Assembly (NCBI RefSeq): GCF_005145025.1
Contig: NZ_CP039695.1
Span: 2,768,501 to 2,832,500, forward strand
Reading direction: 5' to 3'
Length of the DNA stretch: 64,000 nt
Origin: Novosphingobium sp. EMRT-2
Lineage (GTDB): Bacteria; Pseudomonadota; Alphaproteobacteria; Sphingomonadales; Sphingomonadaceae
Shown one piece after another: positions 1 through 64,000 of this stretch. Positions within the stretch are counted from its first letter, which is position 1, and the number at the start of each line of letters is the position of its first letter. Below the pieces are notes generated by a model. That model did no database searches. It saw only the letters and a program-made list of their open reading frames with translations, and had not been told where the DNA came from. The translations under genes and the position numbers were made by a program.

Positions 1-71
1 ACCGCACGCTCAAGCGCGCCATCGATCCCAACGGCATCCTCTCACCGGGCAAATCGGGGATTCATCCCTGA
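1..71 (+). CDS. FAD-linked oxidase, C-terminal end (partial)
   Basis: Only the last 22 residues are present, read in frame from base 3 to a TGA at 69-71. The tail reads LKRAIDPNGILSPGKSGI. This DPNGIL-PGKSGI ending is typical of the vanillyl-alcohol oxidase/4-cresol dehydrogenase class of FAD-linked oxidases and is also seen, less exactly, in glycolate and D-lactate dehydrogenases. If the first reading is right, the enzyme would oxidise a para-alkyl phenol or an aryl alcohol, which would suit the ferulate genes further on. Its end overlaps the end of glgX by 10 bases in convergent orientation. The family is fairly safe; the substrate cannot be told from this fragment. Confidence 0.6.
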   Translation, partial: RTLKRAIDPNGILSPGKSGIHP

Positions 72-1879
72 TTATCGGCGGGCGCGGCATCGGTAGGCAG
101 GGCCAGCCGCGCCGCCCGGTCGATAGTCAGCGTGAAGGGCCGGGCCGGATCGTGCGAGGCATAGCGGAAGCCTTCGGTCCCGGGGGCTTCCCACAGCGCC
201 GCATCCATCGGCCGGCCATCGAGCGATGACCACTGTCCCTCCTCGGGAAAGCGCGTGAACCAGCCCGCCCGCGCGGCGCGCCACGCGGCAAGGCCGGCCA
301 CCCAGTCTTCGAGCGCGCGGTCGCGGCCGGCCCAGTCGACCCAGCCGATCGCGTTGTCCTGCGCATAGGCGTTGTTGTTGCCCTGCTGCGTGCGGCCGAA
401 CTCGTCGCCGGCGGTGAGCATGATCGTGCCGGTCGAACCGAACAGCGTGCCCAGCAGCGCGCGCAGGTCCGCGGCGCGGCGGGCGAGCACGGCGGGATCG
501 TCGGTCTGGCCTTCCACGCCGTTGTTCCACGAGAAGTTCTCGCCGTGGCCATCGCGGTTGTCCTCGCCGTTGGCCCAGTTGTGGCGGTGTTCGTAGGCTA
601 CGCTGTCGGCCAGCGTGAACCCGTCGTGCGCGGCGAGGAAGTTCACGCTGCGGCAGCTTTGCTTGCCGAACACGTCGGACGATCCGGCCACGCGCGTCGC
701 CAGCACGCCCACGCCTTCGTCGCCGCGCCAGAAGCGCCGCACGTCGTCGCGATAGCGGTCGTTCCATTCGAGCCAGGTGTCGGGGAACCGGCCCAGCTGG
801 TATCCGCCGGGGCCGATGTCCCACGGTTCGGCGATCATCACGCGGTCGGCCAGCAGCGGATCGGCGGCGATCTCGGCGAAGATCGGGGCGTCGGCGGCAA
901 AGCCCGGGCTGCGCGCCATGATCGGGGCAAGATCGAAACGGAAGCCGTCCACGCCGGCATGGCGCACGAAATGGCGCAGCGTGTCGAGCGTCAGCCACCG
1001 CACCGCCGGGTTGCCGAAATCCAGCGTGTTGCCGCAGCCGGTGTCGTTGATCAGGCTGCCGTCGGGCGCGTGGGCATAGGCGGCGTTGTCCAGCCCGCGC
1101 AGCGAAAGGATGGGGCCGAACACGTCGCTTTCGCCGGTGTGGTTGAACACCAGATCGAGCAGCACGCCGATCCCTTCGGCATGCAGTGCGGTCACGGTAT
1201 CGCGCAGTTCGGCCACGCCGCCGGGGCACAGGCCCGGATCGAGCGCCATCGGTGCCACGGGGTTGTAGCCCCAGGCGTTGCTCAGCCCCAGCGGCGGCAG
1301 GTGCCGCTCGTCGATCCACGCCACGATCGGCATCAGCTCCACCGCGCCGACGTGCAGCATCTTCAGATGGGCAAGCACGGCGGGATGGGCCAGCGCCGCC
1401 ACCGTCCCGCGCAGCGCCTCGGGCACATCGGGTTGCAGCATGGTGAAGGCGCGCACGTTCACTTCGTAGATCAGCCCGCCGCGCGTGAAGTGCGGGGCTT
1501 CGTGGGCACAGACCGGAAGCGCGCCCGGAACGATCGCCTTGGGCACGAGCGCCGCGGTGTCCACGCCGAAGTGCGACAGGCGCGGATCGTAGGCGAAGCG
1601 GTGGTCCAGCTCCATCGCGTAAGGATCGACCAGCAGCTTGGCCAGATCGAACCACAGTCCGCGTTCGGGCGCCCACGGGCCTTCGGCGCGGTAGCCATAG
1701 CGCGCGCCGGCGAGATCGCCGGGCAGTTCCGCGACCCATGTATCGCCGAACCGCGCCATGGGTTCGCGGCGTTCGCCGGCCGCGTCGAACAGGCACAGCC
1801 ACACCGCCTCCGCCAGCGGGGCGCGCACGGCGAAGCGCGTGGCGCCCGATCCGATGCTGACGCCCGCCGCCCCGCTCAC
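62..1879 (-). CDS. glgX: Glycogen debranching enzyme GlgX
   Basis: GlgX hydrolyses alpha-1,6 branches of phosphorylase-limit glycogen in the cytoplasm. The protein has 605 residues, somewhat short for the family (about 650-700). A CBM48-like N-terminal domain (about 10-90) precedes a GH13 barrel. The catalytic set is visible: nucleophile D316 in DGFRFDLAP, acid/base E351 in AEPWDIG, and D419 in LAAHDG. The likely start is GTG at 1879, 10 bases after the pgm stop, with no clear Shine-Dalgarno sequence, so translation probably depends on coupling to pgm. It is the last gene of the glycogen operon, and its end runs 10 bases into the convergent oxidase gene. Confidence 0.93.
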   Translation of the reverse strand: MSGAAGVSIGSGATRFAVRAPLAEAVWLCLFDAAGERREPMARFGDTWVAELPGDLAGARYGYRAEGPWAPERGLWFDLAKLLVDPYAMELDHRFAYDPRLSHFGVDTAALVPKAIVPGALPVCAHEAPHFTRGGLIYEVNVRAFTMLQPDVPEALRGTVAALAHPAVLAHLKMLHVGAVELMPIVAWIDERHLPPLGLSNAWGYNPVAPMALDPGLCPGGVAELRDTVTALHAEGIGVLLDLVFNHTGESDVFGPILSLRGLDNAAYAHAPDGSLINDTGCGNTLDFGNPAVRWLTLDTLRHFVRHAGVDGFRFDLAPIMARSPGFAADAPIFAEIAADPLLADRVMIAEPWDIGPGGYQLGRFPDTWLEWNDRYRDDVRRFWRGDEGVGVLATRVAGSSDVFGKQSCRSVNFLAAHDGFTLADSVAYEHRHNWANGEDNRDGHGENFSWNNGVEGQTDDPAVLARRAADLRALLGTLFGSTGTIMLTAGDEFGRTQQGNNNAYAQDNAIGWVDWAGRDRALEDWVAGLAAWRAARAGWFTRFPEEGQWSSLDGRPMDAALWEAPGTEGFRYASHDPARPFTLTIDRAARLALPTDAAPADNQG

Positions 1880-1889
1880 GTCACCGCGC

Positions 1890-4965
<3,076 letters not shown>

Positions 4966-4969
<4 letters not shown>

Positions 4970-6228
4970 GTCAGGCGCTCTATCATGTCCTTGGTGATCA
5001 GGCAGACGCCGTTGTCGGTGCGGCGAAAGCGGCGCGAGTCGAGTTCGGGATCCTCGCCGACGACCAGCCCTTCGGGAATACGCACGCCCGAATCGAGGAT
5101 CACCCGGCTGAGCCGCGCACCGCGTCCGATGTTGCAATAGGGCAGGATCACCGCTTCCTCGCACGACGAGAAGCTGCCCATCTTCACGCCCGTGAACAGC
5201 AGGCTGCGCCGCGCCAGCGCGCCCGAGACGATGCAGTCCTGCGAGATCAGCGAGGAGATCGCCATGCCGCGCCGCCCTTCCTCGTCATGCACGAACTTGG
5301 CGGGTGCGGCGATGATCTGGTCGGTCCAGATCGGCCAGTCGCGATCGTACATGTTCAGCTTGGGCACGGTGTCGGTCAGGTCGAGATTGGCTTCGAAATA
5401 GGCGTCCAGCGTGCCCACGTCGCGCCAGTATTCCTCGATCTCCTCCGCCGCGCGGATGCAGCTGGCGGTGAAGCGGTGGGCCACCGCCTTCCCGTGCTTC
5501 ACGATGTAGGGGATGATGTCGTTGCCGAAATCGCGCTGCGAATCCGGCGTTTCGGCATCGCGGCGCAACTGATCGAACAGGAACTTCGTCTCGAACACAT
5601 AGATGCCCATGGAGGCGAGCGAGAAATCGGGGTTGCCGGGAATGCCGGGCGGGTCCTTCGGCTTTTCGACGAAGGCGGTGATCGCGTCATTTTCGTCCAC
5701 CGCCATCACGCCGAAGCCGGTCGCATCCTTGCGCGGCACGACAAGACACCCGATCGTGACGTCCGCGCCCGAGTTGACGTGCTGGCGCAGCATCATCTCG
5801 TAGTCCATCTTGTAGATGTGGTCGCCCGCCAGGATGACCATGTACTTTGGCGCATGGGCCTGGATGATGTCGATGTTCTGGTAAACCGCATCGGCCGTGC
5901 CTTCGTACCACAGCATTTCCGAGATGCGCTGCGAAGCGGGCAGGATGTCGAAGCTTTCGTTGCGTTCCGGGCGCATGAAGTTCCACGCGCGCTGCATGTG
6001 GCGGATCAGCGAATGCGCCTTGTATTGCGTGGCCACGCCGATGCGGCGGATGCCCGAGTTGATCGCGTTGGACAGGGCGAAATCGATGATCCGGCTCATC
6101 CCGCCAAAATAGACCGCCGGCTTGGCGCGGTTGTCGGTCAATTCGCGAAGGCGGCTGCCGCGCCCCCCGGCCAGCACATAGGCCATCGCATCGCGCGCCA
6201 GCGGCTGCCCGTATGTTTCCCGTGCCAT
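4966..6228 (-). CDS. glgC: Glucose-1-phosphate adenylyltransferase
   Basis: GlgC makes ADP-glucose from ATP and glucose-1-phosphate, the committed and usually allosterically controlled step of bacterial glycogen synthesis. The protein has 420 residues. The nucleotidyltransferase motif [14 protein letters not shown] lies near residues 18-31, followed by KPAVYFGG. The C-terminal third has the hexapeptide-repeat character of the left-handed beta-helix ([20 protein letters not shown]). An AGAGG ribosome-binding site lies just before the ATG at 6228. The glgB stop is 19 bases upstream. Confidence 0.96.
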
Positions 6229-6247
6229 GTCCTCTGCCCCTTTCCGT

Positions 6248-8416
6248 TCAGCCTTCGTATTCGAAATAGAGTGTCGCCAGCGGCGGCAGCACCACTAGCG
6301 CCGCACCGTCCTGCGCGGTGATGTGGCCCATGTTGCCCCGGCCGCTGCCGCCATAGATCGCGGCATCGCTGTTTAGCACCTCGCGCCAGGCGCCATCGTG
6401 CGGCAGCGGCAGGCGGTAGTGATCGTGGACGGCGGGCGTCATGTTGCAGACCACGGCCACCGGCTTCTGCCCCGGCGCCTTGCGCAGCCACGCGAAGACC
6501 GAGGCGAGTGCATCGTCCACCACCAGCCAGGAAAAGCCTTCCGCCTCGCAATCGCGCGCGTGCATGGCCGGGATGGAGGTGTAGGCATGGTTGATGTCGC
6601 GCACCCAGCGGCGGACGCCCTCGTGCGCGGGCGCTTCCAGCAGCTCCCAGTCGAGCGACCGCGCCTCGCTCCATTCGCGGCGCTGGGCGAATTCCTGCCC
6701 CATGAACAGCAGCTTCTTGCCCGGATAGCCCCACATCAGCCCGTAGTAGGCGCGCAGCGAGGCGAACTTCTGCCAGTCGTCCCCGCTCATCTTGGTCAGC
6801 AGCGATCCCTTGCCGTGCACCACCTCGTCATGGCTCAGCGGCAGCACGAAGTTCTCGCTGAAGGCGTACATCAGGCCGAACGTAATCTCGTCGTGGTGGT
6901 AGCGCCGGTGGATGGGCTCGCGCGCCATGTACTTCAGCGTATCGTGCATGAAGCCCATGTTCCACTTGAACCCGAAGCCCAGGCTGGTGGCGCCGGGGCC
7001 GCCATCGCCCACCGGCAGCGTCACCCCCGGCCAGGCGGTCGATTCCTCGGCCACGGTCACGAAGCCGGGGTGGCTGCCATAGACCGCCTTGTTCATCTTC
7101 TGGAGGAAGGCCACCGCCTCCCAGTTCTCGCGCCCGCCCTGTTCGTTGGGAATCCATTCCCCGGCCTCGCGCGAATAATCGCGGTAGAGCATCGAGGCGA
7201 CCGCATCCACGCGCAGCCCGTCGACATGGTACTGTTCGGCCCAGAACAGCGCGTTGTTGACCAGGAAGCTGGATACCTCGCGCCGCCCGAAGTTGTAGAT
7301 CGCGGTGTTCCAGTCGGGGTGGAAACCCAGCCGGGGGTCTTCATGTTCGTACAGTGCGGTACCGTCGAACCGGGCAAGGCCGTGTTCGTCGGTGGGGAAA
7401 TGCGCCGGCACCCAGTCGATCAGCACCGACACGCCCGCGCGGTGCGCGCCATCGACGAAGCGCGCGAAGCCGTCGGGGCCGCCGAAGCGGGCGGACGGCG
7501 CGTAGAGGCCGGTCGTCTGGTAGCCCCAGCTCGGGTCATAGGGGTGCTCGCTGACCGGCAGGAACTCGATATGGGTGAAGCCCATGTCGACGACATAAGG
7601 GATCAGCAGGTCGGCCAGTTCGTCCCAGGAATAGAAGCCTTCCTCGCAGGGTTTCTTCCACGATCCGGGATGGACCTCGTAGATCGCCATCGGTTCGCGC
7701 CGGGCATCGACCGAGGCCCAGTGCGCGCGGTGCGCGGCATCACCCCAGTCTGGCTTGGCCGGACGCGCGGTGAGCGAAGCCGTCTTCGGCCGCATTTCCG
7801 ACGCGAAGGCGAAGGGGTCGGCCTTGAGCGGCTGGACGTCCCCGGTCGGGCCGACGATGCGGTACTTGTAGGCATGGCCCGGCCCCACATCGGGCACGAA
7901 GATCTCCCACACGCCAATGTCCGCGCGCTTGCGCATGGGATGGCGGCGGTGATCCCAGTCGTTGAAATCGCCGACCACCGCGACATGCCGCGCATTGGGC
8001 GCCCAGACCGCGAAATGCACGCCGGGCACGCCCTGGTGTTCGATGCAATGCGCGCCCATCTTGTCGAACAGGCGGAAATGGGTGCCTTCGTTGATCAGGA
8101 AATCGTCCAGTGGCCCCAGCACCGGGCCGAACGAGAACGCGTCGGTCACCCACCATTCGTGCGTGCCGGCCTTGCAGCGGTACTTGACCGGCTGCGCCTT
8201 GCCCGTCACCGCGCCTTCGAACAGGCCGCGCCCGTCCACGCGGTCGAGCGCGCCCAGCTTGCGGCCCTTCAGCGAACAGGCGGTTACCTCTTCCGCGCCG
8301 GGCAGGAAGGCGCGGGCGAACGCGCCTTCCGGGCCCTGGTGCACTCCCAGGAGCGAAAACGGATCGGCGTGCGTCCCGCTGAGCAGGGCTTCGATGGCGC
8401 GCGCCGATGGCTTCAT
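6248..8416 (-). CDS. glgB: 1,4-alpha-glucan branching enzyme
   Basis: GlgB cuts an alpha-1,4 chain and re-attaches it by an alpha-1,6 bond, making glycogen branches. It has 722 residues, as expected for the long bacterial form with two N-terminal beta domains (N1 and CBM48). The GH13 catalytic residues are present in [10 protein letters not shown] (D near 405), TVAEEST (E near 458) and [11 protein letters not shown] (D near 526). The start ATG at 8416 follows an AGGAG site that sits in the 8-base gap after glgP, so the two genes are closely coupled. Confidence 0.96.
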
Positions 8417-8424
8417 GATGCTCC

Positions 8425-10836
8425 TCAGACTCCCCAGATCTCGCGAGCGTATTCGGCGATCGTCCGGTCGGACGAGAACCAGCCTACGTTGGCAATGTTG
8501 CGGATCGCCGCCGCCCGCCAGCCGGCCGGGTCTTCCCAGCGGCGATCCACCGCGCGCTGCGCGGCGGCGTAGCTGTCGAAATCGGCCGCGACCATGAACC
8601 AGTCGCTGTCGTAGATGCCGCCCATCAGGCCGGCGTAGCGCTCCGGATCGTCGGGCGAGAACACGCCGGTGGCGATGGCGGACACCGCCTGCTGCAATTC
8701 GCGCGAACCCTCGATCACTGCGCGGGGATTATACCCTTGCGCGCGCTTGGCCAGCACTTCCTCCGCCGTCAGGCCGAAGATCACGATATTGTCGTCGCCG
8801 ACGCGATCCTTGATCTCGATGTTCGCGCCATCGAGCGTGCCGATGGTCAGCGCGCCGTTGAGCGCGAACTTCATGTTGCCGGTGCCCGATGCTTCCATGC
8901 CGGCGGTGGAAATCTGCTCCGAAAGGTCCGCCGCCGGGATCAGCCGCTCCGCCAGCGAGACGTTGTAGTTGGGCACGAACACGACCTTGAGCAGGCCGCC
9001 CACGGCCGGATCGGAGTTGACGCGGCGGGCGATGTCGTTGGCCAGTTTGATGATCAGCTTGGCGTTGTGATAGCTCGGCGCCGCCTTGCCGCCGAAGATC
9101 TTCACGCGCGGAACCCAGTCGCGTTCCGGATGGCTGCGGATTTCGTCGTAGAGCGCCACCGTCTCGATCAGGTTTAGCAACTGGCGCTTGTATTCGTGGA
9201 TGCGCTTGATGTGGACGTCGAACAATGCGTCGGGATCGAGCCGGACGCCGGTGATCGTCTTGATGTGCGCGGCCAGCGCCACCTTGTTCGAGCGCTTCAC
9301 TTCCGCGATGCGCTCGCCCAGCAGCTTGTCGTCCGCCAGCCCGTTCAGTTCGACCAGCTTTTCCGCGTCGTCGAGAAAGCCGTCGCCGATCGCGTCCTTC
9401 AGCACGGAGACGAGGCCGGGGTTGCATTGCTGCAGCCAGCGGCGCGGGGTGACGCCGTTGGTCTTGTTGTTGATGCGATCGGGATAGAGCGTGTGCAGGT
9501 CGGAAAAGACCGTGCTCTTCATCAGTTCGGTGTGCAGCGCGGCCACGCCGTTGACGCTGTGCGCGCCGCTGAAGGCAAGGTTCGCCATGCGCACGCGCCG
9601 TTCGCCGCCTTCGTCGATCAGGCTGATTGCGGAAATCGCGCCATCGTCCAGCCCGGCCTTGCGCGCTTCGCGCAGCACGCGCGAATTGATCGCATAGACG
9701 ATCTGCATGTGGCGCGGCAGCAGCCGTTCGAACAGCGGCAGCGGCCAGGATTCGAGCGCTTCGGGCAGCAGCGTGTGGTTGGTGTAGCCGACCGTGCGCT
9801 TGGTGACGTCCCACGCCTCGTTGAATTCAAGGCCGTGTTCGTCGAGTAGCAGGCGCATGATTTCGGCGACGGCCACCGCCGGGTGCGTATCGTTGAGCTG
9901 GATCGCCGCCTTGTCGGGCAGGGTGCGCACATCGCCGTTGTATTGGGCGTGGCGCCGCACGATGTCCTGGATCGAGGCGGAGGTGAAGAAGAACTCCTGC
10001 CGCAACCGCAGTTCCTGCCCGGCGGCGGTGGAATCGGCGGGGTACAGCACGCGCACCAGCGCATCGGCGCGCGCTTCCTCTACGAGCGCGCCGACGTGGT
10101 CGCCGGCGTTGAACCGGTCCAGCCGGATCGGATCGAGCGCGGCGGCGGTCCACAGGCGCAGCGTGTTCACGCGCTTGCCCTTGTACCCGACCACGGGCGT
10201 ATCGATGGCATAGGCTTCGACCTGTTCGGCGGGTTTCCACACCACGCCTTCGCCATTGTCGACGACCTCGCCGCCGAAGCCGATGCGGTACGAACTTTCG
10301 CGCCGGTCGAATTCCCAGGGGTTGCCGTGGCTCAGCCAGGTTTCGGGCAGTTCGACCTGCCAGCCATCGTCGATCCGCTGGCGGAACATGCCGTTCTTGT
10401 AGCGGATGCCATAGCCGTAGGCCGGTATGTCGAGGCTGGCGAGGCTTTCCATGAAGCACGCGGCCAGGCGGCCGAGGCCGCCGTTGCCCAGCGCGGCGTC
10501 CGGCTCCAGATCCTCCAGCGCGGCCAGGTCGAGCCCGTGTTCGCGCAGCGCCTTTTCCATGTCGCACGTCAGCCCCATGTTGGACAGCGCATCGCGCAGC
10601 AGGCGGCCGATCAGGAATTCCAGGCTGAGATAATAGACCCGCTTGCCGCTTTCAGCATAGGTCTTGCGGGTCGATTCCATCCAGCGGTCGATCACGTGGT
10701 CGCGCAGCGTCAGCACGGTGGCGGTGAACCAGTCGTGCGGCTTGGCGGCGCGTTCGTCCTTGCCAACGCGATGGCGCAGCACATCGATGATATGGGCGTC
10801 GATCTCGGCGGCCGTGGAAGTGATCTCGAGGCTCAT
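8425..10836 (-). CDS. glgP: Glycogen phosphorylase
   Basis: GlgP releases glucose-1-phosphate from glycogen chain ends by phosphorolysis. The protein has 803 residues, the usual size. The pyridoxal-phosphate lysine is K656 in GTGNMKFALNG. The N-terminal half carries YYLSLEFLIGR and GNGGLGRLAACF, both strongly conserved in the family. It is the first gene of the leftward operon, so the operon promoter should lie in 10837-11264. Having the degradative enzyme first and the synthetic enzymes after it means both directions of glycogen turnover share one transcript. The start ATG at 10836 has a GGTGGAG site upstream. Confidence 0.96.
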   Translation of the reverse strand: MSLEITSTAAEIDAHIIDVLRHRVGKDERAAKPHDWFTATVLTLRDHVIDRWMESTRKTYAESGKRVYYLSLEFLIGRLLRDALSNMGLTCDMEKALREHGLDLAALEDLEPDAALGNGGLGRLAACFMESLASLDIPAYGYGIRYKNGMFRQRIDDGWQVELPETWLSHGNPWEFDRRESSYRIGFGGEVVDNGEGVVWKPAEQVEAYAIDTPVVGYKGKRVNTLRLWTAAALDPIRLDRFNAGDHVGALVEEARADALVRVLYPADSTAAGQELRLRQEFFFTSASIQDIVRRHAQYNGDVRTLPDKAAIQLNDTHPAVAVAEIMRLLLDEHGLEFNEAWDVTKRTVGYTNHTLLPEALESWPLPLFERLLPRHMQIVYAINSRVLREARKAGLDDGAISAISLIDEGGERRVRMANLAFSGAHSVNGVAALHTELMKSTVFSDLHTLYPDRINNKTNGVTPRRWLQQCNPGLVSVLKDAIGDGFLDDAEKLVELNGLADDKLLGERIAEVKRSNKVALAAHIKTITGVRLDPDALFDVHIKRIHEYKRQLLNLIETVALYDEIRSHPERDWVPRVKIFGGKAAPSYHNAKLIIKLANDIARRVNSDPAVGGLLKVVFVPNYNVSLAERLIPAADLSEQISTAGMEASGTGNMKFALNGALTIGTLDGANIEIKDRVGDDNIVIFGLTAEEVLAKRAQGYNPRAVIEGSRELQQAVSAIATGVFSPDDPERYAGLMGGIYDSDWFMVAADFDSYAAAQRAVDRRWEDPAGWRAAAIRNIANVGWFSSDRTIAEYAREIWGV

Positions 10837-11264
10837 GGAACAAGCTCCACCCTGAAGGCCCGGCCGACCGGCATGACGCAAACGTCCGTCCGACCGGGCA
10901 TGTTATCCCGGCCTTTCGCTGACACCGGCCCCCCGACCGACTTGCGCCGGAGCACGCCCGTCCCGGATTGCCTCCGGTTTCCGGCGTGCCGCCCGGGGTG
11001 CCTCCCCTGCAGAAGGCTCTCCCGAATCGATGGGTATGACAGAGGACCGCCGTTCGACAAGGCGCGATAATGCTGCGGTGCAAAAAATTGAGCCATTGTG
11101 GCGCGTGCAAGACCGGGTCCGGCCGTGGCGCAGCGCTTCGCTTTCATGCCCCCACTCCCGTTCGGGCCGGCGGCCGCCGGCGCGGATCTTGTCGTCATGA
11201 TCCCCCTACGCCGCCGCATGCGCTATGTCTGCCCATGCGGCGCGGGAAATACGTCTGCGCGCGT
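10837..11264 (-). other. Gene-free leader and promoter region of the glg operon
   Basis: This stretch of 428 bases between the TonB receptor stop and glgP holds no convincing gene. On the minus strand a possible sigma-70-type promoter is TTGTCG (11055-11060) and CATACC (11033-11038) with a 16-base spacer, which would give a leader of about 190 bases. A run of six T follows a very short GCCA/TGGC hairpin near 11085-11100 on the same strand and might be a weak terminator for the receptor gene. Both are guesses from consensus alone. Confidence 0.3.
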
Positions 11265-13301
11265 TCAGCGGATGTCGACGCGCAGCCCCGCCCAGACCGT
11301 GCGCGGCGTGCCAAGATCGATCGAACCGGCGGCGTTGCGCGTGACGATCTCGGCGTCGGTCAGGTTCTCCCCGCGCAGGATCAGGCTGAACGGCCCCGCC
11401 AGCGGCACGCGGACGAAGGCGTCCAGTGTCGTCGCGGCTTTCAGTGTGTCGGTCTGGAGATCGTCCTCGTATTGCGCGCCGACATGGCGCAGCGTCATCG
11501 CCAGCGTCCAGCGCGGGGCGGGCTGCCACGACAGCGTGCCGCTGGCGGCGATCTTCGGCGTCTGCGCGGGGCGCAGGCCGTTTAGCGCCAAGGCCGCGCC
11601 GCTGGCTTCGACCTTGGCGTCGGTGAGCGCCAGCGATCCGTCGAATGCGAACGGCCCCAGCTTGACCGACGTGCCCAGTTCCAGCCCGCGCGCGCGGATG
11701 GCGTCCACGTTCTGGCGCTGGCGGGTGTTGGCGGCGACCGTTACATTGGCGATGGCGTGCTCCACCCGGTCCTGGAAGGCGGTAAACGTGAAGGTCACGG
11801 CCGGAATCGGGTTGAAATCAAAGCCGGCCTGATAGCCGACCAGCCGTTCGTTGCGCAGGCCGGGGTTGGCCTGTGTCACGATGGGAAACACGGTGAAGGT
11901 GCGGTAGAGTTCGTTCAGCGTCGGCTGGCGCAGCCCGGTGTAGGCGGCCGCGCGCAGGGCAAGGCCATGGCCCGCATGGATCACCGCGCCGCCCCGGAAA
12001 CTGCCGGTCCATCCCGCGCGGTCGGCATACGTCGCAGTGCCGGTGACCACGCCGGCCGCGTTGCTGGTGACGAGATGCCCGTCGGCAATGGTCCAGCGGT
12101 CCGCCCGTGCCCCGGCGGTGAGGATCACCGGGCCAAGCGTCCAATCGTCTTCGGCGAAAAAGCCGACATCGCTGTTGCGCCCGCCCGCGCGGCGGCGCGC
12201 GGTGACCGCGCCGGTCGTGGCGTTATAAGCATCCTCGATCCCTTCGCCCGATGCCACGCGCCAGTCCGTGCCCAGCCGCAGCACGTGCGCGCCGCCGACC
12301 GGCGGGCGCAGCTCGGCCTTGCCGCCCCATCCGGTTGTGGGGGTGCGGCGCTGGTCCAGCGTCTTGCGATAGCTGGTGGAGCTGATGGCGATATTGTTGA
12401 AATCGCGCGCCTGGATGTAGGTCAGCACGTCGAACTGCCAGCGCCCCCGGCCGATCAGGCGCAGGCTGGCGTCCTGCCCGCTCGATCCCGTGTCCGCCCC
12501 GGCGAAGCGCAGCGTGCGGTTGTCCTCGAACGCCAGCAGGCGCACTTGCAGCTCGGTTTGGGCACCGATCGGCGCGACGCCGCGGATGCCGGCCGACCAG
12601 CTTTCGTACCGCGCCCGCACGCTCGCCGGTACGCGCTGCGCGACCGGCGTGGTCCAGAAACCCTGGCCGCGATCCCAGCGCCCGCTGACGACGGCGAAGC
12701 CCTGACCCAGCTTCGGCGCGAAGGTGCCCGAGGTTTCGGTCTCGCCGCGATCGTTGGCGAGCGCGCTGGCGCTGACAAGGCCCAGTTGATCGGCATTCGC
12801 GCTGCTCAGTTCGATCGTTCCGGCCACGGCGCCGGCACCGAACGCGCCCGCGCCGCCACCGCGCGTGACGCGCGCCGATGCCAGCCGTTCGGGCGCGATG
12901 GCGCTCAACGGGATATAGCCGAAGAACGGGTCCGCCATGGGCACGCCGTCGAGCAGGACGAGCGTGCGGCTGGTGGCGTTGCCGCCGAGCGCGCGCAGCG
13001 TGACCCCTTGCGACGAGGGGTTGGACGAGCGGCTGTCGGAGCGGCGGAACTGCTGGAAGCCCGCGGCCGAGGACAGCGCGTCCTCGATCCGGCCCGATGC
13101 CGCGAGCAGCAGCTTCTCGCGGTCGATCTGCTGGACGTCGTAGGCCGCGGTGGCGGGTGCATCGATCAGTCCGCGACCGGTGACGACGATCGCCTGCGCC
13201 GGACCTTGCGACGCATCGGCGGGTGCCTCCTGCGCCTGAGCGATGGTTGGCAGGAGTGCGGCAAGCGGCAAGGCAAGGGCAGGGCGGGCAAACGGCCGCA
13301 T
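11265..13301 (-). CDS. TonB-dependent outer-membrane receptor (BtuB-like)
   Basis: The 678-residue protein has a signal peptide ending in AQAQ (cleavage after about residue 24), a TonB-box-like IVVTG, a plug domain with TLVLLDGVPMADPFFG, and a long beta-barrel ending in an aromatic/charged terminal strand (VWAGLRVDIR). The plug resembles vitamin B12 and siderophore receptors, but the substrate is unknown and no cobalamin riboswitch is seen upstream. The ATG at 13301 is preferred over an upstream in-frame TTG at 13313 because AGAGGAG lies 12 bases before the ATG but touches the TTG. It faces away from the next gene and has no partner transporter genes nearby. Confidence 0.85.
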   Translation of the reverse strand: MRPFARPALALPLAALLPTIAQAQEAPADASQGPAQAIVVTGRGLIDAPATAAYDVQQIDREKLLLAASGRIEDALSSAAGFQQFRRSDSRSSNPSSQGVTLRALGGNATSRTLVLLDGVPMADPFFGYIPLSAIAPERLASARVTRGGGAGAFGAGAVAGTIELSSANADQLGLVSASALANDRGETETSGTFAPKLGQGFAVVSGRWDRGQGFWTTPVAQRVPASVRARYESWSAGIRGVAPIGAQTELQVRLLAFEDNRTLRFAGADTGSSGQDASLRLIGRGRWQFDVLTYIQARDFNNIAISSTSYRKTLDQRRTPTTGWGGKAELRPPVGGAHVLRLGTDWRVASGEGIEDAYNATTGAVTARRRAGGRNSDVGFFAEDDWTLGPVILTAGARADRWTIADGHLVTSNAAGVVTGTATYADRAGWTGSFRGGAVIHAGHGLALRAAAYTGLRQPTLNELYRTFTVFPIVTQANPGLRNERLVGYQAGFDFNPIPAVTFTFTAFQDRVEHAIANVTVAANTRQRQNVDAIRARGLELGTSVKLGPFAFDGSLALTDAKVEASGAALALNGLRPAQTPKIAASGTLSWQPAPRWTLAMTLRHVGAQYEDDLQTDTLKAATTLDAFVRVPLAGPFSLILRGENLTDAEIVTRNAAGSIDLGTPRTVWAGLRVDIR

Positions 13302-13321
13302 GGGCGAACTCAACTCCTCTT

Positions 13322-13334
13322 GGTTCCGGGAACC
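13322..13334. promoter_or_regulatory. Inverted repeat GGTTCC-G-GGAACC before the receptor gene
   Basis: A perfect 6-base inverted repeat around a single base lies just upstream of the ribosome-binding site of the TonB receptor gene. It could be a repressor site or a small hairpin in the leader. There is no direct support for either. Confidence 0.3.
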
Positions 13335-13588
13335 GGCCGGACGAAGACCTCCCGGGGCACCGGGAAAGGCGCGTCGGCACGCCTAGCCGAATGCGGGCGT
13401 TTCGCCAGCCGTATTCGCGCTGCGGACGGCATTTTGCGGGCGCCTGCGGCCCGCTCTGGCATGGTGCGGTGCGGAAACTTCCACTCACTAGGGCGAGTCG
13501 CGGCGGTTGAGCATTCGGCAAATGACGTATGTTGAATGCTCTCTCTCATAATACTCTTTTGCCAGATCGTAACACTGTGCGAGGAAAT

Positions 13589-13792
13589 ATGTCCGCTCAA
13601 AGGTTAACCCATGTCGAGCCCGATGTCGTTGCTCGGATGGCGTCGGTGATCCACTGCCAGAAGCCGGAAGTGATCCAGGCGAACTTCGGAATCGGCCTGA
13701 ATACGTGGGTTAAGCTGCGGGAAGGAAAGGCGATTCGCCATTCCGTCGCGATCCGGCTGCTCCAGCGCCTGCAGCGTGATCATCTGATCTGA
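13589..13792 (+). CDS. Small helix-turn-helix protein of unknown function
   Basis: The 67-residue protein starts at an ATG with a GAGGA site 4 bases upstream (13581-13585). The middle part, IQANFGIGLNTWVKLREGKA followed by IRHSVAIRLLQRL, has the spacing of a Cro/XRE-type helix-turn-helix in which a short glycine turn joins the two helices. No other domain is present. It stands alone, divergent from the TonB receptor and upstream of the kinase. A DNA-binding role is inferred only from this pattern. Confidence 0.55.
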   Translation: MSAQRLTHVEPDVVARMASVIHCQKPEVIQANFGIGLNTWVKLREGKAIRHSVAIRLLQRLQRDHLI

Positions 13793-14045
13793 ACCTCCGC
13801 GCGATCGGGCATTTTTGTGCCCGTTCCCGATTTCGTACAATCGTCCTGAATCTGTTCGGGAGGGGTTGAGTTCATCGCGTTTGCGATGCACAATCCAAAA
13901 TGGCGCAACACACAATGCCCGGCGCCTGGGGTCGATAAAGTACAATGTCCGATGCGTTGGGGAGGGGGCCGGCGCATAATGCCGTGTCCCCTGACAGATC
14001 AGGAACTGCCATACCGCCGTTCAGGGTGAGGGACCTTTGAACGCG
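13793..14045 (+). promoter_or_regulatory. Kinase upstream region with four ACAAT boxes
   Basis: This AT-richer region has ACAAT at 13837, 13890, 13912 and 13942. Two are the longer GTACAAT (13835-13841 and 13940-13946), 105 bases apart, and all four intervals are near whole helical turns. A CGGGCA-TTTTTG-TGCCCG hairpin at 13806-13823 follows the small HTH gene and may be a weak terminator. No gene is seen here. Confidence 0.3.
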
Positions 14046-15731
14046 ATGCCGCATCGCCTGCCGTCCGGAGCTGACGCTGCTTGGCGTGGCCCGCGGTCAC
14101 GCGCGGGCGCTTGGCCATTCCTGCAGGGCGGACACTTCCCCGCACCCCGCGCTGTGGCGCTTGCGATTTGCGCGCTGGCTGCGGTCGCGCTCATCGTCGG
14201 GGCAGAGCTTTCCGATAGCGGATCGACGCTGTTTCACGCTCTCGCGGCGCTGGCCGTGCTGTGCCTTGCCGGAATTGCGGTCCTGGGTTGGCGCGGCGGC
14301 AGGGTTTCGGCGCCCGTCAACAGCCCGGTCGACGCCGTTCCGGACCTGGTGGATCTACTGCGCGACAAGGAAGCCGCCGAGGCGGCCAATGCAGCCAAGA
14401 GCCGCTATCTGGCCAATGTCAGCCATGAAATCCGCTCTCCGCTGAACGCGATCTACGGCTACGCCCAGCTCGTGGAACATGAAGCGGGGGTCGATCCGCA
14501 GGAGGCCGCCCGCGTCATCCGGCGCAGCGCCGAACACCTCACCAATCTCGTCGAAGGGCTGCTCGACATCTCGCTGGTCGAAAACGGCGTGTTGCGGGTG
14601 AACAGCGAAGTGGTGCGGCTGCCGGCGCTGATCGACCAGATCGTCTCGATGTTCCGGCCGTCGGCGGCGGTGAAGGGCCTGGCTTTCCGCTGCGAACTGC
14701 CCGAACGGCTGCCCGAATTCGTGCGGGCCGACCAGAAGCGCCTGCGGCAGGTGCTCATCAACCTGCTGTCGAACGCGATCAAGTTCACCGAGACCGGGAC
14801 CGTGACCTTGCGCGTGGCGTGGTCCGGGCAGACCGCGGTGTTCGAGGTGATCGATACCGGGCCGGGCATCGCCGAGGCGGACCGCGAGCGCATCTTCACG
14901 CGCTACGAGCGCGTCGGCGAGACCGGCCGGCCGCAGGATGGCGCGGGTCTCGGCCTGCCGATCACCCGCGCGATTCTCCAGATACTCGGCGGGACGCTGG
15001 AGCTCGAGAGCACGCCGGGGCAGGGATCGTGCTTCCGCGTGCGGCTGATGCTGGGGCATGTCGCCGGCTATCGCGAAACCTCCGCAGCGGCGCGGCGGGT
15101 GATCGGCTACGAGGGCCGCCGCCGTTCGGTGCTGGTGACCGATGACGATCCGGAACAGCGCGCATTGATGCGGCGGGTTCTCGAAGGCATCGGCTTCGAG
15201 GTGACGCTGGCCCCCGACGGGGCCACAGCGCTGGCGCTGAGCGATGCGCGCGCGTTCGATCTCGTTCTGCTCGATGTGTCCATGCCCGGCCTGTCCGGGT
15301 GGGATGTCGCGGCGCGTCTGCGGCGCACGCAGGATCACGCGATGGGCGTCATCATGCTCTCGGCCAACGCCCATGAACGCCACGGGCCTGACACCGGCGC
15401 GCGCGACCACGACCTGTTTCTGGTGAAGCCGATCGAGTTCGGGGCGCTGGTCGATGCGATCGGCGCGCGCCTGAAGCTGGAGTGGATATACGAGGGGGAT
15501 GCCCCGGCGGAGGTGGGCGGCTCTCCCGCGCTGCCGCTGTCGGAAGCGGCGCGCGAACATGTTGAAAAGTTGCGCGAACTGCTGCGGATCGGGCATGTAA
15601 GGGGCATGGAAGCCGAAATTAGGAAGCTTGAGGCGGCTCAGCCGGACGCGCGCGAACTGGTCGAGGCGCTGTACAACTGTCTGGATCGGTTCGACTTGTC
15701 GGGTCTCGCCAAGACCCTTGAGGGCCTCTGA
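14046..15731 (+). CDS. Hybrid sensor histidine kinase
   Basis: The protein has two N-terminal membrane segments (about 35-53 and 61-82) with almost no periplasmic loop, a HisKA domain with phospho-acceptor H127 in NVSHEIRSPLNAI, an HATPase domain (LLSNAIKF about 241, DTGPGI, GAGLGLPI), and a receiver with D410 in VLLDVSMPG. About 80 further residues at the C-terminus match no domain I know. The lack of a sensor loop suggests it reads a membrane or cytoplasmic signal. The start is uncertain: ATG 14046 or the in-frame TTG 14037, with GAGGGA at 14028-14033. One base separates it from the response regulator gene. Confidence 0.9.
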   Translation: MPHRLPSGADAAWRGPRSRAGAWPFLQGGHFPAPRAVALAICALAAVALIVGAELSDSGSTLFHALAALAVLCLAGIAVLGWRGGRVSAPVNSPVDAVPDLVDLLRDKEAAEAANAAKSRYLANVSHEIRSPLNAIYGYAQLVEHEAGVDPQEAARVIRRSAEHLTNLVEGLLDISLVENGVLRVNSEVVRLPALIDQIVSMFRPSAAVKGLAFRCELPERLPEFVRADQKRLRQVLINLLSNAIKFTETGTVTLRVAWSGQTAVFEVIDTGPGIAEADRERIFTRYERVGETGRPQDGAGLGLPITRAILQILGGTLELESTPGQGSCFRVRLMLGHVAGYRETSAAARRVIGYEGRRRSVLVTDDDPEQRALMRRVLEGIGFEVTLAPDGATALALSDARAFDLVLLDVSMPGLSGWDVAARLRRTQDHAMGVIMLSANAHERHGPDTGARDHDLFLVKPIEFGALVDAIGARLKLEWIYEGDAPAEVGGSPALPLSEAAREHVEKLRELLRIGHVRGMEAEIRKLEAAQPDARELVEALYNCLDRFDLSGLAKTLEGL

Positions 15732-15732
15732 C

Positions 15733-16653
15733 ATGGATCAGCGGCCGATTCGTCGTGACACCGTGCTCGTCGTCGATGACGAAGCGGATTCGCTGCGCCT
15801 GCTGACCGATACGCTGGAAGCGGGCGGCATTACCGTGTTGGTGGCGACATCCGGCGCGGCGGCGCTCGACCTGCTGGGCCACGTTGTGCCCGATCTGGTG
15901 CTGATGGACGCGGTGATGCCCGGCATGGATGGTTTCGAGACCACCGCGCGTATCAAGGCCAATCCCGAAACGGCGCATGTGCCCGTGATCTTCATGACCG
16001 GCCTGACCGAGAGCGAGCATGTGATCGAAGGGTTCGAGGTGGGCGGCGTGGACTATGTCCGCAAGCCGGTGAACGTGCACGAACTGCTGGCGCGCGTGCG
16101 CGTCCACATGGGCCACGCGCGCGCGGTCCAGGCCAGCACGACCGGACTGGATGCCACCGGCCGCCTGATGATGGCCACCGACACGCGCGGCTTCCTGCTG
16201 TGGTGCACGCCCATGGCGGAACAGGCGATCAACCGGGTCGAACCCGGCTGGAGCAAGGAGGACGCGCAACTGCCCGTTGCCCTGCGCAGCACGGTGGAGC
16301 GGCTGCTGACGCGCAAGGATGCGCGCGGCGCGTCGGTCCGCTTGGAGCAGGGTGACAGCGCGCTGGAACTGGTGCTGGTGGCCCAGTACCGCGAAAACGA
16401 GGTGCTGATCCGCCTGAACGAGCTGAACCCGCAGGTGGATGTCGCGCGGTTGCAGGCGCGGCTCGGGCTCACCGATCGCGAGGCGGAAGTGCTGCTGTGG
16501 ATCAGCTATGGCAAGTCCAACAACGTCATCAGCGACGTGCTGTCGATCAGCCCGCGCACGGTGCAGAAGCACCTGGAGCGCATCTACGAGAAGCTGGGCG
16601 TGGAAACGCGCGCGGCGGCGGCGGCGATCGCGATCAAGAGCATCGGCCAGTAG
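15733..16653 (+). CDS. Response regulator with LuxR-type DNA-binding domain
   Basis: The 306-residue protein has an N-terminal receiver (VLVVDDE, phospho-acceptor D59 in VLMDAVMPG, lysine in VRKPVN), a middle region of about 110 residues without clear identity, and a C-terminal LuxR/FixJ helix-turn-helix (LTDREAEVL ... SPRTVQKHLERIYEKLGV). The middle region starts MATDTRGFLLWCTP and may be a degenerate PAS-like fold. It is probably the output of the adjoining hybrid kinase. With a receiver on the kinase and another here, a phosphotransfer protein may be needed between them, and none is seen nearby. Confidence 0.9.
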   Translation: MDQRPIRRDTVLVVDDEADSLRLLTDTLEAGGITVLVATSGAAALDLLGHVVPDLVLMDAVMPGMDGFETTARIKANPETAHVPVIFMTGLTESEHVIEGFEVGGVDYVRKPVNVHELLARVRVHMGHARAVQASTTGLDATGRLMMATDTRGFLLWCTPMAEQAINRVEPGWSKEDAQLPVALRSTVERLLTRKDARGASVRLEQGDSALELVLVAQYRENEVLIRLNELNPQVDVARLQARLGLTDREAEVLLWISYGKSNNVISDVLSISPRTVQKHLERIYEKLGVETRAAAAAIAIKSIGQ

Positions 16654-16721
16654 CCGGAGGCCGGCCCTTGCCCCGGCTCTGAAGACGATTATGTAGCTTG
16701 CAAATTCTTACTCTACGAGTT

Positions 16722-16807
16722 CGTCATTGCGAGCGTAGCGAAGCAATCCAGAGCGGCTTGAGCGTGACTCTGGATTGCTTCGTCGACTGCGTCGCCTCGC
16801 AATGATG
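16722..16807. repeat. Family 1 palindromic repeat, copy 1
   Basis: An 86-base near-palindrome. The ends CGTCATTGCGAG and CTCGCAATGATG pair, and the inner blocks GAAGCAATCCAGAG and CTCTGGATTGCTTC pair as well. The same layout is found at 56639-56723 and, shortened, at 57092-57157. It can fold into a long hairpin on either strand. It has no coding content and looks like a MITE or REP-type element. Confidence 0.9.
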
Positions 16808-16850
16808 ATGGTGAGTTTGCAAAAAAGCATAAACGCCTTTTTGAAACAGC

Positions 16851-16887
16851 GCCGGATCGCAAGGGAAAAACACGATCGCGATCCGGC
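16851..16887. other. Perfect 10-base inverted repeat with A-rich loop
   Basis: GCCGGATCGC (16851-16860) pairs with GCGATCCGGC (16878-16887) across a 17-base loop. It is about 200 bases past the response regulator stop, and no T-run follows on either strand, so it is not a standard terminator. Confidence 0.5.
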
Positions 16888-17188
16888 CCTGCCTTGCCCG
16901 TCGGCCTGTCGGGACCCAGGGTAGTCCGGCGGCAGTCCAGCGGGTGATCCCCGCGTCCGGCAGGCCTGGCTTGGTGATCGCGCCGGATCATGCGCCAGTC
17001 CGCGAGACCTGAAAGCGGCGGCCCGCCCAAGGGGCGGCGGCGCTTTCCACAACACCAATTCCTGCGAACGCTCTTATGCTTATCGATCGCGCCCGGTATC
17101 GAACCAGCCGCGACGGCAACCCTGTGCGGGATAGGCAACCAAGCTATGCAGCGATGTCCCGATCGACAAGGGGAGCGTGCAAAAATCC

Positions 17189-17268
17189 GTCATAGCCGGT
17201 TTCCGCCAGCCTTGCCCGCGCAACGACGCTCGTCCATCAGGGGCGCGGGAGAAGCGCGCTATGATGAC
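17189..17268 (+). promoter_or_regulatory. Nested inverted repeats around the qor-like start
   Basis: GTCATAG (17189-17195) can pair with CTATGAtGAC (17259-17268), and CCCGCGC (17215-17221) with GCGCGGG (17243-17249). The folded leader would hide both the GGGAGAAG ribosome-binding site (17247-17254) and the start codon at 17261. It may control translation or be part of another small repeat. Pairing was read by eye only. Confidence 0.35.
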
Positions 17269-18253
17269 CATGCAGGCCCTTGAGGTATCCACGCTGACGC
17301 CTGATCTGACCGGCCTCGGCCTCGTCGCCAGGCCGGTTCCCGAACCGGGCGACGGACAGGTGCTGGTCCGGATCGAAGCGGCCGCGCTGGGCTTTCCCGA
17401 CCTGCTGATGACGCGCGGCGGCTATCAGGCGAAACCGCCGCTGCCGTTCGTGCCGGGCATGGAAGCGGCGGGGACGGTGGTGGCCGCGGGCGCTGGCGCG
17501 GAATGGGAGAAGGGCGCGCGGGTCATCGTCGGCGGTTTGACCGGGGGTTGCGCGCAATTCGGCGTCCACGCCACTGATGCGATCGTGCCGATGCCCGATG
17601 CGCTCTCGTTCCCTGAAGCGGCGGCGTTGCGGGCGGCGTATCTGACGGCCTGGGTCGCCCTGGTGCGGTGCGGAGCGGCGCAGCCGGGACAGTGGGTGCT
17701 GATCCACGGCGCGGCCGGCGGGGTGGGGCTGGCCGCGGTCGATCTGGCGCGAGCGCTAGGGTTGCGCGTGATCGCTGTCGCCTCCAGCGAGGACAAGCGC
17801 CGGCGCATTGCGGACCTCTATGCGCCGGAGCATGTGCTGGCCGGCCCGGCGGGCTTCCGCGAGGCGGTGCTCGACATCACCGGCGGCCGCGGCGCCGACC
17901 TTGTCTATGATCCGGTCGGGGGCGATGCGTTCGACGAATCGACGCGCTGCATCGCGTTCGGCGGACGCCTGCTGGTGGTCGGTTTCGCCAGTGGGCGGAT
18001 TCCGGACATTCGCGCCAATATCCCGCTGATCAAGGGCTTCTCCGTGGTGGGCGTGCGCGCCGGGGAGTTCGGACGCCGCTTTCCCGATCTTGGTCGGGAG
18101 AACGTGGCGGCCATCGTCAGGCTGGCCGGAGAAGGACGCATTCGCCCGCATGTTCACGCGGCGCTGCCGCTGTCGCACTGGCGCGAGGCCTTCGAGGCGA
18201 TGGAAAACCGCACGGTCATCGGACGCACCGTGCTGTTGCCGCACGCGGATTGA
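17261..18253 (+). CDS. NADPH:quinone oxidoreductase-type MDR enzyme
   Basis: The 330-residue protein belongs to the zinc-free medium-chain dehydrogenase/reductase class. It has the GroES-like N-terminal part with GFPDLLMTRGGYQ and a Rossmann domain with HGAAGGVGLAAVDLARALG. The GADLVYDPVGGDAF segment is typical of quinone or enoyl reductases of this group. The zinc-binding cysteine cluster of alcohol dehydrogenases is absent. The substrate is not known. Neighbouring in-frame ATGs at 17264 and 17270 are alternatives; 17261 has the best spacing from GGGAGAAG. The gene stands alone between a gene-free interval and the sRNA. Confidence 0.88.
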   Translation: MMTMQALEVSTLTPDLTGLGLVARPVPEPGDGQVLVRIEAAALGFPDLLMTRGGYQAKPPLPFVPGMEAAGTVVAAGAGAEWEKGARVIVGGLTGGCAQFGVHATDAIVPMPDALSFPEAAALRAAYLTAWVALVRCGAAQPGQWVLIHGAAGGVGLAAVDLARALGLRVIAVASSEDKRRRIADLYAPEHVLAGPAGFREAVLDITGGRGADLVYDPVGGDAFDESTRCIAFGGRLLVVGFASGRIPDIRANIPLIKGFSVVGVRAGEFGRRFPDLGRENVAAIVRLAGEGRIRPHVHAALPLSHWREAFEAMENRTVIGRTVLLPHAD

Positions 18254-18276
18254 TTCCGCGAAACGGGAACGGGCGC

Positions 18277-18309
18277 AAAAAAAGGGCCGCTCCGTTGCCG
18301 GGCGGCCCT
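18277..18309 (-). terminator. Intrinsic terminator of the leftward sRNA
   Basis: On the minus strand an 8-base stem AGGGCCGC/GCGGCCCT (18302-18309 with 18283-18290, loop of 11) is followed by a run of seven T (18277-18283, sharing one base with the stem). This is a classical intrinsic terminator for leftward transcription, although no leftward protein gene enters it. It may also slow rightward transcripts leaving the oxidoreductase gene. Confidence 0.75.
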
Positions 18310-18340
18310 GAATAGTTTGGGAGAGGATGCCTGAAAGGCC
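18277..18340 (-). ncRNA. Small RNA resembling the alphaproteobacterial suhB family
   Basis: A predicted leftward transcript of about 64 bases. It has a short 5' hairpin GCCT-TTC-AGGC (18329-18339), a single-stranded stretch ATCCTCTCCCAAACTATTCA, and a strong terminator hairpin with a U-run. A promoter-like pair lies at the right distance upstream. The C-rich anti-Shine-Dalgarno loop between two hairpins recalls the suhB RNA family of Alphaproteobacteria; this is from memory of the motif, not from a covariance search. The loop segment CTCTCCCAA is the exact complement of the vdh ribosome-binding site 300 bases away. It is encoded antisense to the vdh leader if vdh transcription starts that far upstream. 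Confidence 0.6.
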
Positions 18341-18345
18341 CGCCC

Positions 18346-18374
18346 TATGTGCGTTTCAGACCGTTTCAGCGCAA
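18346..18374 (-). promoter_or_regulatory. Predicted sRNA promoter
   Basis: On the minus strand TTGCGC (18369-18374) and CACATA (18346-18351) are separated by 17 bases. Transcription would begin near 18340, a few bases before the first hairpin of the sRNA. The match to the -35 and -10 consensus is moderate. Confidence 0.45.
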
Positions 18375-18652
18375 GTGCGAAAGTTAACGGAACGATTGCG
18401 TTTTATGCACTTACTGGCGCCGAAGTGCAGGTTTCTTGCGCTCCCGCTGTGTGAAAAATGCGTTAAAACATGGCGTTCATTCGTATGCGCAAGGTTTGGC
18501 TCGCGCGGTCCGATGCAGTGGGCGCAATTCTGAAACGGAACAGGACGCGGCTGTTTGCGCGCGGTTTCGCACCTGCAGGCAGGGCATGCGGGGAGGCATT
18601 GCCATGCCCCGACTCAATTGCTATGAAATATAACATATTGGGAGAGTCGCTC
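18375..18652 (+). other. Gene-free upstream region of vdh
   Basis: This AT-richer stretch lies between the sRNA promoter and vdh. A GGCATG/CATGCC inverted repeat occurs near 18585-18608. An open frame of 68 codons beginning at 18327 crosses the region, but it has no family resemblance and overlaps the sRNA, so it is not called. The vdh promoter is probably here; I cannot place it. Confidence 0.4.
18627..18646 (+). promoter_or_regulatory. vdh leader: AATAT-AAC-ATATT site and ribosome-binding site
   Basis: A 5-base inverted repeat AATAT/ATATT with a 3-base spacer (18627-18639) touches the ribosome-binding site TTGGGAGAG (18638-18646), which ends 6 bases before the vdh ATG. The inverted repeat could bind a MarR- or GntR-type repressor. 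The ribosome-binding site is a 9-base perfect copy of 18317-18325 within the sRNA gene, so the sRNA can pair with it. Confidence 0.45.
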
Positions 18653-20053
18653 ATGATCTTCGAACGTTTGAACCCCCTGACGGGCGCGGTCGCCTCCTCG
18701 GCGGAAGCCATGAAAGCCGGTGATATTCCCGCCATAGCGGCGAAGGCCGGCGCGGCTTTCCCGGCATGGGCGGCGATGGGGCCGAACGCCCGGCGCGCGG
18801 TGCTGATGAAAGCCGCCGCCGCGCTCGAGGCGCGCAAGGACGCCTTTGTCGAGGCGATGATGGGCGAGATCGGCGCCACCGCCGGCTGGGCCATGTTCAA
18901 CCTGGGCCTTGCCGCCAGCATGGTGCGCGAGGCGGCGGCGCTGACCACGCAGATCGCCGGCGAGGTGATTCCATCGGACAAGCCCGGCTGCCTGTCGATG
19001 GCGTTGCGCGAACCGGTGGGCGTGATCCTGGGCATCGCGCCGTGGAACGCGCCCATCATCCTGGGTGTGCGCGCCATCGCCGTGCCGCTCGCGTGCGGTA
19101 ACGCGGTGATCCTCAAGGCCAGCGAGACCTGCCCGCGCACGCACGCGCTGATTATCGAGGCTTTTGCCGAGGCCGGGTTCCCCGATGGCGTGGTCAACGT
19201 GGTGACCAACTCGCCGGCGGATGCGGCCGAGGTGGTGGGCGCGCTGATCGATGCGCCGGAAGTGAAGCGCATCAACTTCACCGGTTCCACCGCAGTCGGC
19301 AAGATCATCGCCAAGCGTGCGGCCGAGCATCTCAAGCCCTGCCTGCTCGAACTGGGCGGCAAGGCCCCGTTGCTGGTGTTGGAAGACGCCGATCTGGACG
19401 AGGCGGTAAAGGCGGCGGCGTTCGGCGCGTTCATGAACCAGGGCCAGATCTGCATGTCGACGGAGCGGATCATCGTGGTCGATGCCGTGGCGGACGAATT
19501 CGCGCGCCGCTTCCGCGATAAGGTCGCCGCCATGCCGGTGGGCGATCCGCGCCAGGGCACCACGCCGCTGGGCGCGGTGGTCGATGCCAAGACCGTCGCG
19601 CATTGCCGCGCGCTGATCGCCGACGCCTTGGCGCAGGGCGCGGAACTGCTCGTGGGCGGGGAAACCGAACAGGGCGTGCTGATGCCGGCGCATGTGGTCG
19701 ACGGCGTGACGCAGGGCATGAAGCTGTTCCGCGATGAAAGCTTCGGGCCGGTGGTCGGCGTCATCCACGCGCGCGATACCGAACATGCGATCGAACTGGC
19801 GAACGACAGCGAGTATGGCCTGTCCGCCGCCGTCTTCACCAGGGACATCGCCAAGGGCCTGTCCGTCGCCCGCCGCATCCATTCGGGCATCTGCCACGTC
19901 AATGGCCCGACGGTTCACGACGAGGCGCAGATGCCCTTCGGCGGCGTTGGCGCATCGGGCTACGGCCGCTTCGGCGGCAAGGCCGGCATCGACAGCTTCA
20001 CGGAACTGCGCTGGATCACGGTCGAGACCCAGCCGGGGCATTTCCCGATCTGA
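18653..20053 (+). CDS. vdh: Vanillin dehydrogenase (aldehyde dehydrogenase superfamily)
   Basis: This NAD-dependent enzyme is expected to oxidise vanillin (or 4-hydroxybenzaldehyde) to the acid. The 466-residue protein is of standard ALDH length with N132 in GIAPWNAP, general base E233 in LELGGKAP, and nucleophile C267 in NQGQICMSTERI. The NQGQICMSTER form and the partner gene point to the vanillin/salicylaldehyde branch (called ligV in other sphingomonads). It lies 45 bases upstream of ech, which makes the vanillin. The ATG at 18653 is chosen for the GGGAGAG site 6 bases upstream. Regulation may involve both the operator-like repeat and the sRNA described upstream. Confidence 0.88.
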   Translation: MIFERLNPLTGAVASSAEAMKAGDIPAIAAKAGAAFPAWAAMGPNARRAVLMKAAAALEARKDAFVEAMMGEIGATAGWAMFNLGLAASMVREAAALTTQIAGEVIPSDKPGCLSMALREPVGVILGIAPWNAPIILGVRAIAVPLACGNAVILKASETCPRTHALIIEAFAEAGFPDGVVNVVTNSPADAAEVVGALIDAPEVKRINFTGSTAVGKIIAKRAAEHLKPCLLELGGKAPLLVLEDADLDEAVKAAAFGAFMNQGQICMSTERIIVVDAVADEFARRFRDKVAAMPVGDPRQGTTPLGAVVDAKTVAHCRALIADALAQGAELLVGGETEQGVLMPAHVVDGVTQGMKLFRDESFGPVVGVIHARDTEHAIELANDSEYGLSAAVFTRDIAKGLSVARRIHSGICHVNGPTVHDEAQMPFGGVGASGYGRFGGKAGIDSFTELRWITVETQPGHFPI

Positions 20054-20098
20054 TTTCCCGAACATACTTCCGAACATTTCCATCGAAAGGACACGAAA

Positions 20099-20953
20099 AT
20101 GGCTGACCAGCCCGCCGTCGAGCGCGCCGAAGAAGATACCGTCGCCTTCACCGTCGAGAACGGCATTGCCTGGGTGAAGTTCAACCGCCCGGAAAAGCGC
20201 AATTGCATGAGCCCGAAGCTCAACCGCCAGATGGGCCGCGTGATCGCCGATCTGGAATTCCGCGATGACGTGAAGGTGCTGGTGCTGACCGGCGAGGGCG
20301 AGGCCTGGTCGGCGGGCATGGACCTCAAGGAATACTTCCGCGAAACCGAGGCGCAGGGCCTCTGGGCGATCCGCAAGTCGCAGCGCGAAGCCTATTCGTG
20401 GTGGGAACGCCTGCGCTGGTATGAAAAGCCGACGATCGCGATGATCAACGGCTGGTGCTTTGGCGGTGGCTATGGCCCGCTGTTCGCCTGCGACATCGCC
20501 GTCGCTGCGGAAGACGCGCAGTTTGGTCTTTCGGAAATCAACTGGGGCATCCTGCCGGGCGGCGGCGCGTCGAAGGTCGCGGCCGATCTCATGCCGCTGC
20601 GCAAGGCGATGTACCACGCGATGATGGGCGAGAACCTGACCGGCAAGCAGGCCGCCGAACAGGGCCTGGTGACCGAGGCCGTGCCCGCCGACAAGCTCCA
20701 CGCGCGCGTGCTCGAAATCGCCGAAGCGCTGTGCAAGAAGGACGGCCATGCCCTACGCGCGACCAAGTGGGCGGTGCGCCGCATGGTCGAGATGACTTAC
20801 GACAATGCCGAGGACTACCTGATCCGCGCGCAGGAAGCGCTGCACAATTTCGGCGGCGTGGAAGCGCGCAAGGAAGCGACCCGTCAGTTCCTGGACGAAA
20901 AGAGCTTCAAGCCCGGCCTCGGCACGTTCGACGCGAGCAAGGTCAAGCGCTGA
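20099..20953 (+). CDS. ech: p-Hydroxycinnamoyl-CoA hydratase/lyase (feruloyl-CoA)
   Basis: The enzyme hydrates feruloyl-CoA (or 4-coumaroyl-CoA) and splits it to vanillin (or 4-hydroxybenzaldehyde) and acetyl-CoA. The 284-residue protein is of the crotonase fold. Family-specific segments are visible: AWSAGMDLKEYFRE, INGWCFGGG, GLSEINWGI with catalytic E146, and AEDY with Y240, which match the residues known to be needed in the Pseudomonas HCHL enzyme. The C-terminus QFLDEKSFKPGL is also typical. It is the second gene after vdh. No feruloyl-CoA synthetase is present in the window. Confidence 0.93.
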   Translation: MADQPAVERAEEDTVAFTVENGIAWVKFNRPEKRNCMSPKLNRQMGRVIADLEFRDDVKVLVLTGEGEAWSAGMDLKEYFRETEAQGLWAIRKSQREAYSWWERLRWYEKPTIAMINGWCFGGGYGPLFACDIAVAAEDAQFGLSEINWGILPGGGASKVAADLMPLRKAMYHAMMGENLTGKQAAEQGLVTEAVPADKLHARVLEIAEALCKKDGHALRATKWAVRRMVEMTYDNAEDYLIRAQEALHNFGGVEARKEATRQFLDEKSFKPGLGTFDASKVKR

Positions 20954-20976
20954 TCCGCTTTCCAGCGGAAGCGATG

Positions 20977-21008
20977 GACGCCCCGGCCGTTTTCGCGGCC
21001 GGGGCGTC
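20977..21008 (+). terminator. Terminator after vdh-ech
   Basis: A perfect 12-base stem (20977-20988 with 20997-21008, GACGCCCCGGCC type) with an 8-base loop starts 23 bases after the ech stop. The downstream sequence CTGCGTTTTG has only a short T-run. Confidence 0.75.
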
Positions 21009-21088
21009 CTGCGTTTTGGGCGCAAGAAAAATTGTTGCTTCTGCAACCGGTTGAAGCCAGCGTGAGCGCCCGAAGGAGTCGCTTGTTC

Positions 21089-22501
21089 ATGTCCATGATC
21101 CGTACCGCTCTCGTTTCCGCGTCCGCCGTGATCGCGCTGTCCGCGGCTTCGGTTTCCACCTCTGCCAAGGAGGCGACGCATCCGCAGGCCGAAGCGCAGG
21201 CGCTTGACCTGTCAATGAAGTCCATCGCGATCCGTTCGGTGCGCGGCGAGGGCAACAAGACCATAGAGGTTGCGCGGCTTTACAAGGACACGCTGGTCAA
21301 GGCGGGCTGGGGGGACGGCGATATCGAGATCACGCCGGTCGACGACACCGCCTACCTGATCGCCACCTGGAAGGGCAGTGATCCCGCGCTCAAGCCGCTG
21401 GTCATTTCCGGGCACATGGACGTGGTCGAGGCCAAGCGCGCCGACTGGGTGCGCGATCCGTTCGCGCCGGTGGTGGAAGACGGCATCCTCTATGGCCGTG
21501 GCGCCAGCGACATGAAGTTCAGCGGCGCGCTGGCGCTGGCCTCGCTGATCGAGCTGCGGCGCGAAGGCTACAAGCCCAGGCGCACGATCATCATCGAATT
21601 CTCGGGCGACGAGGAAACGACGATGAAGACCAGTGGCATCATCGCCGAACGGCTCAAGGATGCCGAACTGGTGCTCAACATCGACGGCGGCGGCGGCCTG
21701 CTCGACGAGGCGAGCGGCAAGCCGCTGCTGTGGACCTGGGATGGCGCCGAAAAGACCTATGGCGATTTCAAGCTTGAGGTGACCAACCCCGGCGGCCACA
21801 GTTCGGCCCCGCGCGCCGAAAACGCGATCGTCCAGCTGGCGACCGCGCTGGAGCGGATCGGCGCCTACCATTTCACGCCGGAACTCAACCCGCTGACCAA
21901 GGCCTTCTTCGAAAGCGCGGCAAAGTTTCAAAACGATCCGACGATCGCCGCCGCGATGCGCGCCTTCGCCGCCAACCCCAAGGATGAAGCCGCCATCGCC
22001 ACGCTGCGCGCCAACCCGGCGACCGTGGGCATGATCGGCACGACCTGCGTGCCCACGATGGTCAACGGCGGTCACGCGCTGAACGCCCTGCCGCAGCGCG
22101 CCACCGCCAACATCAACTGCCGCATCTTCCCCGGACATCCGCTGCCCGAGATCATGGCGGAACTGGAGAAGGTCGCCGCTTCGCCCGCCGTCAAGTTTTC
22201 CGACGTGACCGAAGGCTCGGTGGCCACCCCGGCATCGCCGATGCGGCCCGATTTCACCGCGGCGGTGGAGAAGGCGATGGCGAAGGTCTATCCGGGCGTG
22301 GCGGTGTTCCCCTCGCAATCGTCGGGTGCATCGGATTCGATGTGGTTCCGCCATGTCGGCGTGCCCAGCTATGGTGCCAGCCCGGTGTTCGGGAAGGTGT
22401 CCGAGGAGTTTTCGCACGGGCTCAACGAGCGCATCCGGCTCAGCAATATCCGCCCTGGCGTGACGTATTACCTGAGCGTGCTGACCGACCTGAGCAAGTA
22501 A
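21089..22501 (+). CDS. Secreted M20 family zinc peptidase
   Basis: The 470-residue protein begins with a signal peptide (hydrophobic core TALVSASAVIALSAASV, likely cleavage near residue 27). The two-zinc M20 motifs follow: SGHMDVV, YGRGASDMKFSG and FSGDEETT. A dimerisation-type insert has NPGGHSSAP, and HGLNERI near the end supplies the last metal ligand. M20 enzymes of this type cut dipeptides or N-acyl amino acids; the exact substrate is unknown, and the protein probably acts in the periplasm. AGGAG lies 11 bases before the ATG. It follows the ech terminator and is likely transcribed separately. Confidence 0.9.
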   Translation: MSMIRTALVSASAVIALSAASVSTSAKEATHPQAEAQALDLSMKSIAIRSVRGEGNKTIEVARLYKDTLVKAGWGDGDIEITPVDDTAYLIATWKGSDPALKPLVISGHMDVVEAKRADWVRDPFAPVVEDGILYGRGASDMKFSGALALASLIELRREGYKPRRTIIIEFSGDEETTMKTSGIIAERLKDAELVLNIDGGGGLLDEASGKPLLWTWDGAEKTYGDFKLEVTNPGGHSSAPRAENAIVQLATALERIGAYHFTPELNPLTKAFFESAAKFQNDPTIAAAMRAFAANPKDEAAIATLRANPATVGMIGTTCVPTMVNGGHALNALPQRATANINCRIFPGHPLPEIMAELEKVAASPAVKFSDVTEGSVATPASPMRPDFTAAVEKAMAKVYPGVAVFPSQSSGASDSMWFRHVGVPSYGASPVFGKVSEEFSHGLNERIRLSNIRPGVTYYLSVLTDLSK

Positions 22502-22517
22502 GCCAGCGCTTTCGGCC

Positions 22518-23132
22518 TCAGCCGGGCCGGGCCGGCACGATCGTATCGAGGAAGCGGCGGGCGATTCCGCTCGCTTCCTCCACCGCAAAGCAGCCAGGCG
22601 ACAGGCACAGTTCGAGCCACAGGCCGTCGACCAGCGCCGTGACTGCGATGGCGGCGCGGCGCAGTTCGCTGGCGGGAACGCCGCAGCCGGCCAGCAGGCC
22701 TTCCAGCCGCTCCCGAAAACCGGCGTACTGTTCGTCGTGCTGGCGCGCGATGTCGGGCCGCGCGGTGACAAGGCCCCAGAAGGCCACCCAGGTCGCCAGC
22801 AAGTGCCGGTCGGCGATGTCCGGCGCGAAGCTGGCGGTGACGAATGCGTCGAGCCGGTCGCGCGCATCCGGTCCGGCCTCGCCAACCGCCTTGTCGAGCG
22901 CGCCTGTCACCATGCCGTCGACATGGGCATACGCCGCCGCGACCAGAGCATCCACGCCATCGAAGTAGTGGTTGACGAGCCCGGGCGAGACGCCCGCCTC
23001 CTGTGCGATCGCCCGCACGCTGGCGCCTGCGGCGCCGGCGCGGCCCAGCACACGCGCGCAGGCTTCGATCAGGCTATGCCGCCGCGCATCGGGTTCGGCG
23101 CGTTTGAAGGCCGGCTCTTTCATCTTGCGCAT
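22518..23132 (-). CDS. TetR family transcriptional regulator
   Basis: The 204-residue protein has a TetR N-terminal helix-turn-helix (SVRAIAQEAGVSPGLVNHYF) and a C-terminal half resembling BetI-type regulators (FWGLVTARPDIARQHDEQY). It is divergent from the Rieske oxygenase gene, and the 96 bases between them contain a strong inverted-repeat operator. It probably represses itself and the oxygenase module until a substrate binds. The start is ATG 23132 with AAAGG 5 bases upstream; ATG 23123 is a weaker alternative. Confidence 0.9.
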   Translation of the reverse strand: MRKMKEPAFKRAEPDARRHSLIEACARVLGRAGAAGASVRAIAQEAGVSPGLVNHYFDGVDALVAAAYAHVDGMVTGALDKAVGEAGPDARDRLDAFVTASFAPDIADRHLLATWVAFWGLVTARPDIARQHDEQYAGFRERLEGLLAGCGVPASELRRAAIAVTALVDGLWLELCLSPGCFAVEEASGIARRFLDTIVPARPG

Positions 23133-23140
23133 TCTACCTT

Positions 23141-23170
23141 TTGTTGTACGTTTGTCCAACAAGCTGTTGG
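23141..23170. promoter_or_regulatory. Divergent TetR-type operator
   Basis: TTGTTGTAC (23141-23149) and GTCCAACAA (23154-23162) form an inverted repeat with one mismatch and a 4-base spacer. A second repeat, CCAACA-AGC-TGTTGG (23156-23170), shares its left half with the first. The result is three half-sites in 30 bases, starting 8 bases before the tetR start codon. The layout suits a TetR repressor acting on both divergent genes. Confidence 0.65.
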
Positions 23171-23228
23171 CGTGGCGGATTCGGAAAGGCGGCCGCTGCG
23201 ATGTCGTGGGAAACGCGGAGATTGAACC

Positions 23229-24410
23229 ATGGGTGACCTGTCGTCTGCCTTCGAAAGCATTTCGTCCGCGGATGTCGATCCCGACGCCGATTGGAGCCTG
23301 CCCGGCTGGCTCTACACCGATCCCGAATATTTCGCGCTGGAAATGGACAAGGTGATCCGCCCGTCGTGGCAGATCGTCTGCCATGAAAGCGATATTCCGG
23401 CGGCGGGTGATTATCGCACGCTCGAATACCTGGGTGAAAGCGTGGTGACCGTGCGGGGTGAGGATGGGCAGATCCGCGCGTTCGCCAATGTCTGCCGCCA
23501 TCGCGCGATGCGGCTGGTGGAAGGCCATGCCGGGTGCGTGAAGAAGTTCGTCTGCCCCTATCACGCCTGGGTGTTCGAAACCGACGGGCGCCTTTCGGGC
23601 GTGCCGATGAAATCGGACTATCCGGCGCTGAAGCTGGAAGAGAACGGCCTCGCGCCGGTTTCGGTCGAGGTATGGCGCGGCTTCGTGTTCGTGCGGCTGG
23701 AGGACCGGGGCTTCCCGTCCGTCGCGGAGATGATGGCGCCGTTCGAGGAAGAGGTCGCGCCCTATCGCTTCGAGGAGATGCGGCGCATTTCCGACGTGCG
23801 CCTGCGCGAACGTGCGGTGAACTGGAAGAACGTGGGCGACAATTATACCGACAACCTGCACATCCCGGTGGCGCATGACGGGTTGACGCGCATCTTCGGC
23901 CGGTCCTACGAGATTTCCGACCATGGCTGGGCCGATCGCATGAAGGGCGATCTGGTGGAGAAGCCGTCCGCCAACTTTTGGGAGCGGTTCTACCAGACGC
24001 ACCTGCCCGACGTGCCGCATCTGCCGCCGGAAAGCCGGCAGCGCTGGCTCTACTACAAGCTCTGGCCGAACATCGCGTTCGATATCTATGCCGACCAGAT
24101 CGACTTCATGCAGTGGCTGCCGGTCTCGCCGACCACGACCGTCCTGCGCGAAATGGCGTTCGCCCTGCCCGATGACCGGCGCGAGATGAAGCTGGTGCGC
24201 TATGCCAACTGGCGCGTGAACCGCGTGGTCAACCAGGAGGATACCTGGCTGATCGAGCGCATCCAGAAGGGCATGGCTTCGAAGACCTATGGCGCCGGTC
24301 CGATCGGCGCGAGCGAGGTCTGCCTGCGCAGCTTCGCGCGCAAGATCCGCGCGATCGTGCCCGAAGCGCGCCTGCACAAGGCACCGCCGGCAGGGTGGAG
24401 CCGGAAGTAG
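23229..24410 (+). CDS. Rieske non-heme iron oxygenase, alpha subunit
   Basis: The 393-residue protein has a [2Fe-2S] Rieske motif (C89-R-H91 in CRHRAM and C109-x2-H112 in CPYHAW) and a mononuclear iron site (bridging D208, H211 and H216 in TDNLHIPVAH, plus an acidic ligand in EDTWLIERIQKG). It should hydroxylate or dealkylate an aromatic or quaternary-amine substrate using electrons from a reductase, but no ferredoxin or reductase gene is nearby. The BetI-like regulator, the following FAD enzyme and the amine/amino-acid permease lean towards a nitrogen-containing substrate. That is inference from context. Confidence 0.9.
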   Translation: MGDLSSAFESISSADVDPDADWSLPGWLYTDPEYFALEMDKVIRPSWQIVCHESDIPAAGDYRTLEYLGESVVTVRGEDGQIRAFANVCRHRAMRLVEGHAGCVKKFVCPYHAWVFETDGRLSGVPMKSDYPALKLEENGLAPVSVEVWRGFVFVRLEDRGFPSVAEMMAPFEEEVAPYRFEEMRRISDVRLRERAVNWKNVGDNYTDNLHIPVAHDGLTRIFGRSYEISDHGWADRMKGDLVEKPSANFWERFYQTHLPDVPHLPPESRQRWLYYKLWPNIAFDIYADQIDFMQWLPVSPTTTVLREMAFALPDDRREMKLVRYANWRVNRVVNQEDTWLIERIQKGMASKTYGAGPIGASEVCLRSFARKIRAIVPEARLHKAPPAGWSRK

Positions 24411-24412
24411 AA

Positions 24413-24499
24413 CCCACCCCCGGCCCCTCCCGCACGCGGGAGGGGAGAAAGAAGGGCAACAAGGTTCCCCTCCCGCTTGCGGGAGGGGTTAGGGGTGGG
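24413..24499. repeat. Family 2 paired palindromic repeat, tail-out arrangement
   Basis: Two inverted 33-base units (24413-24445 and 24467-24499) flank a 21-base spacer. Each unit is a hairpin CCCCTCCCGC/GCGGGAGGGG with a tail CCCACCCC on its outer side. It fills most of the gap between the Rieske and FAD oxidoreductase genes. The same units occur at 55221-55316, but there with the tails facing inward. It resembles REP/BIME elements. Confidence 0.88.
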
Positions 24500-24528
24500 C
24501 ATCACTGCCCTTCGACGGAGAGCAGCAC

Positions 24529-26142
24529 ATGACCAACCGCTATGACGCGATCATCATCGGCGGCGGCCACAATGGCCTCGTCTGCGCCTTCTATCTGGCC
24601 AAGGCCGGGATGAAGGTGCGCGTGCTGGAGCGGCGGCACGTGGTGGGCGGCGCGGCGGTGACCGAGGAATTCCATCCCGGTTTCCGCAATTCCACCGCAA
24701 GCTACACGGTCAGCCTGCTGCGCCCCAAGGTAATCGCGGACATGAAGCTGCACGATCGCGGCTTCCGCATCATCGAGCGGACGATCAGCAACTTCTTTCC
24801 CTTCCCCAATACCTACCTCAAGCTGGGCGGCGCGCCGGGGCGGACCGAGGCGGAGTTCGCTCGCTTCTCGCAGAAGGATGCCGAGGCCTACCCGAAGTAC
24901 GATGCCGCGCTGGAAAAGGTGGCGCAGGTGCTGCGTGACATCGCGCTGCAATCGCCGCCCAACGTCGGCGGTGGCGTGCGCGCGCTGCTGGCGGCGGCGC
25001 AGCAGGGCTGGCCGCTGGCGAAGATGGACATCGCCACGCAGCGCGATCTGCTGGACATCTTCGTCAAGTCCGCGCGCGAATTTCTCGATGGCTGGTACGA
25101 GGACGATCACGTCAAGTCCGCCTTCGCGTTCGATGCGGTGGTGGGCAACTATGCCGGCGTCTCGACGCCCGGTTCGGCCTATGTGCTGCTCCACCATGTG
25201 TTCGGCGAGGTGAACGGCAAGTTCGGCGCCTGGGGCCACTCGGTCGGCGGCATGGGATCGATCACGCAGGCGATGGCGCGGGCGTGCGAGGAGGCCGGCG
25301 TCGAGATCAGCCTGGAAAGCCCGGTGGCCAAGGTGCTGGTCAACAACGGGAAGGCCGCCGGGGTCAAGCTGGAGGGCGGAGAGGAACTTTACGCTCCCAT
25401 CGTGGCGGCCAATGTCGGCCCGGCGCTGCTATACCGCCAGATGGTCGACGGGGCGGACCTCGACGAGGATTTCCGGCGCCGCATCGCCAATTTCAAGACC
25501 GGTTCGGGCACGTTCCGCATGAACGTGGCGCTGTCCGAACTGCCGGACTTCACGGTGCTGCCGGGCAAGGAGCGGGCCGAACATCACACCGCCGGCATTA
25601 TCATCGCGCCGGGCATGGACTACATGGACGCCGCGTTCGACGATGCGAAGACGTTCGGATGGTCGAAGAAGCCGATCGTCGAGATCAAGCTGCCGTCGAC
25701 CGTCGATGACAGCCTCGCCCCCAAGGGCGCGCACGTCGCCAGCCTGTTCTGCCAGCAGTTCGCGCCGGAACTGCCAGACGGGCGGTCCTGGGACGACGTG
25801 CGCGAACAGGTGGCCGATCACATCATCGACGCCGTTGCCGACCATGCGCCGAACTTCAAGGCGGCGGTGATCGCGCGGCAGATCCATTCGCCGCTCGACC
25901 TCGAACGCAAGTTCGGGCTGATCGGCGGCGACATCTTCCACGGCCACATGAGCCTCGATCAGCTGTGGGCGGCGCGCCCGGTGCTGGGGCATGGCGATTA
26001 CCGTTCGCCGATCAAGGGGCTCTACATGTGCGGATCGGGCACGCACCCCGGCGGCGGCGTGACCGGCGCCCCCGGCCACAACGCCGCGCACGAGATCATC
26101 CGCGACCGTTCGGTGCTGTGGAAGATGCTCCACCGCGGCTGA
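24529..26142 (+). CDS. FAD-dependent oxidoreductase, CrtI/PYROXD2-like
   Basis: The 537-residue protein has an N-terminal dinucleotide-binding motif IIGGGHNGLVCAFYLAKAG and a C-terminal FAD motif in GLYMCGSGTHPGGGVTGAPG. This layout is found in phytoene-desaturase-like and PYROXD2-type flavoproteins, whose substrates are mostly unknown. No carotenoid genes are nearby, so a carotenoid role is unlikely. Its place directly after the Rieske oxygenase suggests it works on the oxygenase product. Its last 47 bases overlap the end of the convergent permease gene. GGAGAGCAG precedes the ATG. Confidence 0.87.
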   Translation: MTNRYDAIIIGGGHNGLVCAFYLAKAGMKVRVLERRHVVGGAAVTEEFHPGFRNSTASYTVSLLRPKVIADMKLHDRGFRIIERTISNFFPFPNTYLKLGGAPGRTEAEFARFSQKDAEAYPKYDAALEKVAQVLRDIALQSPPNVGGGVRALLAAAQQGWPLAKMDIATQRDLLDIFVKSAREFLDGWYEDDHVKSAFAFDAVVGNYAGVSTPGSAYVLLHHVFGEVNGKFGAWGHSVGGMGSITQAMARACEEAGVEISLESPVAKVLVNNGKAAGVKLEGGEELYAPIVAANVGPALLYRQMVDGADLDEDFRRRIANFKTGSGTFRMNVALSELPDFTVLPGKERAEHHTAGIIIAPGMDYMDAAFDDAKTFGWSKKPIVEIKLPSTVDDSLAPKGAHVASLFCQQFAPELPDGRSWDDVREQVADHIIDAVADHAPNFKAAVIARQIHSPLDLERKFGLIGGDIFHGHMSLDQLWAARPVLGHGDYRSPIKGLYMCGSGTHPGGGVTGAPGHNAAHEIIRDRSVLWKMLHRG

Positions 26143-27400
26143 GGGCCAAGTACACGGGCACTCCCGCCACCACGAACAGCGCGCCGTAGCCCAGCGCTTC
26201 GGCGCCGAGGCCCCAGGCGGCCCAGACGATGAACGCGGCGCCAACGGCGGCGATGGCGATCATCGGCTTTTCGCCCGGCAGCAGGCGGATCGCCGCCGCC
26301 ATCGACAGGAAGTAGGACAGCATCCCGGCGGCGAGGCTGACCGAGGCGATGAACTGGAACAGGTCGCCCATGCCCTTGCCGTAGTTCAGCAGAGCCACCA
26401 CGCTGAGCAGAACGCTGGAAACGACGTGGGAGCGGACCGGCGTACCCCGGCTGCTTTCCCTGGCGAACCAGCGCGGGAACACGCCGCCGCGCGCCATCGC
26501 CCACGGCACTTCGCCCTGCAGCAGGATGAAGCCGTTGAGCGTGCCGAAGGCGCTGATCGCCGCAAACAGCGCCACCACTTCGGCCACCCCGCCGCCGAAC
26601 GCCTTGCGCAGCAGGTCGGCAACCGGCGCGGGAGACGCGGCGGCTTCCGGCGCGGGCATATAGGCGGCGAAGGCCAGCGAAATACCCATGTAAACAAGGC
26701 CGGTGAGGGCTACGCCGATCAGCGTCGCGCGGGGGACGACGCGGTCGGCATTCTCCACCTTGTCGGCCGGCACGGTGGCGGATTCGAGGCCCAGGAAGCC
26801 CCAGAAGGTGAGGCCGGCGGCGCTGGCGATCGCGCCGAACGAGATCGGCACCGGCGGTTGCGTGGCGCGCGGGGCACCGGTGGCGAACCACCACAGCGCC
26901 AGCCCGATCAGCGCGACGAGCGGCACCAGCTTCAGCGTGGTGGTCACGATCGAGAGATCGCCCACGGCGCGCGTGCTGCTGATGTTCACCAGCGTCAGCA
27001 GCCACACGCAGCCGACCGCGAGCAGCGCGGGCAGGCCCGGCGTCTGGCCGATCCACGGAAAGATCAGGCTGAGATTGCTGACCACGGCCACTGCGATCGC
27101 GCCGTTGCCCGCCCAGATCATCGTCCAGTAGCTCCAGGCGGTGATGAAGCCGGTGGCCGGGCCGAAGGCGGCCTGGGCATAGGCATAGGGGCCGCCGGCC
27201 AGCGGCATCCGCGCGCCCAGCCGCGCGAAGGCTCCGGCCAGGCACAGCGCGCCGGCCAGCGTCACGCCCCAGCCCGCCAGCTGGTTCATGCCCAGCGGCG
27301 CCAGCGTTGCCGGCAGAAGATAGATGCCCGATCCGATCATGTTGCCGACGACCAGCGCCAGCGTCATCCAGAACCCCAACCCCCGCGCGGGCTTGCCCAT
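26096..27400 (-). CDS. APC superfamily amino-acid/amine permease
   Basis: The 434-residue protein has about 12 hydrophobic membrane segments. The first carries the APC signature GNMIGSGIYLLP. The GLTFWGFLGLESATVPADKVE stretch further in is typical of the basic amino acid/polyamine antiporter branch (YjeH/CadB-like). GAGGGA lies 8 bases before the ATG at 27400. It is convergent with the FAD oxidoreductase and overlaps it by 47 bases. It may import the substrate of the Rieske module, but it lies on the opposite strand, so joint control is not shown. Confidence 0.88.
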   Translation of the reverse strand: MGKPARGLGFWMTLALVVGNMIGSGIYLLPATLAPLGMNQLAGWGVTLAGALCLAGAFARLGARMPLAGGPYAYAQAAFGPATGFITAWSYWTMIWAGNGAIAVAVVSNLSLIFPWIGQTPGLPALLAVGCVWLLTLVNISSTRAVGDLSIVTTTLKLVPLVALIGLALWWFATGAPRATQPPVPISFGAIASAAGLTFWGFLGLESATVPADKVENADRVVPRATLIGVALTGLVYMGISLAFAAYMPAPEAAASPAPVADLLRKAFGGGVAEVVALFAAISAFGTLNGFILLQGEVPWAMARGGVFPRWFARESSRGTPVRSHVVSSVLLSVVALLNYGKGMGDLFQFIASVSLAAGMLSYFLSMAAAIRLLPGEKPMIAIAAVGAAFIVWAAWGLGAEALGYGALFVVAGVPVYLALSRGGASSTAPNGRG

Positions 27401-27475
27401 CCGTGATTCCCTCAAGATCGTTTCAATGCAGACTATCGCTTGATTGCGCGGCGTCAGCATGTTTGTGATGCGGCG

Positions 27476-29086
27476 ATGACAAATGTTGGCATGTCCTCCC
27501 GCAGCGCGCCCACCGCGTTCTACGATCCGCGCCTGATCGCGGCGGCGGCCGCGTTGAACAGGAACCTGCTCCATGAAGCCGAACCGCTGCTGCGCGCGCT
27601 GCTGAAGGAAGACCCGTTCGACGTCCGCGCGATCCGCATGTTCGCCGAACTGGCGGGGCGGATCGGGCGCTACGCGGACGCGGAAAACCTTCTGCGGCGG
27701 GCGATCGAACTCGCGCCGAACTTCACCCCGGCGCGGGCCAATCTGGCGCTGGTGCTGTACCGGACCAATCGCCCGGCCGAGGCGCTGGACGAACTGCAGC
27801 GCGTCACGGCGGACGACCCCGACAACGTCGGCCATGCCAATTTGCAGGCTGCCGCGTTCGGCCGCATCGGCGAATTCGACGAGGCGCTGGCGCTTTACGA
27901 ACTGGTGCTGAAGGAAACGCCCGGTCAGCCGCGCGTGTGGATGAGTTATGGGCACATGCTCAAGACGGTGGGGCGTCAGGCGGACGGCATCGCCGCCTAT
28001 CGCCGCGCGATCGCCCTTGCGCCCACGCTCGGCGAAGTGTGGTGGAGCCTCGCCAACCTCAAGACCGTGCGCTTCACCGATGAGGACATTGCCACGATGC
28101 AGGCGGCGCGGGAAACGCCGGGTATTGCCGAGGACGATGCGTGGCACCTCGATTTCGCGCTGGGCAAGGCTCTCGAAGACCGGGGGGCTGTGGAAGCGGC
28201 CTTCGCAAGCTACGCTGCGGGCAACGCGCTGCGGCGCAGGCGCATTCCCTATCGCGCCGACGAGACCGAACGGCAGGTGGACGCCATGATCGCGACCGCC
28301 ACGCAGGGACTGTTCGCGGCGTTTGACGGCGCGGGGGCCGAGGCGGCCGATCCCATCTTCGTCGTGGGCATGCCGCGTTCCGGCTCCACACTGGTCGAAC
28401 AGATTCTCGCCAGTCACAGCCAGGTGGAAGGCACCAGCGAACTGCCCGATATCGCACTGCTGGCGCGCGGTGTCGCGGATTATCCGGCAGGGCTCTCCGC
28501 GCTGTCCCCCGCGCAACTGCGCGACATGGGCGAACAGTATATCGAGCGGACGCGTGTCCAGCGGCACACGGGGCGGCCGCTCTTCATCGACAAGATGCCC
28601 AACAACTGGGTGCACGTGCCGCTGATACGGCTGATATTGCCCCATGCCCGCATCATCGACGCGCGGCGGCATCCGCTCGGCTGCTGCTTCTCCAATTTCA
28701 AGCAGCATTTCGCGCGCGGTCAGGGCTTCAGCTACGATCTGGCCGACATGGGGCGCTATTACCGCGACTACGTGCGGCTGATGGCGCATATCGATAGCGT
28801 GCTGCCGGGGTACGTCCATCGCGTGATCTACGAGCGGATGGTCGACGATACCGAGGCCGAGGTGCGTGCGCTGCTGGCGGCCTGCGGCCTGCCGTTCGAG
28901 CAAGCCTGCCTCGCCTTCCACGAAACCGCGCGTCCGGTGCGGACCGCCAGTTCGGAGCAGGTGCGCCAGCCGATCTATCGCGACGGCACCGGAGCCTGGA
29001 AGCCGTTCGAGCCGTTTCTGGCACCGTTGCAGGACGCGCTGGGGGACGTTCTCACGTGTTATCCGCAAGCCCCGCAGTCGTGGTAA
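27476..29086 (+). CDS. TPR-repeat sulfotransferase
   Basis: The 536-residue protein has tetratricopeptide repeats over roughly residues 25-200 (for example ENLLRRAIELAPNFTPARAN) and a sulfotransferase domain beginning at about 297 with the PAPS-binding loop GMPRSGSTLVEQIL. It probably transfers sulfate from PAPS to a protein or glycan, the TPR part holding the target. The start is uncertain (ATG 27476 or 27491; no clear ribosome-binding site). It directly precedes a TonB receptor, an arrangement common in sphingomonads. Confidence 0.85.
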   Translation: MTNVGMSSRSAPTAFYDPRLIAAAAALNRNLLHEAEPLLRALLKEDPFDVRAIRMFAELAGRIGRYADAENLLRRAIELAPNFTPARANLALVLYRTNRPAEALDELQRVTADDPDNVGHANLQAAAFGRIGEFDEALALYELVLKETPGQPRVWMSYGHMLKTVGRQADGIAAYRRAIALAPTLGEVWWSLANLKTVRFTDEDIATMQAARETPGIAEDDAWHLDFALGKALEDRGAVEAAFASYAAGNALRRRRIPYRADETERQVDAMIATATQGLFAAFDGAGAEAADPIFVVGMPRSGSTLVEQILASHSQVEGTSELPDIALLARGVADYPAGLSALSPAQLRDMGEQYIERTRVQRHTGRPLFIDKMPNNWVHVPLIRLILPHARIIDARRHPLGCCFSNFKQHFARGQGFSYDLADMGRYYRDYVRLMAHIDSVLPGYVHRVIYERMVDDTEAEVRALLAACGLPFEQACLAFHETARPVRTASSEQVRQPIYRDGTGAWKPFEPFLAPLQDALGDVLTCYPQAPQSW

Positions 29087-29113
29087 TTTGGCCACGGTCG
29101 GCAACGAACGATA

Positions 29114-29128
29114 GTTGCGAATTGCAAC
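29114..29128. promoter_or_regulatory. Inverted repeat GTTGC-GAATT-GCAAC before TonB receptor
   Basis: A 5-base inverted repeat with a 5-base centre lies 69 bases upstream of the receptor start. It is followed by TTGACG (29133-29138), a possible -35 element with no clear -10. It may be an operator of the receptor gene. Confidence 0.3.
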
Positions 29129-29196
29129 GATCTTGACGTTATGTTGCTGCGCGTCACAAACCGCAGACAGAACACATCAGATCAGGGCAGCCCATC

Positions 29197-31560
29197 ATGA
29201 GTGCAGGTTTCCGACGCTTCTCCCGGCTGGCGCTTTTCGCCGGCTCGGCTCTGGCCTCGTTTCCGGTTTTCGCGCAGGAAGCGCAAAGCGCTGCCGATGA
29301 CAACGATCCCAACGTCATCATCGTGACCGCGCAGAAGCGCAGCGAAAACCTGCAGAACGTGCCGATCTCGATCCAGGCGCTGGGGTCGCAAAATCTTGAG
29401 CAGCATCAGGTGGCGAGCTTCGACGACTACGCGAAGATGCTGCCCAGCGTGAGCTTCCAGTCTTTCGGCCCAGGCCAGGCGCAGCTCTCGTTCCGCGGCA
29501 TCACCAGCGGCGGCGACGGTTTGCACGGCGGCTCGCTGCCAACCGCCAGCCTCTATCTCGACGAAGTGCCGGTGACGACCATCGCCGGGGCGGTCGACCT
29601 CCACATCTACGACGTCTCCCGCGTCGAAGCGCTGTCGGGTCCGCAGGGGACGTTGTTCGGCGCCAGCTCGCTCGCGGGTACGCTGCGCATCATCACCAAC
29701 AAGCCCGACACCAAGGAAACATCGGGGCGCATCGACTTCGAGGGCACCAAGTTCGGCAAGGGCGGTTACGGTGGCACGGTCGAGGGCTATTTCAACCTGC
29801 CGCTGAACGAGCGCATGGCGTTGCGCGTCTCGGCCTTCTATGAGCGCGACGGCGGCTATATCGACAACGTGCCCGGTACCCGCACCTACACGCTGGCCGA
29901 TAACGACCCCTCGACGAACCTGACCATCAACAATGCCCGCTACGTCAAGAAGGACTTCAACACGGTCGATACCTACGGCGGCCGCGCCGCGCTGAAGGTC
30001 GATCTTGACGACAACTGGACGGTCACGCCGCAGGTGGTTTACCAGAAGCAGCGCGCGCACGGCTCGTTCCTGTTCGATCCGCGTCTGGGCGACCTCAAGG
30101 TTACTGACTATGCCACCGACCTCAACCGCGACGAATGGGTCCAGGCAGCACTGACCATCCAGGGCAAGCTCAGCGATTGGGACGTGACCTATGCGGGCGG
30201 CTACTTCGATCGCCGGGTCGATAACCAGGCGGACTATTCGGAATACACCGTCGCTTACGATTCGCTGCAGGGTTCGTTCTACACCAACTTCCCTACCGCG
30301 AGCGGCGGCTACCTCGATCCGACGCAGGCTTATCATGGCCACGACAGCTACACCAAGCAGACGCATGAACTGCGCGTCGCATCGCCCAGCACCGATCGCC
30401 TGCGTCTGGTCGCCGGGCTGTTCTTCCAGCGCCAGACCGACCGCATCGTCGCCGACTACGTGATTCCGGGCCTTGCCGGCATCCCGAATTCGCCGGCCGT
30501 GCCCAAGGCCGGCGACGACATCTTCGCAACGCGCGCTTACCGCGTCGACCGCGACTATGCTGCGTTCATCGACGGCTCTTACGACATCACGCCGAACCTC
30601 ACGCTGTCGGGCGGTATTCGCGCGTTCATCGCCAACAACACCTTCGTCGGCTTCTCCGGCTTCGCGTCCGCTGTGACCCAGCCGAACTGTATTGCCGTGA
30701 GCGCTTCGGACCGGGTGTGCAACAACTTCAACAAGAAGGCGGTCCAATCGGGCGAAACCCACCGCGCCAACCTGACCTGGCGGATCGATCCCGAGCGGCT
30801 GGTCTATGTGACCTATTCCACCGGCTATCGCCCCGGCGGCAACAACCGCCGGCCGGGCATCAATCCCTATCAGCCGGACACGCTCGACAACTACGAATTC
30901 GGCTTCAAGACAACGTGGTTCGATCGCAAGCTGCGCCTCAACGGTGCGGTGTTCTACGAAAAGTGGAAGAAGCTGCAGTACGGCCTTAGCCCGGTCGGTT
31001 CGGCCGGCGTGACCAATATCTACAATGCCGGCGATGCGCGCGTCTATGGTGTCGAGGCGGATGCGGGGCTGAAGCTCGGCAATCTGATGCTTTCAGCCTC
31101 GGGCACTTATATCGATGCCAAGCTGACCACCAATTTCTGTTCGATCGGGGCCAACGGCAACGTGGATTGCACGCTGGGCGTCGTCGCGGCGGCGAAGGGG
31201 ACGCGTCTGCCGATCCAGCCTCGGTTCAAGGGCAACGCCACCGCGCGCTATTCGTTCAACATCGGTCCGTCTTCGGCCTTCGTCCAGGCCTCGATGCTGC
31301 ACCAGTCGGGCACGCGGTCCTACCTGACCGATGCCGAGGCCAACCTCCTCGGATCGACCAAGGGTTTCGAGACGTTCGATTTCTCGATCGGCGGCACGTT
31401 CAGCGGCATCGATATCGAGGCGTTTGTGGAGAACGCGTTCGACAAGCGCGGCGTGCTGAGCATCAACACGGTTTGTGCGCCGACCATCTGCGGCGCAGGG
31501 CGGCGCTATTATCCGATCAAGCCTCAGATGTTCGGGCTCAAGTTCGGCCGCAGCTTCTAA
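29197..31560 (+). CDS. TonB-dependent outer-membrane receptor
   Basis: The 787-residue protein has a signal peptide (cleavage near AQEA, residue 27), a TonB box IIVTAQKR, the plug segments VPISIQALG and GPQGTLFGASSLAGTLRI, and a 22-strand-type barrel ending in GLKFGRSF with the terminal aromatic residue needed for barrel assembly. It belongs to the large sphingomonad receptor family that takes up plant-derived and aromatic compounds as well as siderophores. The substrate is unknown. It follows the sulfotransferase by 110 bases and ends at a strong hairpin. Confidence 0.9.
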   Translation: MSAGFRRFSRLALFAGSALASFPVFAQEAQSAADDNDPNVIIVTAQKRSENLQNVPISIQALGSQNLEQHQVASFDDYAKMLPSVSFQSFGPGQAQLSFRGITSGGDGLHGGSLPTASLYLDEVPVTTIAGAVDLHIYDVSRVEALSGPQGTLFGASSLAGTLRIITNKPDTKETSGRIDFEGTKFGKGGYGGTVEGYFNLPLNERMALRVSAFYERDGGYIDNVPGTRTYTLADNDPSTNLTINNARYVKKDFNTVDTYGGRAALKVDLDDNWTVTPQVVYQKQRAHGSFLFDPRLGDLKVTDYATDLNRDEWVQAALTIQGKLSDWDVTYAGGYFDRRVDNQADYSEYTVAYDSLQGSFYTNFPTASGGYLDPTQAYHGHDSYTKQTHELRVASPSTDRLRLVAGLFFQRQTDRIVADYVIPGLAGIPNSPAVPKAGDDIFATRAYRVDRDYAAFIDGSYDITPNLTLSGGIRAFIANNTFVGFSGFASAVTQPNCIAVSASDRVCNNFNKKAVQSGETHRANLTWRIDPERLVYVTYSTGYRPGGNNRRPGINPYQPDTLDNYEFGFKTTWFDRKLRLNGAVFYEKWKKLQYGLSPVGSAGVTNIYNAGDARVYGVEADAGLKLGNLMLSASGTYIDAKLTTNFCSIGANGNVDCTLGVVAAAKGTRLPIQPRFKGNATARYSFNIGPSSAFVQASMLHQSGTRSYLTDAEANLLGSTKGFETFDFSIGGTFSGIDIEAFVENAFDKRGVLSINTVCAPTICGAGRRYYPIKPQMFGLKFGRSF

Positions 31561-31568
31561 CGGTCCAT

Positions 31569-31598
31569 CCGGGAAATCCACCGGCGTGGATTTCCCGG
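31569..31598. terminator. Bidirectional hairpin between convergent genes
   Basis: A perfect 13-base stem (31569-31581 with 31586-31598) with a 4-base CGGC loop lies between the TonB receptor stop (31560) and the convergent regulator stop (31624). It has no T-run on either side, but its position suits a shared terminator. Confidence 0.7.
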
Positions 31599-31623
31599 CA
31601 GGCCCTTCCCCGAGAGAACGATC

Positions 31624-32304
31624 TTACGGCCGGTCGAGCACGTAGCCCATCGAGCGGACGGTGCGCAGCGGGTAGCCGGCGCCCACCTCGCGCAGGGCGC
31701 GGCGCAGGCGGCTGACCCAGGCGTCCACCGTGCGCTCGTCGATCGGCTGCCCGTGCTTGCCCAGCGCGGTGATCAGTTGCGTGCGGGAAAAGACGTGGCC
31801 GGGCTGCTCCATCAGGTAGCGCAGCAGGCGGAACTCGTTGGGCATGAGCTGGACCGGCTTGTCCTTCCAGCGCACCTGCAAGGCGGCAAGGTCCAGCGTC
31901 AGGTCGCCCAGTTTCAGCGTGCGGGCGGGGGCCTCGTGATCCGGCAATTGCACCGACAGCACGCGATCGAGCACCGTGTTCCGGTCAATCGGGGCGACGA
32001 TGTAATCGTCCGCGCCGGCGCGCAACGCGCGGCGCTTGGCCTCGGCATCGTCTTCCTCCAGGATCATCGTGACATGCGCGGCTTCGGTCTGCGGATCGGC
32101 GCGCAGCCGGCGGCACAGCTCCAGGCCCGACATCTCGGGCAGCACCCAGTCCACGAAGGCCCACGGGCGTCCATCGAGCAGCGGCGGCGGGGACGACCAT
32201 TTCCACGCGTGGAAAACGACGCGCAGGTCGTCGTGCAGGAAGCTGTCGTGTCCGCCGGCGAGCGTGCCGGTGAGGAGGATGTCGATCTGACGCATTGGCC
32301 CCAT
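31624..32304 (-). CDS. OmpR/PhoB-type regulator with degenerate receiver
   Basis: The 226-residue protein has a receiver-like N-terminal domain and a winged-helix OmpR-type C-terminal domain (LMPNEFRLLRYLMEQPGHVFS ending in TVRSMGYVLD). The receiver keeps D52 in FVDWVLPEMSG, but the acidic pair near the N-terminus is missing (IDILLTGTL), the switch threonine is replaced by leucine (TMILEED), and the conserved lysine is alanine (A104 in YIVAPID). Normal phosphorylation is doubtful. No histidine kinase adjoins it. ATG 32304 or ATG 32295 may be the start. Confidence 0.88.
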   Translation of the reverse strand: MGPMRQIDILLTGTLAGGHDSFLHDDLRVVFHAWKWSSPPPLLDGRPWAFVDWVLPEMSGLELCRRLRADPQTEAAHVTMILEEDDAEAKRRALRAGADDYIVAPIDRNTVLDRVLSVQLPDHEAPARTLKLGDLTLDLAALQVRWKDKPVQLMPNEFRLLRYLMEQPGHVFSRTQLITALGKHGQPIDERTVDAWVSRLRRALREVGAGYPLRTVRSMGYVLDRP

Positions 32305-32409
32305 CCGCTATGGATGGCGCCTATCTGATGCAGCTATGTGACGGCTGAGTGACGATATGACGAAAACCGGCGCCTAATTGGCGCAGCGCCACCGCCCGGG
32401 TCGCGCCGG

Positions 32410-33675
<1,266 letters not shown>

Positions 33676-33685
33676 TTATCGGGAC

Positions 33686-34540
33686 ATGCCGGACCCTGCG
33701 CTCATCCCCACCTACGCGCTTTACGGCGAGACGGGTGCGCACGTTGCCGGGGGCTTCGCGCACATCGAGACGATCGCGGAACGCAGCGCGTTGCATGATT
33801 GGGAAATCGCGCCGCATCGCCATGACGATTTCGTGCAGGTGCTGCTGGTGCGCGATGGGCATGTGCTGCTGACGCTGGACGGCGTCGAACGGTCGCTGGA
33901 CGGGCCGTGCCGGGTGATCGCGCCGCCGCGCATGGTCCACGGGTTCCGCTTCCGGCAGGGCACGTCAGGCTATGTCCTGACGCTGTCGACCGATTTCGCC
34001 GCGCGCGCCACGGGGCAGGCGGACGTCCTGCTCGTGGCGCTGGCGCAGGGCGGCGCCGGCACGATGGAAGCGCGGCCGGCCACGCGGGCCTTCTGGCTGG
34101 CGGAGGAGATGCTGGAACTACAGCGCGAATGGCGCGAGCACGATCCGCTGTTCCTGGCGCTGGCGGAAGCGCTGGTGCGGACGCTGACCCGGGCGGATGG
34201 CGTTGGGCAGGCAGGGACGCTGGCGGACCGGCGGCTGCACCGCTTCCGGCAACTGGTGGAACTGCACTATCGCGAACACCGGCCGCTCGATTTCTATGCC
34301 GGCGCGCTGGGGATGACGCGACGCACGCTGTCGCGGTTGACCGCCGCCGGTCTCGCTTGTTCGCCCATGGAAGTCGTCCACCGGCGGCTCGCGCTGGAGG
34401 CCCGGCGCCTGCTGCGCTACACCAACGCCAGCGCGGTGCAGGTGGCGGCGGAACTGGGGTTCGACGATCCTTCGTATTTCTCGCGCTTCTATCGCCGGAT
34501 GACGGGCGCGCGGCCGGGAGCGGATCGAGCGGCGGGTTAG
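33686..34540 (+). CDS. pobR: AraC family activator of pobA
   Basis: The 284-residue protein has an N-terminal cupin-like sensing domain (HRHDDFVQVLLVRDGHV) and a C-terminal pair of helix-turn-helix motifs (LDFYAGALGMTRRTLSRLT and VQVAAELGFDDPSYFSRFYR), as in AraC-class PobR proteins. The position divergent from pobA, with a 106-base gap, supports activation of pobA in response to 4-hydroxybenzoate. Its stop codon overlaps the stop of the convergent Nudix gene by two bases. The ribosome-binding site is weak. Confidence 0.85.
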   Translation: MPDPALIPTYALYGETGAHVAGGFAHIETIAERSALHDWEIAPHRHDDFVQVLLVRDGHVLLTLDGVERSLDGPCRVIAPPRMVHGFRFRQGTSGYVLTLSTDFAARATGQADVLLVALAQGGAGTMEARPATRAFWLAEEMLELQREWREHDPLFLALAEALVRTLTRADGVGQAGTLADRRLHRFRQLVELHYREHRPLDFYAGALGMTRRTLSRLTAAGLACSPMEVVHRRLALEARRLLRYTNASAVQVAAELGFDDPSYFSRFYRRMTGARPGADRAAG

Positions 34541-35040
34541 CATGCGACCTGACCGCCTTCGTTTTCCGCGCGCCATGCGCGCCAGAGCGCGACCCGGCGA
34601 TGGACCGCCGCGCTGATGCTGGCGGGAAGGGCGTCGAGCGCGAAGAAGCGCGCTTCCTCGATTTCCAGCCCGTCTGCCTTGGGCGTGTCGTGGGTGTGGC
34701 CGGTCACCATTTCGACGCGGTTGCGCCACCCGCCGGGCATGGCGACGCGGTCGGAACCGAACCAGACAGCCTGAACGAGGCGGCATCCGGTTTCCTCGGC
34801 CAGTTCACGCATGGCCGCGGCCGCCGCATCCTCGCCACGCGCAAGACCGCCGCCCGGCAGCATCCACAGGTCTGGTTGCTGGTAGCTGTGGCGCACCAGC
34901 AGGAGCCGTCCATCGCGATCGAACGCCAGCACGTTGCAGCCGCGCACTTCCAGGCGCAGCGCTCCCCATAGGCGCAGCCGGGCCGCATGGGCGCCGCGCA
35001 GGGCCAGCCGGTGGAGCGAAGCGGGCAGGAAGGGGGGCAT
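34537..35040 (-). CDS. Nudix hydrolase
   Basis: The 167-residue protein has a perfect Nudix box (G64-x5-E70-x7-R78-E79-x2-E82-E83-x-G85), within GGLARGEDAAAAAMRELAEE. Such enzymes cleave nucleoside diphosphates linked to another group; the substrate cannot be told from the box. The start at ATG 35040 gives a normal N-terminus, and an in-frame TTG at 35076 is less likely. It has no functional link to its neighbours that I can see. Confidence 0.88.
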   Translation of the reverse strand: MPPFLPASLHRLALRGAHAARLRLWGALRLEVRGCNVLAFDRDGRLLLVRHSYQQPDLWMLPGGGLARGEDAAAAAMRELAEETGCRLVQAVWFGSDRVAMPGGWRNRVEMVTGHTHDTPKADGLEIEEARFFALDALPASISAAVHRRVALWRAWRAENEGGQVAC

Positions 35041-35113
35041 GCGCCCGTCTTGCGCCCGATGGGGCCGTAGTGGCAAGGGTGGGGCGATCGATTGCGATCA
35101 CGGGGGTTTGGAC

Positions 35114-35635
35114 ATGGGATCGTGGATCGCTTTCGGCGTCCGGAACACGCGATGGCGTACGATCCGGAAGATGCTCCTACGGCCAGCGGGCCGGCCATGG
35201 CGCTTGCCGCTGGCCGTTGTGTTGATGGCAACGGGGCCGGGGACGGCGCTGGCGCAGCCGGCGCGCTATGACGAGGCGATCGGCTGCGCCGCTGCGAATG
35301 CCGTCGCCGCCGGCATTCTCCAGTCCGGTTCGCCGACAGAGGAGGAGCAGGCGCAGGCCGATGATTTCCAGCAGATCGCGGAAGCCTGGCTGGGCCAGGC
35401 GGTAAGCCTGTCCGCCACGGGCGAGGATGGCGCCTTCGCCGACTTCAACCGGGCGTCGCGCGACATATCCGACCGCATCGCCGCCTCCCGCGCGGACGAT
35501 GCGCTGGAGGGCATTCTGGGCGGACCGCTCGAGGCGTGCAACCGTCTCGACAGCCCGTTCGACGATAGTCCTCCGTTCGACCCGCCATCTGCCGATCCGC
35601 CGGGTGCCGAGCCGCCGCCAGGCCGGCCGGTGTGA
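35114..35635 (+). CDS. Small secreted protein of unknown function
   Basis: I do not recognise this 173-residue protein. It has a signal-peptide-like segment (LPLAVVLMATGPGTALAQ, cleavage near residue 50 from this start), a helical middle with two cysteines (EAIGCAAANA and LEACNRLD) that may form a disulfide, and a proline/aspartate-rich tail. ATG 35171 would give a normal-length signal peptide but has a poor ribosome-binding site; ATG 35114 has GGGGG 6 bases upstream. It precedes the type II secretion operon in the same direction. Confidence 0.6.
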   Translation: MGSWIAFGVRNTRWRTIRKMLLRPAGRPWRLPLAVVLMATGPGTALAQPARYDEAIGCAAANAVAAGILQSGSPTEEEQAQADDFQQIAEAWLGQAVSLSATGEDGAFADFNRASRDISDRIAASRADDALEGILGGPLEACNRLDSPFDDSPPFDPPSADPPGAEPPPGRPV

Positions 35636-35765
35636 GTCCCGATACCGGCCGGCCGAATGCGCCGGGTGTGTGACGTGTATCATGGCGTGGGCCGGCGTTG
35701 GTGGACAACGTGGGCGCGACCGGGCACATCCGTGCTCTGCGGGGTCAGGGTGGAGACGCACGGGG

Positions 35766-36614
35766 GTGCGATTCGTGGCGGAAAACGGCGGGCTTTGGAG
35801 CATCGGGGCGGGGTTGCAGCGCACAGTGTGGTGGCTGCTCGCGATGGCCATCGCCGTGCTCCTGGCGGCGATCGTCTGGGCGATCGTCACGCCGGTATCT
35901 CCGCTGGGCGATTGGCGACCGGACAGCGCCAAGGTGCTGCCCACACCGTTGCGCAAGACGCTCTATGCCGCGGTCGATCCCTTCAATCGCGGCCCCGCCA
36001 TGGCGGCGCCGGGCTCACAGGCGGGCGGCACGGTGACCTCGCTGACGCTGGTGCTATTCGGAACGCGTGGCTTGCCCGGTGGCGGGGGCAGCGCGATCAT
36101 CGCTGGCGAGGACGGCGTGCAGCAGGTCTATCGCGCGGGCGACGAGGTGACGCCCGGCGTCACCCTGGCCGAAGTGGCCTTCAATCACGTCGTGCTGATG
36201 CGCAATGGCGCCAAGGAACTGCTCTATATCGACCAGTCTGGCAAGGCGCCGAGCGCGCGGGGGCTGGTCGCGGCCAACCCCGTTCCCTCGCCTGGCGGGG
36301 TTGCCGGCAACGCTCCGGCGGGAGGGGCGGGCGCCCTTACCGTCGATGCGGCGCGGCGCGGGATCAGCTTCGGCCCGCGCGCGGAAAGCGGGCGCATCGT
36401 CGGGCTGGAAGTGCTGCCCACGGCCGACGGTTCCGCGTTTCGCAGCGCCGGGTTCCAGCCCGGCGATGTCGTGACCGCCGTGGACGGCAAGCCGGTTACC
36501 GGCGCCGGCGATGGCGCGATGCTGGCCGGCGCGCTGCGCCCTGGCGCTTCCGTTTCGGTCACCGTGCGTCGCGGTGATCGCCAACTTCCGCTGGCGATAA
36601 CATTGGCACCATGA
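35766..36614 (+). CDS. gspC: Type II secretion protein GspC
   Basis: GspC links the inner-membrane platform to the secretin. The protein has about 282 residues: a short cytoplasmic start, one membrane segment (WLLAMAIAVLLAAIVWAIV), a homology region with GTVTSLTLVLFGTRG, and a C-terminal PDZ-type domain (GFQPGDVVTAVDGKPVTG). The start is GTG at 35766 or 35775. Its stop overlaps the gspD start (ATGA, 36611-36614). It is the first gene of the secretion operon. Confidence 0.85.
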   Translation: MRFVAENGGLWSIGAGLQRTVWWLLAMAIAVLLAAIVWAIVTPVSPLGDWRPDSAKVLPTPLRKTLYAAVDPFNRGPAMAAPGSQAGGTVTSLTLVLFGTRGLPGGGGSAIIAGEDGVQQVYRAGDEVTPGVTLAEVAFNHVVLMRNGAKELLYIDQSGKAPSARGLVAANPVPSPGGVAGNAPAGGAGALTVDAARRGISFGPRAESGRIVGLEVLPTADGSAFRSAGFQPGDVVTAVDGKPVTGAGDGAMLAGALRPGASVSVTVRRGDRQLPLAITLAP

Positions 36615-38890
36615 AGCTCCGATCCTCCTCTCTCCGATCCCCCCGTTTCCGGTCCCTGCTTGCCGCGGCCGCGATGCTGGCGCTTGCGGTGCCGCAGGCG
36701 GCCATGGCGCAATACACGCTGAACGTGCGCGAGGCGGACATCCGCGCCTTCGTGGCCGACGCGGCGGAAGTGACCGGCCGCACGTTCATCGTCGATGCGC
36801 GCGTGCAGGGGAAAGTCAGCGTCGTATCGGAACGGCCGCTGTCGCGCTCCGAATATTTCGAGGTGTTCCTGTCCACCCTGCGCGCCAACGGGCTGGTGGC
36901 GGTGCCGACCGGCAACGGCGCGTTCCGGGTGCAGCCGTCCGAAGGCGCGGCCAGCCAGCCCACGCGCATCGGCAGCAAGGGCGCGGCGCGCAACCAGATG
37001 ATTACCGAGATCGTGCGCCTGCGCGCGATCGACGCGACGCAGGCGGTGGAAACGCTGCGCCCGCTGGTCAGCAAGGAAGGCGCGATCACCGCCAACAAGT
37101 CGGGCAATTCGCTGGTGATCGTCGACTATGCCGACAACATGGCGCGCATCCGCGCGCTGGTGGCGCAGATCGACCGAGACAATGCCTCCACCCAGACGAT
37201 CCTGCTGGAACACGCCGGCGCGCGCGAGATCGCGACGGCGCTGACCCAGCTTATCCCGGCGGGCGGCGAGGGCGGCCGCGCGCTGGCCACGGTGGTCGCG
37301 GTGGACAGCGCCAACGCCGTGCTGATGCGCGGAGAGCGCGATACGCTGGCGCGGCTGGCGGCGATGGCGCGCCAGCTCGATGCCAAGGCGGCGACGGGCG
37401 GCGAGATCAAGGTGCTGTGGCTCGATTATGCCGATGCGGCGGTGCTGGTGCCGGTGCTGGAACGGCTGGTGGGCGGCCAGGGCGGTACGGAAGTGGCCTC
37501 GGGATCGCAGGCCCCGGTTTCGCTGGGCGGTGTTGGCAGCAGCCAGGCCTCGAATGCGGGCGCGCTGGGCGGCACCACCCCCGCGGCCGGCGCGGCGGCG
37601 GGGGTGGGAGCGGGATCGGGCAGCAAGGCCAGCGTGAACCCCACCGGGGCGACCACCGGCGGGCTCGGCAGCGGCGCGATCAAGCTCGCCAACGGGCGCG
37701 GCACGGCCACGATCACGCGCTATCCCGGCGCCAACGCGATCATCATCGCCGCGCCGGCCGACGACCAGCGCCGCCTGACCGAACTCGTCCGCCAGCTCGA
37801 CATTCCGCAGGAACAGGTGCTGGTGGAAGCGATCATCGTCGAGATTTCCAACGACGTTGCGCGCGAGCTGGGCGTGCAGTTCCTGTTCGGCGGCAAGGAC
37901 AAGCCGTTCGCCGTCACCAATTTTGGTAATTCCTCGCCCAACATCATCGATGTCGCCGGCGGGTTGCTGGCCAACAAGCTCGACCAGACGACCACCGTGG
38001 TCAACGGATCGACCGTCACCACCACGACCAACAGCACGGCGGGCGACCTGCTCAAGCAGAACGCGGCGAGCAAGATCCTGGCGGCGTCCGGCGGCTATTC
38101 GGGCTTTCTCACCCAGCTGGGCAACAACACCTATCTGGGCGCGCTGATCAACGCGGTGGCGACCGACAAGAATTCCAACATCCTCTCCACGCCGCACATC
38201 ACCACCAACAACAACGTCCCGGCCTCGATCCTGTTCGGCAAGGAAATCCCGGTGGCGACGGGCGAGGCGCTGTCCTCCGCCAACTTCAACAACACTTTCC
38301 GCACCATCTCGCGCCAGAACGTGGGCATCGAGCTGGACGTGACGCCGCAGATCAACGCGGGCGACCAGGTGCGGCTGGACCTGCGGCAGGAAGTCAGCTC
38401 GATCGCGGGCACGGTTTCCAGCCGGTCGGACGACATCATCGTCAACAAGCGCGAGATCAAGACCACGGTGACCGTGGGCGACCGCGAGATCGTGGCGCTC
38501 GGCGGGCTGCTCGACGACAACGAGCAGCGCACCTTGCAGAAGGTGCCGCTGCTGGGCGACGTGCCGGTGCTGGGCGAACTGTTCAAGTCGCGCGGGCGCA
38601 GCCATGTGAAGACCAACCTGATGGTCTTCATCCGTCCCACGATCATGCGCAACGCCAACGACAGGCAGGAACTGACCGCGCGGCGCTATGGCGTGGTGCG
38701 CAACGCGCAGCGCGCGTTCGAGCCGGGGCGCGAACCGGGCATCGACGATCTGGTGGAGGATTACCTCGGCGCGACGGCGCCGGTCGCGCCGGGCAAGGCG
38801 GTCGCGGTGGCGCCGGGGGATACCGTGATCGCGCCGAAGGCGGCGGGCGAATTGCCACCCGCTGACGCGGCGCCACCCGCCCGGCCCTGA
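36611..38890 (+). CDS. gspD: Type II secretion secretin GspD
   Basis: GspD forms the outer-membrane channel of the secretion system. The 759-residue protein has a signal peptide (cleavage after AMAQ), N0-N3 domains (YTLNVREADIRAFV at the start, then repeated MRGERDTLARL-type segments), a glycine/alanine/serine-rich stretch near 300-350 within the N3 region, and the secretin domain with VEAIIVEISND, VPLLGDVPVLGELF and the closing MVFIRPTI. The stop is followed after 3 bases by gspE. Confidence 0.95.
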   Translation: MKLRSSSLRSPRFRSLLAAAAMLALAVPQAAMAQYTLNVREADIRAFVADAAEVTGRTFIVDARVQGKVSVVSERPLSRSEYFEVFLSTLRANGLVAVPTGNGAFRVQPSEGAASQPTRIGSKGAARNQMITEIVRLRAIDATQAVETLRPLVSKEGAITANKSGNSLVIVDYADNMARIRALVAQIDRDNASTQTILLEHAGAREIATALTQLIPAGGEGGRALATVVAVDSANAVLMRGERDTLARLAAMARQLDAKAATGGEIKVLWLDYADAAVLVPVLERLVGGQGGTEVASGSQAPVSLGGVGSSQASNAGALGGTTPAAGAAAGVGAGSGSKASVNPTGATTGGLGSGAIKLANGRGTATITRYPGANAIIIAAPADDQRRLTELVRQLDIPQEQVLVEAIIVEISNDVARELGVQFLFGGKDKPFAVTNFGNSSPNIIDVAGGLLANKLDQTTTVVNGSTVTTTTNSTAGDLLKQNAASKILAASGGYSGFLTQLGNNTYLGALINAVATDKNSNILSTPHITTNNNVPASILFGKEIPVATGEALSSANFNNTFRTISRQNVGIELDVTPQINAGDQVRLDLRQEVSSIAGTVSSRSDDIIVNKREIKTTVTVGDREIVALGGLLDDNEQRTLQKVPLLGDVPVLGELFKSRGRSHVKTNLMVFIRPTIMRNANDRQELTARRYGVVRNAQRAFEPGREPGIDDLVEDYLGATAPVAPGKAVAVAPGDTVIAPKAAGELPPADAAPPARP

Positions 38891-38893
38891 GCC

Positions 38894-40393
38894 ATGGACC
38901 AGCCGCCCGTTCCCGCCAGCCCGAACCCGCCGCCGGCGCTGCCCTATGGCTTCGCGCGTGACGCGGGCTATCTGGTGGAGCGCGAGGACGCGGAGGGCGT
39001 CGCGCTGGCGATGCGCGAAGGCGCGGACCCGTTCGTGTTGCTCGACCTGCGCCGCGCGCTGCGCCGGCCGGTATCGCTGCGCAAGGTCGCGCCGCCGGAC
39101 TACGAGAAGCTGCTGGCCGAACGCTATGCCATGGACGGCGCGGCGGCGGTGGCGGGCGACATGGGCATCGGTGGCGAGGGGCTCGATCCGCTGGCGCTCG
39201 GCCTGCCCACGGCGGAAGACCTGCTCGACAGCGCGGACGATGCCCCCGCGATCCGGCTGATCAACGGCCTGATCGCCGAAGGGCTGCGCCAGGGTGTGTC
39301 CGACATCCACGTCGAACCTTATGAACAGGCGCTGGTCGTGCGGATGCGCGTGGACGGCGTGCTCGCGGAAAAGCTGCGGATGCCGCCGCATGTCGCGCCG
39401 GTGCTGGTCAGCCGCATCAAGGTCATGGCGAGGCTCGACATCGCCGAACGCCGCGTGCCGCAGGACGGGCGTATCAGCCTGAGCCTGGGTGGCAAGCTGG
39501 TCGACGTGCGCGTGTCCACGCTGCCCAGCCGCGTGGGCGAACGCGTGGTGCTGCGCCTGCTCGACAAGGAGAACGCCGGACTGGATATGGTCCATCTGGG
39601 TCTCGACGAGCGGGCGGAAGAAGTGCTGCGCCGCGCGCTGGCCGAACCCAACGGCATCGTGCTGGTCACCGGCCCCACCGGATCGGGCAAGACCACCACG
39701 CTCTATGCCGCGCTGCGCCTGCTCAACGATGGCGCGCGCAATATCCTGACGGTGGAAGACCCTGTGGAATACGCCGTGGACGGCGTGGGGCAGACGCAGG
39801 TCAACGCGCGCGTGGGGCTTACCTTCGCCGCCGGTCTGCGCGCCATTCTGCGGCAGGACCCGGACGTGGTGATGGTCGGCGAAATCCGCGATCGCGAGAC
39901 GGCGGACATCGCGGTGCAGGCTTCGCTGACCGGGCATCTCGTGCTGTCCACCGTCCACACCAACGATGCCGCCGGCGCGATCACGCGGATGCGCGACATG
40001 GGCGTGGAGCCGTTCCTGCTCGCGTCCACGCTGCGCGCGGTGATCGCGCAGCGGCTGGTGCGGCGGCTGTGCCCGCATTGCCGCGAGCCGCACGAAAGCG
40101 ACGCGGCGCTCCACGCGCTGATCGGGGTAAAGCCGGGCCGCACCGTCTATTTCGCGCGCGGCTGCGGGGAATGCGCGCAGACCGGCTACGTGGGCCGGAT
40201 CGGCGTGTTCGAGGCGCTGCGGGTGGACGATACGATCCGCCGCATGATCCACGACAACGCCGATGAAGCGGCGATCGCGCGGCACGCCTTCGCGGATTCG
40301 CCGCGTCTGGCCAAGGCGGTGCGCCGCCTGGTGCGCGACGGCGTGACCAGTCCCGAAGAAGCGGCGCGGATCATGCGGCGCGAGGACGGGTGA
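38894..40393 (+). CDS. gspE: Type II secretion ATPase GspE
   Basis: GspE is the cytoplasmic ATPase that drives pseudopilus growth. The 499-residue protein has an N1E-like start, the SDIHVEPYEQ segment, Walker A GPTGSGKTTT at about 260, an aspartate box (RAILRQDPDVVMVGEIRD), a histidine box (LSTVHTNDA) and a zinc-binding four-cysteine unit (CPHC and CGEC, about 390-425). It ends in TGATG, its last base being the first base of the gspF start codon. Confidence 0.95.
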   Translation: MDQPPVPASPNPPPALPYGFARDAGYLVEREDAEGVALAMREGADPFVLLDLRRALRRPVSLRKVAPPDYEKLLAERYAMDGAAAVAGDMGIGGEGLDPLALGLPTAEDLLDSADDAPAIRLINGLIAEGLRQGVSDIHVEPYEQALVVRMRVDGVLAEKLRMPPHVAPVLVSRIKVMARLDIAERRVPQDGRISLSLGGKLVDVRVSTLPSRVGERVVLRLLDKENAGLDMVHLGLDERAEEVLRRALAEPNGIVLVTGPTGSGKTTTLYAALRLLNDGARNILTVEDPVEYAVDGVGQTQVNARVGLTFAAGLRAILRQDPDVVMVGEIRDRETADIAVQASLTGHLVLSTVHTNDAAGAITRMRDMGVEPFLLASTLRAVIAQRLVRRLCPHCREPHESDAALHALIGVKPGRTVYFARGCGECAQTGYVGRIGVFEALRVDDTIRRMIHDNADEAAIARHAFADSPRLAKAVRRLVRDGVTSPEEAARIMRREDG

Positions 40394-41622
40394 TGCCGCG
40401 TTTCACTTATCTCGCCATCGACCAAAAGGGCCACGAGCGGCGCGGCGCGATCGAAGCGGCGGGCGAACGGCAGGCGCTGGAGAAGCTGGCCGCGCGATCC
40501 TGGCACGTGGTGCGGATCGGGCCGGACGCCGCGGCATCGGCCCGCCGTGCGGCGATTTCGACCAGCGGCATCGCCCTGTTCGCGCCGCGTCTGACGGCCA
40601 AGCAACTGGCGCTGTTCACGCGCCAGATCGCCTCGCTGATGACGGTCAGCCCGCTGGAGGAAGCGCTGCGCACGATCGCGCGGCAGACCGAGAAGCCGCG
40701 CGCTCGCGCGATCCTGTCCAGCGTCCACGCCGGCGTGGTGGAAGGGTTGCCGCTGGCGGAAGCCATGCGGCGCGAGGAACCGAGCTTCCCGCCGGTCTAT
40801 CGCGCCATGGTCGCTGCGGGGGAAAACTCCGGCACGCTGCCCGCCATCGCCAACCGGCTGGCCGACTTGCTGGAGCGGCAGGCGCAAGTGCGGGGGAGAA
40901 TCGTGGCGGCGCTGGCCTATCCCGTGGTGCTGTCGCTGGTCGCGCTGCTGGTGGTGACCGGGCTGATGATCTCGGTGGTGCCGCGCGTGGTCGAACAGTT
41001 CGATAACGCCAGCCGGCAACTGCCCCTGCTGACGCGCGTGGTCATCGCGGTTTCGCAGTTCCTGGCGCAGTGGTGGTGGGCGCTGCTGATCGTGGCGGCG
41101 CTGGCGACGTTCGGTTTCGTCCGCGCGCTGCGGCGGCCGACGTTCCGCTATCGCTGCGACAGCCTGCTGCTGCGCTTGCCGTTCGTCGGCCGGCTGCTGC
41201 GCGACGTGCACGCGGCGGGCCTCGCGCGCACGCTGGCGACGATGATCGAGGCCAAGCTGCCGCTGGTCGATGGCCTGAAGCTGGCCACGCGCACGGTGCG
41301 CAATACCGTCCACCGGCAGGCGCTGGAAGCGATCACCGAAAAGGTCCGCGCGGGCGGTTCGCTGTCCACCGCGCTGCGCGAGGCGGAGACGTTCCCGCCG
41401 CTGCTGGTCTATCTGGCGGCGAGCGGGGAAGCGGCCGGGCAGCTTGGCCCCATGCTGGAGCGCGCGGCGGAATATCTCGAACGCGAGTTCGAAAGCTTCA
41501 CCAGCGCCGCCATGGCCCTGCTGGAACCCGCGATCATCGTGGTCATGGGCGCGCTGGTTGCGCTCATCATTCTTGCGATCCTGCTGCCGATCCTGCAGCT
41601 TCAAAACCTGACCGGACTTTAG
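40393..41622 (+). CDS. gspF: Type II secretion inner-membrane platform GspF
   Basis: GspF is the polytopic platform protein. The 409-residue protein has two related cytoplasmic repeats (LFTRQIASLMTVSPLEEALR and LARTLATMIEAKLPLVDGLK) and three membrane segments, the last forming the C-terminus (ALVALIILAILLPILQLQ). The ATG at 40393 overlaps the gspE stop by one base, favoured over a GTG three bases earlier. A 5-base gap leads to gspG. Confidence 0.95.
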   Translation: MPRFTYLAIDQKGHERRGAIEAAGERQALEKLAARSWHVVRIGPDAAASARRAAISTSGIALFAPRLTAKQLALFTRQIASLMTVSPLEEALRTIARQTEKPRARAILSSVHAGVVEGLPLAEAMRREEPSFPPVYRAMVAAGENSGTLPAIANRLADLLERQAQVRGRIVAALAYPVVLSLVALLVVTGLMISVVPRVVEQFDNASRQLPLLTRVVIAVSQFLAQWWWALLIVAALATFGFVRALRRPTFRYRCDSLLLRLPFVGRLLRDVHAAGLARTLATMIEAKLPLVDGLKLATRTVRNTVHRQALEAITEKVRAGGSLSTALREAETFPPLLVYLAASGEAAGQLGPMLERAAEYLEREFESFTSAAMALLEPAIIVVMGALVALIILAILLPILQLQNLTGL

Positions 41623-41627
41623 GAACG

Positions 41628-42071
41628 ATGCGAAACCAACGCAGCTTGCCCGCGCCCAACGGCTTCTCGCTCGTGGAACTGATGGTGGTGCTGTTCATCA
41701 TCGGCCTGCTGGCGACGGTGGTGCTGATCAATGTCCTGCCCAGCACGGACAAGGCGCGCGTGGTCAAGGCGCAGAGCGACATCGCCACGCTGGATCAGGC
41801 GATGGAGATGTACCGGCTCGACATGGGCACTTATCCGGGGCAGGGCGAAGGGCTGGCCGCGCTGAAGACCCCGCCGGCCAATCTCGCGCTGCCGCAGAAC
41901 TACCGCAGCGGCGGCTATGTGAAGGACCTGCCCGACGATCCGTGGGGACATCCCTATCAGTTCCAGGTGCCGGGGCGCGATGGCAAGCCGTTCGAGATCT
42001 TCTCGCTGGGCGCGGACGGGCAGCCCGGCGGCAGCGATCTGAACGCCGATATCTATGCGGGGAAGAACTGA
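41628..42071 (+). CDS. gspG: Type II secretion major pseudopilin GspG
   Basis: GspG is the main subunit of the pseudopilus. The 147-residue protein has a prepilin cleavage site before FSLVELMVVLFIIGLLATVV (with the +5 glutamate), a helix with LDQAMEMYRLDMGTYPGQGEG, and a C-terminal calcium-type loop (DDPWGHPYQFQVPG ... SLGADGQPGG). It is the only pseudopilin in the operon, and gspL follows after 6 bases where H, I, J and K would be expected. A prepilin peptidase (GspO) is not in the window. Confidence 0.95.
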   Translation: MRNQRSLPAPNGFSLVELMVVLFIIGLLATVVLINVLPSTDKARVVKAQSDIATLDQAMEMYRLDMGTYPGQGEGLAALKTPPANLALPQNYRSGGYVKDLPDDPWGHPYQFQVPGRDGKPFEIFSLGADGQPGGSDLNADIYAGKN

Positions 42072-42077
42072 TCCGCG

Positions 42078-43226
42078 ATGGCTGCGGCAAGCGCCTTTCC
42101 AGCGCCTCACGGCTTGCCTGACGGCCTGATCGTGTTGCTGCCGGCCCGGTCCGACGGCGGCTGGCGCTGGTGGCGCGTGGAACAGGGCTGCCTTGGCCGC
42201 GAACGGTCGTTCCTGCCCGATGCCGAAGCCGCGCCGTGGGGCAGGCTGGAGGAAGGCGGCCTGGTGACGGCGCTGGTGCCGGCCGCGCTGGCGCCGGTGC
42301 GCGATCAACCGATGCCCGACATGCCGCCGGCGCAGGCGATCGCCGCCGCCCGGCTGGAAGCCGAAGCGCGGGGGATCGGTTCCGCGCGCCGCCATGCCGC
42401 CGCCGCGGCAGCGGAAGGCCGCCTGCTGTGCGTGACGGTCGGTGCGGACGACATGGACCGCTGGCTGGCGGACTTGGCGGAAGCGCGGCTCGATGCAGCG
42501 GCGCTGGTTCCGGCCGCGCTGGTGCTGCCGCGCCCCGATGCCGGAATGGTGGTGGCGGAACTGGGCGACGAGCCGCTGGCGCGCACGCCCGAAGCGGCGT
42601 TTGCGGGCGAACCCGCCTTGACCGGGCTTCTTGCCGATGCCGGAGGAACCGTGGCGCTCGATGCCGAAACGCTCGAAGCGCGCTTGCTGGCCATCCATGG
42701 TTCGCCGCCGTTGAACCTGCGGCAGGGCGCTTATGCGCCGCGCGCGCCGGGTTTCCTCGATGGGATGCAATGGGGCCAGTTGGCGCGCATGGCGGCGGTC
42801 GCGGCGCTGCTGGTTCTGGTGCTGATGCTGGTGTGGATCGCCAAGTGGGAACTCGCAGCGTCGACGCGCGAGCGGGACACACTGGCGCTGGCGCAACGCC
42901 GGTTCCCGGCCGCGAGCGATCTGGATAGCGCGGAGCGGCTGATTGCCGCGGATATGGCCAAGCGCGGGCAGGGGGCGGCGAACTTCACCGCGCCGATGGC
43001 GGCGGTGCTGGCCGCGATGCAGCCGGTGCCGTCGATCCGGCTGCGCGATCTGGGCTACAGCGCGGATGGCACGCTGCGGTTCACGGCGGCGGCGCCCCGC
43101 GCGGAGGATGTCAACGCCGTGCTGATCGCCTTGCAGAACGCGGGCTGGAAAGTCACCGTACCGCCGTCGCTGGCGTCGGATCCGACCGGGGCGGCGGTGG
43201 TTGCCATCACGGTGCGGGCGCCATGA
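42078..43226 (+). CDS. gspL: Type II secretion protein GspL
   Basis: GspL recruits GspE to the membrane. The 382-residue protein has an actin-like cytoplasmic domain (about 1-230, including LNLRQGAY near its end, a family hallmark), one membrane segment (AAVAALLVLVLMLVWIA) and a periplasmic ferredoxin-like domain. The ATG at 42078 is 6 bases after gspG, and its stop overlaps the gspM start (ATGA). Confidence 0.85.
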   Translation: MAAASAFPAPHGLPDGLIVLLPARSDGGWRWWRVEQGCLGRERSFLPDAEAAPWGRLEEGGLVTALVPAALAPVRDQPMPDMPPAQAIAAARLEAEARGIGSARRHAAAAAAEGRLLCVTVGADDMDRWLADLAEARLDAAALVPAALVLPRPDAGMVVAELGDEPLARTPEAAFAGEPALTGLLADAGGTVALDAETLEARLLAIHGSPPLNLRQGAYAPRAPGFLDGMQWGQLARMAAVAALLVLVLMLVWIAKWELAASTRERDTLALAQRRFPAASDLDSAERLIAADMAKRGQGAANFTAPMAAVLAAMQPVPSIRLRDLGYSADGTLRFTAAAPRAEDVNAVLIALQNAGWKVTVPPSLASDPTGAAVVAITVRAP

Positions 43227-43705
43227 TCGCGCGGGTGCGGGCATGGTATGCGGCGCTGACCGCGCGCGAACGGACGCTCGTGACGATCGCCGGCGCGCTC
43301 GCTGGCCTGATCGTGCTGATCTACGGCATCGTGCTGCCCGTGGGGCGTGCCTTCGACGCCACCGATGCGCGCCATGTGGCGTCGGTGCAGCGCACTGAGC
43401 GGCTGATGGCGGCGCTGCGGCTGCTGGATGAGCGCCCCGCTGGCCCGGCCTCGCGCGCAGCGGCCGGGTCGGTCGAGCAGGTGGTCGCGGCCAGCGCCGA
43501 ACAGGCGGGCTTCGTGCTGCAATCCAACCAGCCGCGTGGCGGCGACATGACCGCGATCGTCATCGCTTCGGCGAGACCGGGGCCGGTGTTGGCCTGGCTT
43601 GATGCGCTGGCTGGCATGGGCGTGATCGTCGATACGCTGACGATGACGCCGGCGCCGGACGGATCGGTTGCGGTAAACGCCACGCTGCGCCGGAGCGGCA
43701 CATGA
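43223..43705 (+). CDS. gspM: Type II secretion protein GspM
   Basis: GspM partners GspL in the inner membrane. The 160-residue protein has the family start (RAWYAALTARERTLV), a single membrane segment (LAGLIVLIYGIVLPVG) and a small periplasmic ferredoxin-like domain. It overlaps gspL and gspN by 4 bases at either end. Confidence 0.85.
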   Translation: MIARVRAWYAALTARERTLVTIAGALAGLIVLIYGIVLPVGRAFDATDARHVASVQRTERLMAALRLLDERPAGPASRAAAGSVEQVVAASAEQAGFVLQSNQPRGGDMTAIVIASARPGPVLAWLDALAGMGVIVDTLTMTPAPDGSVAVNATLRRSGT

Positions 43706-44430
43706 GAGGGCAGGATATGGCATCGGGGATGCCCCGCCGCGCGGTGCCGGCGCTGGCGGCGGTGTTTCTGGCGGCGCTGGTTGCTCTGATGCCGTTGCGG
43801 ATCGTGCTGGGGTGGGCCGGCGGCGCCTTGTCGGCGCGCTATGTCGACGGGCCGGTATGGTGGGGCCGGGCCTATGACCTGCGGATTGGCCCGGTGCCGG
43901 TGGGGACCGTCGATGCGGGTTTGCGCCCCTTGCCGCTGCTGATCGGCCGGGCGGAGACGTGGCTTGAACGGCCAGCGGGGACCGGGCAAGCGCCCTTGCG
44001 CGCGCGGATCGGATGCGGCGCGGGCGGGCTGCGTTTGGCCGATGCCACCGGGTCCCTGCCCTTGCCCGAAGGCCTCGGCCAATTGCCAGCCAGCACGATC
44101 GGCTTCGATCAGTTCGCGGTCGATTTCGCCAAGGGGCGGTGCCGGTCCGCATCTGGCACGCTGACGGTGACGCTGGCGCCGGTGAGCGCGCTGATGCCCA
44201 GGCCGCTACTGCTTACGGGCAAGGCACGCTGCCAGGATGGCGCACTGGTCGTGCCGATGGCCGATAGTGGCGGCATGGCCCATTTGCTGCTCAAGGTGGC
44301 GGGCACCGGTTCGTGGACCGCCGACCTCTCGCTCGCAGGCTTGCCCGTGGAGATCAGCGGCCCTCTGGTGGATCAGGGCTTTTCCGCCCGGCCCGGCGGC
44401 ATCGGCTTCCGGACCGGCGGAACGTTCTGA
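43702..44430 (+). CDS. gspN: Type II secretion protein GspN
   Basis: GspN is an accessory component of some type II systems with an unclear role. The 242-residue protein has one N-terminal membrane segment (VPALAAVFLAALVALMPL) and a beta-rich periplasmic part with GPVWWGRAYDLRIGPVPVG, typical of the family. It closes the operon, only 9 bases from the stop of the convergent dps gene. Confidence 0.82.
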   Translation: MRGQDMASGMPRRAVPALAAVFLAALVALMPLRIVLGWAGGALSARYVDGPVWWGRAYDLRIGPVPVGTVDAGLRPLPLLIGRAETWLERPAGTGQAPLRARIGCGAGGLRLADATGSLPLPEGLGQLPASTIGFDQFAVDFAKGRCRSASGTLTVTLAPVSALMPRPLLLTGKARCQDGALVVPMADSGGMAHLLLKVAGTGSWTADLSLAGLPVEISGPLVDQGFSARPGGIGFRTGGTF

Positions 44431-44439
44431 GCGCCCGCT

Positions 44440-44895
44440 TCAGGCGAGCACTTCGGTCAGGAACCAGACGCGGCGTTCGGCCTGGTCCGTCCAGTCGTCG
44501 GCCATGCCCTCGGTCGCGTTGTCGCCGGCTTCGGTGGCCGCATCCTTCACGCCCCGGATCGCTTCGACCAGCTTGGCGTTGTCGTCGCGGAGCGTCTTGA
44601 CCATGGCCATGGCGTCGACCTTGGCGCGGTCGTCATCCTTGATCGAGGCCTTGCCGGCGATCGCGCCGATCGAGGTCAGCGTGGCCCCGCCGTTCTTGCG
44701 CACCCGCTCGGCGATGATGTCGGTCAGCGCGAAGATTTCCGCGGACTGTTCGTCGAACAGCAGGTGCAGATCGCGGAAGTGCGGGCCGGAGACGTGCCAG
44801 TGGAAGTTCTTGGTCTTGAGATAGAGCGTGAAGTAATCGGCAAGAAGGCCGTTCAGGCTGTCGATCAGCGCTTTTTTCGCATTGTCGCCCGGCAT
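44440..44895 (-). CDS. dps: Dps ferritin-like DNA-protection protein
   Basis: Dps forms a dodecamer that oxidises iron with peroxide, stores it and protects DNA in stress. The 151-residue protein has the ferroxidase site residues in KNFHWHVSGPHFRDLHLLFDE followed by AEIFALTDIIAERV. The start ATG at 44895 has AAGGA upstream. It is convergent with gspN and not part of that operon. An inverted repeat about 90 bases upstream may be its operator. Confidence 0.93.
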   Translation of the reverse strand: MPGDNAKKALIDSLNGLLADYFTLYLKTKNFHWHVSGPHFRDLHLLFDEQSAEIFALTDIIAERVRKNGGATLTSIGAIAGKASIKDDDRAKVDAMAMVKTLRDDNAKLVEAIRGVKDAATEAGDNATEGMADDWTDQAERRVWFLTEVLA

Positions 44896-45230
44896 GGGAG
44901 ATCCTTTCCTGCGGTTGGATGATGATGGCCTCCCTATACGCTTCCCAAGGCCGTTTGTTTCACGGGAAATGCGCCTAACGATGATCGACTTTGTCGATAA
45001 AAGGTTGCTGATTCTTCCAGTTCATGCATCATTTCAGTGTGTTGCAAACCGGCGGCCCGGTATCCGGCGCCACGTCACCACCTCTCGAAAAGTCCCGCAT
45101 TTCCGCCAAATCCGAGGCATTCGTCCGGTTCGGATGCATTGTCAGCAGGGCTATGTGGCCATAGTCTGACCTCTGCATAGCGATATTGTTCCGCATTTTC
45201 GCATTGGCCCATGCAGCAGGCGGGGGATGG
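44896..45230. other. Divergent gene-free region between dps and nfrB-like gene
   Basis: These 335 bases hold no gene. ATCGAC-TTT-GTCGAT (44984-44998) is a 6-base inverted repeat that may control dps. CTATG-TGGC-CATAG (45151-45164) is a second, nearer the glycosyltransferase gene. I cannot place promoters with confidence. Confidence 0.4.
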
Positions 45231-46607
45231 ATGCCGATGGAAGCAACGCTGTACGCGCTCGGGCTTGTCGAGCGTGAATTGCTGCTGTTCGCGGCGGTGT
45301 GGTTCGTCATCGGTGCGGCCGACGATCTTGGCATAGACATGCTGTGGTTCTGGCTGCGTCTCTCGGGCCGCGCCCGCACGGAAAGGCTGGAAGGCCGGGC
45401 GGATCAGCCCTTGCGCGGCATCGCCGCGGTGCTGGTTCCGGCTTGGCGCGAGCAGGACGTCGTGGGAACGATGATCCGGCACAGTCTGGATGCTTGGCCC
45501 CATGCGGAAATGCGCTTCTACGTGGGATGCTATCGCAACGATCCGGCAACGCTGGCCGCCGCGATCGCCTCCACCCGGGATGATCGCCTGCGGATCGTCG
45601 TGCACGATCGCGATGGCCCCACCACCAAGGCCGACTGTCTCAACCGGCTTTACGAAGCCATGTGCGAGGACGAGCGGCGCGGCGGCTTCCGCGTGCGCAG
45701 CGTGATCCTGCACGACGCCGAGGACATGGTACACCCGGCGGCGCTGTCGCTGCTCGATAGCGCGCTGGACGAGGCGGACTTCGTCCAGTTGCCCGTAAGG
45801 CCGGAGCCGCAGCGCACATCGCGCTGGATCGGAGGGCATTACTGCGATGAATTCGCCGAGGCGCACGGCAAGGTCATGGTCGTGCGCGACTGGCTGGGCG
45901 CGGGGCTGCCGGCGGCCGGCGTGGGGTGCGCGTTTTCCCGCGCGGCGCTGGAAACCGTGGCGGCGCGGCGCGGCGCGAGCCACCCCTTCGCGCCTGAATG
46001 CCTGACCGAAGACTATGAATGCGGCTTGCTGATCGGGGAGGAAGGTGGACGCTCGCGCTTCCTGCGGGTTCGGGATTCGCGCGGGCAACTTGTCGCCACG
46101 CGCGAATTCTTTCCCGCGCGGCTGGACCAGGCCGTGCGCCAGAAGACGCGCTGGCTGCATGGAATTGCGTTCCAGGGGTGGGACCGCCTGGGCTGGCGGC
46201 TGCGGCCGGCCGAACTGTGGATGCGGTTGCGCGATCGGCGCGGGCCGCTGGACGCGCTGGTGCTGCTCGCGGCCTATGTGCTGCTCGGGTTGACGCCGGT
46301 CCTGATGGTCGGGTGGGTTCTGGGTTACTATGAACCCGTGCCGCTGGGCGACTTCTTGCACTGGCTGATCGGCGTGAACGCGTTCCTGCTCGGCTGGCGC
46401 CTGCTGTTGCGCGGTATTTTCACGGCGCGCGAATACGATCTGGCCGAAGGCGTGAGGGCGGTGTTGAGAGCGCCGGTCTCCAACGTGATCGCGATCATGG
46501 CTGGGCGGCGGGCGCTGATGGCCTATCTGGCCTCGCTCCGGCACGGTCAGACGGCGTGGGATCACACCAGCCATCATGACCATCCCGCGCTGGCAACCCG
46601 GATATGA
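45231..46607 (+). CDS. NfrB-like membrane glycosyltransferase
   Basis: The 458-residue protein resembles the glycosyltransferase part of NfrB, the inner-membrane component needed for phage N4 adsorption in E. coli and now linked to secretion of a surface glycan. It has an N-terminal membrane segment, a GT2 domain (VLVPAWREQDVVGTMI, ILHDAEDMVHPAAL, and RQKTRWLHGIAFQGW as the Q/RxxRW motif) and three or four C-terminal membrane segments. The MshEN c-di-GMP-binding domain of full-length NfrB is missing. ATG 45237 is an alternative start. The stop overlaps the next gene (ATGA). Confidence 0.82.
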   Translation: MPMEATLYALGLVERELLLFAAVWFVIGAADDLGIDMLWFWLRLSGRARTERLEGRADQPLRGIAAVLVPAWREQDVVGTMIRHSLDAWPHAEMRFYVGCYRNDPATLAAAIASTRDDRLRIVVHDRDGPTTKADCLNRLYEAMCEDERRGGFRVRSVILHDAEDMVHPAALSLLDSALDEADFVQLPVRPEPQRTSRWIGGHYCDEFAEAHGKVMVVRDWLGAGLPAAGVGCAFSRAALETVAARRGASHPFAPECLTEDYECGLLIGEEGGRSRFLRVRDSRGQLVATREFFPARLDQAVRQKTRWLHGIAFQGWDRLGWRLRPAELWMRLRDRRGPLDALVLLAAYVLLGLTPVLMVGWVLGYYEPVPLGDFLHWLIGVNAFLLGWRLLLRGIFTAREYDLAEGVRAVLRAPVSNVIAIMAGRRALMAYLASLRHGQTAWDHTSHHDHPALATRI

Positions 46608-47755
46608 CGATGGCTCCGGCAGGCGCAGGCGTCGCAGCTGTGGGCGTCGAAACCGGATCGCGGCGGAGAGGATCGCCGGTGGTGTCGCTGGCCCTGGTGC
46701 TGGCCGGCTGGGTTGCGCTGCGCTCCATGGCGCTGGCCTTGCCTTCTCCCGAAACGCGGGCGTTGCCGGGGCAGGGGGCGCCGATGGTTCCAGCGGCAGT
46801 GGCCGTTGCGACGCCGGCGCCGATGTCGGTTCCGCTGGTGTCGATGTGGCTGTGGCCGTCCGGTGGGATGGCTTCCCTGCGGGACTTGGTAGCGCGGCCG
46901 CGGCCGATCGGCCAGCAGATGGCTGGTGCGGCCGATGCTGCCTTTGCAGAGCACGCCCGAGCGGGCGGTTGGGCATGGTCCTTGCCGCCCGGCGGGCCAT
47001 CGCAAGCACGCGATAGCGTCCCGCCAGACCCGGCCGTTTCGCCGCAGGCTGATCCTCTGCCGGCTGCCTATGCGGAGCCTGACGCGCCCGCGCCCCACGC
47101 GCGCTGGTCCGGCGATGCATGGTTCCTCCTGCGCCGTGGCAGCAGCGGGACAGCACTTGCCGCCGGCCTGCCCGCCTATGGCGGCAGTCAGGCCGGCGGC
47201 GTTCTGCGCTATCGCATCATGCCGCAGGAACGGCATCGGCTGACGGCCTATCTTCGCGCGACGGGGGCGGTGCGGTCCGACGTGGACGATCGGCAACTGG
47301 CGCTGGGTCTTTCGGCACGCCCTGTCCCGACCATGCCGGTTTCCCTGCTGGTGGAGGGCAGATTGCAGCAGGGGGGCTTTGCCACCCGGCTGCGACCGTC
47401 GATCGCGGCCGTGACCGAACTGCCTCCGATCAGCCTTCCGCTGGGCTTGAGAAGCGATATCTACGCACAGGCGGGATGGGTCGGCGGTGCGGGGGCCACA
47501 CCCTTCTTCGACGCGCAGGCGGTGGTGGACCGCACCCTGGTTCCGCTGGCGCGGGGGATCGATCTGCGCGCCGGCGGCGGAGTGTGGAGCGGGGGGCAGA
47601 AGGGCGCGGTCCGGCTCGACCTTGGTCCGCGCGCCGGCCTTGTGGTGCAGCGCGGCCGGTTTCCCCTGCGCCTTTCCGCCGACTGGCGCTTCCGCGTGGC
47701 AGGCCAAGCGGCGCCGGGATCGGGACCGGCGCTGACCCTGGCCACGGGATTCTGA
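46604..47755 (+). CDS. NfrA-like outer-membrane partner protein
   Basis: The 383-residue protein has an N-terminal hydrophobic segment (SLALVLAGWVALRSMALAL), a proline/alanine-rich middle and a beta-rich C-terminal half that ends in LTLATGF, as outer-membrane barrels do. Segments such as YRIMPQERHRLTAYLRATGA resemble the barrel region of NfrA/BcsC-type proteins. It overlaps the glycosyltransferase gene by 4 bases, so the two are coupled and probably make and export a polysaccharide. Much shorter than E. coli NfrA and without its TPR part. The assignment rests mostly on context. Confidence 0.65.
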   Translation: MTMAPAGAGVAAVGVETGSRRRGSPVVSLALVLAGWVALRSMALALPSPETRALPGQGAPMVPAAVAVATPAPMSVPLVSMWLWPSGGMASLRDLVARPRPIGQQMAGAADAAFAEHARAGGWAWSLPPGGPSQARDSVPPDPAVSPQADPLPAAYAEPDAPAPHARWSGDAWFLLRRGSSGTALAAGLPAYGGSQAGGVLRYRIMPQERHRLTAYLRATGAVRSDVDDRQLALGLSARPVPTMPVSLLVEGRLQQGGFATRLRPSIAAVTELPPISLPLGLRSDIYAQAGWVGGAGATPFFDAQAVVDRTLVPLARGIDLRAGGGVWSGGQKGAVRLDLGPRAGLVVQRGRFPLRLSADWRFRVAGQAAPGSGPALTLATGF

Positions 47756-47836
47756 TCGAACACGGCTGAAAACTGTTCGGAAAGAGGCGCGCCCGCCGTT
47801 CCCAAGCCGATCGCGCTGCGCTACGCCGTGACGGCA

Positions 47837-48751
47837 ATGCACGTCTATCTTCCGATCGCCAACCTATCGGTCAATGGTCTGGTCATCGTCGCGCTGGGCG
47901 CGCTGACGGGCCTGCTTTCCGGCATGTTCGGGGTGGGCGGCGGTTTCCTGACCACACCCTTGCTGATCTTCTATGGCGTGCCACCCACGGTTGCCGCCGC
48001 TTCGGCCGCCAGCCAGGTGACCGGCGCCAGCGTTTCGGGGGCTTTCGCGCACGCGCGGCGCGGCGGCATCGACTACCAGATGGGCGCGGTGCTGGTGGCC
48101 GGGGGCGTGATCGGCACCGGGCTGGGCGCGCTGCTGTTCCGTCTGCTCCAGGCGCTGGGGCAGATCGATACCGTCATCAACATCCTCTACGTGCTGCTGC
48201 TGGGCGGCATCGGCGGACTGATGGCGCATGAAAGCATCACCGCGTTGCGCGCGCAGAAGGCTGGTATCGCGCTCCCCGCGCGCAAGCGGCGGCACCATCC
48301 GCTGGTGGCCAGCCTGCCGTGGCGCTGGCGCTTCTACCGCTCGGGCCTGTACATCTCGCCGCTGGCCCCGCTGCTGCTCGGCATGGCCACGGGCATTCTC
48401 ACCATGCTGATGGGGATCGGTGGCGGGTTCATCCTCGTGCCCGCGATGCTTTACATCCTGGGCATGAGTGTGGGCGTGGTGGTCGGCACCTCGTTGTTCC
48501 AGATCCTGTTCGTGACCATGGCGACAACGATGATGCACGCCCTGACCACGCGCGCCGTCGATATCGTGCTGGCGGTGCTGCTGCTCGTCGGATCGGTGTC
48601 GGGCGCGCAGATCGGCGCGCAGTTCGCGCAGAAGGCCAAGCCCGAACAGCTTCGTCTGATCCTGGCGGTGATCGTGCTGGGCGTGGCGCTGCGGATGGCG
48701 CTGGGGCTCGGCTACCGGCCGGACGAAATCTACACGGTGATCCCGTTGTGA
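47837..48751 (+). CDS. TauE/SafE family sulfite exporter
   Basis: The 304-residue membrane protein has about eight segments and the two TauE glycine motifs (GLLSGMFGVGGGFLTTPLL and GILTMLMGIGGGFILVPAM), one in each half. Such proteins export sulfite or organosulfonates. GTG at 47828 is a possible earlier start. Its TGA overlaps the GTG start of the next gene, so the two form a unit. Confidence 0.9.
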   Translation: MHVYLPIANLSVNGLVIVALGALTGLLSGMFGVGGGFLTTPLLIFYGVPPTVAAASAASQVTGASVSGAFAHARRGGIDYQMGAVLVAGGVIGTGLGALLFRLLQALGQIDTVINILYVLLLGGIGGLMAHESITALRAQKAGIALPARKRRHHPLVASLPWRWRFYRSGLYISPLAPLLLGMATGILTMLMGIGGGFILVPAMLYILGMSVGVVVGTSLFQILFVTMATTMMHALTTRAVDIVLAVLLLVGSVSGAQIGAQFAQKAKPEQLRLILAVIVLGVALRMALGLGYRPDEIYTVIPL

Positions 48752-49509
48752 CCGCGCTGCGCTCCGCCCTGCTGGTCCTGTGCCTGTTGCTGCTCGGCGG
48801 CGCGCGCGATCCCATCCTCGTGCCGGAAATCTCGCAGCACGAAGTGCAGGTGCGGCAGGGCTTTACCGGGGCCGACCTGCTGCTGTTCGGCGCGATCCTG
48901 AGCCCGGAAGGCACACGCGCGGCGCAGGATTACGATATCATCGTGGTGCTGGAAGGGCCGGTCCGTTCGATCGTTCTGCGCGAGAAGCAGAAGGTCGCCG
49001 GCATGTGGATCAACGCCGCCAGCACCGAGTTCCGCTCCGCCCCCAGCTATTACGCGATCGCCTCGTCGCGCCCGATTGCGCGGATCGTGGACGACAAGAC
49101 GGCGGCGATCTACGAACTGGGGCTCAAGTGGCTGCAGCTTTCGCCGATCGGGGTGATCGACCCGGCCGAGCAGAAGCGTTTTTCCGCCGGGCTGGCGGAC
49201 CTGATGCAGCGGCAGGGCCTGTATCGGCAGGACGAAGGCGCGGTGAAGATCAGCGGGCAGGTGCTGTACCAGGCCCGCATCGCCCTGCCGTCGAGCGTGC
49301 TGACCGGCACCTACACCGCCGAAACCTTCGCGGTGCGCGATGGCAAGGTGGTGGCTTCGGCCATCACCCGGGTCGAGGTGACCAAGGAGGGGTTCGAGCG
49401 GTTCGTGGCGGTCAACGCCCAGCGCAACGGCCTGCTATATGGCCTGTTCGCGGTGCTGGTGTCGGTGGCGATGGGCTGGATCGCCGGCCGCCTGTTCGCG
49501 CTGGTCTAG
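48748..49509 (+). CDS. TIGR02186 family membrane-anchored protein
   Basis: The 253-residue protein has a signal peptide (ALLVLCLLLLGGA), an extracytoplasmic domain with FTGADLLLFGAILSP and DIIVVLEGPVRSIVLREK, and a C-terminal membrane anchor (LFAVLVSVAMGWIAGRLFALV). This matches the TIGR02186 family of unknown function, which commonly stands beside TauE exporters in Alphaproteobacteria. The GTG start at 48748 overlaps the tauE-like stop. It may be a periplasmic accessory of the exporter. Confidence 0.82.
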   Translation: MTALRSALLVLCLLLLGGARDPILVPEISQHEVQVRQGFTGADLLLFGAILSPEGTRAAQDYDIIVVLEGPVRSIVLREKQKVAGMWINAASTEFRSAPSYYAIASSRPIARIVDDKTAAIYELGLKWLQLSPIGVIDPAEQKRFSAGLADLMQRQGLYRQDEGAVKISGQVLYQARIALPSSVLTGTYTAETFAVRDGKVVASAITRVEVTKEGFERFVAVNAQRNGLLYGLFAVLVSVAMGWIAGRLFALV

Positions 49510-49618
49510 CGCGTACTCGCCGCGCCTCACAACCGCGCCATCTCCTTCATTAGGCTCATTTTAACCGAGCTGGCTTACCTCCCGACAGTCACGCGTGATC
49601 GGCTCGAGGTATTGGGTG

Positions 49619-51298
49619 ATGTCGGAAATGAGCATGCAGGGTTTCGAATCCGGGTCGCCCGCCCAACCCGCCGATCTTGGTACGAATAGCCACGAAAATG
49701 CGCGCAAGCCGATCGGCTTCGTCGCCGATGTTTCGGGATCGGGCGGCGTGATCGGCATCGATCTGGCGCGGCTGAAAGAATGCATGGCCGATGACGACGC
49801 CTCCGTCGCGCTTTCGGGCCAGGTCGGCTGTCCGGTGAAAATCCGCGTGGGCAATTCGTGGCTTCTGGCGACCGTGCGCAACCAGCGGCAGGATGCCGCG
49901 TTCGAAGGCGGCGTGATCGCGCAGATCGATTTCCTGGGCGAAGGCGACGAGGAACGCCTGACCGGGCGGCTTTACGGCTTCCGGCGCGGCGTGACGCGCT
50001 TCCCGGTGCCGGGCGCGCTGGTCTATCCGGCGACCAGTGCGGATTTGCGGCAGGTCTATGCCAGCGATGGCCGGTCCAGCATCGCTATCGGCACCGTCTT
50101 CCCCACGCGCGACATCCGCGCGGGCGTTTACATCGATGCCCTGCTGGGCAAGCATTTCGCGCTGCTGGGTTCGACCGGTACGGGCAAATCGACCAGCGCG
50201 GCGCTGATCCTGCACCGCATTTGCGAAATGGCGCCCGACGGCCATATCGTGATGATCGATCCGCACGGCGAATATTCGCAGGCCTTCCGCCACACCGGGC
50301 AATTGCTGGACGTGACGAACCTGCAAATGCCGTACTGGCTGATGAACTTCGAGGAACATTGCGAGGTGTTCCTGACCACGCAGGGCGCTGAGCGGCAGCT
50401 GGATGCCGACATTCTGGCCAAGTGCCTGTTGCAGGCGCGGATGAAGAACCGCCTGGCCGAACAGGTCGGCCGGATCACGGTGGATTCGCCGATACCCTAT
50501 CTGCTCTCGGATCTGCTGCTGGTGCTCCAGAACGAGATGGGCAAGCTCGACAAGGGCCATGGCGCGATCCCCTACATGCGGATCAAGGCCAAGGTCGACG
50601 AGATCAAGGGCGATCCGCGCTACCAGTTCATGTTCTCGGGGATGCTGGTCGGCGATACGATGGTCGACTTCCTGTCCAAGGTGTTCCGCCTGCCGGCCAG
50701 CGGCAAGCCGATCACCATCATCGACGTTTCGGGCATCCCCTCGGAAATCACCTCGACCGTGGTCGCGGTGCTGAGCCGCCTGGTGTTCGACTATGCGATA
50801 TGGTCGCGTGACGAAGAGACGCAGCCGATCCTGCTGGTCTGCGAGGAAGCGCACCGCTACGTGCCCAACGAACGCGTGGCGAGCAATTCGTCGGCGGCGA
50901 AAGTGCTGTCGCGGATCGCCAAGGAAGGGCGAAAGTATGGCGTCTCGCTGGGGCTGATCACGCAGCGTCCGTCCGACCTGGCCGAAGGCGTGCTGTCGCA
51001 GTGCGGCACGATCATCTCGATGCGGCTCAACAACGAGCGCGACCAGGCGTTCGTGCGCGCGGCCATGCCCGAAGGCGCGCGGGGTTTCCTCGATGCCATC
51101 CCGGCGCTGCGCAACCGCGAATGCATCATCTGCGGCGAAGGCGTTTCGATCCCGGTGCGGCTGTCTTTCGACGATCTCGAAGAGGCGCGGCGTCCCGCTT
51201 CCGCCGACCCTTCGTTCTCGGAACTCTGGGCGCGTTCGGGTGGCGAGGATATGGCCGTGCAGCGCACGGTGCAGCGCTGGCGGTCGCAAAGCCGCTAA
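49619..51298 (+). CDS. HerA-type hexameric ATPase
   Basis: The 559-residue protein has an N-terminal HAS-barrel-like domain (GFVADVSGSGGVIGIDL), a Walker A motif GSTGTGKST at about 184, a Walker B motif in ILLVCEEAHRYVP, and the arginine-finger region LITQRPSDL. These are features of HerA/FtsK-related DNA-pumping ATPases. No NurA nuclease adjoins it. Bacterial HerA proteins are found both in DNA repair and in defence pairs (with Sir2 or DUF4297 proteins), but no such partner is present here. The ATG at 49619 has GAGG upstream. Confidence 0.85.
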   Translation: MSEMSMQGFESGSPAQPADLGTNSHENARKPIGFVADVSGSGGVIGIDLARLKECMADDDASVALSGQVGCPVKIRVGNSWLLATVRNQRQDAAFEGGVIAQIDFLGEGDEERLTGRLYGFRRGVTRFPVPGALVYPATSADLRQVYASDGRSSIAIGTVFPTRDIRAGVYIDALLGKHFALLGSTGTGKSTSAALILHRICEMAPDGHIVMIDPHGEYSQAFRHTGQLLDVTNLQMPYWLMNFEEHCEVFLTTQGAERQLDADILAKCLLQARMKNRLAEQVGRITVDSPIPYLLSDLLLVLQNEMGKLDKGHGAIPYMRIKAKVDEIKGDPRYQFMFSGMLVGDTMVDFLSKVFRLPASGKPITIIDVSGIPSEITSTVVAVLSRLVFDYAIWSRDEETQPILLVCEEAHRYVPNERVASNSSAAKVLSRIAKEGRKYGVSLGLITQRPSDLAEGVLSQCGTIISMRLNNERDQAFVRAAMPEGARGFLDAIPALRNRECIICGEGVSIPVRLSFDDLEEARRPASADPSFSELWARSGGEDMAVQRTVQRWRSQSR

Positions 51299-51317
51299 CG
51301 GCGACGCGCGACAGCGC

Positions 51318-52814
51318 CTACAGCGTGGGCGTCATCCGGCCCGCCGCATCGCCATCGGCGCAGGTTTCCTCCTCCGCTTCCAGTTCGGAAATTGCGCGGC
51401 TGCGCGTGCGCCAGCCAGAGCGGCTGTACACGTAGAGCGCCAGCGAGGTCGCGATGACCGATCCGAACGGCATGGCCAGCCACAGCGCGTCCGCCCCGAT
51501 GCGGGGATAGGCCAGGTAGTAGAAGCCCAGGCGCCCCGGATACATCGCGATGGCCAGCACGATCAGCGGCGCGATCACCACACCGCCGGCGCGCATCGTG
51601 CCGAACAGGACGATGGTGACTCCGAACAGCACATAGCTCCAGCTCGCCAGGAACTGGATGTGCCGCGCGGCGTCCACCGCCGGGCTGTTGGGGCCGAGGA
51701 ACAGTTCCAGCGAACCGCGATCGAACAGCAGCAGGATCACCGTCATCGCCCCGGTCATCGCGAAGTTGAGCAGCACGCCCGAACGGGTGATCTGCCCCAG
51801 CCGGTGCAGCAGCCCGGCGCCGATGGCCTGCGCGGCCATGGCGCTGACCGCCGCCGAAATCGCCATCGCCGGCATCTGCAGGTAGGTCCACAGTTGCAGC
51901 GAAGCGCCGTAAGCCGCGCTGATCAGCACGCCTTCGCGGTTGACCAGCCCGATCATGATGATCCCGGCGGCCGAGATCAGCAGCATCTGCGCGCCCATCG
52001 GCAGCCCCTTGCGCACGATATAGCCCAGTTCGGACCGTTGCGGGATCAGGTAGGCGAGTTCCGCACCGCGCAGCCGCAGCGGCAGATCGCGGGCATAGAC
52101 CCAGGTCACCATGGCCAGCATCGAGACGTAGGACGCCGTGGCCGTGGCCGTGGCCGCTCCAGCGATGCCGAGGCGCGGAAACGGGCCGATGCCCGCGATC
52201 AGCAGCGGGTTCAGCGCGATGTCTAGCACCACCGACAGGATCATGAACTTGAGCGGCGTCTGCGCATCGCCCGATCCGCGCAGGCCCATGCCCAGCATGA
52301 CCGTGATCATCGAGGCCGGCATGGCGACGAAGATCACGCGCAGATAGGTCAGCGCGAAATAATAGGTTTCGCCGGGCGTGGCCATCGCGTGCAGCAGCGT
52401 GGGCGCGAAGACCCAGCCCGCCGTGGCGATGAACAACGACAGCCCGAGGCAGAACCCGAGCGCCGTGCCGAAGGTACGCCGCGCCGCGTCGATGTTCCGC
52501 GCACCGAACGCTTGGCCGACCTTGACCGTCGCCGCCATGCCGAAGCCGAACACCGCGGCGAAGACCAGGAACATCACCACGTTGGCATTGGCCGTTGCCG
52601 CCAGCGCGCTTTCGCCCAGCAGCCGGCCGACCCAGACCGAGTTGACCGATCCGTTGAGCGACTGGAGAATGTTGGCGGCCAGCGTCGGCGCGGAAAACAG
52701 CAGCAGCGTGCGCAGGATCGGACCTTTGGTCAGATCACGATGGCCGCCGGGGCCGGAAGGGCGGGAAGCGGAGGGGCGCGCCATCGCGGGCGGTGAGGCG
52801 GCGGGATCGGTCAC
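51318..52814 (-). CDS. MATE family efflux transporter
   Basis: The 498-residue protein has 12 membrane segments with the MATE internal duplication. Typical segments are NGSVNSVWVGRLLGESALAA near the start and GLPMGAQMLLISAAGIIM in the second half. It exports drugs or cations using a sodium or proton gradient. The GTG at 52814 with GAGGA upstream is preferred; ATG 52784 lacks a ribosome-binding site. The stop of the DUF177 gene is 11 bases upstream, suggesting cotranscription. Confidence 0.88.
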   Translation of the reverse strand: MTDPAASPPAMARPSASRPSGPGGHRDLTKGPILRTLLLFSAPTLAANILQSLNGSVNSVWVGRLLGESALAATANANVVMFLVFAAVFGFGMAATVKVGQAFGARNIDAARRTFGTALGFCLGLSLFIATAGWVFAPTLLHAMATPGETYYFALTYLRVIFVAMPASMITVMLGMGLRGSGDAQTPLKFMILSVVLDIALNPLLIAGIGPFPRLGIAGAATATATASYVSMLAMVTWVYARDLPLRLRGAELAYLIPQRSELGYIVRKGLPMGAQMLLISAAGIIMIGLVNREGVLISAAYGASLQLWTYLQMPAMAISAAVSAMAAQAIGAGLLHRLGQITRSGVLLNFAMTGAMTVILLLFDRGSLELFLGPNSPAVDAARHIQFLASWSYVLFGVTIVLFGTMRAGGVVIAPLIVLAIAMYPGRLGFYYLAYPRIGADALWLAMPFGSVIATSLALYVYSRSGWRTRSRAISELEAEEETCADGDAAGRMTPTL

Positions 52815-52825
52815 CAGGTCTGTCC

Positions 52826-53359
52826 TCAATCTGTGCTGTCGGATTTTCCGGCCTTCAGCGCGGCCAAAGCGGCAAAGGGGCCGGAGGCTTCCTCTCCGGC
52901 AAGGCCGTGCTTCTGGCGCGCGGCGTCCGCTTCGGGGCCTTCCGCGAAAGGATCGATCGCCAGACCGAGGCTTTGCGCCACGGCCTCGCCCAGATCGAAC
53001 GTCATCCCCTCGTATTCGATCTCGTCGCAATCGTCCGCGGTGATCTCGATTTCATCGTCGGCCGACCCGTCCGCTCCGGGATGCACGAAACGGAGCAGGA
53101 TCGGCTCGTCGATCGCCACCGGGAAATCCTCGCCCGAAATGGCGCAGGGTTGGATGATGGACGCGGTCAGCCGGCCTCGCGCCAGCACGGTTTCGCCTTC
53201 GACCGAAAGGCGTATCTCCGCGCGCATCGCGTCCACCGCGCTGATGCCGAAGCGGCCCGCCAGGCGGCGGCGCTCGTCCGCGTCGGGTTCGATTACCACG
53301 GGGGCGCCGGTGATCTGGCGGATGTCGATCATCCGGTGCAGTTCGGGGGTGCCGGTCAT
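52826..53359 (-). CDS. DUF177 (YceD) family protein
   Basis: The 177-residue protein matches the YceD/DUF177 family: a conserved first cysteine region (TASIIQPCAISGEDFP), an acidic stretch (DDCDEIEYEGMTFDLGEAVAQSL) and an alanine/lysine-rich C-terminus. Plant and bacterial members are linked to 23S rRNA maturation, and the gene often precedes rpmF, which is not here. The ATG overlaps the stop of the cytochrome bc1 chaperone gene (53356-53359). Confidence 0.85.
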   Translation of the reverse strand: MTGTPELHRMIDIRQITGAPVVIEPDADERRRLAGRFGISAVDAMRAEIRLSVEGETVLARGRLTASIIQPCAISGEDFPVAIDEPILLRFVHPGADGSADDEIEITADDCDEIEYEGMTFDLGEAVAQSLGLAIDPFAEGPEADAARQKHGLAGEEASGPFAALAALKAGKSDSTD

Positions 53360-53874
53360 GCGGGAAGGTCCCCGGCAAGCAGGCGGTCGGCCGGGACGGC
53401 GTCCAGCGCGCCGGCAAGCGCGCGGACCCGGCTGGCGAGCGCCTGCGGATCGGTGCTGTCGACCAGCGTGACATTGCGCGTGATCGCCTCGTTCAGCGCG
53501 CGGTCGTCCGCCGTCGCCAGCGCGTCGCGATATGCGCCCAGCCGTCCGCCCAGCGTGCTCATCAGCCGCCCCATGTGCTTGCCCACGACCATGTCGCCCA
53601 CGCCGCTTTCGCGCAGTTGCCCGTCCATGTCGTCAACGAACAGTTCGGTCAGCCGCACCGAAGGTTCCACGAGCGCCGGTTCGCGTTCCATGCGCAGCAG
53701 CACCAGGCTCAGCACCAGCGTGATCGCGTCGAACCGGCCGGGCAGCGTGTCGGCGATCCCGTATTCCGCATACCACGCCTTGCCGCGCGAGGCGGCGACC
53801 ACGGCGTGCCACAGCGGCCGCACGGCGGCGCGGTCATCGCGGCCGGGGCCGAACAGCCGGGCTAGAAACGACAT
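53356..53874 (-). CDS. Ubiquinol-cytochrome c chaperone (CBP3-like)
   Basis: The 172-residue protein resembles the CBP3/UQCC1 family, which helps assemble the cytochrome bc1 complex. Visible family features are the segment ADTLPGRFDAITLVLSLVLLR, then LTELFVDDMDGQLRESGVGD and KHMGRLMSTLGGRLGAY. It starts the leftward set CBP3-DUF177-MATE. Its leader contains a folded structure (53895-53932). Confidence 0.85.
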   Translation of the reverse strand: MSFLARLFGPGRDDRAAVRPLWHAVVAASRGKAWYAEYGIADTLPGRFDAITLVLSLVLLRMEREPALVEPSVRLTELFVDDMDGQLRESGVGDMVVGKHMGRLMSTLGGRLGAYRDALATADDRALNEAITRNVTLVDSTDPQALASRVRALAGALDAVPADRLLAGDLPA

Positions 53875-53894
53875 CGGAACTTCCTTCCCCTGAC

Positions 53895-53932
53895 GGTCCT
53901 TCCCCCACGGCTTGGGGGATTCGTTCAGGACC
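53895..53932 (-). promoter_or_regulatory. Structured leader of the CBP3-DUF177-MATE set
   Basis: On the minus strand GGTCCT and AGGACC pair around TCCCCC and GGGGGA with a 7-base loop, giving a 12-base stem with one 7-base bulge. It ends 20 bases before the start codon and just before the GGGGAAGGAA ribosome-binding site. Confidence 0.45.
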
Positions 53933-54090
53933 GATTAAATCGCCTGTGGTCACGTGGCATCGCGCTGTCCATTGCGGTTCCGCTGTTTGGCCCCTAAGGC
54001 TTGCGCGATATAGGGAACCCGGGCGCGAAGGCAAACGGGATGCCTGCCATAGCCGGGTCGTGCGCCCGGATCGAGAAGCGGAGTTCGGGA

Positions 54091-54588
54091 ATGCGCGATA
54101 ATCGGCTGATGGTGCGGGGCGTTGCGGCGGTGACGCTTGCGGTGCTGGCCGGCGGATGTTCGAGCATTCGCGACCATCGCGGCTATCTGATCGATCCCGC
54201 GCTGACCGATTCGGTGCAGCCGGGCGTGGACAACCGCCTTTCCGTGGAAAAGGCGCTGGGGCAGCCGACGTTCAAGAGCCAGTTCGGCAAGCCGACCTGG
54301 TACTATGTGTCGATCGACACCAAGCAGAAGCCGTTCACCCGGCCGCGCACCAATGCCGAGTTCATCATGAAGGTGAACTTCGACGCGGCGGGCAATGTCG
54401 CCAGCGTCGAACGCGGCGGCATGGAAAAGGTCGTGCGGATCAATCCCGATCGCGACAAGACGCCGACACTGGGCCGCGACCGCAGCTTCTTCGAGGATCT
54501 GTTCGGCAATATCGGCGCGGTCGGCGCCGTGCCGGGAGCGACCGGCCAGACGGGTCGTCCGGGCGGGTCCGGTCCGAACGGAAGCTGA
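54091..54588 (+). CDS. bamE: Outer-membrane assembly lipoprotein BamE
   Basis: The 165-residue protein is a lipoprotein with lipobox LAGG-C23. The SmpA/OmlA domain follows, with SVQPGVDNRLSVEKALGQPT and PTWYYVSIDTKQKPFT. BamE supports the BAM complex that inserts outer-membrane barrels such as the two TonB receptors of this window. The C-terminal 25 residues are glycine-rich and outside the domain. It is divergent from the CBP3-like gene and 55 bases upstream of hslV. Confidence 0.88.
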   Translation: MRDNRLMVRGVAAVTLAVLAGGCSSIRDHRGYLIDPALTDSVQPGVDNRLSVEKALGQPTFKSQFGKPTWYYVSIDTKQKPFTRPRTNAEFIMKVNFDAAGNVASVERGGMEKVVRINPDRDKTPTLGRDRSFFEDLFGNIGAVGAVPGATGQTGRPGGSGPNGS

Positions 54589-54643
54589 TTCCGGTCGGTT
54601 CCGGCCGGCTTGAACCTTCAGGGGCATTCCCCATATCGCGGTC

Positions 54644-55213
54644 ATGGACGACAGCAGGGCGAGCCACGGCCTGATCCAGTGGCACGGCACCACCATTATC
54701 GGGGTGAAGAAGAACGGGCGCACGGTGATCGCCGGCGACGGTCAGGTTTCCATGGGCAACACGGTGATGAAGCCGAACGCCCGCAAGGTCCGTCGGATCG
54801 GCGACGGCAACGTGATCGCCGGTTTCGCCGGCGCGACCGCCGATGCCTTCACCCTGTTCGAACGGCTGGAGCGCAAGCTGGAACAGCATCGCGGCCAGCT
54901 GATGCGCGCGGCGGTGGAACTCGCCAAGGACTGGCGCACCGACAAGTACCTGCGCAATCTGGAAGCGCTGATGATCGTGGCCGACGCGGAGACGCTGCTG
55001 GTGCTGACCGGCAATGGCGACGTGCTGGAGCCCGAGGCCAAGAACGACGCGGTCATCGCCGCGATCGGCTCGGGCGGCAACTACGCGCTGAGCGCCGCCA
55101 GGGCGATCACCGATTACGAGGACGACGCCGAGACCATCGCCCGCCGCGCGATGCAGGTGGCCGCCGACATCTGCGTGTTCACCAACGATCGCGTGACGGT
55201 GGAAACCATATAG
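54644..55213 (+). CDS. hslV: ATP-dependent protease peptidase subunit HslV
   Basis: HslV is the proteolytic ring of the HslUV protease. The 189-residue protein begins with a 15-residue propeptide; the catalytic N-terminal threonine after processing is T16 in [33 protein letters not shown] and [12 protein letters not shown] are conserved. It lies upstream of hslU, but a pair of palindromic repeats separates the two genes. Confidence 0.95.
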
Positions 55214-55220
55214 GCATCAT

Positions 55221-55316
55221 CCCCCCTCCCGCGTGCGGGAGAGGCCGGGGGTGGGCTGTTCACAGAGCTACACCCCAAAGACCCACCCCCATCCCCTCCC
55301 GCAAGCGGGAGGGGGG
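55221..55316. repeat. Family 2 paired palindromic repeat, tail-in arrangement
   Basis: Two units (55221-55255 and 55282-55316) of a CCCTCCCGC/GCGGGAGGG hairpin with the tail CCACCCC face each other tail to tail across a 26-base spacer. The copy at 24413-24499 has the opposite arrangement. The right edge GGGGGGAG serves as the hslU ribosome-binding site. Confidence 0.88.
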
Positions 55317-55325
55317 AGCTTCAGA

Positions 55326-56627
55326 ATGAAAGACAATCTTACCCCCAAGGCTATCGTGCGCGCGCTGGACGAACATATCGTCGGGCAGCAGGACGCCAAG
55401 CGCGCGGTCGCCGTGGCGCTGCGCAACCGCTGGCGGCGCCAGCACCTTTCGGCCGATCTGCGTGACGAGGTCAGCCCCAAGAACATCCTGATGATCGGGC
55501 CGACCGGCTGCGGCAAGACCGAGATCAGCCGCCGCCTGGCGAAGCTGGCCGATGCGCCGTTCGTGAAAGTGGAGGCGACCAAGTTCACCGAGGTCGGCTA
55601 TGTCGGCCGCGACGTGGAACAGATCGCGCGCGATCTGGCGGAAGAGGCGATCCGGCTGGAGAAGGACCGCCGCCGCGACGCGGTGCGCGATGCGGCAAGC
55701 AAGGCGGCGATGGATCGCCTGCTCAAGGCGCTCGTCGGCGACGGAGCCAGCGAGGCGACTCGTGAAAGCTTCCGGCAGCGTCTGGCGGATGGCTCGATGA
55801 ACGATGTCGAGGTCGAGATCGAGGTGGAGGACGCGCCGTCGATGCCGATGGAACTGCCGGGCATGGGCGGCAACATCGGCATGATCAACCTGTCGGACAT
55901 GATGGGCAAGGCTTTCGGTGGACAGCGCATGAAGCGCCGCAAGCTGCGCGTGGCCGATGCCTGGGACAAGCTGGTGGACGAGGAGTCCGAAAAGCGCATG
56001 GACCAGGATGACGTGGCCCGCGTCGCGCTGCAGAACGCGGAAACCAACGGCATCGTCTTCCTCGACGAGATCGACAAGATCGCGGTCAGCGACGTGCGCG
56101 GCGGCTCGGTCAGCCGCGAAGGCGTGCAGCGCGATCTGCTGCCGCTGATCGAGGGCACGACCGTCGCCACCAAGTACGGCCCGATGAAGACCGACCACGT
56201 GCTGTTCATCGCCAGCGGCGCGTTCCATGTGGCCAAGCCCAGCGACATGCTGCCCGAACTGCAGGGCCGCCTGCCGATCCGCGTGGAGCTGAAGGCGCTG
56301 AGCGAGGACGATTTCGTGCGCATCCTGTCGGAAACGCGCGCCAATCTCGTCGAGCAGTACCGCGCGCTGCTGGGCACGGAGCAGGTCACGTTGGACTTCA
56401 CCCCTGATGCGATCCGCGCGATCGCCCGCACCGCCGCGCAAGTCAACGAAAGCGTCGAGAATATCGGCGCCCGGCGGCTTCAGACGGTGATGGAAAAGCT
56501 GCTGGAGGAAGTCAGCTTCGACGCCGAGGAGCGCGTGGGTTCGACGGTGACGATCGACGAGGCCTATGTGGCGGACAAGCTGGCAAGCCTTGCCGGCAAC
56601 GCGGACCTGTCGAAGTATATTCTCTAG
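55326..56627 (+). CDS. hslU: ATP-dependent protease ATPase subunit HslU
   Basis: HslU unfolds substrates and feeds them to HslV. The 433-residue protein has Walker [11 protein letters not shown], Walker [12 protein letters not shown], a sensor region with [11 protein letters not shown] and the C-terminal [16 protein letters not shown] ending in SKYIL, the tail that inserts into HslV. The ATG at 55326 is 8 bases after GGGGGGAG, which belongs to the palindromic repeat. A family 1 repeat begins 12 bases after the stop. Confidence 0.96.
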
Positions 56628-56638
56628 ATCGCTGATAT

Positions 56639-56723
56639 CGTCATTGCGAGGAGGCAAAGCCGACGAAGCAATCCAGCGCGGCGCGCAACGGCTCTGGATT
56701 GCTTCGCTGCGCTCGCAATGACG
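56639..56723. repeat. Family 1 palindromic repeat, copy 2
   Basis: An 85-base near-palindrome whose ends CGTCATTGCGAG and CTCGCAATGACG are exact complements. The inner blocks CGAAGCAATCCAG and CTGGATTGCTTCG also pair. It lies 11 bases after hslU and 53 bases before the GIY-YIG gene, and could act as an hslU terminator. Confidence 0.92.
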
Positions 56724-56776
56724 AGACGGACGATTTCACCGTTGCACGGAGTACCGCGACGGGACATTCCGCAAGG

Positions 56777-57076
56777 ATGAAGCGCGATTTCCAGCCAGCG
56801 GTCTATATCATGGCCAGTGCACGAAACTGCACGCTTTACGTTGGTGTGACATCCAACCTCCTGCAACGGGCATGGCAGCATCGCGAAGGAACGTCCGACA
56901 GCTTCACCAAGCGCTATGGTTGCAAGCTGCTGGTCTGGTATGAAATGCACGCTACGATGGAACATGCCATCGCCCGGGAGAAGCAGGTCAAGGGCGGCTC
57001 GCGCAAACGCAAGCTCGCCCTGATCGAAGACGCAAACCCGCAATGGCGGGATCTGGTCGCGGACATCTGCGCGTAG
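56777..57076 (+). CDS. GIY-YIG nuclease domain protein
   Basis: The 99-residue protein is a single GIY-YIG domain of the YhbQ/UPF0213 type. The two short motifs appear as VYI (9-11) and YVG (21-23), followed by the catalytic-type arginine in NLLQRAWQH and, further on, a lysine-rich segment ending in LIE. Such proteins are thought to cut DNA, but small stand-alone members have unclear roles. It is bracketed by family 1 repeats (53 bases before, 15 bases after), as if gene and repeats formed one unit. The ribosome-binding site is weak; the start was chosen as the only ATG before the domain. Confidence 0.85.
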   Translation: MKRDFQPAVYIMASARNCTLYVGVTSNLLQRAWQHREGTSDSFTKRYGCKLLVWYEMHATMEHAIAREKQVKGGSRKRKLALIEDANPQWRDLVADICA

Positions 57077-57091
57077 ATTTGCCCCCGCATT

Positions 57092-57157
57092 CGTCATTGC
57101 GAGCGCAGCGAAGCAATCCAGGGGCGTCGCGCGCGGCTTTGCCTCCTCGCCATGACG
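57092..57157. repeat. Family 1 palindromic repeat, copy 3 (shortened)
   Basis: A 66-base form that begins CGTCATTGCGAGCGCAGCG like the others and ends CTCGCCATGACG. The second CTGGATTGCTTCG block is missing, so the inner stem cannot form. It starts 15 bases after the GIY-YIG stop. An ATG inside it (57152) is in frame with the next gene. Confidence 0.85.
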
Positions 57158-57181
57158 AAGTTTGTGGTGTACGCGAAGCCC

Positions 57182-57382
57182 ATGCACCAGACCCCCGAAG
57201 ACCGTCCGATCTACCGCCTGCTCACCGGCCAGGACGACCGCGCCTTCTGTGAGCGCGTGTCCGAGGCGCTGGCGCAGGGCTGGCGGCTCTATGGCTCGCC
57301 GTCGCTGGCGTGGGACATCGAGAATTCCTGCATGAAGGCGGCGCAGGCGGTCGTGTGGCACGAGGCCGACGTGGTGAAGTGA
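57182..57382 (+). CDS. DUF1737 domain protein
   Basis: The 66-residue protein matches the small DUF1737 family: YRLLTGQDDRAFCERVSEAL then GWRLYGSPSLAWD and a closing QAVVWHE. The function is unknown. An in-frame ATG at 57152 lies inside the repeat and would add ten residues; 57182 fits the family start better. It is convergent with the atm1 gene. Confidence 0.78.
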   Translation: MHQTPEDRPIYRLLTGQDDRAFCERVSEALAQGWRLYGSPSLAWDIENSCMKAAQAVVWHEADVVK

Positions 57383-57410
57383 AACCCGGAGGCCGGAGCA
57401 GCCCGGCTTC

Positions 57411-59228
57411 TTACTCCGCCGCCTCGCTCACGTCTTCGCTTTCCGCCGCCTGCCGCGCCCACATCTCGGCATAGAGTCCGTCGCGGCGCAGCAGCTCCAG
57501 GTGGCTTCCGCTTTCCGCCAGACGGCCCTGATCCAGCACGAGGATGCGGTCCGAATCCGCGATGGTCGACAGGCGGTGCGCGATCGAGATCGTGGTGCGG
57601 TTGGCGGCGACCATGCGCAGCGTGCCGAGGATGTCCTGCTCGGTCCGGGTGTCGAGCGCGCTGGTCGCTTCGTCGAACAGCAGGATCGGCGGGTTTTTGA
57701 CGAGCGTGCGGGCGATGGCCACGCGCTGCTTCTCGCCGCCCGAAAGCTTGAGGCCGCGTTCGCCCACTTCGGTATCGAAGCCCTGCGGTAGCCGGGCGAT
57801 GAAATCGGAAATGGCGGCCCCGCGCGCGGCGGCTTCCACGTCTGCCTGCGTCGCGCCTTCGCGGCCGTAGGCCACGTTGTAGCCGATGGTGTCGTTGAAC
57901 AGCACCGAATCCTGCGGCACGATGCCGATCGCGGCGCGCAGGGACGCCTGCGTGACGCTGGCGATGTCCTGCCCGTCGATCAGGATGCGGCCGGTCCACG
58001 GATCGTAGAAGCGGAACATCAGCCGGCCGATGGTGGACTTGCCCGCGCCTGAAGGGCCAACGATGGCGACGCGGCTGCCCGCCGGCACGTCGAAGGAAAG
58101 GCCGTGCAGGATCGTGCGGTCGGGATCGTAGCCGAACACCACGTTGTCGAAGACCACCGAGGGCCGGCGCACGATCAGCGCCGGCGCGCCGGGCGTGTCG
58201 GCGACTTCGACGTGCGTATCGATCAGGCGGAACATCTCCGCCATGTCGATCAGCCCCTGCCGGATCGTGCGATAGACCATGCCGAGCATGTCGAGCGGGC
58301 GGAACAGCTGGGTGAGGTAGGTCTGCACGAACACCAGCTGGCCGGCGGTGTACTGGCCCTTGGCCCAGCCCACGACCGTCCACGCCATCGCCCCGGCCAT
58401 CAGCAGGTTGACTACCACCGCCTGCGCGATGTTGAGCAGGCCCAGGCTGTTTTCGCTCTTTACCGCGGCATCGGCATAGGCACGCGTCGCCTGCGCATAG
58501 CGGGCTTCCTCGCGCGCTTCCGCGCCGAAGTATTTCACCGTCTCGTAGTTGAGCAGCGAATCGACCGCGCGGGACAGCGCCTGCCCATCGAGCCGGTTCA
58601 TCTTCTCGCGCAGATGCGTGCGCCATTCGGTGATGGTGCGCGTGACCCAGATATAGGCGGCGATCGCCGCCGCCGTTGCCGCGACGAGGCCCCAGCCGAA
58701 GTTGAAGTAGAAAATCACGGCCACGATCGCGAGCTGCAGCACCGTGGGCGCGATGTTGAACAGCATGAAGTAAAGCATCGTGTCGATGCTCTTGGTGCCG
58801 CGTTCGATCACCTTGGTCACTTCGCCGGTGCGGCGGGCGAGGTGGAAGCGCAGCGACAGGCGGTGCAGGCGCGCGAATACGTTTTCGGCCAGCGCGCGCG
58901 TCGCATCCTGTCCCACGCGCTCGAACACGATGTTGCGCAGGTTGTCGAAGGCGACCCCGGTAAAGCGTGCCGCCGCATAGCCCAGCACCATCAGCATGGC
59001 GAACTGCATCAGGCGCGGACCGGACACGTTCATCGCGTCCACCGCCCACTTCAGCAGATAGGGCAGGACAAGCTGCGTACCCGTGGAGGCGAGGATGAAC
59101 AGGCTGGCGAAAACGATGCGCCAGCGCAGCGCTGTGTTGTCGGCGGGCCAGAGATAGGGAAGGAAGCGCCGCAGCGTGCGCCATCCATCGTGGCGGGCGT
59201 TACGGTCGGTGGCGGTTTCGGGCGGCAT
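57411..59228 (-). CDS. atm1: Atm1-type ABC exporter
   Basis: This half-transporter (six membrane segments then a nucleotide-binding domain) exports glutathione-linked compounds and heavy-metal conjugates in related species. The 605-residue protein has Walker A GPSGAGKST at about 391, the signature LSGGE, Walker B ILLFDEATSALD and H-loop SIAHRLST. Segments such as FDNLRNIVFERVGQDATR and SLRFHLARRTGEVTKVIERG agree closely with what I recall of the N. aromaticivorans Atm1. This is the best single pointer to the genus. It could also serve iron-sulfur protein assembly outside the organelle context. Confidence 0.92.
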   Translation of the reverse strand: MPPETATDRNARHDGWRTLRRFLPYLWPADNTALRWRIVFASLFILASTGTQLVLPYLLKWAVDAMNVSGPRLMQFAMLMVLGYAAARFTGVAFDNLRNIVFERVGQDATRALAENVFARLHRLSLRFHLARRTGEVTKVIERGTKSIDTMLYFMLFNIAPTVLQLAIVAVIFYFNFGWGLVAATAAAIAAYIWVTRTITEWRTHLREKMNRLDGQALSRAVDSLLNYETVKYFGAEAREEARYAQATRAYADAAVKSENSLGLLNIAQAVVVNLLMAGAMAWTVVGWAKGQYTAGQLVFVQTYLTQLFRPLDMLGMVYRTIRQGLIDMAEMFRLIDTHVEVADTPGAPALIVRRPSVVFDNVVFGYDPDRTILHGLSFDVPAGSRVAIVGPSGAGKSTIGRLMFRFYDPWTGRILIDGQDIASVTQASLRAAIGIVPQDSVLFNDTIGYNVAYGREGATQADVEAAARGAAISDFIARLPQGFDTEVGERGLKLSGGEKQRVAIARTLVKNPPILLFDEATSALDTRTEQDILGTLRMVAANRTTISIAHRLSTIADSDRILVLDQGRLAESGSHLELLRRDGLYAEMWARQAAESEDVSEAAE

Positions 59229-59323
59229 GGGCCTTCACATAGGCGCTTTGCGCCGATCCGCCAGCCCCGTTGCCCGATCGGGTGGATTCTCCGTGCCCGT
59301 GCCGCTGCTGGCGTACCCGGCGT

Positions 59324-60280
59324 TCAGTTCATCCCGAACTGCGTCGGCAGGCCCCGAGGCATGTCGAACAGGATGCTCCGGCTCGAAAAATCGATCGCCA
59401 CGCGGCGGAACAGGCGCAACTGATCCATGCCGAGCAGCATGGCCGGGCGCTTGTCCAGCTTGAGCGCCTTGAACGGCGGCGCATCGGCGAACACGAGCGG
59501 GGTGTTCGACATCGTCAACCCGCCCAGCACCAGCGTGCGCGCCAGTCCGACGTCGGCGGATATCGTCTGCCCGGTCACCGATATGAGCGAGGTCTGTTCC
59601 TGCGCATGACGGCGTGCCAGCGCCCTTTGCAGCGCGGGATTGCCGATCGAGGTATCGGAGCCGGTATCGATGATGATGTCGGTGCGGACGCCATCGACCA
59701 TGGCGTTGGTCATGATGAGCTGGCCCGACCGGCGGCGCGCCTGCACCGTGATTTCGAAGCCGCTGTTGCCGCCCAGCTGCCGGGCATCGCCGATCGCCAT
59801 GACCTTCTTGTCGAAATCGAGCAGGACGCGCTGATCCTGCAGGCTGTCCAGCCCGATGATCCCGTCCGCGCCGATCCAGCGCCCATCGAGCAGCGGCGCG
59901 GTGAGGCCATAGAAGCTGCGGCGGCCGAGGTTGATTTCCTCCACTTCCACCAGATCGACTTCCTGCGTGCCGGCCACGCCCACCAGCAGCGCCTGTCCGG
60001 CGCTGGCCAGGCCGAGTTGCCGGGCGAGATCGCGCGACAGGATCGTGCGTTCCGCGCCGGTATCGATCATGAAGCGGTAGGGGCCGGCCTGCTTGCTGCC
60101 GGTTTGTGCGCTATCGATGCCGATATGCACCGGCACGGTCATGCGGGCCTGCAGATCGGGCGTGATCGCCACGATGTCGACCGAACCGGCCTGGGCTGTG
60201 CCGTCCTGCGCTACGGCGATGGGGTAGGCGGTGAACAGGGGCAGCAACGCGCCCGCCGCGAATAGCGGATATAGTGCCAT
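59324..60280 (-). CDS. Retropepsin-like aspartyl protease with two DTG motifs
   Basis: The 318-residue protein has a signal peptide (LFAAGALLPLFTAYPIAVAQ) and two aspartyl-protease motifs, MIDTGAERTIL (D73) and IIDTGSDTSIG (D205). Each is followed by a flap-and-strand region, so the chain looks like two fused retropepsin units forming one active site. It probably acts in the periplasm. The substrate is unknown. GGAGAGAGAAG precedes the ATG. It lies between atm1 and the polysaccharide cluster, all leftward. Confidence 0.85.
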   Translation of the reverse strand: MALYPLFAAGALLPLFTAYPIAVAQDGTAQAGSVDIVAITPDLQARMTVPVHIGIDSAQTGSKQAGPYRFMIDTGAERTILSRDLARQLGLASAGQALLVGVAGTQEVDLVEVEEINLGRRSFYGLTAPLLDGRWIGADGIIGLDSLQDQRVLLDFDKKVMAIGDARQLGGNSGFEITVQARRRSGQLIMTNAMVDGVRTDIIIDTGSDTSIGNPALQRALARRHAQEQTSLISVTGQTISADVGLARTLVLGGLTMSNTPLVFADAPPFKALKLDKRPAMLLGMDQLRLFRRVAIDFSSRSILFDMPRGLPTQFGMN

Positions 60281-60335
60281 GGCTTCTCTCTCCGCCTGGC
60301 AGCATACGCCTGTTCGGGCGCGGGAGCCATGGTGT

Positions 60336-61853
60336 TTATCGGGGGAAGGGCGTCTTCCGTCGAAGCGGCAGCGCCGCCAGAATCTCGCCCAGCATCGCCG
60401 TCACTTCGGCGAACAGGGGATGGCCGATCGCCCACAGCGTCGCCAGCCACAGCGCGATGCCGGCGCTCACCATGCTGGCGGCCTGCGCGAATCCGGTCTC
60501 GGCCGGGCCATGCCAGAAGACATAGCTGGCGAGCAATGGTCCTACCGCCGCCAGCGTGGCCAGCAGGCTGCGCGCGTAGATTAGGAACAGGTCGCGCCAG
60601 CGGAAATCGAGCATCCCGCGCATGAACGGCGCGTAGATCACGACCCAGAACAGCCCGTGCGCGAAGCGCGAGATGGCGACCCAGATCAGGCCGAACGGCG
60701 CGGTGAGCGCGATCAGCAGAACCGACATCACGGTTTCCACGATGTTGCGGTGGATCAGGCCCTTCATGCGATCGAGCAGCAGCGGCAGATCGCCGTTCAG
60801 CGGCAGCGAGACATAGCACAGCTGCGACAGCGCGACCCAGCCCAGCAGCGGCGCGGCCGCCAGCCATTTCGGGCCATAGAGCAGGTTGACCAGCGGTTCC
60901 GACAGCACGGCGATGCCGGCCATCGCGGGCCAGGTGACCCCGGTATAGGCGGCGACCACGCGCAGGTAGGGCGGGCCGAGCGGCTGGCCGCTGTCGCGCA
61001 CCTGGCGGAAGGCCGGGTAGAACACGCCCGTCACCGCGCCAGCGACGAGCAGGCGCAGTTGCAGCGCCAGCCCCGAGGCACGGGTGAACAGGCCGACGGC
61101 GGTGTTGTCGATCAGCCGGCCGATGACCAGTTCGGGCGCGCGGCCGGTGATCGAATAGCACGTCGCCAGCACGGAATTGGTGCCGCCCAGCTTCAGCACC
61201 GGCGCGGCCCCCTTCAGGCGCAACGGCCAGGGCAGCATCAACCCGGCGCGCCACTGGCTGACTACCAACCGCGCCGCCTGCTGCGCGAACGCGCCCCAGG
61301 CCAGCGCCAGCGCGCCGTAGCCCAGCACCGCCAGGGTGACCGCCGTGGTGGCGTTGGCGATGGAGGAGCCGACCTCGATCATCGTGTTGGACTTGTAGTC
61401 CATGCGCCGCTGGCAGGTCGCCTGCGGCACGATGGCCAGCGGAACCGCCAGATAGGAACAGGCGATGACCAGCGTGATCGGCAGCAGGCGCGGATCGCCG
61501 TAGAACAGGGCGATCGGCTTGGCCGAAAGGATCGTCAGGATCGCGATGCCCCAGGCGAAGGCGACCGAGACGGTGAAGGCCATGTGCAGCTTTTCGGGCG
61601 TCAGGTCGCGTTCGCCGTTGACGTAGCGGGTCACGCCGAAATCCTGGAGGAAGGCGACGATGGTGACCGCGGCGAAGGCGATCGAGAACAGCCCGAGTTC
61701 CGCCGGCGTGATGAACCAGCGCGCCAGGACCACGCTGGTCATGAACTGGATCGCGAAGGAGGTATATTGCGAGACCAGCGCCCAGGCGGCGGCGGTGCGG
61801 ACGGACATCTGAGGCGGGGGCATCTGTGGGGGAGTGTCGGTGGTCTTGCTCAT
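60336..61853 (-). CDS. Polysaccharide flippase (Wzx-like)
   Basis: The 505-residue protein has 12-14 membrane segments and the start of the MOP/Wzx group (AAAWALVSQYTSFAIQFMTS then LARWFITPAELGLFSIAFA). It would move lipid-linked glycans across the inner membrane. Its start overlaps the stop of the upstream glycosyltransferase gene (ATGA, 61850-61853), so the three right-edge genes form one operon. Confidence 0.88.
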   Translation of the reverse strand: MSKTTDTPPQMPPPQMSVRTAAAWALVSQYTSFAIQFMTSVVLARWFITPAELGLFSIAFAAVTIVAFLQDFGVTRYVNGERDLTPEKLHMAFTVSVAFAWGIAILTILSAKPIALFYGDPRLLPITLVIACSYLAVPLAIVPQATCQRRMDYKSNTMIEVGSSIANATTAVTLAVLGYGALALAWGAFAQQAARLVVSQWRAGLMLPWPLRLKGAAPVLKLGGTNSVLATCYSITGRAPELVIGRLIDNTAVGLFTRASGLALQLRLLVAGAVTGVFYPAFRQVRDSGQPLGPPYLRVVAAYTGVTWPAMAGIAVLSEPLVNLLYGPKWLAAAPLLGWVALSQLCYVSLPLNGDLPLLLDRMKGLIHRNIVETVMSVLLIALTAPFGLIWVAISRFAHGLFWVVIYAPFMRGMLDFRWRDLFLIYARSLLATLAAVGPLLASYVFWHGPAETGFAQAASMVSAGIALWLATLWAIGHPLFAEVTAMLGEILAALPLRRKTPFPR

Positions 61854-62881
61854 GCGACGCTGCCCAGGCCGCGCACGCCGATCAGTCCGGCGGCGATGGT
61901 CGATGCCTTGATGGGGTGTCCGGCCCGCGCAAGCCGTGCCGCCGCGCGCCACAGGCGGGAGCCGCGCGCGCCATCGCGGTAAACGTGATCGCGCAGCGCC
62001 TTCCATCCGTCTCCCGACAGGGCCTCAGGTGAATAGATCACGCGGTCGAGGATGCGGCGGCGGACGTAGCGCGCCGCGCCTTCGCCGAACCACGCGTCGA
62101 GTTCTTCCAGCGACGGCATCGACGCGATGTGATCGGTGGGATCGGGCAGGCCGGCGGCGCGGGAACGGTGCGCCAGCCAGGCGATCGCGGTATTGCGCAT
62201 CTGTTCGACGACATGGCGGCTGCTGACCTGGTCCGGGTAGATGCGGTAGTCGACAAGCCGATCGGGCAGGTTGGCCATCGATCCGGCTTCGGACAGGCGC
62301 AACCAGAGATCGTAATCCTCGGCGTGGCGGTAGGCCGATCGGTATGCGCCCACGGCGCGCACCGCCTCGCGCGAAACCACGCAGGCGTTGTGCGAAAGCT
62401 GTGCCCCGACTTCCAGATTGGCCCTGATTCCCGCGTCATCGAGTGGCCGCCGGAACGCGGGGCGCTCGATCGGCTGGCCATCGATGCCGACCATTCTGAC
62501 TTCCGCGCCCAGCACGACAAGGCGGTCGCCAGCGGGGTGCCGCGCGATTTCCGCCATCTGTCGGGCGAAACGATCGGGGTGCTGGATGTCGTCGCCATCG
62601 ACGATGGCGACCCAGGGCGCCCGCGCGGCCTCGAACAGGCTGTTCAGCGCCGCGACGCGCCCCTTGCTGACCGAAGGGATCACGCGGATGCGTCGATCCA
62701 TCTGCGCGTGCCGCGCCATGATCTGGGCGGTTCCATCGGTGGACTGGTCGTCCAGCAGCAGGAATTCGAAGTCGCCAAAGCTTTGCGCAAGGACGGAGGC
62801 AATCGCCGTGTCGAGGAAGCGTTCGCCATTATAGACGCTGGTGGCGACGGACAGGGCGGGGGAGGACGGCGGCACGTTCAC
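61850..62881 (-). CDS. GT2 family glycosyltransferase
   Basis: The 343-residue protein has a GT-A nucleotide-sugar domain: SVATSVYNGERFLDTAIASV, then LLLDDQSTDGT and the metal motif VDGDDIQHPDRF, and an acceptor-side EDYDLWLRLSE. The C-terminal 100 residues are not conserved. GTG at 62881 is the likely start because it overlaps the previous stop (GTGA, 62878-62881). It probably adds one sugar of the glycan moved by the flippase. Confidence 0.88.
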   Translation of the reverse strand: MNVPPSSPALSVATSVYNGERFLDTAIASVLAQSFGDFEFLLLDDQSTDGTAQIMARHAQMDRRIRVIPSVSKGRVAALNSLFEAARAPWVAIVDGDDIQHPDRFARQMAEIARHPAGDRLVVLGAEVRMVGIDGQPIERPAFRRPLDDAGIRANLEVGAQLSHNACVVSREAVRAVGAYRSAYRHAEDYDLWLRLSEAGSMANLPDRLVDYRIYPDQVSSRHVVEQMRNTAIAWLAHRSRAAGLPDPTDHIASMPSLEELDAWFGEGAARYVRRRILDRVIYSPEALSGDGWKALRDHVYRDGARGSRLWRAAARLARAGHPIKASTIAAGLIGVRGLGSVA

Positions 62882-63906
62882 CCTCCCATGCCGAAAACGC
62901 CGGGCAAGGTGCTTTCGCCGGCGCCCCCGCGCCGATGGGCCTTGCGCCGCCATTGCAGCATTGGACGGGCCAGCGCGGGCAGCACATGCCAGATCGCGAA
63001 GGAGGCACGCCAGACCATGCCGCCAACCTGGCTGCTGGCAGCGCGCAGCTCCGCCAGCCCGCGCCGCGTATCCCCGTCGACGATGCGGTCGATGGCGTGT
63101 TCGAACGCGAGCGCGGCACGGTTCTCCGCAAGCAGGCGATCGATCAGCGGGGCTTCGGGAGCGTTGTCCGGCAGCGTGCGCCGGGCCTTTTCATAGACCT
63201 TGATGTTGCCGAGCAGCATCCGGCCGCCGTTGGATGACGCCGAGCCCGGCCGGACCCGGTAATCGCCGAGCACAGCGTTCGCGTAATAGGCGCGGCCGCC
63301 GAGCATCATCAGCCGGACCCACAGGTCGAAGTCTTCCGACTGCGCCATGGTTTCGTCGAAGCCGCCGATCCGCTCGAAGTCGGTGCGGCGGAAGGTCGTG
63401 CCGATATAGACGTTGAACGACCGGTCGAGCACATCGGCCAGCGATCCGTGCGTGCCGTCGCCGGTGCCCTGCTTCCGGCCGTTGACGCATGTTCGCTCGC
63501 GCGGGACAGCGCCGAAAATGCGGGCATCGCACGTGGCAAGGCGGAGGCTTTCGTCGCCTTCCAACGCGGTGACCATCGTGTGCAGATAGGTCGGCCGGAA
63601 CAGGTCGTCGCCATCAAGCAGCGCGATCAGCGGTGCGCTTGTCTGGCGCACGGCATAGTTGCGCGCGGCCGAGACGCCGTGGTTGTTCGTGTGCACGAAG
63701 CGGATACGCGGATCGGACAGGAAGGGCGCGACCGCGCCGGCGACATCGTCGGGCGCCCCGTCGTCGATGACGACGCATTCCCAGTCGATCATGGTCTGTC
63801 GCTGCAACGAGGCAAGCGCTTCGCGGACGAGATGCGCCACTCCATAGGCCGGAACGATGACCGCGACACGCGGCGCCGTCGATGCCTGGGGTGGGACGTT
63901 GCTCAT
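62878..63906 (-). CDS. GT2 family glycosyltransferase
   Basis: The 342-residue protein has VIVPAYGVAHLVREALASL, VVIDDGAPDDV, LLDGDDLFRPTYL and SEDFDLWVRLMML, the usual GT2 order. It is the first of the three leftward genes seen here. The start ATG at 63906 leaves only 94 bases to the window edge, in which no gene start is seen, so it may or may not be the first gene of the operon. Confidence 0.88.
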   Translation of the reverse strand: MSNVPPQASTAPRVAVIVPAYGVAHLVREALASLQRQTMIDWECVVIDDGAPDDVAGAVAPFLSDPRIRFVHTNNHGVSAARNYAVRQTSAPLIALLDGDDLFRPTYLHTMVTALEGDESLRLATCDARIFGAVPRERTCVNGRKQGTGDGTHGSLADVLDRSFNVYIGTTFRRTDFERIGGFDETMAQSEDFDLWVRLMMLGGRAYYANAVLGDYRVRPGSASSNGGRMLLGNIKVYEKARRTLPDNAPEAPLIDRLLAENRAALAFEHAIDRIVDGDTRRGLAELRAASSQVGGMVWRASFAIWHVLPALARPMLQWRRKAHRRGGAGESTLPGVFGMGG

Positions 63907-64000
63907 GCCGCCGCCATACCGCGGCGCGCTTAAGGAAAGCCTTACACCCTCTCCGGAGCGGACCGAGTCCTTCGCGGGCGCAACGCGAATCATCCGGGCG

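Follow-up and report, generated by a model that had tools for sequence, protein, structure and literature searches.

A predicted small RNA (sRNA) gene reads leftward between an oxidoreductase-like gene and an aldehyde dehydrogenase gene in the window, i.e. the whole 64-kb stretch of Novosphingobium sp. EMRT-2 DNA that was analysed (Table 1). The range 18277-18374 comprises promoter plus gene. No ORF of at least 80 aa on either strand overlaps positions 18254-18462; the oxidoreductase-like gene is convergent and the dehydrogenase gene divergent. This agrees with the preliminary description of this DNA, which saw no protein gene reading into the terminator. The name vdh, which that description gave to the dehydrogenase gene, fits because the next gene encodes p-hydroxycinnamoyl-CoA hydratase/lyase (NF006588 over its cut-off), but it remains a name by context: an NCBIfam search of the vdh protein itself returned no model reaching its cut-off.

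Table 1. Features of the sRNA locus, with positions counted from the first letter of the window.
Feature	Position	Strand	Remark
Quinone-oxidoreductase-like gene, convergent neighbour	17177..18253	+	Predicted start; TIGR02824 below cut-off
Rfam RF00519 suhB/MmgR match	18346-18269	-	42.9 bits vs gathering score 41; model 1-77 of 77
Rho-independent terminator, stem plus seven T	18277..18308	-	Seven T at 18283-18277; read from sequence and fold
Predicted sRNA transcript, ~64 nt	18277..18340	-	Both ends inferred: ~7 bases past -10, T-run end
Exposed C-rich seed CCTCTCCCAA / CCUCUCCCAA	18317..18326	-	Unpaired at >=0.99 per base in predicted transcript
5′ hairpin GCCU-UUC-AGGC	18329..18339	-	Four pairs invariant in 41 copies
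-10-like CACATA	18346..18351	-	CA.A columns conserved (72 de-duplicated upstream regions, among matches listed)
-35-like TTGCGC	18369..18374	-	17 bases from -10-like element
Promoter box TTTCGCACTTGC	18371..18382	-	Exact string 3x in genome, each upstream of a sibling
Upstream dyad, imperfect GTGC-N7-GCAA	18396..18410	-	Conserved form TTGC-N7-GCAA
vdh ribosome-binding site TTGGGAGAG	18638..18646	+	Exact 9-base complement of seed
Aldehyde dehydrogenase gene "vdh" (name by context), divergent neighbour, candidate target	18653..20053	+	
p-Hydroxycinnamoyl-CoA hydratase/lyase gene, downstream of vdh	20099..20953	+	NF006588, 442 bits, cut-off 276

The succession first described, TTGCGC-17-CACATA, a small hairpin, a C-rich loop and a terminator with seven T, was borne out base for base in order and position. 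The predicted 64-nt transcript folds at -27.7 kcal/mol with hairpin, open seed and terminator in that order; the folding z-score was -2.43 for longer stretches, with 4/200 shuffles folding at least as well. The terminator, called strong, does have a G+C-rich stem and seven T, but the stem carries one bulge and a generic scan recovered no terminators at the locus. Likewise, the promoter-like elements stand at a 17-base spacing and are conserved, but the -10 is a poor match to sigma-70 and a generic scan recovered no promoters. With both generic scans empty and the -10 poor, it is conservation, not consensus, that supports the promoter claim. A sceptical reading is that the stem and T run are merely the terminator of the convergent oxidoreductase-like gene, whose stop codon lies ~30 bases before the stem, and that the rest is chance. 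However, the T run follows the stem on the minus strand only, and the hairpin, the seed and the promoter box are also kept by copies located next to other genes, which makes this reading highly improbable.

The Rfam covariance model RF00519, proposed at the outset as a check on the minus strand, matches above its curated cut-off, upholding the assignment to the suhB family. The margin over the gathering score is narrow (42.9 vs 41 bits), with E values of 1.7e-5 in the 64-kb window and 9.2e-8 in 351 bases, and this is the sole Rfam match above curated cut-offs within the window. The layout is that of alpha-r8 RNAs, with a weak 5′ hairpin, a single-stranded C-rich core and a Rho-independent terminator, and it recurs in 41 aligned copies. 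The Caulobacter 10-mer core UUUCCUCCCU agrees with the window copy at only 6/10 letters in the Rfam alignment, though ungapped, at the expected place and exposed. The sphingomonad form of the core, UCCUCUCC, shows no variation among the 41 copies, a set picked for high model score. The main alpha-r8 copy is described, in the text available, as adjoining an N-formylglutamate amidohydrolase gene, which extra copies need not do (PMC12559287); the window copy sits between the oxidoreductase-like gene and vdh. The feature is almost certainly the gene for a trans-acting alpha-r8 (SuhB/MmgR/Sis) sRNA, transcribed leftward from ~18340 to 18277, and it adds one member to an already known family.

A search of the organism's own genome (4.77 Mb, 5 contigs) with RF00519 found five copies, scoring 53.4, 42.9 (window), 42.9, 42.7 and 40.8 bits. 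The fifth falls just under the cut-off, and the next-best genome match reaches 24.2 bits. All five siblings have GCCTTTCAGGCATCCTCTCCCAAA in common and are identical in hairpin and seed. Among 119 genomes sampled from the bacterial family, 105 contained RF00519 at E up to 0.001 (97 over the cut-off), with 1 to 7 copies per genome; in the other 14, the stricter filters applied to so large a genome set yielded no match. The 41-copy alignment combined the 30 best-scoring loci of the bacterial family, the five siblings and six vdh-linked copies, and is biased toward conserved copies. Of its 23 invariant columns, 21 fall within the hairpin and the seed. RNAalifold predicted the unchanging hairpin alone for these 41 copies, with no covariation, a result that is uninformative for the 5′ hairpin because the hairpin never varies. 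When folded singly, all 41 copies formed a G+C-rich stem before the T run, the letters of the stem differing between them; this fits terminator function but does not amount to separate covariation evidence. Sequences resembling the sRNA gene were also present on nine plasmid or second-replicon records in PLSDB, from Novosphingobium, Sphingobium, Sphingomonas, Croceibacterium and Sphingopyxis. On one of these (locus L387) the similar stretch adjoins a glycoside hydrolase gene near a sugar transporter gene.

The siblings also share an upstream signal. All five carry YTTCGCACTTGC over the -35 element. The variant CTTCGCACTTGC occurs four times in the genome, namely at the two siblings that lack the exact box, at L371 (see below) and at L353, which is without such an arrangement. 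When one mismatch was allowed the box had 33 genome matches and its reversed control 32, hence near-exact sites alone stand out. For public genomes, at least 80 loci were chosen for an exact core, 79 of them with enough upstream sequence. Among the matches listed, TTCGCACTTGC lies upstream of 51/79 copies, and CACTTGC was found in the upstream 75 bases of 56/79, mostly at one position. De-duplication left 72 upstream regions among the matches listed, in which a conserved TTGC-N7-GCAA, a gap, TTCGCACTTGC and a -10-like CA.A follow one another; the TTGC block matching the -35 is conserved across these regions and CGCACTTGC is found in 51 of the 72. Organisms among the matches listed include Novosphingobium, Erythrobacter, Porphyrobacter, Croceibacterium and Citromicrobium. 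In EMRT-2 the strict dyad TTGCR-N5-YGCAA is found at 2/5 siblings and at L371, the window copy having GTGC for TTGC. The strict dyad alone is not specific, as it has 23 genome places against 17 for the control. Box and dyad together occur at 65 distinct places in the fetched loci, a set heavily biased toward alpha-r8; at 64 of these an alpha-r8 core follows, and the other is L371. With the shared promoter box, the upstream signal can be searched for. A further copy of the box with one mismatch, TTTCGCACCTGC, was observed on the plus strand at 18565-18576. It precedes the vdh start by 77 bases, and the nearest relative (L063) retains it.

The box invites comparison with Sinorhizobium meliloti, where PhaR binds the mmgR promoter according to the available text (PMC12542648). 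The sRNA box TTTCGCACTTGCACAA resembles that PhaR site, but its spacer is one base longer, and control of the sRNA by PhaR is a possible reading of the sequence. The single phasin gene of EMRT-2 (contig C1, 2392642) has upstream of it two sites of the exact S. meliloti PhaR spacing (L380), flanking a TTGACT -35-like element in an arrangement like that described for phaP1 of S. meliloti. One could suppose that the chief role of the sRNA is in PHB storage under PhaR/AniA control, like that of MmgR in Sinorhizobium, with catabolic repression secondary. PhaR binding at mmgR and the similarity of the box speak for this, as does the report, in the accessible part of a review, that PHB granules favour suhB transcription in Sphingopyxis granuli TFA (PMC6563040). 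Against it, the exact spacing belongs to the phasin promoter and the sRNA box has the extra base. Moreover, the seed match in phaC lies within the coding frame and is not conserved. We regard a primarily PHB-related role as unlikely. phaC itself was rejected as a target, since its GGGAGAGG match lies inside a frame that is open for 354 bases upstream; a match at that place was present in 2/30 genus loci (own genome and nearest relative) and absent in 28.

L371 (own genome, C1:2584192-2584400) is the one place found with the alpha-r8 dyad and box that is not an alpha-r8 locus. Its leader contains GAGAGGATG, complementary to the seed region of the sRNA and extendable through one wobble, and is followed by a 27-aa ORF whose ribosome-binding site is strong. 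The neighbouring genes we take, from our own reading of the ORFs, to be guaA and gluQ. A scan of L371 against Rfam gave sub-threshold matches alone. L371 is a candidate sponge or target of the sRNA. The CrfA sponge of Caulobacter is described as having a stem-loop whose G/A-rich sequence complements the alpha-r8 core (PMC12559287), to which the anti-seed stretch of the L371 leader may be compared; unlike CrfA, the L371 leader precedes a 27-aa ORF and has the promoter signature of alpha-r8 genes. A more elaborate scheme, in which the siblings would be co-regulated through a dedicated box, L371 would be a built-in sponge or feedback target and one sibling would have been recruited beside vdh to silence the ferulate/vanillin genes, is a long shot.

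The adjacent vdh gene is a candidate target. The sRNA loop CUCUCCCAA is the exact complement of the vdh ribosome-binding site, and the sRNA-vdh duplex is predicted at -15.8 kcal/mol; a ranking by duplex energy did not single out vdh among sites in the window. TTGGGAGAG occurs 23 times in the genome against 12 for the reversed control, five of the occurrences being the siblings themselves and 18 lying elsewhere. Five TTGGGAGAG matches (L040, L043, L046, L048, L057) were seen to lie within GGGGAGAGGGTTGGGAGAGGGG-like stretches, which are probably a dispersed repeat and not sRNA targets.

Conservation of the pair was surveyed at one locus per genome in the 30/59 genus genomes that had a protein match at E up to 1e-100, with 8 further protein matches left out. 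The seed core lies divergently upstream of vdh, at -213 to -360, in 7/30 of these loci, and at L073 and L090 the 8-mer is near vdh on the other strand. Beyond the window, Rfam places the family in 6/6 linked loci, of which five exceed the cut-off and one scores 39.6 bits, and did not find it in nine unlinked vdh loci scanned. In a tree of 20 proteins the seven linked vdh form one side of a branch with support 88/93. The linkage thus arose once, so its conservation counts as one event. Three of the 80 loci listed by name also have the pair, namely those of N. capsulatum NBRC 12533, N. taihuense CGMCC 1.3432 and the MAG Novosphingobium sp. 17-62-19. The starts of linked vdh genes contain GGGAGA in 10/10 and TTGGGAGA in 7/10 cases; at 13 unlinked loci (L069-L081) GGGAGAG was found in 5/13, and TGGGAGA and TTGGGAGA each in 0/13. 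A conserved inverted repeat shares its edge with the TT of TTGGGAGAG. This repeat, ATTGCTAT...ATAACA at ~18618-18640, lies just 5′ of the vdh ribosome-binding site and was observed in most of the vdh relatives read (L064-L079), with or without a linked sRNA; it is probably an operator of the ferulate/vanillin genes.

The single origin, the common type of ribosome-binding site and the adjoining inverted repeat weaken the case for vdh as a target. It stands at about even odds that the sRNA is a real alpha-r8 RNA whose adjacency to vdh is incidental, acting on distant catabolic mRNAs as its siblings would. Same-seed siblings lie elsewhere in the genome, and any of them could reach vdh, so the two need not be neighbours; unlinked vdh starts have GGGAGAG as well (5/13), and the linkage has a single origin. 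On the other hand, one of the 18 non-sibling TTGGGAGAG lies ~300 bases from the sRNA at a divergent start, where ~0.01 would be expected (330 bases, five loci), and TTGGGAGA marks 7/10 linked starts vs 0/13 unlinked. Pairing between sRNA and vdh is plausible from the complementarity. That the divergent vdh is a direct target is the most speculative step in our argument, and we put it forward tentatively, at somewhat less than even odds.

Other genes may be reached through the same type of site. The pattern GGGAGAGGN{2,11}ATG had 44 genome matches against 3 for the reversed control; a first pattern, TTTGGGAGAGGN{1,9}ATG, had 0 in the genome. An open frame of at least 100 aa followed 33/44 matches, and 30 of these 33 were taken to Pfam (L108, L131 and L132 being left out). 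Frames open for more than 200 bases upstream or with at least three earlier starts were dropped, which retained 24. Of the genes so retained behind GGGAGAGG ribosome-binding sites, 20/24 were classed as carbon uptake or catabolism, the classing being the author's own. The control GAGGAGAA gave 16 matches and 10 frames of at least 100 aa, 4/10 being classed as uptake or catabolism without like filtering, and one of these four is also in the test set. The genes behind GGGAGAGG sites thus look rich in uptake and catabolism, a suggestive result from a small and subjectively classed sample.

Two further target proposals fell away. A TonB-receptor regulon like that of Caulobacter was not supported: in the leaders of 30/88 Plug-domain matches, with up to three candidate starts per gene, seed complements of at least 7 bases were found in 2/30 vs 3/30 for the reversed string, i.e. 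no enrichment. Under the stricter pattern GGGAGAGGN{2,11}ATG three TonB receptors have GGGAGAGG before their start. A Rieske oxygenase of VanA/dicamba-demethylase type (L049, own genome C1:2014470; one NCBIfam match, far below cut-off) has TTGGGAGAG before its start. The site is not conserved, being kept in 0/4 plasmid-borne homologue leaders (47-65% identical, read from 664 records with a match).

Relatives of the sRNA have been studied elsewhere. SuhB of S. granuli TFA is given as 61 nt long and as binding the thnR 5′ UTR with Hfq (review PMC6563040). The connection of suhB to catabolite repression in another sphingomonad is thus in print. The likeness to the window sRNA lies in the Rfam family name, the length (61 vs ~64 nt predicted) and the sphingomonad host, together with the catabolite-repression role proposed there via an mRNA 5′ UTR (PMC6563040). 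The known target of that SuhB, thnR, is a tetralin regulator, whereas the copy described here is one of five and adjoins vdh. In Caulobacter, SisA acts with Hfq to repress mRNAs by way of its seed (PMC12559287). SisA-D of Caulobacter crescentus resemble the window sRNA in being alpha-r8 siblings with a weak hairpin, an exposed C-rich core and a Rho-independent terminator (PMC12559287), but their core is UUUCCUCCCU as against UCCUCUCCCA here. Moreover, the accessible text reports no conserved upstream motif for the four Caulobacter siblings, whereas a shared box is present here, and it places TonB-receptor targets in the SisA regulon (PMC12559287), whereas no seed enrichment appeared in the 30 receptor leaders. 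MmgR of S. meliloti is the founding member of RF00519 according to the Rfam description. It is 77 nt long, Hfq-dependent and has a carbon-storage role (PMC8401924); it is described as a single copy that limits PHB and phasins, with its promoter under PhaR and NtrC (PMC9049629, PMC8401924, PMC12542648). A limited literature search found no suhB sRNA in Novosphingobium; either the promoter motif or the linkage to vdh may already be described in primary work on SuhB or alpha-r8 phylogeny.

What computation shows is the match to the family, the anatomy, the existence of sibling copies and the promoter box that these share. From the studied relatives we infer that the CCUCUCCCAA loop, with Hfq, would pair with ribosome-binding sites of the GGGAGAG type and so block the translation of genes for carbon catabolism as long as a better carbon source is present. 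By this analogy, repression through the C-rich loop is quite likely. vdh, whose ribosome-binding site is an exact nine-base complement of the loop, might be silenced likewise. Taken together, a real alpha-r8 sRNA gene acting by repression through its C-rich loop is the reading we favour, at a probability of roughly 0.8.

Sphingomonads are studied for the breakdown of lignin aromatics and pollutants and, to our knowledge, their choice among carbon sources is poorly understood. The interest of the locus is carried by the link to vdh and the shared promoter. Should catabolic genes, vdh for example, be silenced at their ribosome-binding sites by alpha-r8 siblings, these RNAs would offer a handle on sphingomonad catabolite repression and, if this is true, would be a target in strains converting lignin aromatics.
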